A stretch of DNA of 38,872 nt from Solirubrobacteraceae bacterium (GTDB taxonomy: Bacteria > Actinomycetota > Thermoleophilia > Solirubrobacterales > Solirubrobacteraceae): the NCBI GenBank assembly GCA_031177685.1, contig JAPSGI010000021.1:1-38872 (forward strand), given 5' to 3'. Position numbers and translations under genes: made by a program. The first letter of the stretch is position 1. Each line of letters opens with the position of its first letter. Below, one piece after another: positions 1-38,872 of this stretch. The notes beneath the pieces were generated by a model. The model saw only the letters and a list, made by a program, of their open reading frames with translations, was not told the origin of the DNA and did no database searches.

Positions 1-1
1 G

Positions 2-148
2 TCGTGGCCGAAGAACTCGCGGCGCACCACCCGCCCGTCGTGCGACGGGCGCCCGCCGCCGTCCTTTCCCGCCTGGCACCCGGGCGACCGGGTGCACGCC
101 GCGCTCACCGGGCCGGTGAACGTCGTGCCTGCGCGCGGCGCGCGGTGA
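2..148 (+). CDS. 3' end of a truncated gene, product unknown (partial)
   Basis: An open frame enters from the left edge and stops with TGA at 146-148, giving about 48 residues that end in GDRVHAALTGPVNVVPARGAR. Almost every third codon position is G or C, as in the certain genes here. The tail looks like the closing beta strands of a TOBE-like or OB-like domain, but that is only an impression and I do not assign a family. The opposite strand shares the same wobble positions and also reads plausibly (it contains RREFFGHD), so the strand is uncertain. The stop lies 39 nt before the next gene, which has its own ribosome binding site. Confidence 0.35.
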   Translation, partial: SWPKNSRRTTRPSCDGRPPPSFPAWHPGDRVHAALTGPVNVVPARGAR

Positions 149-187
149 CGGTACGGTCGGCAGTACACGTCGTCGAGAGGAGGGACC

Positions 188-340
188 ATGGTCATCAACT
201 GCGACTGCGGTTACGTGGCGCGGGGCGAGGACGAGCAGAAGCTGCTCGAGGACGCGCGTCAGCACATCGCCGACCAGCATCCGGACATGGTCGGCAAGGT
301 GACCGACGAGCAGCTGCTGTCGATGGCGACGGACGGCTGA
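188..340 (+). CDS. DUF1059 family small protein (50 aa)
   Basis: This 50-residue protein begins MVINCDCGYVARGEDEQ and ends in a short helix and an acidic tail. The pattern is Cys5-x-Cys7, a helix, then His26 and His31 (QHIADQH). This Cys/His arrangement is typical of DUF1059 proteins and looks like a small metal-binding fold; metal binding is inferred. Function is unknown in the family. The ATG at 188 follows a strong GAGAGGAGG Shine-Dalgarno sequence (from 175) at normal spacing, one of few clear ones here. A related 57-aa protein sits inside the pentose phosphate operon at 15753-15926. Confidence 0.8.
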   Translation: MVINCDCGYVARGEDEQKLLEDARQHIADQHPDMVGKVTDEQLLSMATDG

Positions 341-382
341 CGAGCGGCGCGGCCCACGCCGGCGGGTTGGCATTCTGTCGTC

Positions 383-1084
383 GTGGGCCGGGTCCGCCGC
401 ATCGCGCTCGTCTTCGCGCTGCTGGCTTCGCTGCTCGTGGCGCCGCCGGCCGCGGCGGCGGAGCGGGTGCTCGGGCGCGTCGAGGCGCGACGCGCCGAGT
501 CGGGCGGGCCGGCGCCGGCCGGCTGCCGGGTCCCGCGCGCGATGCTGCGCTTCGGGTCGCGGGCGGTCGGTCGCCCGTGGCGCGGACGGCTGGCGCGCGG
601 CGTCCCCTTCGACGAGGAGACCGAGTACGCGTTCACGTGGAACTTCCCGGGCGCGTACACGCCGAACGACGAGTGGCGGCGCTACGGCACGGAGAGGCTG
701 GTCCTGACGCTGCACTGCGTCCTGGCGGCATACGGCGGGCGGCATCCGGAGCTCGCGCGGGTCGGGGTGGCGGACCTCTCCCTGCCGCGGGGCGGGAAGT
801 TCGGCTGGCGCTACGGCGGACTTGGCCACGCCTCGCACCAGAACGGGCTGGACGCGGACGTCCTGTTCCCGCGGCGCGACCTGTGCGAGTGCCCGCCGGA
901 GCGTCCGCGCGACGTCGACGCGGAGCGCGCGCAGGAGCTGGTCGACGCCTTCGTGGCCGCGGGCGCGCAGTACGTGTTCGTCTCGCCGGCGCTGTACCGG
1001 CAGGGGCTCCTGCGGGGTCCGCGCGGAGTCGTGATTCCGCTGCGCTACCACGACACGCACATGCACGTGCGCATCCGGCGGTAG
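383..1084 (+). CDS. Secreted MepA-like murein endopeptidase (LAS metallopeptidase)
   Basis: The 233-residue product starts with a basic N-terminus and hydrophobic stretch (residues 1-26, ending PAAAA) that reads as a Sec signal peptide. The rest resembles penicillin-insensitive murein endopeptidases. SHQNGLDAD (151-159) supplies the His152 and Asp159 zinc ligands, and HDTHMH (223-228) supplies the C-terminal HxH pair. Family members cut D-Ala-to-diaminopimelate cross-links in peptidoglycan, so an extracytoplasmic wall-remodelling role is expected. The start is GTG at 383. It converges with the RDD gene, with 8 nt between stop codons. The zinc motif makes the superfamily secure; substrate specificity is inferred. 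Confidence 0.8.
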   Translation: MGRVRRIALVFALLASLLVAPPAAAAERVLGRVEARRAESGGPAPAGCRVPRAMLRFGSRAVGRPWRGRLARGVPFDEETEYAFTWNFPGAYTPNDEWRRYGTERLVLTLHCVLAAYGGRHPELARVGVADLSLPRGGKFGWRYGGLGHASHQNGLDADVLFPRRDLCECPPERPRDVDAERAQELVDAFVAAGAQYVFVSPALYRQGLLRGPRGVVIPLRYHDTHMHVRIRR

Positions 1085-1092
1085 TCGTTCGT

Positions 1093-2016
1093 CTAGCCGG
1101 CCAGTCCGGCGGTCGTCGCCTCGGCGCGCGTCGACTCCGCCCGGACCACGTGCGTGGACACGACCATGTCGTGCAGCGCGCGGTTGCTCTCGTCCCACAG
1201 CGGCCACAGCAGGTTGAGCAGCGGCGGGAAGAAGAACCAGCCGCCGACGAAGCCGATCAGCAGCCAGCGGACGGCGAGCTCGCGCAGCAGGGCGAACCCG
1301 AAGCCGATCGGCTCGCCGCCGTCGCGCACGACGCGGATGCCGACGATCTGCTTGCCCAGCGTCTGGCCGGCGCGCTCGCCCGAGCGGGCCTCGAAGGCGG
1401 CGGAGTAGACGGGGAAGGCGATCCCAATGGCCGCGATGAGGACGACGGCACCGAGGGCCTCGAGGCCATCGACTCCGGTGGCGAGGAGCACGATCCCGGC
1501 GATCGAGGGGATGACGGTGGCGAAGAGGATGTCCAGCAGGTAGGCGCCGACGCGGCTCCCCCACGTCGCGCACTCCATACCGCGAAAGACCGGCTGCCCG
1601 TGCGGGCCCTTCTGGGCGGGCGGCGGCGGCTGATAGGGCGGCGGGACGTACGTCGGCGGGGCCTGTCCGGGCGGGGGCGGGTAGCCGGGCGGCGGCGCGT
1701 ACGTCGGCGCGGCCTGGCCGGGCGGGGCTTGTCCCGGCGGCGGTGGGTATCCCGGCGGGGCTTGTCCCGGCGGCGGTGGGTATCCCGGTGGGGGGCCGGC
1801 TGGGGGTGGGGCCTGGCCGGGTGGCGCGTATGTCGGCGGGGCCTGTCCCGGCGGCGGGTATCCCGGCGGTGGGTATGCCGGCGGCGGGGGATCGTCGGCC
1901 ATCGAGGGTGGGCCGAGGGGCTGCTCCGGCAGGGGGGGCGGTTCTGGCGGAGGGGGGAGCGGGTCGCCTCCGAGCGCGTCGCGCTCGAGGGGGTCGTCGT
2001 CGCGCCGGTCTTCCAC
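1093..2016 (-). CDS. RDD family membrane protein with proline-rich N-terminal tail
   Basis: The 307-residue product has two parts. Residues 1-145 are low-complexity and proline-rich, built from YPPPGQAPP-like repeats. Residues 150-290 form an RDD domain: an Arg/Asp-bearing first helix (WGSRVGAYLLDILFA), then hydrophobic segments, GQTLGKQIVGIRVV and a C-terminal Trp-rich pair of helices. RDD proteins are polytopic membrane proteins of poorly defined transport or stress roles. GTG at 2016 is chosen because a TAGGCT hexamer lies 7 nt upstream, fitting leaderless transcription; an internal ATG (residue 39) is the alternative. The DUF4234 gene upstream has the same design of proline tail plus membrane domain. 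Confidence 0.85.
   Translation of the reverse strand: MEDRRDDDPLERDALGGDPLPPPPEPPPLPEQPLGPPSMADDPPPPAYPPPGYPPPGQAPPTYAPPGQAPPPAGPPPGYPPPPGQAPPGYPPPPGQAPPGQAAPTYAPPPGYPPPPGQAPPTYVPPPYQPPPPAQKGPHGQPVFRGMECATWGSRVGAYLLDILFATVIPSIAGIVLLATGVDGLEALGAVVLIAAIGIAFPVYSAAFEARSGERAGQTLGKQIVGIRVVRDGGEPIGFGFALLRELAVRWLLIGFVGGWFFFPPLLNLLWPLWDESNRALHDMVVSTHVVRAESTRAEATTAGLAG
1721..1786. repeat. Exact 33-bp tandem duplication in the RDD gene tail
   Basis: Positions 1721-1753 and 1754-1786 are identical. Each unit encodes 11 residues of the proline/glycine/glutamine tail (GYPPPPGQAPP register). Flanking sequence from about 1620 to 1890 contains diverged copies. In-frame unit duplication implies that tail length can change by slippage or unequal recombination without breaking the reading frame. 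Confidence 0.85.
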
Positions 2017-2023
2017 GGGGGCG

Positions 2024-2029
2024 AGCCTA
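2024..2029 (-). promoter_or_regulatory. Predicted -10 hexamer TAGGCT (RDD gene)
   Basis: TAGGCT on the minus strand ends 7 nt before the GTG at 2016, placing transcription start at or next to the start codon. No convincing -35 or Shine-Dalgarno sequence is visible, as expected for a leaderless mRNA. Confidence 0.5.
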
Positions 2030-2057
2030 CCCGGCGGTCAGGCGGTGCGCACCCGCG

Positions 2058-2687
2058 TTAGGACGAGGCGACCGCGGCGACGATCGCGATCACGATGATC
2101 AGCGCGAACAGGGACCAGATCGCGAGGCCGACGCCCAGCACGATCTTCTCGCCCGTCGCGACCGGGGCGGTGACGGCGGCACCGCCGGTCCGGACGTCCC
2201 AGTACTCATTGAGCCGGTTGACCACCATCGGATAGATGATCAGCGCGGCGAACGGGACGAACGTCGCCAGGACGATCCAGAGCACGACGTTGAAGTCCGG
2301 CAGCCCCACCCGCTGGCGCAGCAGGCTGATGTCCCGCCACAGCCAGTACGTGATCACGACGTTCAGGATCGGGACGAGCAGCCCGGCGGTGTACAGGCCG
2401 GCATCGTCCGTCGACGCGACCTCGCCGTTGATCTGCTTGCGGGTGACGTAGAACCAGTAGTAGCCGTAGATCCCGAACGACAGGATCGAGAACCCGATCA
2501 CCCGCCCGACGCCCCGCTTGATGGCCAGCTCGCCGAAGGCCGGCCCGCCGCCGGTGGGCGCGGGCGGCTGAGCGTAGCCCGGCGGCAGGGCACCCGGAGG
2601 CTGCATCGGCGGAGGCGGAGGCGGAGGCGGAGGCGGCGGAGCCGCGCCTTCGGGCTCGCGCGGCGGCTGGCCGGGATCGTCCGTCAT
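2058..2687 (-). CDS. DUF4234 domain membrane protein with polyproline tail
   Basis: The product is 209 residues if translation starts at ATG 2687 (MTDDPGQPP). An upstream in-frame start adds 27 residues of non-membrane sequence and is rejected because TAGACT lies 7 nt before 2687. Residues 17-27 are eleven consecutive prolines, then a P/G-rich linker. Residues 55-165 match DUF4234: a first helix with FGIYGYYWFYVTRKQ, then a helix followed by WLWRDISLL. A final helix covers 181-206. The function of DUF4234 is unknown. It is followed on the same strand, 41 nt downstream, by the RDD gene, so the two may be co-transcribed and act in the same membrane process. Confidence 0.85.
   Translation of the reverse strand: MTDDPGQPPREPEGAAPPPPPPPPPPPMQPPGALPPGYAQPPAPTGGGPAFGELAIKRGVGRVIGFSILSFGIYGYYWFYVTRKQINGEVASTDDAGLYTAGLLVPILNVVITYWLWRDISLLRQRVGLPDFNVVLWIVLATFVPFAALIIYPMVVNRLNEYWDVRTGGAAVTAPVATGEKIVLGVGLAIWSLFALIIVIAIVAAVASS
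2608..2640. repeat. GGCGGA microsatellite encoding a proline run
   Basis: A near-perfect run of GGC/GGA triplets (33 nt) encodes the eleven-proline tract of the DUF4234 protein on the minus strand. The hexanucleotide period makes it a likely site of in-frame length variation. Confidence 0.8.
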
Positions 2688-2694
2688 CGCGCGC

Positions 2695-2700
2695 AGTCTA
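2695..2700 (-). promoter_or_regulatory. Predicted -10 hexamer TAGACT (DUF4234 gene)
   Basis: TAGACT ends 7 nt before ATG 2687, consistent with a leaderless start. Immediately upstream, 2701-2716 is a perfect inverted repeat (GGCCCC, GGTG spacer, GGGGCC) covering the region between -10 and -35, where an operator could sit. Confidence 0.5.
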
Positions 2701-2725
2701 GGCCCCGGTGGGGGCCGCGCGAAAG

Positions 2726-2768
2726 TTGCGTGTCGTAGAGCCGGTATAGGCGGCTTAACGGCACGCAA
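2726..2768 (-). terminator. Long imperfect hairpin after the glycosidase gene
   Basis: The arms TTGCGTG (2726-2732) and CACGCAA (2762-2768) pair perfectly. Inside them CGT pairs with ACG and AGCCG (2739-2743) pairs with CGGCT (2751-2755), closing a 7-nt loop at 2744-2750. About 15 pairs form on the minus strand, followed by CTTTC, a weak U-tract. It begins 30 nt past the stop of the minus-strand glycosidase, so a terminator for that gene is the simplest reading. On the plus strand two extra G-U pairs form, so an RNA in that direction would fold at least as well. Confidence 0.5.
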
Positions 2769-2798
2769 GTCAGGGGACAGGCGGCCACCCGGCCGTCG

Positions 2799-4244
2799 TC
2801 ACCGGGGGCAGGCGCGGATGGTGCGGGAGAGCCGGAGGCGCCGGCCGTCGCGCAGGCGGACGAGGGCGTGGACGCGATACGTCCTGGGCCGGCCGGCTCG
2901 GGGCAGCCGGATCCCGCGGGAGAACGGGGCGCGGCGGTCGCGGCCGACCCGCAGCCGTGCGAGGCGGAAGTCCACGCGGCGCACGAGGCGGACGTCCGCG
3001 CCCCGCAGCGAGGCGCGGACCGGCGCCCGCAGGCAGCGCCGCCCGCGCGAGCGCCCGCGCCGCCCGCGCACGGCGAGCGACAGCCGTGGACGCCCGCGGC
3101 CCCGCCGCGCCGCCGCGGGCTCCTCGCGCGCCAGCTGACGCACGAGGTCGCGGTACGCGGCGAACCCCGGCTTCTCGGAGTAGTCGTCGCGCAGCAGCCC
3201 GTAGTGGTGCTGGAAGTTGGCCGACGAGGTCGCGTGGTCGCGCAGGTCGAACCAGCGGTAGTCGGTCACGTTGTAGGTCCCGCGGAAGTCGTGCACGGCG
3301 CCGACCATCGCCCGCATCGCCTGCACCTGGTAGTCCTCGGAGCGCCCTGGTCCCGTCGGCCAGCCGTTCTCCTCCACCTTGATCGGGACGCGGTCGGGGA
3401 TCCCCGCCTTGGGCAGGAAGCAGCGGCGCAGCTGCGACATCGCGTTGACCATCCCGTCGCGCTCGCCGCCGGGGTACTCGACGGGCGGGAAGAACGTCCC
3501 TGGATACGCGTCCAGGCCGACCCAGTCGACCGCTGCGACGAACGCGGGCCCGCCCCGGTCGCGCAGGTGCGACCAGAACGCGTCCTCGGTCGCCGGGTCC
3601 ATGCGGTAGACCCAGTTGAAGCCGACCGTCAGGCTGTCGTACCCGCGGCGGCGCACCTCGTCCTTGGCCGCGATCACGCCCTGGACGAGGGCGTCGCGCG
3701 CGCCCGCGTACGCGCCGTCGGAGGAGTCCGGCGAGAAGGTCAGATTCACTTCGTTCGTCACCTGCACGGCCACCACGCCCGGGTTGGCGCCGAAGCGCCG
3801 GACCACGTCGCGGACCCAGGCGACGAACCCCGCCACGTCGCCCTCCTGCTGCGGACGCGGGTGGTAGCGCAGCTGCAGCTCGACCAGGTAGCCCGCCCGC
3901 GTGTAGCGCTCGGCCAGCGCGAGGAAGCGCCGGACCCCGGCCTCGCCGTCGGACCAGAAGAAGCGGTTCAGGCGAACCGTGAACGTCCCGCGCGGCGGGC
4001 GCAGCCGCGCCAGCGCGCCCAGCGTCTTCGCCGGGTCGTCGGGGACCGCCTCCACGCGCGGTCCGAAGGCGCCGGCCTCGCCGGCCGGGTTGGTCCCGAA
4101 GCGCAGCCGCGGCGCCTCGAGCTGGCGCACCCCGGCCGCGCTCGTGTCGCCCAGGCACACCGATGGCGCCTGCCCACCCGCGCCGGGCGGCAAGACCGCC
4201 AGCGCAAGCAGGGCTCCCCCGATCGCCACCAACCGACGCCCCAT
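2799..4244 (-). CDS. Secreted clan GH-A-like glycoside hydrolase
   Basis: This 481-residue protein has a signal peptide (1-25, cleavage likely after GAGGQA). The TIM-barrel-like region (about 85-370) contains VQVTNEVNL with Glu165 as likely acid/base, and KVEENGWPTG with Glu292 as likely nucleophile. The two glutamates lie about 127 residues apart in NE and ExGWP contexts, as in clan GH-A beta-glycosidases (GH5/GH39-like). An Arg-rich linker (about 375-400) precedes a short beta-rich C-terminal module. The substrate cannot be read from sequence; a secreted plant- or wall-polysaccharide glycosidase is plausible. TACCCT 8 nt before ATG 4244 supports this start. It lies 27 nt downstream of the VOC gene. 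Confidence 0.75.
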   Translation of the reverse strand: MGRRLVAIGGALLALAVLPPGAGGQAPSVCLGDTSAAGVRQLEAPRLRFGTNPAGEAGAFGPRVEAVPDDPAKTLGALARLRPPRGTFTVRLNRFFWSDGEAGVRRFLALAERYTRAGYLVELQLRYHPRPQQEGDVAGFVAWVRDVVRRFGANPGVVAVQVTNEVNLTFSPDSSDGAYAGARDALVQGVIAAKDEVRRRGYDSLTVGFNWVYRMDPATEDAFWSHLRDRGGPAFVAAVDWVGLDAYPGTFFPPVEYPGGERDGMVNAMSQLRRCFLPKAGIPDRVPIKVEENGWPTGPGRSEDYQVQAMRAMVGAVHDFRGTYNVTDYRWFDLRDHATSSANFQHHYGLLRDDYSEKPGFAAYRDLVRQLAREEPAAARRGRGRPRLSLAVRGRRGRSRGRRCLRAPVRASLRGADVRLVRRVDFRLARLRVGRDRRAPFSRGIRLPRAGRPRTYRVHALVRLRDGRRLRLSRTIRACPR

Positions 4245-4252
4245 AGCGGCCG

Positions 4253-4258
4253 AGGGTA
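4253..4258 (-). promoter_or_regulatory. Predicted -10 hexamer TACCCT (glycosidase)
   Basis: TACCCT on the minus strand ends 8 nt before ATG 4244. This gives the glycosidase its own leaderless promoter despite the VOC gene lying just upstream on the same strand. Confidence 0.5.
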
Positions 4259-4271
4259 GCGGCCGAAAGCC

Positions 4272-4712
4272 CTAGTAAGGCCAGATCAAAGCCCCACGCG
4301 AATCGAAGGAGGCGTCCGGGATCCAGGCCACCTCCCACACATTGCCCTCGGGATCGGCGAAGTAGCCCGACCGGCCTCCCCAGTCGCGGTCTTGCGCAGC
4401 GGCCAGCACCCTCGCCCCGGCATCGGCCGCGGCCACCAGCGCCGCGTCCACCTGCTCGCGCTCATCCACGTTGACCGCCAGCGTCACGCCCCGGAACGCG
4501 CCCGCGGGCGGCGCGACGTGACCGCCGGCCTCCTCCGCCAGGGTCGCGGCGTCGTACAGCGTGAACACCGCGCCCCCCAGTGGGAACGCGGCGAAGTTCC
4601 CCGGCGGCGAGCCGGACTCCCACCCCAGGCGCTCGTAGAAGGCACGCAGCGCGGCTACGTCGTGCGCCCCGAGCGTCACGACGCTGAGGCGGCGCGGGAT
4701 GCCGTCGGCCAT
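4272..4712 (-). CDS. VOC family (glyoxalase/bleomycin-resistance-like) protein
   Basis: The 146-residue product has two beta-alpha-beta-beta-beta modules of the vicinal oxygen chelate fold. The first starts at RLSVVTLGAHDVAALRAFYERLGW and the second at RGVTLAVNVDEREQ. The closing GYFADPEGNVWEVAW is the usual VOC signature, with Glu143-type metal ligation likely near its end. Members include glyoxalase I, dioxygenases and antibiotic-binding proteins, and the reaction here cannot be named. Length matches single-chain two-module VOC proteins. It is divergent from arfB with only 19 bp between start codons, and both genes have a TANNNT hexamer in that gap. Confidence 0.85.
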   Translation of the reverse strand: MADGIPRRLSVVTLGAHDVAALRAFYERLGWESGSPPGNFAAFPLGGAVFTLYDAATLAEEAGGHVAPPAGAFRGVTLAVNVDEREQVDAALVAAADAGARVLAAAQDRDWGGRSGYFADPEGNVWEVAWIPDASFDSRGALIWPY

Positions 4713-4717
4713 GGCCG

Positions 4718-4724
4718 TAGCCTA
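4718..4724. promoter_or_regulatory. Overlapping divergent -10 hexamers sharing TAGCCTA
   Basis: Read on the plus strand, TAGCCT (4718-4723) ends 8 nt before arfB ATG 4732. Read on the minus strand, TAGGCT (4724-4719) ends 6 nt before the VOC ATG 4712. Seven base pairs therefore appear to hold both -10 elements, so RNA polymerase could melt the site for one gene or the other but not both together. Confidence 0.55.
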
Positions 4725-4731
4725 GACCCGC

Positions 4732-5139
4732 ATGGAGGACCCGATGCAAGTGGCGCCGGGCGTCGCGATCCCGCTGCGGGAGGTCCAGCTGCGCGCTTCG
4801 CGCTCGTCAGGCCCGGGCGGCCAGCACGCAAACGTCACCGCCTCGCGCGTGGAGGCCGTCTTCGACGTCGCGGGCTCGCCCTCGCTGTCCGAGGAGCAGC
4901 GCCGCCGCGCGATGGCGAAGGTCGGCCCCCGTCTCACCGCCATCGCCCAGGACGCCCGCAGCCAGGCCCGCAACCGCGAGCTCGCCCTCGAGCGCCTGCG
5001 CGACCGCCTCGCCGCCGCGCTCGCCGTTCCCCGCAAGCGCCGCGCCACCAGGCCGACGCGCGCGTCGCGCCAGCGCCGCGCCGAGGCCAAGCGCCGCCGC
5101 GCCCAGACCAAGGCGCTGCGCCGCCGCCCCCCGGAGTGA
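4732..5139 (+). CDS. arfB: ArfB/YaeJ-type peptidyl-tRNA hydrolase (ribosome rescue)
   Basis: The 135-residue protein has a release-factor-like catalytic domain (residues 10-95) with the GGQ motif in SSGPGGQHANVTASRVE (Gly29-Gly30-Gln31), which hydrolyses peptidyl-tRNA ester bonds. Residues 99-135 form a very basic tail (KRRATRP, KRRRAQTKALRRR) that in ArfB enters the empty mRNA channel of stalled ribosomes. The combination of GGQ domain, basic tail and 135-140 aa length is diagnostic; codon-recognition domains of true release factors are absent. It should free nascent chains on non-stop ribosomes. It converges with the next gene (6 nt between stops). Confidence 0.92.
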   Translation: MEDPMQVAPGVAIPLREVQLRASRSSGPGGQHANVTASRVEAVFDVAGSPSLSEEQRRRAMAKVGPRLTAIAQDARSQARNRELALERLRDRLAAALAVPRKRRATRPTRASRQRRAEAKRRRAQTKALRRRPPE

Positions 5140-5154
5140 CGCCGCTCAGCGGCG
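5140..5154. terminator. Short hairpin at convergent gene ends (arfB / 5146 gene)
   Basis: CGCCGC (5140-5145), TCA, GCGGCG (5149-5154) forms a perfect 6-bp stem spanning the gap between the two convergent stop codons. No U-tract follows on either side. Part of it encodes the arginine tail of the minus-strand gene, so it may be chance. Confidence 0.25.
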
Positions 5155-6411
5155 GCGGGGGATCTCGCGGCCGCGCGCGGGCAGGGAGGCCGAGCGCGGC
5201 TCCGCCGCGATCACGCTCCGCCCGCGCCGCGAGACCCGGGCCGGCACGGCCTTGGAGCGGTTGCGGCCGACCGCGCGCCAGCGCACCGCCACAGGACGCA
5301 GGCGCAGGAGCACGCGCCACGTGGGATCGTCGATCGAGCCGTTGACCGCCAGGCCGCGCTCCTGCTGGAAGTCCATGACCGCGTCGCGCGTACGCGCGCC
5401 GAACACGCCGTCCAGCGGCACCCGGTAGCCGGCCGCCCACAGGTGCTGCTGCGCCCACACCACGAAGTCTCCGCGCGCGCGCATCCGCAGCCGGGGGTGC
5501 ATCGAGGCGGCCCGGTAGCCCTTGAGCGACTCGATCGGCGCGCCCACGGCGTTCCAGCCCGCGGCGCTGGTCTGCGACCACTCCCACCACGAGACGCCCC
5601 CGGCCCCGTAGGCCTGGGCGACCTGGCGGAAGCGGCGCACCTGCCACGCCGGCGTGCGGTCGTAGGTCTGGCCGAGCGGGAAGATCGGGCGCTTGTACAG
5701 CCGGCTCCACGTGTACGTGGCGGCGAAGTTGCGGTCCACGCTCGTCCCGATCGACTTCCAGTACATCTGCGGCTGGTTGGCCTCCGCGGCGCCCGGCGCG
5801 AGGAACACGGAGTACGGGAAGGCCGGGTGGAAGTGGACGTAGGGGAACGGCGCCAGCCCGATCGGGTAGGAGTCCCCGACCAGCGCGCGCAGGCGGCGCA
5901 CGTAGCGGTCGGCCGCGGCGTACTTGCCCTCGTACTCGGCCTCGGCGTCGATCACGAAGCAGTCGGCGCCCGCACGCTTGGCCCAGGCGGCCACGTTGGC
6001 CTCGCCGATCGGCTTGTCGCCGTACACGTACTGCCAGCCGCACACGCGCAGACCGGCATCGCGGAAGGCCTGGACGAGCGCCGGGGAGAACTGGCGCCAG
6101 CGGTTGGTCCCGTCGCCGCTCTTGACGAACAGGGTCCTGACGTCGTGACGCCGCGCCCGGGCGACGATGCGCGCGACGCTGCCGCCCTCGGTGCGCGGGA
6201 TCTGCCAGATCCACATCCCGTTGCCGGTGAAAGCGGCATGCGGGGTCTCGGACGCCGGCGGCGGCGCGCTCGGCGGCGCGCCCCCGGTCGTCGGGTCGCC
6301 ACCGGTCGGCGGGGTGCCGCCCCCGACCTGTGCGGACGCCGGGCCGGCGAGCGCGAGCGCGAGCAGGCCGGCGGCGCCCGCGGTGCGTGCTGTGCGGAGC
6401 TCCATCCGCAT
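5146..6411 (-). CDS. Secreted TIM-barrel (GH25/DUF1906-like) protein with peptidoglycan-binding domain
   Basis: The 421-residue product has a signal peptide (1-27, ASAQ), a Gly/Pro/Thr-rich linker (28-60) and a barrel-like domain (about 62-300). That domain carries GMWIWQIP, TLFVKSGDG, FVIDAEAEYEG (acidic cluster 155-161) and GGVSWWEWSQ at strand ends. A PG_binding_1 module follows (about 313-370: RGDFVVWAQQHLWAAGY, DGVFGARTRDAVMDFQQERGL), then a basic tail. The layout suggests a wall-anchored hydrolase or sugar-binding protein acting on peptidoglycan. DAE resembles catalytic acids of GH25-like lysozymes, but activity is unproven. TAGCCT lies 13 nt upstream of ATG 6411; a second ATG at residue 3 is also possible. 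Confidence 0.75.
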   Translation of the reverse strand: MRMELRTARTAGAAGLLALALAGPASAQVGGGTPPTGGDPTTGGAPPSAPPPASETPHAAFTGNGMWIWQIPRTEGGSVARIVARARRHDVRTLFVKSGDGTNRWRQFSPALVQAFRDAGLRVCGWQYVYGDKPIGEANVAAWAKRAGADCFVIDAEAEYEGKYAAADRYVRRLRALVGDSYPIGLAPFPYVHFHPAFPYSVFLAPGAAEANQPQMYWKSIGTSVDRNFAATYTWSRLYKRPIFPLGQTYDRTPAWQVRRFRQVAQAYGAGGVSWWEWSQTSAAGWNAVGAPIESLKGYRAASMHPRLRMRARGDFVVWAQQHLWAAGYRVPLDGVFGARTRDAVMDFQQERGLAVNGSIDDPTWRVLLRLRPVAVRWRAVGRNRSKAVPARVSRRGRSVIAAEPRSASLPARGREIPRRR

Positions 6412-6424
6412 GTGTGAACAGCGC

Positions 6425-6430
6425 AGGCTA
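6425..6430 (-). promoter_or_regulatory. Predicted -10 hexamer TAGCCT (5146 gene)
   Basis: TAGCCT ends 13 nt before ATG 6411 (19 nt before the internal ATG at residue 3), predicting a leader of about 6-12 nt. It lies in the 42-nt gap after the catalase-like gene on the same strand. Confidence 0.4.
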
Positions 6431-6453
6431 GCCGGGGTTGCGGTCGGCGCGGC

Positions 6454-7383
6454 TCAGCGCCGGGCGCCGCTGCGCCGGAACACCGACTCGGCGTACACGT
6501 CGCCGCGCACGTTGAGGATGGGGTCGCCCGACAGCTCGATGCCGTCGGTCACGCGCGTGGGGTCCATCACGAGCACGTCGCCGTCGCGCTCGCGGTCGGT
6601 GGCGATCGCCGTGACCTCCAGGCGGCCCAGCTCGACGCGCTCGCGCTCCTCGGGCCACGCGAGCGTGGCGTCCTCGAGCGGGTCCCCCTCCTCGGCCACC
6701 GCCACCGACAGCGCGAAGGCCACCGGCCCGCGCTCCAGGCGCTCGACGATCTCGGCCTGCAGGTAGTCGCGGTCCAGCGCCGCCACTTCGTCGTCGTCCT
6801 CGATGACCTGGACGCCCGCCTCGGGCGTCAGGCGCCAGCGCACCCAGCGCTCCGTCCCGTCGGGCGCGACGTAGCGGAAGGCGTGCAGGCCGTTGTACTC
6901 GACGGTGCCGTAGGAGATCGGCGGCCGCGCCGCCAGCTGCTCGCGCACCGCGGGGCCCGCCTCGGGATGCGCGCCCAGGAACGCCCCCACGCGCTCCATG
7001 TTCAGTTGCCCCGTGTCGGGATCGGGACGGCGTGCGCGCGTGAACTCCAGGAAGTCCTCGGGCGTGCGCACGAAGAACTGGCGCCGGGTGATTCCCACGA
7101 TGTCCGTGGTCGTCCCGTCCGGGAGGTAGTGCTTGACCCCGATCCCGCGCGCGTCCTGCGCGGCGTCGCGCGCGTGCGGATTCCCGCTCCCATTGGAGAA
7201 CCGCACGTGCGCGCGGACCGGGCCGGCCTGGAAGTGCGCGGCGCGGCAGACCTCGCGCGCGCGCTGCGACGGCGTGAAGGTCGCGGCGCACAGCGTCCCC
7301 TTGGCGTGCACGGCGCGGTAGCCCTCGTGGCGGCCGGAGATGTCCTGCAGCGCGTCCACGATCTCCGCCGGGAGCGCGCCCAT
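6454..7383 (-). CDS. Catalase-like heme peroxidase (catalase-related)
   Basis: The 309-residue protein matches the short catalase-related peroxidase class. AVHAKGT carries the distal His26. RFSNGSGNPHARDAAQDARG (about 82-101) gives the heme-side Asn and substrate channel. DPILNVRGDVYAESVFRR near the C-terminus carries Arg293 and the proximal heme Tyr297. It lacks the C-terminal and long N-terminal arms of full catalases (about 480 aa or more), so peroxidase rather than strong catalase activity is expected. The ATG at 7383 lies 4 nt after the TAG of the small upstream gene, indicating translational coupling. Its likely role is peroxide or organic hydroperoxide handling in the cytosol. Confidence 0.88.
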   Translation of the reverse strand: MGALPAEIVDALQDISGRHEGYRAVHAKGTLCAATFTPSQRAREVCRAAHFQAGPVRAHVRFSNGSGNPHARDAAQDARGIGVKHYLPDGTTTDIVGITRRQFFVRTPEDFLEFTRARRPDPDTGQLNMERVGAFLGAHPEAGPAVREQLAARPPISYGTVEYNGLHAFRYVAPDGTERWVRWRLTPEAGVQVIEDDDEVAALDRDYLQAEIVERLERGPVAFALSVAVAEEGDPLEDATLAWPEERERVELGRLEVTAIATDRERDGDVLVMDPTRVTDGIELSGDPILNVRGDVYAESVFRRSGARR

Positions 7384-7387
7384 CGCC

Positions 7388-7678
7388 CTACTCCACGCCG
7401 GCGCTGAGCTTGCTCAACCGCTCGTGGCAGGTGACGACGCGCTGCTTGACGGGGTCCGTGTCCGGCCGGTCGTGCACCAGGTCCCAGGTCTTGTCGGCGA
7501 CCTCGCGCGCGTTGTCGCGGGTGGCGTCGCGGCACAGCAGGTCGACGACGAGCAGCTCGAGCTCCTGGATCTGGTCCGCGGGCTCTCCGGGCGCCAGGCG
7601 GGGCAGCGGGTCCTGGGTCGCCTCGCGCCACAGGGTCGTGGCGATGAGCAGGCGGTTCTGGAGCGAGCGAACTTCCAT
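7388..7678 (-). CDS. Conserved-looking small helical protein, unknown function
   Basis: I do not recognise a family for these 96 residues. The sequence is almost entirely amphipathic helix (MEVRSLQNRLLIATTLWREA, then QIQELELLVVDLLCRDATRDN and DLVHDRPDTDPVKQRVVTCHERLSKL), with no signal peptide or membrane span. Two cysteines (one in LLCRD, one in VTCHERL) are not in a metal motif. Codon use matches its neighbours. TAGGGT 8 nt before ATG 7678 and a 4-nt gap to the catalase-like gene indicate that it heads a two-gene transcript, so a partner role with the peroxidase is possible but unproven. Confidence 0.75.
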   Translation of the reverse strand: MEVRSLQNRLLIATTLWREATQDPLPRLAPGEPADQIQELELLVVDLLCRDATRDNAREVADKTWDLVHDRPDTDPVKQRVVTCHERLSKLSAGVE

Positions 7679-7686
7679 CCGGGCGC

Positions 7687-7692
7687 ACCCTA
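7687..7692 (-). promoter_or_regulatory. Predicted -10 hexamer TAGGGT (peroxidase operon)
   Basis: TAGGGT ends 8 nt before ATG 7678, predicting a leaderless mRNA for the helical protein and the peroxidase. It lies in the 33-nt gap after the AI-2E transporter stop. Confidence 0.5.
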
Positions 7693-7711
7693 ACGCGCAG
7701 GCGGCTCCGAG

Positions 7712-8761
7712 TCAGGCCTGCTCGGGGGCGGGCGGCGCCGGGTCGGGACGCGGCGGCGACAGGTTGACGTACTCGCGGATGAGGATCTGCACCATCGCGG
7801 CGATCGGAATCGCCAGCAGCGCGCCGAGTATCCCCATCAGGCTGGCGCCGGCCAGAACCGCCACGATGGCCAGCACCGGGTGCAGCCGCAGCGTTCGCTT
7901 GTAGATGTAGGGGCCCAGCACGTGGCTCTCGATCTGCTGGTAGACGACGAACGCGACGATCCAGACGATCAGCGCCGCCGGGAAGGACTCCAGGCCCGCC
8001 ACCAGCGCGATCGGCGCCGCGCCGATGGCCGAGCCGATCAGCGGGATCAGCGCCGTGAAGGCCATCAGCACGGCCAACGGGACCGCGAAGGGCAGGCCGA
8101 GCACCTTCATCATCAAGAACGAGAACAGGCCCGCGGCCGCGGCGATCCCGATGGATCCGACCACGTAGCCGCCCACGACGCGCGCCATCTCGTCGGCCAC
8201 CGACCGCGCCCGGCGCTCGTGGTCGAGCGGCAGGCGCCGGAACAGCGCGTCCACCCAGCGCGGGCCGTCGAGCAGCAGGAAGAACGCGATCACCAGCACG
8301 GTGACCAGCTCGAACAGGCGCTGGAAGAGGCCGACGGTGACGGTCTCCAGCTCGCCGGCCGCGTTGTCCAGTGCGCCGGGCAGCTTGTCGGACTGCTCCT
8401 TGATGTGGTCGGTCAGGTGGTAGCGCTCGTCGTAGTCGCGCAGCGTCTGCGAGTCGCGGATGTCCTGCGCCCACCGCGGCACGTCGGCGACCGCCGTCTC
8501 CACGCCCTCCACGATCGGCGGCACGAGGACCAGCCCCAGCGCGAACGCACCGCCCAGCAGCGACACGTAGACGAGCAGGATGGCCAGCGCCCGCGGGACG
8601 TGGAGGCGCTGCACGAACGCCACCCCGGGCGCCAGCGCCACCGCCACGAACAGCGCCAGCCCGACCAGGATCGCCGTGTCGCGCAGGCGGTAGAGCACGT
8701 ACAGCGCCGCCACGATGGCGAGCGTGGTGAGCACGGCCTTCGCGACGGTGCGCGCGGGCAT
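7712..8761 (-). CDS. AI-2E family transporter (PF01594-like membrane protein)
   Basis: The 349-residue protein starts MPARTVAKAVLTTLAIVAALYVLYRLRD. It shows the AI-2E/TqsA-PerM layout: two N-terminal helices, a third near residue 60 (LLVYVSLLGGAFALGLVLVPPIV), a long soluble segment (90-150), then helices including FFLLLDGPRW and the re-entrant GLPFAVPLAVLMAFTALIPLIGSAIG signature (about 220-245), ending in LGALLAIPIAAMVQILIREY. Members export autoinducer-2 or act as Na+/H+ antiporters or permeases; the substrate is open. The frame stays open far upstream, but ATG 8761 with TAGCCT 8 nt before it is the natural start. It is divergent from the GT-C gene. Confidence 0.9.
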   Translation of the reverse strand: MPARTVAKAVLTTLAIVAALYVLYRLRDTAILVGLALFVAVALAPGVAFVQRLHVPRALAILLVYVSLLGGAFALGLVLVPPIVEGVETAVADVPRWAQDIRDSQTLRDYDERYHLTDHIKEQSDKLPGALDNAAGELETVTVGLFQRLFELVTVLVIAFFLLLDGPRWVDALFRRLPLDHERRARSVADEMARVVGGYVVGSIGIAAAAGLFSFLMMKVLGLPFAVPLAVLMAFTALIPLIGSAIGAAPIALVAGLESFPAALIVWIVAFVVYQQIESHVLGPYIYKRTLRLHPVLAIVAVLAGASLMGILGALLAIPIAAMVQILIREYVNLSPPRPDPAPPAPEQA

Positions 8762-8769
8762 CGCGCGGG

Positions 8770-8775
8770 AGGCTA
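8770..8775 (-). promoter_or_regulatory. Predicted -10 hexamer TAGCCT (AI-2E gene)
   Basis: TAGCCT ends 8 nt before ATG 8761, consistent with leaderless transcription. It decides the start, because the reading frame continues upstream for more than a kilobase. Confidence 0.5.
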
Positions 8776-8807
8776 GGGCGGGGTGGGGACGGAGCCTTCG
8801 GCAACGA

Positions 8808-8813
8808 TAGGTT
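8808..8813 (+). promoter_or_regulatory. Predicted -10 hexamer TAGGTT (GT-C gene)
   Basis: TAGGTT ends 8 nt before ATG 8822. It favours ATG 8822 over the in-frame GTG at 8783, which would lie upstream of the promoter. Confidence 0.5.
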
Positions 8814-8821
8814 TCGCCGCC

Positions 8822-10231
8822 ATGGAGGTCGCTGCGCTTCGCAGGCCGGGCTTCGCCGTCCCGCGCGGTGCGGTGCGCTCCGAGCGCGCCGCGCGGCTGG
8901 CGCTGGGCGCGATGGTGGCCGCGGCGGCCATCGTGGTGCTGATCGCGGCGGCGCGGCCCTCGGCGCTCTCGCCGCCCACGCGCGGCGGCTTCGAGGGCTG
9001 GCTGGTGGGACCGTTCTCCGGCCTCGCGGAGGCGTGGCCCGACCACGCGGTGCTGGACTCCGCCGCCTTCTCGGGGCTGGTCGCCCTGATGTTCGGGTGC
9101 TGGCTCGTGGTGCTGGCGGGCCTGCGTGCCCTGGGGGCGCGGACGGTCCTCGCCGCCGTCGTCCTGCTGCACGCGCTGTTTCTGCTCGGGCCTCCCCTGC
9201 CCCTCACCGACGTCTTCAACTACCTCAACTACGCGCGCCTGGGCGCGGAGCACGGGATCAACCCGTACGTCGAGGTCCCGGCGACGGTCCCGGGCGACCC
9301 CACGTACGACTTCGCCACCTGGCACCACCTGCTCAGCCCGTACGGGCCGCTGTTCACGCTGGCCTCCTACGCGCTGGTCCCGCTCGGCGTGAGCGGCGGC
9401 TACTGGGCGCTGAAGCTCGTCACGGTGGCGGCTTCGCTGGGCTGCCTGGCGCTGGTGTGGCGGCTGGCCGAGCGCCGCGGGACCGACCCGCTGTTCGCGG
9501 TCGCGTTCGTGGGCCTCAACCCGCTGGTGCTGGTGTACGGGGTCGGCGGCGTCCACAACGACTTCCTCATGCTGGCCCTGATGCTGGCGGGTGTGGGCGC
9601 GCTGCTGGCCGAGCGCCCGGCGCGCGGCGGGGCCGCGCTGGTGACCGCCGCGGGCCTGAAGGGATCCGCCGGCCTGCTCCTCCCCTTCGCCCTCGCGGGG
9701 CTGCGCGCCGGCGGGCGGGGGCGGCTCGTGGCGGGCGCGGCCGTGGCGGCGGCGCTGGTCGCGGGCGTCTCGCTGCTCGCCTTCGGGGTGAACGGGCCCG
9801 GTCTGGACACGCAGTCGTCGCTGGTCACGCCGCTGAGCCCCGCGAACCTGCTGGGGCTGCTGCTCGGCCAGGGCGGCGCCACCGAGTGGATGCGGATCGC
9901 GACCAAGGTCGCGCTCGCGGGCGCGCTGGTGGCGCTGTTCGTCCGCGCGTGGCGCGGCGCGGACTGGCTGACGACCGCGGGCTGGGCCATGCTGGCGCTC
10001 GTCGTGTCGCTGACGTGGGAGATGCCCTGGTACGTCCTCTGGGTGCTGCCGTTCGCCGCGCTGGGGCGGTCGGGCCGGCTGCGCCGCGCGAGCGTCGTCC
10101 TGACCGCCTTCCTGCTGGTCACGCTCGCGCCCATCACGGGCTACGCGCTCACCCACGGGTGCCACTGCAACCCGAGCCACACGGAGACCGGCGAGCGCAA
10201 CGCCCTCGAGATCCGCAAGCACCTCAAGTGA
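8822..10231 (+). CDS. GT-C family membrane glycosyltransferase (GT87/MptB-like)
   Basis: The 469-residue polytopic protein has about ten to twelve membrane segments. The first periplasmic loop holds the GT-C signature TDVFNYLNYARLGAEHGINPY (residues 129-149), with Asp and Asn/Tyr where polyprenol-phosphate-mannose transferases place the catalytic acid. SPYGPL, GGVHNDFLM and GLKGSAGLLLPF further match GT87/MptB-like mannosyltransferases that extend lipid-linked glycans outside the membrane. Donor and acceptor are inferred from family only. Its TGA overlaps the GTG of the PAP2 gene (GTGA), so the two are translationally coupled and probably act on the same envelope lipid. Confidence 0.8.
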   Translation: MEVAALRRPGFAVPRGAVRSERAARLALGAMVAAAAIVVLIAAARPSALSPPTRGGFEGWLVGPFSGLAEAWPDHAVLDSAAFSGLVALMFGCWLVVLAGLRALGARTVLAAVVLLHALFLLGPPLPLTDVFNYLNYARLGAEHGINPYVEVPATVPGDPTYDFATWHHLLSPYGPLFTLASYALVPLGVSGGYWALKLVTVAASLGCLALVWRLAERRGTDPLFAVAFVGLNPLVLVYGVGGVHNDFLMLALMLAGVGALLAERPARGGAALVTAAGLKGSAGLLLPFALAGLRAGGRGRLVAGAAVAAALVAGVSLLAFGVNGPGLDTQSSLVTPLSPANLLGLLLGQGGATEWMRIATKVALAGALVALFVRAWRGADWLTTAGWAMLALVVSLTWEMPWYVLWVLPFAALGRSGRLRRASVVLTAFLLVTLAPITGYALTHGCHCNPSHTETGERNALEIRKHLK

Positions 10232-11142
10232 CGCGCACGCGAGTCATCACCTTCGCGGGCGGGACGGCCTTCCTGGCCGCCAGCGCCGCGCTGGTGGCGA
10301 CGCAGGGGCTGATCCTCAGCCGCGACTGGCTGTTCGCCTGGCTGCTGCTCGGGCTGCTCGCCATCTCCCTGGCCGACCCGCTGCGCTGGGCGCGCGGCGT
10401 GGTGGTCGACTGGCTGCCCCTGATGGCGCTGCTGCTCTGCTACGACCTCTCGCGCCCGGTCCGCGAGGCGATCGGGATCGCGCCCCACGTCCATCCCCAG
10501 CTGGACGCCGACCGCGTGCTGTTCGGCGGCGCCATCCCCACCGTGGAGCTCCAGCACGCCTTCCACACGCCGGGCGTGGCGCACTGGTACGACTACGCCG
10601 GCTTCGCGATATATCTCTCCCACTTCTTCGTGACGCTGGCGGTGCTGGCGGTGCTGTGGAAGGTCTCGCACGATCGCTTCCGCGCGTACCGCACGCTGGT
10701 GGTGGCGCTGGCCACGGTCGGCTTCGCCACGTACGTCCTGTTCCCGGCGGCGCCCCCGTGGCTCGCGGCATACTCGGGGCACATCGAGGCGGTCCCCCGG
10801 ACGATCGCCGAGATGTGGGGGCACGTCGGCATCGCGCCCGCCCAGGCGCTGTTCGAGGACCGCGGCGAGTTCTACAACCAGGAGGCGGCGGTCCCCTCGC
10901 TGCACGCCGCCTACCCCATGCTGCTGCTGCTGTTCTTCTGGGGGGCCGGCCGTTGGGTGCGGCTGGGCCTCGGCGCCTACGTGCTCGCGATGGGGCTCAC
11001 GCTCGTCTACACCGGCGAGCACTACGTGTCAGACATCCTGGCCGGCTGGGTGGCGGCCGGCGCCGTGTTCGCGGGCGTCAGCCTGGTCCGAGCGCGGCGG
11101 CGGTCACGGCGAGCGCCACCTCCGCGCGCTCGCGCAGCGTAG
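10228..11142 (+). CDS. PAP2-family membrane phosphatase / inositolphosphotransferase-like
   Basis: The 304-residue protein begins at GTG 10228, overlapping the previous stop by 4 nt. Six hydrophobic segments are visible. PSLHAAYP (about 222-229) and YTGEHYVSDILAG (about 258-270) correspond to PAP2 motifs C2 and C3 with the catalytic histidines. The upstream FPAAPPW (about 171-177) is typical of the inositol-phosphorylceramide-synthase/Aur1-like branch rather than plain undecaprenyl pyrophosphate phosphatases. It should cleave or transfer a phospho-head group at the outer face of the membrane. The coupled GT-C gene suggests glycosylated phospholipid synthesis or recycling. Its last 65 bp overlap the convergent M20 gene. 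Confidence 0.85.
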   Translation: MTRTRVITFAGGTAFLAASAALVATQGLILSRDWLFAWLLLGLLAISLADPLRWARGVVVDWLPLMALLLCYDLSRPVREAIGIAPHVHPQLDADRVLFGGAIPTVELQHAFHTPGVAHWYDYAGFAIYLSHFFVTLAVLAVLWKVSHDRFRAYRTLVVALATVGFATYVLFPAAPPWLAAYSGHIEAVPRTIAEMWGHVGIAPAQALFEDRGEFYNQEAAVPSLHAAYPMLLLLFFWGAGRWVRLGLGAYVLAMGLTLVYTGEHYVSDILAGWVAAGAVFAGVSLVRARRRSRRAPPPRARAA

Positions 11143-12211
11143 GCGCGAGCACGTACTCCGACGGGGAGTGGGCGCCCCCGCCGCGCGGGCCCAGGCCGTC
11201 GATGGTCAGCGGGATCACGGTGGCCAGGTGGCTGGCGTCGCTGGCGCCGCCGCGCTCCTGCCCGGCCACCGGCCGTCCGAGCAGCGCGCCCGCGGCGTCC
11301 AGCACCGCCGCGGTCTGGACGCGCTGGTCCATCCCCGGCCACAGGCGGATGAGCTCGGGATGCAGCGCCGCGCCGCCGACCTCGCCGGGGATGGCCCGCA
11401 CCGCGGCGTCGAAGGACGACTCGTCGTCGGCGCGCAGGTCGCAGAACAGCTCGCCCGCCGCCGGGACGACGTTGAAGGCGTCGCCGCTGCGGATCACGGT
11501 CGGGACCGCGGTCAGATGCTCCGGGCCCGCGGGGTCGTGTACGGACGCGACGCACTCCGCCGCCCGCGCCAGCGCGAGCAGCGCGTTGCGGCCGCGGTCG
11601 GGCGCCGAGCCCGAGTGCGCCGAGGCGCCGGTGGCCGCCACGCGCAGCGTCCCCGCCGCCTTGCGGCGCACCACCACGCCCTCGGCGCCGTCCGGCGCCT
11701 GCTGGCCGGCCTCGAAGCACAGGCAGGCGTCCCAGCCGTAAAAGCGCGCCGCGTGGGCGAAGGGCGCGGTGCGCCACTCCTCGTCGCAGACCAGCAGGAG
11801 CGCCGCCTCCGCGAAGTCGTCCGGCCGCGCGGCCAGGTGGCGCAGCACGCCCAGGGCCAGCACGACGCCGCCCTTCATGTCGACCGCGCCGGAGCCGATC
11901 AGCCGGTCGCCCTCGCGGCGCAGTGGCTGGTGGTCCTCGTGGGCGATCACCGTGTCGACGTGGCCGAGGAGCAGGACGCGCCCGTGGCCGCGGCCGGGCA
12001 CGCGGGCCAGCAGGTCGCGCGCGTGGCCGGGCGAGGAGCACTCGAGCCGCTCGACCGCCGCCTCGTCGGGCAGCAGCGCGGTGCACACCGACAGCGCCTC
12101 CTCGGCGCCGTGCACGTCGCCCGAGGGCGAGGACACGGCGACCAGCGCCTCCAGCTCACGCTCGGCGCGGGCGGCGATGCGCGTCGCCGCCTCGGGGATC
12201 CAGGCCGTCAC
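11078..12211 (-). CDS. M20 family metallopeptidase (ArgE/DapE/CPG2-like)
   Basis: The 377-residue protein has the di-zinc layout of M20 enzymes: LLLGHVDTV (His84, Asp86), GSGAVDMKGG (bridging Asp111), CDEEW (general base Glu144 and zinc Glu145), then a lid dimerisation segment (TGASAHSGSAPDRGRNAL) and GGASDASHL. Such enzymes deacylate or hydrolyse peptides and N-acyl amino acids, and the substrate cannot be fixed. GTG at 12211 overlaps the TGA of the response regulator by 4 nt, so the two are coupled. The 3' end overlaps the convergent PAP2 gene by 65 bp. No signal peptide is seen, so it is cytosolic. Confidence 0.88.
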   Translation of the reverse strand: MTAWIPEAATRIAARAERELEALVAVSSPSGDVHGAEEALSVCTALLPDEAAVERLECSSPGHARDLLARVPGRGHGRVLLLGHVDTVIAHEDHQPLRREGDRLIGSGAVDMKGGVVLALGVLRHLAARPDDFAEAALLLVCDEEWRTAPFAHAARFYGWDACLCFEAGQQAPDGAEGVVVRRKAAGTLRVAATGASAHSGSAPDRGRNALLALARAAECVASVHDPAGPEHLTAVPTVIRSGDAFNVVPAAGELFCDLRADDESSFDAAVRAIPGEVGGAALHPELIRLWPGMDQRVQTAAVLDAAGALLGRPVAGQERGGASDASHLATVIPLTIDGLGPRGGGAHSPSEYVLAPTLRERAEVALAVTAAALGPG

Positions 12212-12855
12212 TCGAGCAGCCCGCGGCGCATCGCCTCGGCCACGGCGGCGGCGCGGTCGGAGACGCCGAGCTTCTCGTACAGGTGCTGGAGGTGCGTGCG
12301 CACCGTGGTGGGGCTGAGCGTCAGCCGCTCGGCGATGTCGGGGGCGGAGTGCCCGTCCGCGGTCAGCCCCAGGATCTCGCGCTCGCGTGGCGTCAGCAGC
12401 GGGCGGTCCTCGCGGCTGCGCAGGCGGATCTCGCGCGCGATGCCGGCCTGGATCTCGGGCGCCAGCACGGTCTCGCCGCGCGAGACGGCGGCGATCGCGT
12501 CGCAGATGGCCTCGCCGCTGGCCTCCTTGGGCAGGTAGCCCGCGGCCCCGGCGCCCACCGCCTCGTAGGCGTTGAGGCTGTCGACGTGCGCGGTCAGGAA
12601 GATCACTTTGGTGGGCAGGCCGTCGCGCACGACAGCGTTGAGGACCTCCATCCCGTCGAGCTTGGGCATGCGGACGTCGAGCAGCGCGACGTCGGGCCGG
12701 TCCGCCCGAATGGCGTCCAGCGCGGCGCGGCCGTCGCCCGCCTCGCCCACGAATTCCAGCTCCGCGCGCCCCTTGATCGCCTCGACGACGGCCTTGCGGT
12801 AGAGCGGATGGTCGTCGGCCACGACGACGGCGATGCGAGCACGCCCCTTGGTCAC
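12208..12855 (-). CDS. NarL/FixJ (LuxR) family response regulator, orphan
   Basis: The 215-residue protein has a receiver domain (8-125) with the acid pair Asp14/Asp15, phosphoacceptor Asp60 in VALLDVRMP, switch Thr88 and Lys110 (GYLPKEAS), followed by a LuxR-type helix-turn-helix (150-212: LTPREREILGLTADG, LSPTTVRTHLQHLYEKL). All phosphorylation residues are intact, yet no histidine kinase gene lies in the window. It is translationally coupled to the M20 gene, so it may control that gene and itself. GTG at 12855 has TAGAAC 6 nt upstream, a weaker version of the local -10 pattern. It is divergent from the glycosidase at 13070, across the hairpin-bearing gap. Confidence 0.92.
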   Translation of the reverse strand: MTKGRARIAVVVADDHPLYRKAVVEAIKGRAELEFVGEAGDGRAALDAIRADRPDVALLDVRMPKLDGMEVLNAVVRDGLPTKVIFLTAHVDSLNAYEAVGAGAAGYLPKEASGEAICDAIAAVSRGETVLAPEIQAGIAREIRLRSREDRPLLTPREREILGLTADGHSAPDIAERLTLSPTTVRTHLQHLYEKLGVSDRAAAVAEAMRRGLLE

Positions 12856-13000
12856 CGCAGGGTTCTACCACCGATGGGGTGAATGACCTGCATTTGTAGG
12901 AGGACGAATCGACGCGGAATCGTGCGTTGGACGGATGACTCGGCCCTGCGCGAGCGCCGAAACGGTTCCTGGGCCAAACCGCATACAACACCCATAGCTC

Positions 13001-13030
13001 GACGGGGCGGATCGCGAGATCCGCCCCGTC
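13001..13030. promoter_or_regulatory. Perfect 13-bp hairpin with GCGA loop
   Basis: Arms 13001-13013 and 13018-13030 are exact reverse complements, each GACGGGGCGGATC-like in sense, and enclose a GCGA loop (13014-13017) of the stable GNRA class. There is no U-tract. Both flanking genes point away from it, so it cannot terminate either. It could be an operator, the 3' end of an unannotated small RNA, or an attenuator if transcription of 13070 starts further upstream than predicted. Confidence 0.7.
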
Positions 13031-13057
13031 GCGCGTTCGGGGGCGGTTTGCCGGGAA

Positions 13058-13063
13058 TACGCT
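13058..13063 (+). promoter_or_regulatory. Predicted -10 hexamer TACGCT (13070 gene)
   Basis: TACGCT ends 6 nt before ATG 13070, predicting a leaderless start. The hairpin at 13001-13030 would then lie upstream of the -35 position. Confidence 0.5.
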
Positions 13064-13069
13064 GCGGCG

Positions 13070-14539
13070 ATGCCGTCGCGCCGGTTGGCCGCCCTCCTCG
13101 CCGCCGCCGCCCTGGGCGCCGCCGTCGCGGCGACGGTGCTGCTCTCCGGTGGCGACGGCGGCGAGGATCGTCCCGCCGTCACCGGCCGCCCCACGATCGT
13201 GCAGGACGACGCGCAGGTCCTGCACCGATCCACGCGCGAGGTGCGGCGAACCGTGCGCACCTTGCGCGCGCTGGGAGTCGACTGGCTGCGCGTGACCGCG
13301 AACTGGTCGTTCGTGGCGCCGGCGCCGCGCTCGCCGCGCCGGCCGCGGTTCCTCGCCTCCGATCCGCGCGCGTATCCGCGCGGCGCGTGGGCGAAGCTGG
13401 ACCGGGCGGTGCGCGAGGCGCGCAGCGCCGGGCTGGCGGTCTCCATCGACATAGCGTTCTGGGCGCCCCGCTGGGCCACCGCCCGCCCCGCGCCGGAGCC
13501 CGACCGCCAGCGCGACGGCATCGACCCCGCGGCCTACGCGGACTTCGCCGAGGCCGTCGTCCGCCGCTACGGCGACCGCGCCGTCGCCTACACGATCTGG
13601 AACGAGCCCAACTACCAGGTGTTCCTGCGCCCGCAGTGGCGAGTCGGCGCGGGGAACGACGGCGGCTGGGAGGTGGCTTCGGCGGATGCGTATCGGGCGA
13701 TGCTCTTCGCGGCGGTGCCGCGGATCCGGCGCCACGCTTCGCGGGCGCTCGTCCTGATCGGGGGGACCGCTGCGCTGGGGACCTCGGCGCCGCGAACGCG
13801 CAACGATCCGGTCGCACCGCTGCGCTTCGCGCGCGAGCTGACGTGCGTGGACGCGTCCCTGCGGCCCGTGCGGACCGGCGCGTGCGCCGGCTTTCGCCCG
13901 CTGCCGGGCGACGGGTGGGCGCACCATCCCTACGCCCCGCGCCGCGCGCCCGACGTCGGGGACCCCGCGCCCGACACCGCGGTGCTCGCCGACCAGGGCC
14001 GCCTGGCCGACCTGCTCGACCGCCTGCACGCGGCGGGCCGCACGCAGCGGCGCCTCGGCCTGTGGGTGACCGAGTTCGGCTACGAGACGAACCCGCCGGA
14101 CCCCACCCAGCCCGTCACCCTCGCCGAGCAGGCGCGCTGGATGGCCGAGGCGGAGGCGCTCGCGCTCGCCGACCCGCGCGTGCGCTCCTTCGCGCAGTTC
14201 TTGTTCCGCGACCTGCCGGCGCGCCCCGGCGACACGCCGCGCGAGCGCTGGGGCGACTGGCAATCGGGCCTGGAGCTGCCGGACGGTACGGACAAGCCGC
14301 TGATGCGCTCCTTCGCCCGCCCGCTCGTCGTACGCCGCGCCGGACCCGGCCGCGTTGCCGTCTGGGGACGGATCCGCCCCGGCCACGGCCGCCGCCCCGT
14401 CACGGTCACGGCCAACGGCCGCCCGGTCTGCCGCGAGACCACCACTCAGGACGGCACCTTCGCCTGCACCGGCACCGCCGACCCGAGCCGTGTGGACTTA
14501 GCCGCCTATATCGCGGTCAACTCCACACCAGGCGGCTAG
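13070..14539 (+). CDS. Secreted clan GH-A-like glycoside hydrolase
   Basis: The 489-residue protein has an N-terminal hydrophobic segment (6-26) that acts as a signal peptide or membrane anchor. The barrel region (about 40-420) has TANWSFVAP early, AYTIWNEPNY with Glu179 as acid/base and LWVTEFGYET with Glu335 as nucleophile, the NEP/TEFG pairing of GH5/GH39-like retaining enzymes. A short beta-sandwich-like C-terminus follows (about 430-489, RRPVTVTANGRPVCRETT). The substrate is unknown. It differs in sequence from the glycosidase at 2799-4244 but has the same design. Its TAG shares the CTAG tetranucleotide with the convergent rpiA stop. Confidence 0.78.
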   Translation: MPSRRLAALLAAAALGAAVAATVLLSGGDGGEDRPAVTGRPTIVQDDAQVLHRSTREVRRTVRTLRALGVDWLRVTANWSFVAPAPRSPRRPRFLASDPRAYPRGAWAKLDRAVREARSAGLAVSIDIAFWAPRWATARPAPEPDRQRDGIDPAAYADFAEAVVRRYGDRAVAYTIWNEPNYQVFLRPQWRVGAGNDGGWEVASADAYRAMLFAAVPRIRRHASRALVLIGGTAALGTSAPRTRNDPVAPLRFARELTCVDASLRPVRTGACAGFRPLPGDGWAHHPYAPRRAPDVGDPAPDTAVLADQGRLADLLDRLHAAGRTQRRLGLWVTEFGYETNPPDPTQPVTLAEQARWMAEAEALALADPRVRSFAQFLFRDLPARPGDTPRERWGDWQSGLELPDGTDKPLMRSFARPLVVRRAGPGRVAVWGRIRPGHGRRPVTVTANGRPVCRETTTQDGTFACTGTADPSRVDLAAYIAVNSTPGG

Positions 14540-15174
14540 GAGCGGTGCTCGACGGTGTCGCCGCGGCCGATGAGGACGTCGGAGACGAGGGACGGTGGGA
14601 AGAGCCCGTGCTCGACCACGCCCGGGACGGCGGACAGGCGGGCCGCCAGGGCGGCCGGGTCGCCGATCTCGCCGGTGTAGTCGGCAATCGCGTTGCCGTC
14701 CGGGCTGTCCGGCGTGCCGGCGCGCACCTCGGCCGTCCCGAGCTCGCGCAGCGTCGCGGCGAGGCCGTAGCGCAGCAGCTCGAGCGGGACCGGCGCGCGG
14801 ATGGCGTCGACCGGCTTCGACGAGTCGGCGACGACGACGAAGCGGTCGGCCGCCGCCGCGACCACCTTCTCGCGCGTGTGCGCGGCGCCGCCGCCCTTCA
14901 CGAGCCAGCCGTCGGGCGCGATCTGGTCCGCGCCGTCGATCGCGACGTCGAAGCGGTCGATCGACTCGAACGCCTCCACCCGCAGGCCGACCTCCCGCGC
15001 GGCGTCCGCGGTCCGCGGCGACGTGGCCACGCAGCGCAAAGAGAGCCCGCGCGCGGCGAGCGCCGGCAGCAGGAAGGCCACCGTCGACCCGGTGCCCAGA
15101 CCCACCACCATCCCGTCCTCCACCAGCTCCGCGGCCGCCTCCGCGGCCACCCGCTTCTCCGCCTCGCCGCTCAT
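14536..15174 (-). CDS. rpiA: Ribose-5-phosphate isomerase A
   Basis: RpiA interconverts ribose-5-phosphate and ribulose-5-phosphate. The 212-residue protein has GLGTGSTVAFLL (25-36, phosphate loop), DGADQ (80-84) and LVKGGGAAHTREK (91-103). These give Asp80, Asp83, Lys93 and catalytic Glu102, matching Asp81/Asp84/Lys94/Glu103 of E. coli RpiA. Length is normal for the family. The usual DGADE is DGADQ here, a change outside the catalytic set. It is the last gene of the pentose phosphate operon. ATG 15174 overlaps the histidine phosphatase stop by 4 nt, and its own stop shares CTAG with the convergent glycosidase gene. Confidence 0.95.
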   Translation of the reverse strand: MSGEAEKRVAAEAAAELVEDGMVVGLGTGSTVAFLLPALAARGLSLRCVATSPRTADAAREVGLRVEAFESIDRFDVAIDGADQIAPDGWLVKGGGAAHTREKVVAAAADRFVVVADSSKPVDAIRAPVPLELLRYGLAATLRELGTAEVRAGTPDSPDGNAIADYTGEIGDPAALAARLSAVPGVVEHGLFPPSLVSDVLIGRGDTVEHRS

Positions 15175-15752
15175 GCCACCGACTCGTTCCACAGCCACAC
15201 CGCCGGGCGCTCGTGCTCGCCGCCGAGCACGCACAGGGTGGCGGTGGACAAGGCGAAGCGGCCCGCGTCGCGGGCCGGGAACCCGAGCCAGCGCGCCGCC
15301 ACCACGCGCAGGCAATGACCGTGGCCGAACAGAGCCACGTCGCCGCCCGCGGCGCGAACCTCGGCGAGCACGCGGTCGGCCCGCTCGCCTACCTGCTCGG
15401 CCGTCTCCCCGCCGGGGCAGCCGTCGTCGAACAGGTACCAGTCGGGCCGTTCCTCGCGGATTCGCTTCGACGTGAGGCCCTCGTACTCGCCGTAGTCCCA
15501 CTCGCGCAGGTCGTCGCGCAGCTGCGCCGCGTCCCCCAGGCCGGCCAGCCGGCACGTCTCCACGGCCCGGCTCAGCGGGCTGGACAGCACGAGCGCGAAC
15601 GAGCGGCCGGCGAGCCGCTGCGCCAGCGCCAGGGCCTGCGCCCGGCCGGCCTCCGTCAGCGGGATGTCCGTGGACCCCGTGTGCTGCCCGGACAGGCTCC
15701 ACTCCGTCTCGCCGTGCCGCACGAGCACGACGTCGTGTCCGGTCCGGGCCAA
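15171..15752 (-). CDS. Histidine phosphatase family protein (phosphoglycerate mutase-like)
   Basis: The 193-residue protein has the RHGE motif in VVLVRHGETEW (Arg12, phospho-acceptor His13, Glu15), SSPLSRAVET with the second phosphate-binding Arg, Glu near 84 in REWDYGEYEG and the second His144 in LFGHGHCLRV. It may be a phosphoglycerate mutase, sugar phosphatase or related enzyme; its short length and operon position favour a sugar-phosphate phosphatase. The start is TTG at 15752, directly after the TAG of the 57-aa gene (TAGTTG), with no room for a Shine-Dalgarno sequence outside the upstream coding region. Translation therefore probably depends on termination-reinitiation. Confidence 0.88.
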   Translation of the reverse strand: MARTGHDVVLVRHGETEWSLSGQHTGSTDIPLTEAGRAQALALAQRLAGRSFALVLSSPLSRAVETCRLAGLGDAAQLRDDLREWDYGEYEGLTSKRIREERPDWYLFDDGCPGGETAEQVGERADRVLAEVRAAGGDVALFGHGHCLRVVAARWLGFPARDAGRFALSTATLCVLGGEHERPAVWLWNESVA

Positions 15753-15926
15753 CTACGCGTCCGTCGCGTCGTAGGCCTCGCGCTCGACCATCCCGCGGGC
15801 CTGGTCCTCGCCGACGCCGGCGTCGGCGTGGCGCTCCGCGAGGTGGGCGGCCAGCGCCCCGGTCAGCTCGTCGTCGTCGGCGGCCTGGACCACCTCGCCG
15901 CACAGGTCGCATTCGATCACCCGCAT
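15753..15926 (-). CDS. Small CxxC/HxxxxH protein, DUF1059-like (57 aa)
   Basis: The sequence runs MRVIECDLCGEVVQAADDDE, then LTGALAAHLAERHADAG and an acidic helical tail. Cys6-x2-Cys9 and His28-x4-His33 would make a compact zinc-finger-like site, the same layout as the DUF1059 protein at 188-340. GGGGGCAGC just before ATG 15926 is a usable ribosome binding site. It lies 22 nt after the ROK gene stop and abuts the TTG of the phosphatase gene, so it is a full member of the pentose phosphate operon. Function is unknown. Its place among the sugar-phosphate enzymes suggests an accessory or regulatory microprotein. Confidence 0.8.
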   Translation of the reverse strand: MRVIECDLCGEVVQAADDDELTGALAAHLAERHADAGVGEDQARGMVEREAYDATDA

Positions 15927-15948
15927 GCTGCCCCCTTCGTTCGCAGTC

Positions 15949-16899
15949 TCATCGCACCGCCTCCTGAACCGCCAGCAGCGCCGCGCCGTACACGCCCGCG
16001 CGCACGCCGTGGCGCGCCAGGCGGATCCGCGTCCGCTCCCCGACGCCCGTCAGCACGTACCCGCGCGCGGTCTGCTCAGCGGGCTCCAGCAGCAGCTCGC
16101 CCCCCGTCGCCACCCCGCCCCCGATCACGACCTCCTCGGGATCGAACAGGTTGATCGCGCTGGCGATCCCGATCCCCAGCCGCTCGCCGACCACGCGCAG
16201 CAGGTCGAGCGCCTCCTCGTCGCCGTCGCGGGCGAGCCGGACCACGTCCTCGCCGCTGATCTCCTCGCCCGCGGCGCAGGCGCGGCCGAGCCCGCCGGCG
16301 GGGTTCTCCCGCGCGGCCTCGCGCGCCAGGCGGTCGAGCGCGGTCCCCGCCGCGAGCGCCTCCAGCGAGCCCGGCTGGGGGAAGCGCTCCGCGGGCGGCG
16401 GGGCGCCCCTCGAGAGGTCGAGGCCGATCAGGATGTGGCCCATCTCCGCCCCCGCGCCGGTGGCACCGCGGAACAGGCGGCCGTCCAGGACCAGGCCGCC
16501 CCCCACGCCGGTGCCCACGGTGAACATCACGAGGTTGTGCGTGGTCAGGCGCCCGCCCTCGTGCGCCTCGGCCAGCGCCGCCACGTTCGCGTCGTTGTCC
16601 ACGAAGACCGGCAGCGACAGGCGCTCGGTGAGCAGGTTGCGCAGCGGCACCCCCTCCAGCGGAACGTTCACGCCGGACTTGGCCGTCCCCGTGGCGAATT
16701 CGACCGCCGACGGGATCCCGACCCCCACCGCGCGCGTCTCGCCATCGCGCAGGGCCTCGATCGTGCCGGCCAGCTGGTCGACCAGCTCCTCGGCGGTTCC
16801 CTTGCGCGTCGGCTCCACGCGCGGCTCGGACATCTTTCCATCCGCGAGGAGCGCCGCCGAGACCTTCGTCCCGCCCACGTCGACTCCGAGGTACTTCAC
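15949..16899 (-). CDS. ROK family sugar kinase (glucokinase-like), zinc cysteines absent
   Basis: The 316-residue protein has the ATP-binding DVGGTK (7-12), FVDNDANVAALAEAHEG (catalytic Asp103), TVGTGVGGGLVLDG and GAEMGHI (Glu152, His155), and ends NLFDPEEVVIGGG. It should phosphorylate glucose or a related hexose at C6, feeding zwf. ROK kinases normally carry CxCGxxGCxE around a zinc ion after the His. Here that stretch reads ERFPQPGSLEALAAGTAL, so the final Glu180 is kept but all three cysteines are missing, while His155 remains. GTG 16899 overlaps the pgl stop by 4 nt. The kinase role is secure; the exact sugar is inferred from the operon. Confidence 0.9.
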   Translation of the reverse strand: MKYLGVDVGGTKVSAALLADGKMSEPRVEPTRKGTAEELVDQLAGTIEALRDGETRAVGVGIPSAVEFATGTAKSGVNVPLEGVPLRNLLTERLSLPVFVDNDANVAALAEAHEGGRLTTHNLVMFTVGTGVGGGLVLDGRLFRGATGAGAEMGHILIGLDLSRGAPPPAERFPQPGSLEALAAGTALDRLAREAARENPAGGLGRACAAGEEISGEDVVRLARDGDEEALDLLRVVGERLGIGIASAINLFDPEEVVIGGGVATGGELLLEPAEQTARGYVLTGVGERTRIRLARHGVRAGVYGAALLAVQEAVR

Positions 16900-17606
16900 G
16901 ACCCGACCTCCAGCCGCTCGGCCGCCGCAGCGTCGATCAGGACCGTGAGCGAGCCCGACTCCGGCGCCACCAGCGAGGCCGGCGTGTCCGGGTCGGGCGT
17001 GCCGCCGAACGCCCGCGCCGCCGCCTCCGCCTTCGCCGCGCCGGTCACCAGGAAGGCCACCTCGCGCGCGGCGTCGAGCACGGGCAGCGTGAGCGTCACC
17101 CGCGGGACGAACGGCTCCAGCCCCGCCTCCGGCACCCCGACGGCCAGCCGATCGGTCACGTCGAGCTCCGGGCGGCCGGGGAACAACGATGCGCAGTGGC
17201 CGTCCGAGCCCAGCCCGAGCAGCACGAGGTCCAGCGAGGGCATCCCCGCGCCGAACACCGAGCGCAGCCGCGCCTCGTAGTCGGCCGCCCCCTCTCGCGG
17301 ACCGCGCTCGGCCAGCATCCGCTCCACGCGCGGTGCCGGCCCCGCGATCCGGTTCAGCAGCGTGCGCTGCGCCATGCCCCAGTTCGACCGCTCGTCGTCG
17401 GGCGCGACGCAGCGCTCGTCGCCGAACCACAGCGTGGCGCCCGACCAGTCCAGGTCCAGCGCGGCGGCGCGCTCGTAGGCCGCCCCGGGCGTGGAGCCGC
17501 CTGTCAAGGCGACGTGCCCGCCCGCCGCGACGTGGCGCGCGAGCAGGTCCGCGGCGGCGGCCGCGGGATCTGAGAGCACGCGCACGTCGAGCGCGCGCTC
17601 GGTCAA
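16896..17606 (-). CDS. pgl: 6-phosphogluconolactonase (DevB/Pgl type)
   Basis: Pgl hydrolyses 6-phosphoglucono-1,5-lactone made by Zwf to 6-phosphogluconate. The 236-residue protein has HVALTGGSTPGAAYE (phosphate loop), TLWFGDERCVAPDDERSNWGMAQRTLL and LGLGSDGHCASLFPG, the family signature in which the usual Thr after DGH is Cys. Length is standard. The start is TTG at 17606, overlapping the opcA TGA as TTGA; the next in-frame starts would cut into the first strand. It lies between opcA and the ROK kinase with overlaps on both sides. Confidence 0.94.
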   Translation of the reverse strand: MTERALDVRVLSDPAAAAADLLARHVAAGGHVALTGGSTPGAAYERAAALDLDWSGATLWFGDERCVAPDDERSNWGMAQRTLLNRIAGPAPRVERMLAERGPREGAADYEARLRSVFGAGMPSLDLVLLGLGSDGHCASLFPGRPELDVTDRLAVGVPEAGLEPFVPRVTLTLPVLDAAREVAFLVTGAAKAEAAARAFGGTPDPDTPASLVAPESGSLTVLIDAAAAERLEVGS

Positions 17607-18655
17607 CCCACCATCTCCCGCGCGCAGTCCAGCGCGGGTCCGTAGGTGGGGTCGCGCAGCAGCGCCTGGCGCACGCCCTCGCCGAGGATCCCGCTTTCGC
17701 CGCGCGAGGCGCCCAGCAGCGTCCACGCGTACTCCTCTCCGCGCGGGTCGCGGCGCCGCGCCGCCAGGCCGCCGGGCCCCCGGTCCAGGGAGATCGACAT
17801 CCCGTCCGCGGTCTCGATCGTCACGCCGGCCAGCCCGGGCACGTCCTGGCGCACCGGCTCCAGGCGCAGCTTGACCTCCTGGCGGCGGCCGCGCGCGCGC
17901 CCCTCCAGGAACTCGTTGCGCGCCACCATCGAGCCGGGATCCCAGCCCAGTCGCGAGGACAGCCAGCCGCAGAACAGCAGCGCGGCGGCGACTGAGTCCG
18001 GGCTGTGGCGGACCGTCAGGCGGGCGATCCGGCGCAGCTCGCCGCGCCACTGCGGCGGGTCGAAGGTGGCGGCCACGCGCTCGCGCCACGGCGTCGAGCG
18101 CAGCCACGCCAGGTCGACCACGTACGCGCTGTCGCGCAGGCGCGCCACCCGCGCGAGCGCCGCGTGGGGATCCGGCTCCACCACCGAGTCCGTGAGCACC
18201 ACGTGCGCCAGGCCCAGCAGCGCGTCCACGGCGTCGTCGTGGCCGTGCGGCGACCACACCACGGTGATGACCTCGGACAGGATGACCGCGTCCACGATCG
18301 TCGCGAGTCCCGCCAGGCGCTCGGGTCCCATCCGGATCTCCACCCGCTCGCGCACCACCGCGACCTGCCCGGGGGCGGGCTCGCGGTCGTAGGTCAGCAG
18401 CGCCGTGGCGTCCAGCGAGCGCTTGCCGCGCTCCACCGAGCACAGGACCGTGCGCGACGCGTGGTAGCGCCCGACGGAGTCCAGGCGGTTGGCGATCTCG
18501 CCGCGCCACTCGCGGTCCACGATCGCCACCAGGTTCAGGACGCGCGCCGGGACGTAACCGGCGTGCTCGGCCGCCCGGCGCATCTCCAGCTCGCGCAGCG
18601 CCGCCTCGATCGCCGGCGGCGACGTGTCCTGGGCGCTCCAGACGTCCTCGCTCAC
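17603..18655 (-). CDS. opcA: Glucose-6-phosphate dehydrogenase assembly protein OpcA
   Basis: OpcA is needed for assembly and redox activation of G6PDH in cyanobacteria and is found beside zwf in actinobacteria. The 350-residue protein has ARVLNLVAIVDREW (about 42-55), SRTVLCSVERGKR, the central VDAVILSEVITVVWSPHG and LRDSAYVVDLAWLRSTPWRERVA (about 178-200), which match OpcA. GTG at 18655 lies 7 nt after the zwf stop. No enzymatic motif is present. The adjacent zwf and coupled pgl make the assignment firm. Confidence 0.92.
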   Translation of the reverse strand: MSEDVWSAQDTSPPAIEAALRELEMRRAAEHAGYVPARVLNLVAIVDREWRGEIANRLDSVGRYHASRTVLCSVERGKRSLDATALLTYDREPAPGQVAVVRERVEIRMGPERLAGLATIVDAVILSEVITVVWSPHGHDDAVDALLGLAHVVLTDSVVEPDPHAALARVARLRDSAYVVDLAWLRSTPWRERVAATFDPPQWRGELRRIARLTVRHSPDSVAAALLFCGWLSSRLGWDPGSMVARNEFLEGRARGRRQEVKLRLEPVRQDVPGLAGVTIETADGMSISLDRGPGGLAARRRDPRGEEYAWTLLGASRGESGILGEGVRQALLRDPTYGPALDCAREMVG

Positions 18656-18662
18656 CGCTGCC

Positions 18663-20201
18663 TCACAGCGGGCGCCAGGTGCGGCCCTCGCGCGCGAGCA
18701 GCTCGTCCGCCAGCGCCGGGCCGGCGCCGCCCGCCGGGTACTGCGCGACGTCGCCACGGTCCTGCTCCCACGCGGTCAGGATCGGGTCGATCACGCGCCA
18801 CAGCCCGTCGACCTCGTCGTTGCGCGTGAACAGCGTGGCATCGCCGCGCATGGCGTCCATGATCAGGCGCTCGTAGGCCTCCGGCGACTGCGACAGGAAC
18901 GTCGTTCCGTAGTGGAATTCCATGTTCACCGGCCGGATGCGCATGCGCGCGCCGGGGATCTTGGCCCCCAACGACAGCGACACGCCCTCGTCGGGCTGGA
19001 CGGTCAGGACGAGCTGGTTGGGCTGCACGCCCAGCGATCCCTGCGCCTGGAAGGCCAGGTGCGGGACGGGCTTGAGCTCCACGGCGATCTCGGTCACCTT
19101 GCGGGCCAGGCGCTTGCCGGTGCGCAGGTAGAACGGCACGCCGGCCCAGCGCCAGTTGGAGACCTCCAGGCGCAGCGCCGCGTAGGTCTCGGTCTTGGAG
19201 TCCGCCGGCACGCCCTCCTCCTGCAGGTAGCCCGGCACCTCCTCCCCCGCCTCGCGCCCCGCCGCGTACTGCCCGCGCACCGCCATCTGCGGCACCTCCT
19301 CGACGGTGGGCGCGCGGATGGCCTGGATCACCTTGACCTTCTCGTCGCGCACCTGGTCGGCGCTGAAGGAGATCGGCGGCTCCATGCAGACGTTGGCCAT
19401 CAGCTGGAGCATGTGGTTCTGCACGAGGTCGCGCAGGGCCCCCGCGTTGTCGTAGTAGCCGGCGCGCGAGCCGATTCCGATGTCCTCGGCCGCCGTGATC
19501 TGCACGTGGTCGATGTAGTTGCGGTTCCACACCGGCTCGAACATCGTGTTCGAGAACCGGAACGCCATGATGTTCTGGACGGTCTCCTTGCCCAGGTAAT
19601 GGTCGATGCGGAACACCTGGCGCTCGTCGAAGACCGACAGCACCGCGTCGTTGAGCTTGCGCGCGCTGGCCAGGTCGTAGCCGAAGGGCTTCTCCACCAC
19701 CACGCGCGTCTCCGCGCCCTCGCAGCTGGCGAGCTTGCTCTCCCCCAGCGCCTTGACGATCACGGGGAAGAATTCGGGCGCGGTCGAGAGATAGAAGACG
19801 CGGTTGAACGTGATGCCCGCCTCGTCGTCGTAGGCCGCCAGCACCTGCTCGAGCTGCTGGTAGACCTGCGGGTCGTCGAAGACGCCCGGCACGTAGCGCG
19901 CGCGACTCAGCAGCGCGTCGATGACCTCGGGCTTGGGCGACGTGCGCGAGAACCGCTCGATCGACTCGCGCATCTCCCCGATGAAGTCCTCGTGCTCCTT
20001 CTCGCGCCGCGAGACGCCGACGAGGTTGAAGCGCTCCGGAAGCTGGCCCTCGTGGCCGAGGTTGTAGATCGCCGGCAGCAGCTTGCGGTGGGCGAGGTCG
20101 CCGGTGGCGCCGAAGATCACCAGCGTCGTCGGGTGGACGGGGAGCCGCTCGAGCCCCTCGACCAGGGGGTTCTCGGGAGCGGTCGCGGTGGCCGTCGCCA
20201 T
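18663..20201 (-). CDS. zwf: Glucose-6-phosphate dehydrogenase
   Basis: Zwf oxidises glucose-6-phosphate, the entry step of the oxidative pentose phosphate pathway. The 512-residue protein has the dinucleotide loop VIFGATGDLAHRKLLPA (28-43), GVSRRE at the end of the second strand (arginines that usually bind the NADP 2'-phosphate), EKPFGYD (170-176) and the active-site RIDHYLGKE (198-206, with His201 the substrate-binding histidine). Length fits the family (about 490-515). ATG 20201 starts 2 nt after the gnd stop; an ATATAT-coded alternating Ala/Thr stretch forms a short flexible N-terminus. Followed by opcA. Confidence 0.96.
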   Translation of the reverse strand: MATATATAPENPLVEGLERLPVHPTTLVIFGATGDLAHRKLLPAIYNLGHEGQLPERFNLVGVSRREKEHEDFIGEMRESIERFSRTSPKPEVIDALLSRARYVPGVFDDPQVYQQLEQVLAAYDDEAGITFNRVFYLSTAPEFFPVIVKALGESKLASCEGAETRVVVEKPFGYDLASARKLNDAVLSVFDERQVFRIDHYLGKETVQNIMAFRFSNTMFEPVWNRNYIDHVQITAAEDIGIGSRAGYYDNAGALRDLVQNHMLQLMANVCMEPPISFSADQVRDEKVKVIQAIRAPTVEEVPQMAVRGQYAAGREAGEEVPGYLQEEGVPADSKTETYAALRLEVSNWRWAGVPFYLRTGKRLARKVTEIAVELKPVPHLAFQAQGSLGVQPNQLVLTVQPDEGVSLSLGAKIPGARMRIRPVNMEFHYGTTFLSQSPEAYERLIMDAMRGDATLFTRNDEVDGLWRVIDPILTAWEQDRGDVAQYPAGGAGPALADELLAREGRTWRPL

Positions 20202-20203
20202 GG

Positions 20204-21124
20204 CTACGCCTTCTTGACCGCGTGGCCGCCGAACTGGTTGCGCAGGGCGGCGTTGACCTTGGCCGCGAAGTCGCCCTGGCCGCGCGAGGCGAAGCGCGCG
20301 TACAGCGCCTCGGTGATCACCGGGGTCGGTACGCGCTTGTCGATGGCGTCCTCGACGGTCCAGCGCCCCTCGCCGGAGTCTTCGACCCAGGGCTCCAGCG
20401 CCCCCAGGTCGTTGCCCTCCTGCTCGAAGGCGAAGGCCGCCAGCTCGCACAGCCACGAGCGGATCACGGACCCCTGCATCCACAGGTGCGCGATCTTGGC
20501 CTTGTCGAGCTCGTACTCGCAGTGGTGGAAGAGCCCGAACCCCTCCGCGTAGGCCTGCATGATCCCGTACTCGATCCCGTTGTGGACCATCTTCACGTAG
20601 TGCCCCGCACCGGCCGGTCCGAAGTGTCCCCAGCCCGGGCCATGCTCCTCGGTGGTCGGCGGGGCCAGCACGTCGAGGATCGGCGCCAGGCGCTCCACGG
20701 CCTCGTCGGCGCCGCCCACCATCATGCAGTAGCCCACCTGCAGCCCCCACACGCCGCCGCTGGTGCCCACGTCGACGTAGGCGATGCCCTTCTCGGCCAG
20801 CTTCTCCGCGCGGCGCTTGTCGTCGGTCCAGCGCGAGTTGCCGCCGTCCACGACCGCGTCGCCGGACTCCAGCAGCTCGCGCAGCGTGTCCACGGTCTCC
20901 TCGGTCGGCGCGCCGGCCGGCACCATGATCCACACCGTGCGCGGGGCGTCGAGCTTGGACACCAGGTCCTCCAGCGAGGAGGCCCCGGTGGCGCCGTTGC
21001 TCTCCGCCTCGCTCACCGCCTGCGCATTGAAGTCGAACGCGACCACCTGGTGGTCGGAGTCGCGGTGGATGCGATGGACCATGTTGCCGCCCATCTTCCC
21101 CAGGCCGACGAAGCCCAGTTGCAT
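20204..21124 (-). CDS. gnd: 6-phosphogluconate dehydrogenase, short (YqeC/GndB-like) form
   Basis: Gnd decarboxylates 6-phosphogluconate to ribulose-5-phosphate. The 306-residue protein belongs to the short class rather than the 470-residue classical one. It has GFVGLGKMGGNM (4-15), DGGNSRWTDD (93-102), DVGTSGGVWGLQVGYCMMVGG and HYVKMVHNGIEYG with catalytic Lys178 and Asn182. The second Rossmann strand ends VVAFDFN, with Asp31 where NADP-specific enzymes have Arg/Thr (NRT), so NAD use is likely; this is an inference. ATG 21124 lies 5 nt after the tal-pgi stop. Confidence 0.93.
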   Translation of the reverse strand: MQLGFVGLGKMGGNMVHRIHRDSDHQVVAFDFNAQAVSEAESNGATGASSLEDLVSKLDAPRTVWIMVPAGAPTEETVDTLRELLESGDAVVDGGNSRWTDDKRRAEKLAEKGIAYVDVGTSGGVWGLQVGYCMMVGGADEAVERLAPILDVLAPPTTEEHGPGWGHFGPAGAGHYVKMVHNGIEYGIMQAYAEGFGLFHHCEYELDKAKIAHLWMQGSVIRSWLCELAAFAFEQEGNDLGALEPWVEDSGEGRWTVEDAIDKRVPTPVITEALYARFASRGQGDFAAKVNAALRNQFGGHAVKKA

Positions 21125-21129
21125 GCGGT

Positions 21130-23865
21130 TCAGCCCTCCTCGATCGTGGCCGTCAGGGCGTCCAGCGCCTCCGCGGGATCGCCTTGCAGGCGCAGCCGGC
21201 GCGCCGGCAGGTCGTGGTCGCGCAGCGTGTTGAGGTCGCCGATGGCGGCGGCGTTCTTCAGCGTCGCGAAGGAGTACGGCTCGCCCGGCACCTCGGTGTC
21301 GCGCTCGCCGTCGTGGACGAGCTGCACGAACACGCCGGTCTTCGGCCCGCCCTTGTGCATCTGCCCCGTCGAGTGCTGAAAGCGCGGCCCGTACCCGAAG
21401 GTCACGGCGCAGCCGGTCCGCCGCAGGATCGCCGCCCGCAGGCGCGCGACCGCCTGGTCGAAGCGCGCGCTGGGCTGCAGGTAGCCGAGCAGGGCCACGT
21501 AGTGCGGCGGGCGCGCCTCGCCCACCAGCGCGGCGACGTCCTCCAGGCCGGCGGCGTCCATGTCGGGGAGCGCGCCGTTCGCGCGGAACTCCTCGAGGAC
21601 CGCGTTCGTGTTGTCCTTGGCCTCCTGCACGTTGGGCTGGTCGAACGGGTTGACCCCGAGCACCCAGCCCGCCACCGCGACCGCGAACTCGGCGAAGAAG
21701 AAGATGCGCCCCAGGTCGGTCGGCCCGTGGACGGACAGCGTCACGGTGGGATGCCCGGCCTTGGCCAGCGCCTCCACCTTCGCGTCCAGGTCGGCGTCGG
21801 GCTCGTCGGCGTTGCGCAGGTAGGCGAACAGCCGGTCCTCGCCGTAGGCGTCGGGCGCCAGCAGCGGCTCGTCGGCCACCGGCAGGATGCCCTTGCCGTC
21901 CTTGCCCAGCGACTCGGCCACGAGCTGCTCGGCCCACAGGCCGAAGGACGAGATCGGCTCGGAGACCACGAACGTGAGCTTGTCGCGGCCCTGGAGCGCC
22001 GCCTCACCCGCCAGCAGCCCCATCCACAGCCCCGAGTTGCTGGACCCCGACTGGTAGGAGTTGCAGTTCTGCTCGGCCACCTGCGCGCGTTGCAGCAGCG
22101 CCTCGACCGACACGCCCATGAGCGCCGCGGGCACCAGCCCGAAGTACGACAGCACCGAGTAGCGCCCGCCGATGTTGGGATCGTTCTCGAACACGCGGCG
22201 GAAGCCGTTCTGGTTGGCCAGCGTGACCAGCGGGGAGCCCGGATCGGTGACGGCGGCGAAGTGCCGGCCCGCCCGGCCCGTGCGGTCGAAGAAATGGCGG
22301 AAGTGCGAGAGCGTCTCGATCGTGCCGCCCGACTTCGAGGAAACGACGAAGAACGTCTTGCCGAGGTCGACGGACTCCTCGAGCTCCAGCACGGCCGCGG
22401 GGTCGGTGGAGTCGAGCACGTGCAGGCGCAGCGCGCCCTCGATCTCGCCGAACGAGCGGCGGATCACCTCGGGCCCCAGCGAGGAGCCGCCCATGCCCAG
22501 CAGCGCCGCGTCCGTGTAGCCCTCGGAACGCACCTCGTCGGCGAACGCGCGCAGCTCGGCGGCCTGCTCGAGCATCGGCTCTGAGATCGTCAGCCAGCCA
22601 AGGCGGTCCTCGATCTCCGGCGTGCCCGCCGGCGCCCACAGGGTCGGGTCCTTGCGCCACACCCGCTGCGCCACGCCGTCGCCGATCGCCGCCTTGACCC
22701 GCTCGGCCAGCGGCCGTTCCAGCTCGGGTGGGATCGAGGCCTGGATCGTCGGCGGGCGGTGCGTCACGACGGCGTCGCGCGCGTCGTCCACGCCCTCGAT
22801 CAGGGCGTCCATCGCCTGCTCGAACAGCACGATCCCGTCGTCGAGCAGCTTGTGCGTGACATCGTGCATGTCGATCCCCGCGCCGGCCAGCGCGTCCAGC
22901 TGCGCGGACGGGTCCTGGTCGGCCGTGGCGCCGCGGATCTCCGAGCACTCGGCGGCGGCCAGCAGCGTCGACATCGGCATCGTGTTGACCGTGTCGGGCG
23001 CCACGAGCTCGTCGACGTACTTCGTCTCCGCGTAGCGCGGGTTCTTGACGCCGGTCGACGCCCACAGGGGCCGCTGGACGCGCGCCCCGGCCTCGCGCAG
23101 GGTGGCGAAGCGCTCGCCGTAGAAGACCTCCTTGAAGCGCACGTACGCGGCGCGCGCGTTCGCCACCGCGGCCGTGCCCTGCAGGTCCTCGCGGCCCAGG
23201 CCCTCCAGGCGCTTGTCGACCTCGCTGTCCACGCGCGAGACGAAGAACGAAGCGACGGAGTGCACGTCCAGGGACTTGCCCTCCTCGTGGCGGCGCTCCA
23301 GGCCGCGCACGTAGGCCTCGGCCACCTGCGCGTAGGCCTCGACCGAGAACAGCAGCGTCACGTTGACGTTGATGCCCTCGTAGATCGCCTGCTCGATGGC
23401 GGGGATCCCCTCGTCGGTCCCGGGGATCTTGATCATCACGTTGGGCCGGTCCACACGCTGCCAGTAGTCGCGCGCCTGCTCCAGCGTCGCCTCCATGTCG
23501 CGCGCGAGGCGCGGGTGCACCTCCAGCGACACGAACCCGTCGGCGCCGTCCAGCGAGTCGTGCACGGGCCGCAGCACGTCGGCGGCCATCGAGACGTCCT
23601 GGATCGCGATGCGGTCGTAGATCTCCTTGGCGTCCAGGCCCTCGCGCGCCATCGCCTCCAGATCGTCGTCGTAGTCGTCGGAGCCGAGGATCGCCTTCTC
23701 GAAGATCGCCGGGTTCGACGTGACGCCGCGCAGCGACTCCTCGTCGATCAGGCGCTGCAGCTCGCCGCCCTCGATCAGGGTGCGGCGGATCTGGTCGAGC
23801 CACACGCTCGTACCCGCCTCCGTCAGCGCCCGCAGGCGCGGGTTGACCTGGGCCTGGGTGCTCAT
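21130..23865 (-). CDS. Bifunctional transaldolase / glucose-6-phosphate isomerase
   Basis: One 911-residue chain carries two enzymes. Residues 1-360 are a transaldolase: [25 protein letters not shown] and VMIKIPGT with Schiff-base Lys146. Residues about 385-911 are a phosphoglucose isomerase: [27 protein letters not shown] (near residue 507), the [17 protein letters not shown] loop, and [15 protein letters not shown] near the C-terminus with [10 protein letters not shown](M)HKGGP. The fusion joins fructose-6-phosphate production to its conversion to glucose-6-phosphate, closing the oxidative pentose cycle. ATG 23865 overlaps the tkt TGA (ATGA). Such fusions are known in actinobacteria and others; no frameshift is seen across the join. 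Confidence 0.95.
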
Positions 23866-25880
23866 CCGCTCACCACCTTCCTCGCTCGCGCGACGACGTT
23901 GTCGGGTGTGAACCCGAAGTGCTCGTACAGCGCCTTCTGCGGTCCCGACGCGCCGAAGGTCTCCATCCCGATCACGTCGCCGGCGTCGCCCACCCAGCGG
24001 TACCAGCTCAGCGGGCTCGCGGCTTCGATGGCGAGCCGGGCGCGGCAGCCGGGCGGCAGGACGCTGTCGCGGTAGGCGGCGTCCTGCTCCGCGAAGGTGT
24101 CCATGCACGGCACGGACACCAGCCGGGTGGCGATCCCGTCGGCCTCCAGGCGGTCCGCCGCCGCGTTGGCGATGTGGACCTCGGAGCCCGAGCCCATCAG
24201 GATCAGGTCGGGATCGCCTTCCTTGTAGGACTCGCGCAGCACGTAGGCGCCGCGGCGGATCGCGTCGCGCGGCACCCCGGCGGGGTTCCACGTCGGCACG
24301 CCCTGGCGCGAGAGCGCGAAGCACGTCGGCGTCTCGGTGGAGGCGATCGCGAACTGCCAGGCCAGCGCGACCTCGTTGGCGCCCGCCGGGCGCACCAGGT
24401 TGCAGTTGGGCGTGGCGCGCAGCGCCGCCAGCTGCTCGACCGGCTGGTGCGTGGGCCCGTCCTCTCCCAGCCCGATCGAGTCGTGCGTGAACACGAAGAT
24501 CGAGGGGATGCGCATAAGCGCGGCCAGGCGGATCGCCGCCTTCATGTAGTCGGAGAAGATCAGGAACGTCGCGCCGTATGCGCGCAGGTAGTGCAGGGTG
24601 AGCCCGTTGACGAACGCGCCCATACCGTGCTCGCGGATGCCGAAGTGCAGGTTGCGCCCGCCGTAGGCGCCGCGCTGCACGCTCTCGGCGCCGTCGATCA
24701 GCGTCAGCGTGGAGCCGGCCAGGTCCGCGGAGCCGCCAACCAGCTCGGGGACCGCTCCGGCCGCCCACTGGATCACCTCGCCCGATGACTTGCGCGTGGC
24801 CACCATCCCGGTGTCGACGTGAAAGCGCGGCACGTCGCGTTCCCACCCGTCCGGCAGGCGGCGCTGCGAGATGCGCGTGTACTCGGCGTGCGCGTCGGGA
24901 TCGTCGGCGGCCAGGCCGTCCATGCGCTCGCGCCACTCGCGCTCCCACCCTTCGCCGCGCTCGCGGCACTCGCCGAAGTGCGAGAGAACCTCGTCGGGCA
25001 CCAGGAAGTGCTCGTCGGGCGGCCAGCCGTACGCCTCCTTGGTGAGCCGGATCTCCTCCTCGCCCAGCGGCGCGCCGTGCGCGCCCGCGGTGTCCTGCTT
25101 GTTGGGCGCGCCCTGCGCGATGTGCGTGCGCACCACGATCAGCGAGGGGCGGTCCTCGACCTCCTTGGCCTCGGCTACCGCCTGCTCGAGACGATCGAGC
25201 TCGATGTCCTCGCCGAGGTTGCGCACGTGCCAGCCGTAGGCCTCGTAGCGCGCGCCCACGTCCTCGGAGAAGGCCAGCGCGGTGTCGCCCTCGATCGAGA
25301 TGTGGTTGTCGTCGTAGAAGGCGATCAGCCGGCCCAGGCCGAGATGCCCGGCCAGCGACGCGGCCTCGGACTGGATGCCCTCCTGCATGTCGCCGTCGGA
25401 GGCGATCACGTAGGTGTGGTGGTCGACCACGGTGTGGCCGCGGTTGAAGCGCGCGGCGAGCATGCGCTCGGCCAGCGCCATTCCGCCGGCCGTGGAGATC
25501 CCCTGCCCCAGCGGCCCGGTGGTCGTCTCTATCCCCGCGGCGTGGCCGTACTCGGGATGGCCCGCGGTCGGCGAGCCCAGCTGGCGGAAGCTCTTGAGGT
25601 CGTCGAGGGTGAGCCCGTAGCCGCACAGGTAGAGCATCGAGTACAGGAGCATCGACGCGTGGCCGGCCGACAGGACGAAGCGGTCGCGGTCGGGCCAGCC
25701 CGGGTTGCCCGGGTGGTGACGCATGATCCGCGTGTAGAGGACGTACGCAACCGGGGCGAGCGCCATCGGCGTTCCGGGGTGGCCGGAGTTCGCCTTCTGG
25801 ACGGCGTCCATGGACAGCGTCCGTATCGTGTTGACACAGAGCTGGTCCAGCGCCTGACGGTCGGTCGTCTGCGTGCTCAA
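23862..25880 (-). CDS. tkt: Transketolase
   Basis: Transketolase moves two-carbon units between pentose, tetrose and hexose phosphates using thiamine diphosphate. The 672-residue protein has [12 protein letters not shown] with His34, GPLGQGIS, the ThDP/metal motif [13 protein letters not shown]...DDN (about 157-189), then the pyrimidine domain with [15 protein letters not shown] (catalytic Glu), [20 protein letters not shown] and GSGSEV in the C-terminal domain. TTG 25880 is chosen as start because AGGGGGAG stands 4-11 nt before it; GTG 25919 would add 13 residues unlike transketolase N-termini. First gene of the operon. Confidence 0.95.
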
Positions 25881-25917
25881 ATGCTCCCCCTGGGCGGTCG
25901 GTTGTGGGTCAGGGCCC

Positions 25918-25923
25918 ACCCTA
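25918..25923 (-). promoter_or_regulatory. Predicted -10 of the pentose phosphate operon (TAGGGT)
   Basis: TAGGGT on the minus strand would start transcription near 25911, giving a leader of about 30 nt that holds the AGGGGGAG Shine-Dalgarno sequence of tkt. Unlike most genes here, this operon thus seems to have a leadered mRNA. No clear -35 is visible. The predicted promoter lies 27 bp from that of the divergent treT. Confidence 0.4.
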
Positions 25924-25949
25924 TCGAGCGTGCAGCCGACGGGATGGGT

Positions 25950-25955
25950 TAGTGT
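25950..25955 (+). promoter_or_regulatory. Predicted -10 hexamer TAGTGT (treT)
   Basis: TAGTGT ends 6 nt before ATG 25962, predicting leaderless treT mRNA. Only 81 bp separate the treT and tkt start codons, so one regulator bound there could affect both. Confidence 0.5.
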
Positions 25956-25961
25956 CGCCGC

Positions 25962-27383
25962 ATGTCAGCCATCCAGACGGTGAACGTCGGGCGGCTGCCC
26001 TTCGAGCGCTTCGAGTCGCTCATGGACCCGGAGCGCTACGCCGCCTTCCGGGCCGCCGTCGACCGCAGCCGCGAGCTGCTGGACGGGCGGATCGTCTGGA
26101 ACGTCAACTCCACCGCGCGGGGCGGAGGCGTGGCGGAGATGCTCGTCTCGCTGCTGGCGTACGCGAACGGAGCCGGGGTCAACGCCCGCTGGGAGGTCAT
26201 CTCCGGGACCGACCCGTTCTTCGGGCTGACCAAGCGCATCCACAACAACCTGCACTCCGCCGCCGGCGACGGCGGCGACCTGGGCGAGGCGGAGCGCCGC
26301 ATCTACGAGGAGGCGCTGGCGCCCAACATCGCCGAGTTCGTCGAGATGGTGCGCCCGCAGGACGTGGTGATCGTGCACGACCCGCAGCCGGCCGGGCTGA
26401 TCGAGCCGCTGAAGGAGCGCGGCGTGGCGGTCATCTGGCGCTGCCACGTGGGGATCGACGTGCCCAGCGAGCTGTCGCGCCGGGCGTGGAGCTTCCTGCG
26501 CCCGTACGTCGAGCCCGCCGACGCGTACGTCTTCTCGCGCCGGCAGTTCGTCTGGGAGGGACTCGACGACGACAAGATCGAGCTGATCGCGCCGGTCATC
26601 GACGCCTTCGCGGCCAAGAACCAGGAGCTCTCGCCCGAGACCGTGAGCGCGATCCTCGCCTGCACGGGCCTGGAGGGCGACTCGCCCGACGGCGACCCGG
26701 TGTTCCTGCGCGAGGACGGCTCACCCGAGCGCGTGGTCCGCAGGGCGACGATCTGGGAGGGCAGCGAGCTGAACGCCGGCGACCCGGTCGTCCTGCAGAT
26801 CTCGCGCTGGGACCGCCTGAAGGACCCCATCGGCGTCATCCAGGGCTTCGTGGACGGCGTGCTGCCGCAGACCGACGCGCACCTGGTCTACGCCGGGCCC
26901 GACGTGACCGCGGTGGCCGACGATCCGGAGGGCAAGGAGGTGCTCGAGGAGGCGGTGACGCTGTTCCAGAACCTCCCCGCACAGGCGCGCGAGCGCCTGC
27001 ACCTCGTCGCTGTCCCGATGGACGACGTGGAGGAGAACGCCGCGATCATCAACGCGCTGCAGCGCCGCGCGGACGTGGTCGTGCAGAAGTCGATCGCCGA
27101 GGGCTTCGGCCTGACGGTGGCCGAGGGGATGTGGAAGGCGCGCCCGGTCGTGGCCAGCCGCATCGGCGGCATCCAGGACCAGATCGAGGACGGCGTGAGC
27201 GGCGTGCTGCTCGACGATCCCACCGACCTGGGCGCCTACGGCGAGGCGGTCTCCGGGCTGCTGCTGGACCCCGAGCGCGCGCGGGCGATGGGCGAGGCGG
27301 CGCAGGCTCGCGTGCGCAACGAGTTTCTCGCCGTGCGCTCGCTCATGCAGTACCTCGACCTGATCGAGAAGATCACGTCGTAG
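25962..27383 (+). CDS. treT: Trehalose synthase TreT-type GT4 glycosyltransferase
   Basis: TreT makes trehalose directly from an NDP-glucose and free glucose. The 473-residue protein begins with [12 protein letters not shown], then [16 protein letters not shown] (glycine-rich donor/acceptor loop near 46-60), [17 protein letters not shown], the GT-B hinge strand [12 protein letters not shown] (about 275-286) and the GT4 motif [23 protein letters not shown] with the two glutamates (about 380-402). Length and order match TreT rather than trehalose-phosphate synthase. It is divergent from the pentose phosphate operon and draws on the same glucose pool. The 3' end overlaps the convergent flavoprotein gene by 11 bp. 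Confidence 0.9.
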
Positions 27384-28512
27384 CCGGCTGCCGGGCGTTC
27401 CTCGCGATCCCCTTGACCGCCCGGCGCGCCTCGGCGCCCATGACCCTGATCTGCGCCGGCCCCGGGACGAACCCGACGAAGCGCAGCCCGGGCGCCGCCT
27501 CGTCGCCGCCCGCGACGCGCGGCATCCCGCGCTCGTCGAGCACGTCGAGGTGGCCGACCAGCCGCTGCAGCCCGGTGCCGTAGCCCGTGGCCGCGATCAC
27601 CGCGTCGGGCTCCAGGCGCGTGCCGTCGGCCAGGTGGACGCCCGTCTCGTCGAATCCGGTCACGGCGGGGACGACCTCGATGCGCCCGGCCTTGATCGCT
27701 TCGATCATCTCGCGGTCGACGATGGCCGGCGTCTTCCCGTCGCGTCGCAACAGAGTCATCGGCCCCTCCTGCGGGCGCGGCAACCCGTACGCCGACAGGT
27801 CGCCGAGGGCGACGCGCCGGATGACCCCGATCTGCGCGTCCACCACGCGCGAGGGCAGCCGCGTCATCGCCATGGCAGGAATGTCGTTGGGCAGGCCGCC
27901 GAGCGAGCGCAGGAGGATGTTGGGGGCGCTGCGCACCGACAGGCGCACGCTCTTGGCGGCGCTCTGCGAGAGGTCGTAGGCGATCTCCATCCCCGAGCAG
28001 CCCGGCCCGACGACCAGCACGTCGCGGTCGCGGAAGGGCTCGGGGTTGCGGTACCGCGAGGCGTGCAGCACCTCGCCGCCGAAGCGGTCCTGGCCGGACC
28101 AGTCGGGAAGCAGGGGCTCGTGCTGCAGGCCTGTGGCGACGACTACGTGCGGCGCCGTCAGCGCACCGTCGGACGTCGTGACCTTCAGGGACGAATCCTC
28201 GCGGTCGATGCGCTCGACCGCGGTCCCGAAGCGCACGTCGAGCTCGTGGCGCGCGGCGTAGTCCTCGAGGTAGGCGATCATCTCGTCGCGCGAGGGGAAC
28301 AGCGGGGTGCCGGGCGCGTAGCGACTGCCGGGCAGCTTGGACGTCCAGCGCGGCGTGTTGAGCCGCAGGCGGTCGTAGCGCGTGCGCCACGCCGGCGCGA
28401 TGTGGTCCGAGCGCTCCAGCAGCACCGCCGGTATCCCGACGCGGCGCAGCTGCGCGCCCACCGCCAACCCGGCCGGGCCTGCACCGACCACCACTACATC
28501 GGCCCCGTTCAC
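27373..28512 (-). CDS. FAD/NAD(P)-dependent oxidoreductase (FMO/Baeyer-Villiger-like)
   Basis: The 379-residue flavoprotein has an FAD Rossmann loop VVVVGAGPAGLAVGAQL (6-22), a second NAD(P) loop VLVVGPGCSGMEIAYDL (about 165-181) and the late ATG motif IAATGYGTGL (about 311-320). The layout matches small flavin monooxygenases such as YUC/CzcO-like proteins. The FxGxxxHxxx(Y/W) signature of true FMOs is present only in weak form (FGGEVLHASRY, about 145-155). The substrate is unknown. GTG 28512 has a good AAGGGGAGG 7 nt upstream. It overlaps treT by 11 bp at the convergent end and is divergent from the WS/DGAT gene. Confidence 0.88.
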   Translation of the reverse strand: MNGADVVVVGAGPAGLAVGAQLRRVGIPAVLLERSDHIAPAWRTRYDRLRLNTPRWTSKLPGSRYAPGTPLFPSRDEMIAYLEDYAARHELDVRFGTAVERIDREDSSLKVTTSDGALTAPHVVVATGLQHEPLLPDWSGQDRFGGEVLHASRYRNPEPFRDRDVLVVGPGCSGMEIAYDLSQSAAKSVRLSVRSAPNILLRSLGGLPNDIPAMAMTRLPSRVVDAQIGVIRRVALGDLSAYGLPRPQEGPMTLLRRDGKTPAIVDREMIEAIKAGRIEVVPAVTGFDETGVHLADGTRLEPDAVIAATGYGTGLQRLVGHLDVLDERGMPRVAGGDEAAPGLRFVGFVPGPAQIRVMGAEARRAVKGIARNARQPATT

Positions 28513-28586
28513 GTCGACCTCCCCTTCCGCGTGTGGTTCGCCCCAGTCTCTTAACGCGCGCGTGGCAAGTCAAGATGCACTGAACC

Positions 28587-29987
28587 GTGCCGCTCGACCG
28601 CCTGACCCCCGAGGACGCCGCGATCCTCGCCCTGGAGTCGCCCACGATCGCGGGGCACACGTGCAAGGCGATCGTGCTGGAGCCGGCTGCGCCGGGCGCG
28701 CCCGACCTCGACGTCGCGGCGCTGCGCGCCCGGATCGCGGCGGGGCTCGACGACGCCCCGCGGCTGCGGCGCCGCCCGGTGCCCACGCCCCTCGGGTTGG
28801 CGCGCCCCGCCTGGGTGGACGACGAGGACTTCGACCTCGCGCGTCACGTCCGGCGCTCCGCCGTCTTCCCCGATCCGCTCGACGACGCCGCGGTCGCCGT
28901 GCTGGCGGCGCGGGCCATGGAGGAGCGGCTGGACCGCGCGCGCCCGCTGTGGTCGCTCGAGCTGGTGCAGGCGGCGGAAGGCGGGCGCGCGGCGCTGGTG
29001 TGGAAGCTGCACCATGCGCTGGCCGACGGCACCGAGGCGCTGCGCCTGGCCGACGCGGTGCTGTGGGACCGCGAGCCCGCGCCCCCGCCGCGGCCGGCCG
29101 CTCGCTGGACGCCCGAGCCGGCGCCCGGTGCGGCGGCGCTCGTGGCCGCGGCGCTGCGCGAGCGGACCGGCGAGCTGGTCGGCGGCGCCGCCCGAGCCGT
29201 CCGCGGCACGGCCTCGCCGGCCGCCTGGCGCGGCGCGGCCCGCGAGGCGCGCCGGCTGCCCGGCACGGTCGCGCGCGATCTGCTGCCCGAGCGCTTCGGC
29301 TCGCCGCTGGACGCCCGGCCCGGCGTGCGCCGCGACGTGTCCTTCGCCGCGCTCGCGCTGGACGACCTCAAGCGCATCGAGCACGCGCAGCCGCAGCGCA
29401 CGACGGTCAACGACGTGCTGCTGGCCCTGGTGGCCGGCGCGCTGCGCCGCTGGATGGCCCACCACGGCGAGGCGCCGCACGAGCTGCGCGCCAAGGTCCC
29501 GGTCTCGCTGCACGACCGCCACGCGCATCCCGACGCGCTGGCCAACCGCGACTCGTTTCTGTGCGTGGCGCTGCCGCTGGCCGAGCCGGACCCCGTCGCG
29601 CGCCTGGGCGCGATCGCCGCCGAGACGCGCCTGTGCAAGCGCGAGCACGACCCTGAGACGCTGGATGCGCTGTTCGGGGCGCTGCGCCACGCCTCGCGGC
29701 CGGTGGCGCGCCTGGCCGCGCGACTGGCCTCCGGGCCCCGGACGTTCGCGCTGGAGGTCTCCAACGTCCCCGGTCCGGCGGACCCGCGCTGGGTCGCGGG
29801 GCGGCCGGTGAGCGCCGTACGCTCGCTGGCCGAGATCGGCGAGCGACACGCGCTGCGCATCACCGCGCTCTCCTACGCGGGCACGATGCACGTCGGCCTG
29901 TGCGCGGACGCCGGCGCGGTGCAGGACGCGCCCGTGCTGGCGGCGGGGATGCGGGAGGAGGCGCGGGAGCTGCTCAGCCGGGCATGA
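28587..29987 (+). CDS. WS/DGAT family acyltransferase (wax ester / triacylglycerol synthase)
   Basis: The 466-residue protein has the catalytic HHxxxDG motif as LHHALADGTEALRL (His142, His143, Asp147, Gly148), an N-terminal LTPEDAAILALESPT typical of the family, TTVNDVLLALVAGALRRWM (about 272-290), RAKVPVSLHD and the C-terminal FALEVSNVPGP. Members esterify diacylglycerol or fatty alcohols with acyl-CoA to make storage lipid. Length is standard. GTG 28587 has no clear Shine-Dalgarno sequence. It stands alone on the plus strand and overlaps the convergent TMEM175-like gene by 14 bp. Substrate preference is open. Confidence 0.92.
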   Translation: MPLDRLTPEDAAILALESPTIAGHTCKAIVLEPAAPGAPDLDVAALRARIAAGLDDAPRLRRRPVPTPLGLARPAWVDDEDFDLARHVRRSAVFPDPLDDAAVAVLAARAMEERLDRARPLWSLELVQAAEGGRAALVWKLHHALADGTEALRLADAVLWDREPAPPPRPAARWTPEPAPGAAALVAAALRERTGELVGGAARAVRGTASPAAWRGAAREARRLPGTVARDLLPERFGSPLDARPGVRRDVSFAALALDDLKRIEHAQPQRTTVNDVLLALVAGALRRWMAHHGEAPHELRAKVPVSLHDRHAHPDALANRDSFLCVALPLAEPDPVARLGAIAAETRLCKREHDPETLDALFGALRHASRPVARLAARLASGPRTFALEVSNVPGPADPRWVAGRPVSAVRSLAEIGERHALRITALSYAGTMHVGLCADAGAVQDAPVLAAGMREEARELLSRA

Positions 29988-30576
29988 GCCCGAGGCGCGC
30001 GCCGCCGCGGCGCAGCGCGATCAGGACCAGCCAGGAGTACATGGCCGCGACCGGGCTGGCGAAGGCGATCGGGATCGAGACGAGGAAGACGGCGGGCACG
30101 CTGAGCGCCTCGAACAGGTCCGCGCGGCGGCGCGCGCGCCACTCCTCTCCCAGCAGCGCCTTGCGGTGGGCCAGGACGAGCAGCCCCGTCTCGGCCAGCC
30201 CGCACAGCGTCACCGCGCCCGCGAACGCCACCACCCCGGCGGTGAGGTCGCCGTGCTCGCCCAGCACCCCGGTCGGGAAGGGCAGCAGCGCGATCGTCGC
30301 CAGGTAGGCGAGGTTGGCGTTCAGCATGCCGGCGTCCACGTCGCGCAGGCCCCCGAACAGCCGCCCGTGGGCCAGCCAGAACTTCCCGATCACGTAGAAG
30401 CCGATGAAGTACGAGAGGAGGTTGGGCAGCACGTCGTCCAGCGCGCGCTCCAGCTCGCGCGAGGACTCCGTCGACAGCGACGGGATCTCGATGTTGAGCA
30501 CCAGCAGCGTGATCGCGATGGCGAAGACGCCGTCGCTGAAGGCGACCGCGCGACCCTTGCCGACGCCGGCCTCCAC
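29974..30576 (-). CDS. TMEM175-like (DUF1211) cation channel protein
   Basis: The 200-residue protein has the signature first helix VAFSDGVFAIAITLLVLNIEIP (residues 11-32), whose FSDG and isoleucine ring form the pore in bacterial TMEM175 potassium channels. Five further hydrophobic segments follow, including LLSYFIGFYVIGKFWLAHGRLF. One six-helix unit is present, as in prokaryotic tetrameric forms. GTG 30576 lies 3 nt after the stop of the Bax-inhibitor gene, so the two are coupled. Selectivity for K+ is a family inference. Confidence 0.9.
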   Translation of the reverse strand: MEAGVGKGRAVAFSDGVFAIAITLLVLNIEIPSLSTESSRELERALDDVLPNLLSYFIGFYVIGKFWLAHGRLFGGLRDVDAGMLNANLAYLATIALLPFPTGVLGEHGDLTAGVVAFAGAVTLCGLAETGLLVLAHRKALLGEEWRARRRADLFEALSVPAVFLVSIPIAFASPVAAMYSWLVLIALRRGGARLGLMPG

Positions 30577-30579
30577 GGC

Positions 30580-31284
30580 CTACCGCCGCGCGCCGAAGAT
30601 CCGCAGCAGGAAGAGGAACAGGTTGATGAAGTCCAGGTAGAGAGCGAGCGCGCCGACGACCGCGGCGCGGCTCTCCGCCTCCCCGCCCTGCGCGCCCTCG
30701 CCGTACTGCCGCAGCTTCTGCATGTCGTAGAGGGTCAGGCCCGCGAAGATCAGGACGCCGGCGTACGTGGTGATCCAGTACAGGGCGCTGTTGGCGACGA
30801 ACACGTTGACGACCGTCGCGACGATCAGGCCGATCAGGGCCGCGAACAGGATCGGCCCGAGCTGCGTGAGGTCGCGCTGCGTCGTCGCGCCCATGAAGGC
30901 GAGCACGGCGAACATCCCCGCCGCGATCAGGAACGTCGTGAAGATCGACTGGGCGGTGTAGAGCTCGAAGACGAAGGCGAACGTCACGCCCGTCAGCGCG
31001 GCGTAGACGAAGAACAGCACCGTCGCGGTGGCCGCCGACATCCGGTCGATGCCGAAGGAGATCGCCAGCACGAGGCCGAGCTGCACGAAGATGACCGCCA
31101 GCACCAGCCCCGGGTTCTCCGTGATCTCGGTCAGCAGCGAGTCGTTCGACCCGATCGCCCCGGCCGTCGCGGCCGTCGTCACGAGGCCCAGCAGCATCCA
31201 CGTGAAAACGCGCTGCAGGAAGCTCTGGAAGAAGGCGGGCTCCGCCCGCGCCACGGCGTATTCCATGCGCATGGACTTCGCCAC
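30580..31284 (-). CDS. Bax inhibitor-1 / YccA family membrane protein
   Basis: The 234-residue protein has seven hydrophobic segments after a short soluble N-terminus. Family hallmarks include VFTWMLLGLVTTAATAGAIG, GVTFAFVFELYTAQSIFTTFLIAAGMF, AGLTLYDMQKLR and the final LYLDFINLFLFLLRIFG. Bacterial homologues are pH-sensitive calcium leak channels or act with FtsH proteases. The start may be GTG 31284, preceded by TAGCCC at 6 nt, or ATG 31272. It is translationally linked to the TMEM175-like channel, an operon of two ion-leak families, and divergent from the molybdoenzyme with 24 bp between starts. Confidence 0.92.
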   Translation of the reverse strand: MAKSMRMEYAVARAEPAFFQSFLQRVFTWMLLGLVTTAATAGAIGSNDSLLTEITENPGLVLAVIFVQLGLVLAISFGIDRMSAATATVLFFVYAALTGVTFAFVFELYTAQSIFTTFLIAAGMFAVLAFMGATTQRDLTQLGPILFAALIGLIVATVVNVFVANSALYWITTYAGVLIFAGLTLYDMQKLRQYGEGAQGGEAESRAAVVGALALYLDFINLFLFLLRIFGARR

Positions 31285-31294
31285 GGGGCGGGGC

Positions 31295-31300
31295 TAACCT
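31295..31300 (+). promoter_or_regulatory. Predicted -10 hexamer TAACCT (molybdoenzyme)
   Basis: TAACCT ends 8 nt before ATG 31309. The same bases read TTAGCC on the other strand, next to the TAGCCC expected for the Bax-inhibitor gene. As at 4718, two divergent leaderless promoters seem to share one site. Confidence 0.5.
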
Positions 31301-31308
31301 CCCCCGGG

Positions 31309-33513
31309 ATGGGCGTGGACCGCAAGGTCACCTTCTGCCGGATCTGCGAGGCGCACTGCGGGATGGTCGCCACGGTGGAGGACGGGGCGGTCACGCAGCT
31401 GCGGCCGGACCGCGAGCACCCGCTGTCGTCCGGGTACGCATGTCCCAAGGGCATCGCGATGCTCGACGTGCAGAACGACCCCGACCGGGTCGTGCACCCA
31501 CTCAAGCGGCGCGCCGGCGGCGACGGGTTCGACCGCGTGTCGTGGGACGACGCGCTGGCCGACATCGGGGCGCGGCTGCGCGCGGTGCGCGACCGCCACG
31601 GCGGCGAGGCGATCGGGTGGTACATGGGCAACCCGGGCGCGTTCTCGTACTCCCACCCGCTCTGGGTGAAGGGCTTCCTGGACGCGCTGGGCTCGCGCCA
31701 CTACTACACCGCGTCCTCCCAGGACGTGGCGAACCGCTTCGCCGCCTCCGCGCTGCTGTACGGCTGCTCGGCGCTGCTGCCGATCCCGGACCTGCAGCGC
31801 ACGGACTTCCTGCTGGTCGTCGGGGCCAACCCACTGGTCTCGCACGGCAGCGTGCTGACCGCGCCGCGCATCAAGGACCAGCTGCACGCGATCGTGGGAC
31901 GCGGCGGGCGGGTCGTCGTCGTGGACCCGCGGCGCAGCGAGACGGCGCGCGCCTTCGAGCACGTGGCGGTGCGCCCCGACACCGACGCGTGGCTCCTGCT
32001 CTCGCTCCTGCACGTGATCTTCGCCGAGGGCCTGGAGGACTGGCGCGCGCTCGTGCACCAAACCGAGGGCTACGGCTGGCTGCGCGACGCGGCGGCGGCA
32101 CACCCGCCCGAGGCGACGGAAGACCGCACGGGCGTCCCGGCGCAGACGGTGCGCGCGCTGGCGCGCGACCTGGCCGCGGCGCCCTCCGCGGCGGTGTACG
32201 GGCGCACGGGCTCGTGCCTGGGGCGCTTCGGCACGCTGGTCGCCTTCCTGCTGGACTCGCTGAACGTCGTCACCGGCAACCTCGACGCCCCCGGCGGCTG
32301 GGTGTTCGGGCGCCCGGCGATCGCGCTGGACGAGATCGCCGAGCTGGCCGGCCTGGCCACCTACGGCAAGTGGCGCTCGCGCGTGGGCAACTTCCCGGAG
32401 GTGCTCGGCGCCGCGCCGGCCTCGCTGATGCACCGCGAGATCCGCGAGCCCGGGCCCGGGCAGCTGCGCGCGCTGCTCGTGTCGGCGGGCAACCCGGTGC
32501 TGTCGGTGCCCGACGGCGCGGCGCTGCAGGCGGCGCTGGGCGAGCTCGACCTGTTCGTGTCGCTCGACCTCTACGTCACCGAGACCAACCGCCACGCCGA
32601 CTACGTGCTGCCCGCGACCACGTTCCTGGAGCGCGAGGACCTGCCGATCGCCTTCCTGGGCCTCTACACCACCCCGTTCGTGCAGTGGACCGAGCCGGTG
32701 GTGGAGCCGCGCGGCGAGGCGCGCGACGAGTGGGAGGTGGTGTCCGCGCTCGGCGACGCACTCGGCGTCTCGCCGCTGCCCACCCCGCAGCTGCGCCGGC
32801 TCGGCCGGCGCCTGGGGAAGCTCGTGACGCCGCGACGCCTGGTCGACCTGCTGCTGCGCACGGGTCCCGAAGGCGACTGGCTCGGGGTCCGCCGCCGCGG
32901 GCTGAGCCTGCGGCGGCTGCGCAAGGCACCGCACGGCGTCGTGGTCTCGCAGCACATCCCGACCGGCGTCCTGCGCCGCAAGGTCCGCCACCCGTCCGGC
33001 AAGGTGAGGCTCGACCCGCCGGAGATCCGTGCCGAGGTGGATCGCCTCGCCGCGTCGAACGGGCACGACCCGGCGTTCCCGCTGCGGCTGATCGGGCTGC
33101 GCGAGCTGCGCTCGCACAACTCCTGGATGCACAACGCGCCCCTGCTCATGCGCGGCGGGCGTACGCACGCCGCGCGGGTCAATCCGGCCGACGCCGAGCG
33201 CCTCGGGTTGGCCGACGGCGGCGCGGCGCGGATCGTGTCCCCGTCCGGGGCTGCGGAGGTGACGGTCAAGGTGACCGACGAGATGACCGAGGGGACCGTC
33301 GCGCTGCCCCACGGGTGGGGCCACTACGGCGGCTGGCAGGTGGCCAACGCGGCGGGCGGCGTGAACTCAAACGTCCTGGCCAGCTCCCGGGCCGAGGACC
33401 TCGAGCCGCTGGCCGGGATGGCCTTCCTCAACGGGATCCCCGTGCGCCTCGAGGCGGTCGACCGCGCCGCGCCGGTCGAGGCCGCCGCGGACGCCGAGCC
33501 GGCGCCGGCCTAG
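31309..33513 (+). CDS. Molybdopterin-dependent oxidoreductase, 4Fe-4S containing
   Basis: The 734-residue protein has an N-terminal 4Fe-4S motif Cys10-x2-Cys13-x3-Cys17-x27-Cys45 (CRICEAHCGM...GYACPKG). A bis-MGD body follows with WDDALADIG, YTASSQDVANRF where the molybdenum ligand region lies, LLVVGANPLVSHGS, VVVVDPRRSETA and a C-terminal MopB domain (SHNSWMHN, HAARVNPADAERLGLADG, PHGWGHYGG). The usual Cys/Sec ligand is not seen; serine may serve. No Tat signal, iron-sulfur subunit or membrane anchor is adjacent, suggesting a cytosolic single-subunit enzyme. The substrate is unknown. The stop shares CTAG with the convergent small gene. Confidence 0.9.
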   Translation: MGVDRKVTFCRICEAHCGMVATVEDGAVTQLRPDREHPLSSGYACPKGIAMLDVQNDPDRVVHPLKRRAGGDGFDRVSWDDALADIGARLRAVRDRHGGEAIGWYMGNPGAFSYSHPLWVKGFLDALGSRHYYTASSQDVANRFAASALLYGCSALLPIPDLQRTDFLLVVGANPLVSHGSVLTAPRIKDQLHAIVGRGGRVVVVDPRRSETARAFEHVAVRPDTDAWLLLSLLHVIFAEGLEDWRALVHQTEGYGWLRDAAAAHPPEATEDRTGVPAQTVRALARDLAAAPSAAVYGRTGSCLGRFGTLVAFLLDSLNVVTGNLDAPGGWVFGRPAIALDEIAELAGLATYGKWRSRVGNFPEVLGAAPASLMHREIREPGPGQLRALLVSAGNPVLSVPDGAALQAALGELDLFVSLDLYVTETNRHADYVLPATTFLEREDLPIAFLGLYTTPFVQWTEPVVEPRGEARDEWEVVSALGDALGVSPLPTPQLRRLGRRLGKLVTPRRLVDLLLRTGPEGDWLGVRRRGLSLRRLRKAPHGVVVSQHIPTGVLRRKVRHPSGKVRLDPPEIRAEVDRLAASNGHDPAFPLRLIGLRELRSHNSWMHNAPLLMRGGRTHAARVNPADAERLGLADGGAARIVSPSGAAEVTVKVTDEMTEGTVALPHGWGHYGGWQVANAAGGVNSNVLASSRAEDLEPLAGMAFLNGIPVRLEAVDRAAPVEAAADAEPAPA

Positions 33514-33731
33514 AGGACCCGCTGCGGCCGCGTCGCGGGCGCGCCCTCGGCGCGCATCTCGTCGACCAGGCGCGCCGTGAGGCGGCGGGTGAACTCGGCG
33601 CGCCGGGCGATCGTCGAGGCGACGGCCTCGGCGTCCACCTCCGCGGAACCCGCGAGGGCTTTCGCGCGCAGCTGGAAGACGCGCAGCTCACGGGCGCACG
33701 CCGCGTTCATCGGCGCCGCGTCCGCCGACAT
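33510..33731 (-). CDS. Small helical protein, unknown function
   Basis: I recognise no family. From ATG 33731 it encodes 73 residues, mostly one long charged helix (NAACARELRVFQLRAKALAG, then STIARRAEFTRRLTARLVDEMRAEG). Starts at 33785 or 33821 would add Pro/Trp-rich sequence that looks non-coding, and 33710 is also possible; none has a clear Shine-Dalgarno sequence or TANNNT at the right distance. Third positions are strongly G/C, as in real genes here. It overlaps the molybdoenzyme stop by 4 bp and is followed by it tail to tail. Confidence 0.5.
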   Translation of the reverse strand: MSADAAPMNAACARELRVFQLRAKALAGSAEVDAEAVASTIARRAEFTRRLTARLVDEMRAEGAPATRPQRVL

Positions 33732-33776
33732 GCGCGAATGCCACGGAAACCAGACTGTCGGAAGTACTCGGCTGGT

Positions 33777-33834
33777 GGGCCCCATGGCCCTATGGTCGGC
33801 CCGTCGCGCCGGACGCCACATCGGGTCCGGACCC
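33777..33834 (-). terminator. Two inverted repeats past the 33838 gene
   Basis: GGGTCCGGACCC (33823-33834) is a perfect 12-bp palindrome 4 nt beyond the stop of the minus-strand 33838 gene. Further on, GGGCC-CCAT (33777-33785) pairs with ATGG (33792-33795) and GGCCC (33798-33802), with a 2-nt bulge and a 6-nt loop. Either could end the two-gene operon. Neither has a U-tract, so the call is tentative. Confidence 0.35.
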
Positions 33835-33837
33835 CAT

Positions 33838-34479
33838 TCAGCCCAGGCGGCGCAGTCCGGTGCCGTCGATCTCGGCGCGGTAGAACCCGCGCCCGCCGCG
33901 TACGAAGGCGAGCCAGTAGGGCGCGTCGTCGATCGGCGAGTAGGTGGCGACGAGGTAGTCCACGAAGCCGGAGCTCACCCCGGCGCGCCGTGCCACCCGG
34001 CGCACGAGGGAGCCCGGCACGCCGGCGCGGATGCGCGAGAGGGCGAAGTCGGGCTGCGTGCCGGCGAGCGGGCTGTCGCTCGTGCGCTGGAAGCCGCCCG
34101 CCCGGATGAAGACGACGATCCGCCGGTTGCGTCCGCGGGCCAGCGCGACCACGTCGTCGGCGTCCACCCGCAGGCTCGTCACCCGGCGAGCCCCGGTGGC
34201 GCGCACCCGGCGCAGAACCTCGCGGAACGTCGCCGCGCGGTACAGCGGAGCCTGCAGCGCCCGCGGCACCGCCGACCGCCCCGGCGGCTCGGGCGCGGGC
34301 TGCTCGGGCGCCGTCACGCCCGGGACCGTGCCCTGCGGCGTGGTGATCCCGGGCAGCGTGATGCCGGGGAGCCAGCGGTCCTCGGGGACCGCGTCCTCGA
34401 TCGCCGCCGACACCTGGATCCCGCCGAAGACGGCGATGGCCGCGGCGAGCGCGCCCACCAGCAGGTTGGACGGGTTCAT
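33838..34479 (-). CDS. Membrane-anchored protein of unknown function
   Basis: No family is recognised. The 213-residue protein starts MNPSNLLVGALAAAIAVFGGIQVSAA, a single N-terminal helix acting as anchor or signal peptide. A Pro/Gly/Thr-rich linker follows (about 40-72), then a compact domain (75-213) with ALYRAATF-like amphipathic helix, RRIVVFIRAGGF and a strand-rich end (APYWLAFVRGGRGFYRAEIDGTGLRRL). It is probably extracytoplasmic. ATG 34479 overlaps the stop of the upstream membrane gene (ATGA), so the two form a coupled pair. Confidence 0.72.
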   Translation of the reverse strand: MNPSNLLVGALAAAIAVFGGIQVSAAIEDAVPEDRWLPGITLPGITTPQGTVPGVTAPEQPAPEPPGRSAVPRALQAPLYRAATFREVLRRVRATGARRVTSLRVDADDVVALARGRNRRIVVFIRAGGFQRTSDSPLAGTQPDFALSRIRAGVPGSLVRRVARRAGVSSGFVDYLVATYSPIDDAPYWLAFVRGGRGFYRAEIDGTGLRRLG

Positions 34480-35030
34480 CGTTCCCCTCCGAAGGGATCG
34501 GTCGATTCGCCCGCCTCGCGGCCGAAGGGGTCCTCGGCGCTCCCCAGGCGGACCGCCGGCGCGTCCGCGGCGGGAGCGACCGGGGTCGCGGCCTCCGTCT
34601 TGCCCAGCGGCTCGGGCGTGCGGGCGAGGGGAGCGGGCTGGCGCGCGGAGCCCAGCGCGGCGGCGGCGAGGCCGGCGAGCACGGCGACTCCGAGCAGGAC
34701 GGCGACGGCGCCGCCCACGATCCACCCGCCGGCGTCGGTGCGCTCGTCAAGGACCGCCCACAGGGGAGCCAATCCGCCGCCGAGCAGCAGCGCGCCGAGC
34801 AGCATCCGCGCCACGCTGCCCCGCGCGGCGCGCATCGACGTCAACGCGACGACGAGCCCGCCCCCGAGCACCAGGGCCCACCAGCCGCTCTCCTGCGAGC
34901 AGCGCACCGGCGTGGTGACCGTGGACTGGCACCCCGGAGTCCCGATCAGGTGATACAGCCCCTCGGCGAACACCGTCGTGGCGAACAGCCCCACCGCGAA
35001 GGCGATCAGCGAGCGCGGCGTCCAGGTCAC
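34476..35030 (-). CDS. Four-helix membrane protein with DPFG tail, unknown function
   Basis: The 184-residue protein has four hydrophobic segments (about 6-26, 48-66, 75-95, 100-128), with a short Cys-bearing loop after the first (TPGCQSTVTTPVRCSQ) that could form a disulfide outside the cell. The Pro/Ala-rich C-terminal tail ends with two DPFG repeats (EDPFGREAGESTDPFGGER), perhaps a docking motif. No family is recognised. GTG 35030 has TAGGGT 6 nt upstream. It is coupled to the next gene, whose soluble domain may be its partner. Confidence 0.75.
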   Translation of the reverse strand: MTWTPRSLIAFAVGLFATTVFAEGLYHLIGTPGCQSTVTTPVRCSQESGWWALVLGGGLVVALTSMRAARGSVARMLLGALLLGGGLAPLWAVLDERTDAGGWIVGGAVAVLLGVAVLAGLAAAALGSARQPAPLARTPEPLGKTEAATPVAPAADAPAVRLGSAEDPFGREAGESTDPFGGER

Positions 35031-35036
35031 GCGGCG

Positions 35037-35042
35037 ACCCTA
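35037..35042 (-). promoter_or_regulatory. Predicted -10 hexamer TAGGGT (membrane operon)
   Basis: TAGGGT ends 6 nt before GTG 35030, predicting leaderless transcription of the two-gene membrane operon, separate from the MocR gene whose stop is 23 nt away. Confidence 0.5.
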
Positions 35043-35064
35043 CCGTCCCGGGACGCGGCCGAGC

Positions 35065-36564
35065 CTAGGAGACGGCCACCAGCGGCCCGCGCTCCAGCCG
35101 CCGCACGGCCCGTACCGCCGCGGCCAGGCGCCGGACCGCCTCGTCGAGGCGCTCGGGCTCCCACAGCGGGAACGAGAGGCGCACCGCCGTCTCGTCCGGG
35201 CGCTCGGCGGTCATCGCCCCGCCCGGCAGGAAGCCGACGCCCTGGCGCACGGCCTCGGCGAACAGCGCGCGCTCGTCCAGCGGCGTGGCGAAGCGGACCC
35301 ACACGTGGTGCCCGCCCAGCGGGCGCACGAAGGTGACCTCGTCTTCCAGGCGCCGGGCCAGGCTGTCCAGCAGCGCGTCGCGGCGCTCGCGGTACACGGG
35401 CAGCGTGCCCGCGAGGTGGCGCTCGTGCGCGTCCTGCGCCAGGTAGGCGGCCGCGACGTGCTGGACGAGGCTCGACGTGTGCATGTCGCTGGACATCTTC
35501 AGCGTCGCGATGCGCCGGCGCACCGGCCCCGATGCCGCCACCCACCCGAGGCGCAGGCCGCCGCCGATCGTCTTGGACAGCGAGTCGACGTACACGACGT
35601 GGCTGGGGGCCGCGCCGCGCAGGCGGGCACGGTCCTCGCCCTCGAAGCGCACCGTCGCGTAGACGCCGTCCTCGAGCACGAAGAACGAGCGCTCGCGCGC
35701 CAGCTCGACGAGACGCTCGCGGCGCGCGGGCGACATGTCCTGCCCGGTCGGGTTGGCGCACGCCGTCTGCAGCGCGACGAGCTTGACCTCGTGGCGGGCG
35801 AGCACGCGCTCGAGCGCGGCCACGTCGAGGCCCTCGCCGTCCACGGGGACCCCGATCACGCGCGCCCCGGTCGCCTGCAGCGACGAGAGCATGCCCATGA
35901 ACGTGGGCGACTCGACCACGACGACGTCGCCCGGCGAGACGATCGCCCGGCACACCAGGTCGATCGCCTGGTAGGCGCCCGAGGTGACGACGATCTCCTC
36001 GGCGGACGTGGCGAAGCCGGACTCGCGTCCCCGGATCGCCACCTGCTCGCGCAGCGCGGCGGAGCCCTCGGGGTTGACGTAGCTCAACGCCTCACCCCCC
36101 AGCTCTTCGAACACGCGCGCGGTGGTTCGCTTGAGCGCCTGCGCGGGATACAGGCGCGGGTCCGGCCAGCCCGTGGCCAGCGAGATCAGCTCCGGGTCCT
36201 CGGGCAGGCGGAACGACTGGGCGAGCATCTCGTTGGGGTACGACGGGCGGTCCGGGGGCAGCACGGCGTTCTGCCATTCCGTGCCCGTGGAGGCGGCCGC
36301 GGCGGCGGGTGGCACCGTGCGCACGAACGTCCCGCGCCCCACGGTGGCCGAGACGTAGCCCTCCTCCGCGAGGCGGCGGTAGGCGCGCACCGCGGTGAGG
36401 TGGTTGACGCCGGCCTGCTCGGCCAGCGCGCGCGTGGTGGGCAGCTTCTCGCCGGGTCCCAGCTCGCCGCCGTCGATGGCGACCCGAAAGCGGTCGACGA
36501 TCTGCTCGGTGAGCGACGTCTGGGCCCCTCGTTCCAGGTCCTGCCAATCGCGATTGTATGACAT
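35065..36564 (-). CDS. MocR family regulator (GntR HTH + aminotransferase-like domain)
   Basis: The 499-residue protein joins a GntR winged helix (10-82: LTEQIVDRFRVAIDGGELGPGEKLPTTRALAEQ, HLTAVRAYRRLAEEGYV, GRGTFV) to a fold-type I PLP domain (115-495). PLP contacts are visible: TSGAYQAIDL, ACANPTGQ, EDGVYATVRF (Asp299) and the Schiff-base Lys331 in DSLSKTIGGGLRLGW. MocR proteins sense PLP or amino-acid adducts and often regulate a divergent gene and themselves. The ATG lies within a cluster of GATTG half-sites (36544-36571), a likely operator. No pdxST genes are nearby, so the target is not obviously vitamin B6 synthesis. Confidence 0.92.
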   Translation of the reverse strand: MSYNRDWQDLERGAQTSLTEQIVDRFRVAIDGGELGPGEKLPTTRALAEQAGVNHLTAVRAYRRLAEEGYVSATVGRGTFVRTVPPAAAAASTGTEWQNAVLPPDRPSYPNEMLAQSFRLPEDPELISLATGWPDPRLYPAQALKRTTARVFEELGGEALSYVNPEGSAALREQVAIRGRESGFATSAEEIVVTSGAYQAIDLVCRAIVSPGDVVVVESPTFMGMLSSLQATGARVIGVPVDGEGLDVAALERVLARHEVKLVALQTACANPTGQDMSPARRERLVELARERSFFVLEDGVYATVRFEGEDRARLRGAAPSHVVYVDSLSKTIGGGLRLGWVAASGPVRRRIATLKMSSDMHTSSLVQHVAAAYLAQDAHERHLAGTLPVYRERRDALLDSLARRLEDEVTFVRPLGGHHVWVRFATPLDERALFAEAVRQGVGFLPGGAMTAERPDETAVRLSFPLWEPERLDEAVRRLAAAVRAVRRLERGPLVAVS

Positions 36565-36571
36565 TGATTGG
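36544..36571. promoter_or_regulatory. Candidate MocR operator: three GATTG half-sites
   Basis: CCAATC (36544-36549) and CGATTG (36551-36556) form a palindrome with axis at 36550/36551. A third half-site GATTGG (36566-36571) repeats the second directly at 14-bp spacing and is an inverted match to the first. The cluster covers the MocR start codon and the -35 of the divergent gene. Paired direct and inverted half-sites are known for MocR operators. Confidence 0.5.
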
Positions 36572-36592
36572 TTTACTGCCGCCGGCTAGCCT
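36564..36592 (+). promoter_or_regulatory. Predicted promoter of the 36630 gene
   Basis: TTGATT (36564-36569), a 17-bp spacer and TAGCCT (36587-36592) form one of the few -35/-10 pairs visible here. Transcription would start near 36599, leaving a leader of about 30 nt that contains AGAGG before ATG 36630. The -35 overlaps the third GATTG half-site, so MocR binding would affect it. Confidence 0.5.
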
Positions 36593-36629
36593 GCGTTTCG
36601 TCCTGACAGTCTCCAACAGAGGTCCCACA

Positions 36630-36950
36630 ATGTCAACCATCGAGTCGGTCGTCATCCGCCGGTCCCGTCCCGACGACGAGGCGCGCGTGCGGCGCGTCGC
36701 GGCGCTGGACTCCCGTCCCGCCCCGGCGGGAACCGTGCTCGTGGCGGAGGTGGACGGCGAGATCGTCGCCGCGATGCCGCTCGACGGCGGCCCGCCCGTC
36801 GCGGACCCGTTCCGGCCGACCGCCGACCTCGTCGCGCTCCTCGAGCTGCGCGCGCTGCACGCCCGCGCGGAGCACCGCGCGCGCGCCGCCGAACGCCGCG
36901 CGGGCCTTTCCCCCCGCCTGCGCGCGCTGCCGCGGGCGCTGCGCGCCTAG
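36630..36950 (+). CDS. GNAT-like N-terminal half protein (106 aa)
   Basis: The sequence begins STIESVVIRRSRPDDEARVRRVAALDS and continues GTVLVAEVDGEIVAAMPLDGGPPVADPFRPT. This matches the first two helices and strands of GNAT acetyltransferases. The acetyl-CoA loop (R/Q-x-x-G-x-G/A) and everything after it are absent, replaced by a basic Arg/Ala helix (about 72-106). It therefore cannot be a normal acetyltransferase. It may be a degenerated enzyme or a stand-alone sensory fold. It is divergent from MocR, whose operator overlaps its promoter, so it is the likely MocR target. Confidence 0.7.
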   Translation: MSTIESVVIRRSRPDDEARVRRVAALDSRPAPAGTVLVAEVDGEIVAAMPLDGGPPVADPFRPTADLVALLELRALHARAEHRARAAERRAGLSPRLRALPRALRA

Positions 36951-36966
36951 CGGCGGCCCGGGCGCC

Positions 36967-37185
36967 TCAGTGAGTTCCGCGCGACCAGGACCCGGGGTTC
37001 TCGGAGCGGTCGTGCGCGAGGTCGCTGGGGTGCTCGGGCCCCGAGCTTCCGTCGAGGTCGCCGTACGGCGTCTCGTCGATCCCGCTGCCCGTGCGGGTGA
37101 AGTACGCGTAGACGATCGCGAAGAAGAACAGGACGATGACGGCCAGGAAGATCCAGCTGCCGGCCGCGAGGGCGAGAGGAGTCAT
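36967..37185 (-). CDS. Small single-helix membrane protein (72 aa)
   Basis: This protein has one transmembrane helix (residues 10-29, SWIFLAVIVLFFFAIVYAYF) after a short N-terminus and a hydrophilic tail rich in Gly, Ser, Asp and Pro (YGDLDGSSGPEHPSDLAHD). ATG 37185 is supported by TACCCT 6 nt upstream. No family is recognised. The tail shows no cofactor motif. It follows the winged-helix gene with a 32-nt gap but seems to have its own promoter. Confidence 0.75.
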   Translation of the reverse strand: MTPLALAAGSWIFLAVIVLFFFAIVYAYFTRTGSGIDETPYGDLDGSSGPEHPSDLAHDRSENPGSWSRGTH

Positions 37186-37191
37186 GCCACG

Positions 37192-37197
37192 AGGGTA
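37192..37197 (-). promoter_or_regulatory. Predicted -10 hexamer TACCCT (37185 gene)
   Basis: TACCCT ends 6 nt before ATG 37185, predicting a leaderless mRNA for the small membrane protein. Confidence 0.5.
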
Positions 37198-37217
37198 GCC
37201 GGGCGCGGGCCCGGTGC

Positions 37218-37901
37218 CTAGCTCGCCTGGCGGGCGCCGCCGGCCACGCCGACGACGCGCGCGTCGCCCGCGCACAGCGCGATCGCCGCCAGGACCCGTG
37301 CGCGCTGCTCGGGGTCCAGCCCGCGCGCCACCGCGGTGACCGCGCCGCGGGCCTCGCCGGACCACAGGCCCCACGCGATGTCGGCCATCAGCCGCTCGGC
37401 GCGCGGCCACCCGCGGGCCTCGCGCTCCAGCGTCGCCCAGTCGATCGTGCGGCGCTCGTAGTCGACCGGGCCCGCCGAGTCGCGCCCGCGCGCCCGCGCC
37501 AGCCACGGGCTCTCCAGCAGGTAGACGGCGGCGGCCCACGCGGGGTCGCGCAGCGTCCAGGACGGCACGTTGCCGGGGAAGTCGCGGACGGTGACCGACA
37601 CGGCGGAGCGCACCCCGCGCGCCGCGCCGGGCGACTTCGCGGCGCCACGCGGGAGCTCGCGGCGCTCCAGGCGGTAGCGGGCGGGCGGGCGGCCCAGCCG
37701 GCCCTCCGACTCGCCGGGCGTGCGCGCTACCACGCCCGCCGACATCAGGGCGCGCAGGTGCGTGCGCACGGTGTTGCGCTGCGCCGTCACCGCCTCGGAC
37801 AGCTCGTCCAGCGACGCCGACTCGCGCTCGGACAGGTGACGCACGATCCGCAACCGGATCGGGTTCGCCACCGCCTCCAGCCACCCCGTCTGAGGTCCCA
37901 C
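37218..37901 (-). CDS. Winged-helix (ArsR/HTH_20-like) transcriptional regulator
   Basis: The N-terminal winged helix (about 4-80) reads WLEAVANPIRLRIVRHLSER, ASLDELSEAV (helix 2), RNTVRTHLRALMSAGVV (recognition helix) and a wing GRLGRPPARYRLER. The remaining 140 residues form a helical ligand or dimer domain without recognised motifs; no metal-binding cysteine pair is present, unlike classical ArsR. GTG 37901 is preferred over TTG 37922 because TATGGT lies 8 nt upstream and residues upstream do not look like protein. Target genes are unknown; the neighbouring small membrane protein is a candidate. Confidence 0.85.
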   Translation of the reverse strand: MGPQTGWLEAVANPIRLRIVRHLSERESASLDELSEAVTAQRNTVRTHLRALMSAGVVARTPGESEGRLGRPPARYRLERRELPRGAAKSPGAARGVRSAVSVTVRDFPGNVPSWTLRDPAWAAAVYLLESPWLARARGRDSAGPVDYERRTIDWATLEREARGWPRAERLMADIAWGLWSGEARGAVTAVARGLDPEQRARVLAAIALCAGDARVVGVAGGARQAS

Positions 37902-37909
37902 GAGAAGCG

Positions 37910-37915
37910 ACCATA
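37910..37915 (-). promoter_or_regulatory. Predicted -10 hexamer TATGGT (winged-helix gene)
   Basis: TATGGT ends 8 nt before GTG 37901, favouring that start and a leaderless mRNA. Confidence 0.45.
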
Positions 37916-37972
37916 ACCTCAAGAGAGGCTCAGCAAAAGCCCTGGCGGCAAGCGTGCAGGACGTTCGGGGGG

Positions 37973-38872
37973 CTAGGAGGCGCCCTGCAGGACCGTGCCG
38001 TCGCCGATCCGGCGCGCGCCGCCGCCCGCGTCCACGGTCACGTCGCCGCGGGCCACGACGTCCGCGCCGAAGGTGACGTCGCCCTTCACGACCAGGCGCG
38101 AGCAGTCGATCAGGGACGGTGCGCCGGCCGGGAACCGGGCCTCGAAGTCGTCGAGCAGCTTGAAGTGCGCGGGGTCCAGGTCGACCAGCGGTGGGCCGCC
38201 GTCGCGCCCCGGGACCGGGACGACGCGCGCGTCGGGCGTCAGCTCGTAGCAGTCCGAGCGCAGCGCGAGCAGGTCGTTGGTCGTCTTGACCGGCGCGAAG
38301 CGCTCACGCGGCACCCGCACCGCGCGCGCGCCCTCGAACACCGAGATCGCGGCGCCCATCGCGGTCTCCAGCTGGACGACCGCCGGCGAGGCGGAATCGG
38401 CCGGGTCGACGGTCTTGCGGTTGACGATCATCGGCAGGCCGAGGACGTCGCCGCGCGCCTCCAGCGCCGCGGCGAGCGCGCGCAGGTCGATCCACAGCGT
38501 GTTGGTGTTGAAGAAGCGGTGGCGCGCGACGTCCTGGAAGGCGTCGCGGTCGTCCTCGGGCGTCTGCGCGATCTCGCGCAGCACGAGCCGGCCGTCGGAC
38601 GCGCGGGCCGCCAGGTGTCCGCCCTTGCGGTCGGCCTCCGTTCGGTCGGCCACCTCCATCAGGAAGGGGATCTCCTGCGCCGCGAACCAGGCCAGGATCC
38701 GGGGATCGAGCACGGCGCCGAGGTTGTCGGAGTTCGACACGAAGGCGTAGCGGTAACCGCGGTCCAGGAGCGCGGCGAGCATCCCGCTGGTCACCAGCGC
38801 GGTGTAGAGGTCGCCGTGGCCGGGCGGGCACCACTCCAGCTCCGGGTCGGGCGGCCACTCGATCGGCGCCAG
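37973..38872 (-). CDS. UTP-glucose-1-phosphate uridylyltransferase family, 5' end missing (partial)
   Basis: The frame runs out of the window at the right edge, leaving the last 299 residues. WCPPGHGDLYTAL and YAFVSNSDNLGAVLDP are hallmarks of the eukaryotic-type UDPGP family: the GHGD and NSDNLGA motifs bind UTP, sugar and metal. Lys in MIVNRKTVDP and the later PVKTTNDLL also fit. The C-terminal segment (VKGDVTFGADVVARGDVTV) is the expected left-handed beta-helix turn region. The product is UDP-glucose, a possible donor for treT. The N-terminal nucleotide loop lies beyond the edge and cannot be checked. Confidence 0.9.
   Translation of the reverse strand: MAPIEWPPDPELEWCPPGHGDLYTALVTSGMLAALLDRGYRYAFVSNSDNLGAVLDPRILAWFAAQEIPFLMEVADRTEADRKGGHLAARASDGRLVLREIAQTPEDDRDAFQDVARHRFFNTNTLWIDLRALAAALEARGDVLGLPMIVNRKTVDPADSASPAVVQLETAMGAAISVFEGARAVRVPRERFAPVKTTNDLLALRSDCYELTPDARVVPVPGRDGGPPLVDLDPAHFKLLDDFEARFPAGAPSLIDCSRLVVKGDVTFGADVVARGDVTVDAGGGARRIGDGTVLQGAS

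What the first reader, a model, noticed from the sequence alone, without database searches (positions are those of the whole stretch)
15753..15926. CxxC/HxxxxH microprotein embedded in the sugar-phosphate operon
A 57-aa zinc-finger-like protein sits between the kinase and the phosphatase, with its own ribosome binding site and a TAG directly joined to the next TTG start. It shares its layout with the DUF1059 protein at 188-340. DUF1059 has no assigned function. Fixed placement among pentose phosphate enzymes would tie the family to carbon or redox control, for instance as a metal- or thiol-based modulator of the dehydrogenases.
Basis: partly seen in the sequence, partly recalled or inferred. 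Interest (0 to 1): 0.6.

Follow-up and report, generated by a model that had tools for sequence, protein, structure and literature searches.

The report
Zinc-finger-like microprotein in pentose-phosphate operon
A real 57-residue protein with a conserved two-cysteine/two-histidine (probably zinc-binding) site is built into the sugar-phosphate (pentose phosphate) operon of several soil bacteria of the order Solirubrobacterales, always just behind the sugar kinase or isomerase gene, but what it does there is not known.

Summary
It is a conserved protein of the DUF1059 family, not a chance ORF. Fourteen relatives found in a scan of 84,980 species genomes, all Solirubrobacterales, keep C-x2-C-x18-H-x4-H, and all 14 lie in the same operon directly behind ROK or ROK-rpiB. 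So the fixed link to pentose-phosphate genes is real for this CxxCGE subfamily. It does not extend to DUF1059 as a whole: nearest relatives outside it (CxCG type) are scattered, and one sister subfamily lies in a sulfur operon (ArsR-rhodanese, metallo-beta-lactamase, DsrE). It is also dispensable: eight sampled operons with ROK lack it. The fold is predicted as a beta-beta-alpha finger plus a helix (pLDDT 89), strongly acidic (pI 4.1-4.7), so DNA binding is unlikely. I think it most likely is a metal-stabilised acidic adaptor that binds a product of the operon. The thiol-switch idea for the dehydrogenases has no sequence support: Zwf has no conserved cysteine and OpcA cysteines do not track the gene. 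The TAG-TTG junction is peculiar to the window. Modest but testable: a new variant of a family without assigned function.

The parts
15753..15926 (-). 57-aa DUF1059-type Cys2His2 microprotein (C6, C9, H28, H33)
15931..15937 (-). Shine-Dalgarno-like AAGGGGG, 4 nt before the ATG
   Evidence: read; purine-rich sites also precede most homologous starts
15171..15752 (-). histidine phosphatase superfamily protein, TTG start joined to the microprotein's TAG
   Evidence: Pfam His_Phos_1 1.5e-52
15949..16899 (-). ROK family sugar kinase, directly upstream
   Evidence: Pfam ROK 1.3e-58
16896..17606 (-). 6-phosphogluconolactonase-like (pgl)
   Evidence: named by recall of the family from the translation; conserved in order in relatives
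17603..18655 (-). OpcA-like glucose-6-phosphate dehydrogenase assembly protein
   Evidence: named by recall from the translation; order conserved
18663..20201 (-). glucose-6-phosphate dehydrogenase (zwf)
   Evidence: named by recall from the translation; mostly 65-76% identical relatives across the family
20204..21124 (-). 6-phosphogluconate dehydrogenase (gnd)
   Evidence: named by recall from the translation; conserved order
21130..23865 (-). transaldolase/glucose-6-phosphate isomerase fusion (tal-pgi)
   Evidence: translation, 911 aa; named by recall
23862..25919 (-). transketolase (tkt)
   Evidence: named by recall from the translation
14536..15174 (-). ribose-5-phosphate isomerase A (rpiA); many relatives carry rpiB before the microprotein instead
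   Evidence: named by recall from the translation

Best explanation
It is a member of the DUF1059 family: a free-standing, acidic Cys2His2 microprotein whose two cysteines (C6, C9) in a beta-hairpin knuckle and two histidines (H28, H33) on a long helix hold one metal ion, probably zinc, so that a 57-residue chain can fold. In Solirubrobacterales one subfamily (CxxCGE) was fixed in the pentose phosphate operon and is made together with its enzymes. The most likely way it works is as a small protein-binding adaptor or modulator of a product of that operon, through its acidic helix and conserved C-terminal AYDAxD tail. Shown: conservation, co-location, purifying selection. Predicted: fold. Inferred: metal, binding partner, effect.
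For: All 14 relatives found across 84,980 species genomes (plus the window) lie in this operon directly behind ROK or ROK-rpiB. In 201 genomes of the order all matches of 88 bits or more are of this kind, and the next class drops to 66 bits or less and is dispersed. C-x2-C-x18-H-x4-H is kept in 14 of 14, and in DUF1059 proper the same four residues are the only invariant columns although the Cys-Cys spacing varies there. Predicted beta-beta-alpha fold, pLDDT 89, superposes on C2H2 fingers at 1.3-1.7 A over about 30 residues. Weak zf-BED match in 8 of 14. pI 4.05-4.67. The small size, charge and operon position recall CP12 and AcnSP, small proteins that bind metabolic enzymes (PMC7760959).
Against: No partner, metal or phenotype has been shown. 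Eight of the sampled operons containing ROK lack the gene, so the pathway works without it. The AYDAxD tail is shared with family f2 relatives (AYxAxD[AS]) that are not beside pentose phosphate genes, which argues that the conserved surface is not specific to this pathway. No residue pattern in Zwf, OpcA or Pgl clearly tracks the presence of the gene. Superpositions are weak by score (Foldseek E above 1, Z below 4). C(P)XCG microproteins of Haloferax can be zinc-free or hold another metal, and AlphaFold cannot tell (PMC11241148).
Confidence: 0.4

Rival explanations
1. It is a general-purpose small metal-binding or stress microprotein of the DUF1059 kind that came to rest in a strongly expressed housekeeping operon and is kept there by vertical inheritance; its job has nothing specific to do with sugar phosphates.
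For: DUF1059 relatives occur in many unrelated places; the closest ones outside the operon share the whole layout and the C-terminal motif; the gene is dispensable; all close relatives are from one order, so the co-location may be few or one event.
Against: The neighbours around it have changed (rpiB absent, phosphatase replaced by an acetyltransferase, gnd missing), yet the gene stays behind ROK or rpiB in every genome that has this subfamily.
Confidence: 0.38
2. It is a thiol or persulfide switch: oxidation or persulfidation of the CxxC pair expels the metal and changes how it acts on G6PDH/OpcA or another enzyme, tying NADPH production to redox state.
For: A sister DUF1059 subfamily (CPCGH) lies in operons with ArsR-rhodanese, metallo-beta-lactamase and DsrE proteins; DsrE or rhodanese genes also neighbour other CxCG members; a DUF1059 gene occurs in group 1m NiFe-hydrogenase clusters (PMC9561532); OpcA in cyanobacteria is a thiol-controlled switch of G6PDH (PMC13071761).
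Against: No conserved Cys in Zwf, and the one common OpcA Cys is more frequent where the microprotein is absent. One dispersed relative (L010/L018) has lost the first Cys. No redox gene is fixed next to the pentose phosphate form.
Confidence: 0.15
3. It is a DNA- or RNA-binding zinc-finger regulator of the operon.
For: Beta-beta-alpha finger fold and weak zf-BED/C2H2 profile matches.
Against: pI 4.05-4.67 with 13-19 acidic against 3-7 basic residues in all 14 members.
Confidence: 0.04
4. It is a chance open reading frame.
For: Many spurious ORFs of this size exist here, and Pfam scores it below cut-off.
Against: Conservation, selection, ribosome binding sites and position.
Confidence: 0.01

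Closest known systems
DUF1059 (Pfam PF06348)
   Same: Invariant Cys-Cys-His-His set with H-x4-H, similar length, same predicted fold; profile-profile probability 97.4%.
   Different: Cys spacing is CxxC (classical DUF1059 C-x6-C or longer, or CxC); C-terminal AYDAxD tail; fixed place in the pentose phosphate operon; the window sequence itself is under the Pfam cut-off.
zf-BED / C2H2 zinc fingers
   Same: CxxC...HxxxxH order and beta-beta-alpha arrangement; two of ten homologues scanned singly pass the zf-BED cut-off (L112 24.6 and L114 21.6 against 20.6 bits).
   Different: Free-standing 57 aa, acidic, extra C-terminal helix, bacterial; the window sequence does not reach any zinc-finger cut-off.
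CP12 and AcnSP (small regulators of carbon enzymes in cyanobacteria; PMC7760959)
   Same: Small proteins acting on central carbon enzymes: a functional analogy only.
   Different: No sequence kinship claimed; CP12 has two disulfide loops, not a Cys2His2 site; no enzyme effect is known here.
C(P)XCG zinc-finger micro-proteins of Haloferax volcanii (PMC11241148)
   Same: Free-standing, mostly metal-binding microproteins under 70 aa.
   Different: Those have two CXXCG pairs (four Cys), this one has Cys2His2.

Membership tests
DUF1059 (PF06348) | Passes the curated Pfam cut-off (21.1 bits) | tested here: inconclusive
   Window 13.9 bits, below; 6 of 10 homologues of the same subfamily at or above it.
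DUF1059 (PF06348) | Four invariant residues Cys, Cys, His-x4-His | tested here: met
   Only invariant columns in DUF1059 proper; 14 of 14 here.
DUF1059 (PF06348) | Profile similarity over the domain | tested here: met
   hhalign 97.4%, E 1.3e-11, 48 columns.
zf-BED / C2H2 zinc finger | Profile match over cut-off | tested here: inconclusive
   Window no match at E 0.1; 8 of 14 relatives match weakly, 2 of the 10 scanned singly pass the cut-off.
zf-BED / C2H2 zinc finger | Bound zinc | not testable with these tools
   Needs metal analysis.
CP12-like enzyme regulator | Binding to and control of a carbon enzyme | not testable with these tools
   Complex prediction not available; operon position only.

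The most novel reading that the evidence does not exclude
A dedicated, metal-stabilised, CP12-like microprotein regulator of the oxidative pentose phosphate pathway (acting on G6PDH/OpcA, ROK kinase or the phosphatase) exists in Solirubrobacterales and gives the first function to a branch of DUF1059.
Probability: 0.2. Interest if true: 0.7.

Novelty: new variant of a known kind. Interest (0 to 1): 0.42.

Why it matters
DUF1059 has no assigned function and only two papers of the searched library name it. A subfamily fixed in one well-understood pathway, and a sister subfamily fixed in a sulfur operon, give two concrete places to look for what these small, probably metal-binding proteins do.

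Tried and rejected
Viral scan for relatives: none. Solved-structure search by sequence: no true relative; the best row is a repeat protein matching a helix only. Foldseek on the PDB and on viral models: no significant match; ribosomal-protein rows in the second look have Z under 4. NCBIfam: no family for the window protein. A search for Cys or other residues in neighbouring enzymes that track the presence of the gene: nothing convincing; the few fixed differences lie in poorly aligned stretches or are single substitutions. Pfam's Globin match (E 0.011, below cut-off) is taken as chance. DNA-binding role rejected on charge. The TAG-TTG join rejected as a meaningful feature because relatives lack it. 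Papers on COG5466: none.

Full report
What is there. The finding's coordinates hold this ORF only on the minus strand: MRVIECDLCGEVVQAADDDELTGALAAHLAERHADAGVGEDQARGMVEREAYDATDA. It follows the ROK kinase stop by about 20 nt, has a Shine-Dalgarno-like AAGGGGG at 15937-15931, and its TAG is joined to a TTG that starts a histidine phosphatase. Upstream on the same strand lie tkt, a tal-pgi fusion, gnd, zwf, opcA, pgl and ROK; downstream lie the phosphatase and rpiA (ROK and phosphatase confirmed by Pfam, the others named from their translations by recall).

Is it a gene? ORFs of 50-80 codons are plentiful here by chance, so conservation is the test. Relatives of 45-58% identity share 15 invariant positions. 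Synonymous changes per site exceed non-synonymous ones in nearly all comparisons (pN/pS mostly 0.2-0.6; higher in comparisons with Ca. S. pratensis and between some near copies). Purine-rich ribosome binding sites precede most starts.

Where do its relatives live? A scan of one genome for each of 84,980 species found 14 relatives: Solirubrobacter soli, taibaiensis, deserti, phytolaccae, sp. CPCC 204708, Ca. S. pratensis and eight metagenome-assembled genomes, six of them labelled Solirubrobacterales and two only Actinobacteria, one of which (L120) is the record behind the window's own genus mate. All 14 lie in the pentose phosphate operon, directly behind ROK or behind ROK-rpiB. The scan used two short peptide patterns, so it reaches close relatives only. 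An independent profile search of 201 genomes of the order gave the same split: matches of 88-108 bits are the operon form (several are in the profile and score high by construction), then a gap to 66 bits and below. The fuller order is tkt, tal-pgi or pgi, (gnd), zwf, opcA, pgl, ROK, rpiB, microprotein, then phosphatase or an acetyltransferase. The window's genus has no rpiB there and the window has rpiA behind the phosphatase.

The limits of the link. Of 40 further zwf regions in the family, eight contain ROK but no microprotein, and in several there is no room for it. None of 30 other actinobacterial DUF1059 loci lies within 1.5 kb of a pentose phosphate gene. The nearest dispersed relatives (family f2, MRVIDCxCG...AYEASDA) lie next to various genes: a metallo-beta-lactamase/rhodanese protein and TauE, TauE and ZnuA, a D-Ala-D-Ala carboxypeptidase, or genes read as tig-clpP-clpX. 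A tree of 34 short sequences cannot resolve much; the operon form groups together apart from one long-branched intruding pair, with weak support, and the sulfur-operon form is a supported clade (98/99).

What is it? The operon form and DUF1059 proper match by profile comparison at 97.4% probability. In DUF1059 proper only four columns are invariant: Cys, Cys, His, His. The Cys spacing varies (x6 or longer, x1, and x2 in the operon form) while all four residues stay, as expected of metal ligands. The predicted structure is strand 2-5, strand 12-15, helix 18-32, helix 40-50 (pLDDT 89), and the DUF1059 protein at 188-340 is predicted alike. Against classical fingers the helix and the hairpin are both longer, which would keep H28 and H33 beside the Cys knuckle; this is my reasoning, as I had no coordinates. 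Weak zf-BED matches and local superpositions on C2H2 fingers agree. Metal is not shown: comparable archaeal microproteins are sometimes zinc-free or hold another metal (PMC11241148).

How does it work? Charge (pI 4.05-4.67) argues against nucleic acid. Co-location with pentose phosphate genes suggests an adaptor or modulator of one of their products, by analogy with CP12 or AcnSP (PMC7760959). I put this at about 0.4, close to the rival that it is a general small metal protein that happens to be kept in this operon (0.38). The thiol-switch version draws on the sulfur setting of sister subfamilies, on a DUF1059 gene in group 1m NiFe-hydrogenase clusters (PMC9561532) and on OpcA redox control in cyanobacteria (PMC13071761), but the operon's Zwf has no conserved Cys and OpcA's single common Cys does not track the microprotein.

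Verdict. Real, conserved, family membership established through its relatives, context link confirmed for a subfamily but not for DUF1059 at large, function open.

Noticed in passing
L053, L056-L061 (window: none): A DUF1059 subfamily with CPCGH sits in a conserved operon with ArsR-rhodanese regulator, metallo-beta-lactamase (persulfide-dioxygenase-like), DsrE, MFS transporter, methyltransferase and DUF4395: 7 of 9 loci.
   Followed up: partly
L045, L046, L062: Other CxCG DUF1059 genes are adjacent to DsrE or rhodanese genes, so a sulfur-trafficking link may be wider than one operon.
   Followed up: partly
L017, L055: Family f2 DUF1059 members of one genus lie near TauE/SafE with, in one genome each, a FUR-family regulator or ZnuA; in L017 a phosphatase 58% identical to the window's lies two genes away.
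   Followed up: partly
window 188-340: A second DUF1059 protein (CxCG type) of the same genome passes the Pfam cut-off (24.0 bits) and is predicted to fold alike.
   Followed up: yes
window 14536-15174; L110, L112-L117, L119: The window carries rpiA behind the phosphatase where many relatives carry rpiB between ROK and the microprotein: an exchange of unrelated ribose-5-phosphate isomerases within one operon.
   Followed up: no
L126, L128: DUF1059 genes next to TspO/MBR genes in two genomes of one actinobacterial genus.
   Followed up: no
L010 (G046): One DUF1059 relative has lost the first Cys but has CGH, so one ligand may be replaced.
   Followed up: no
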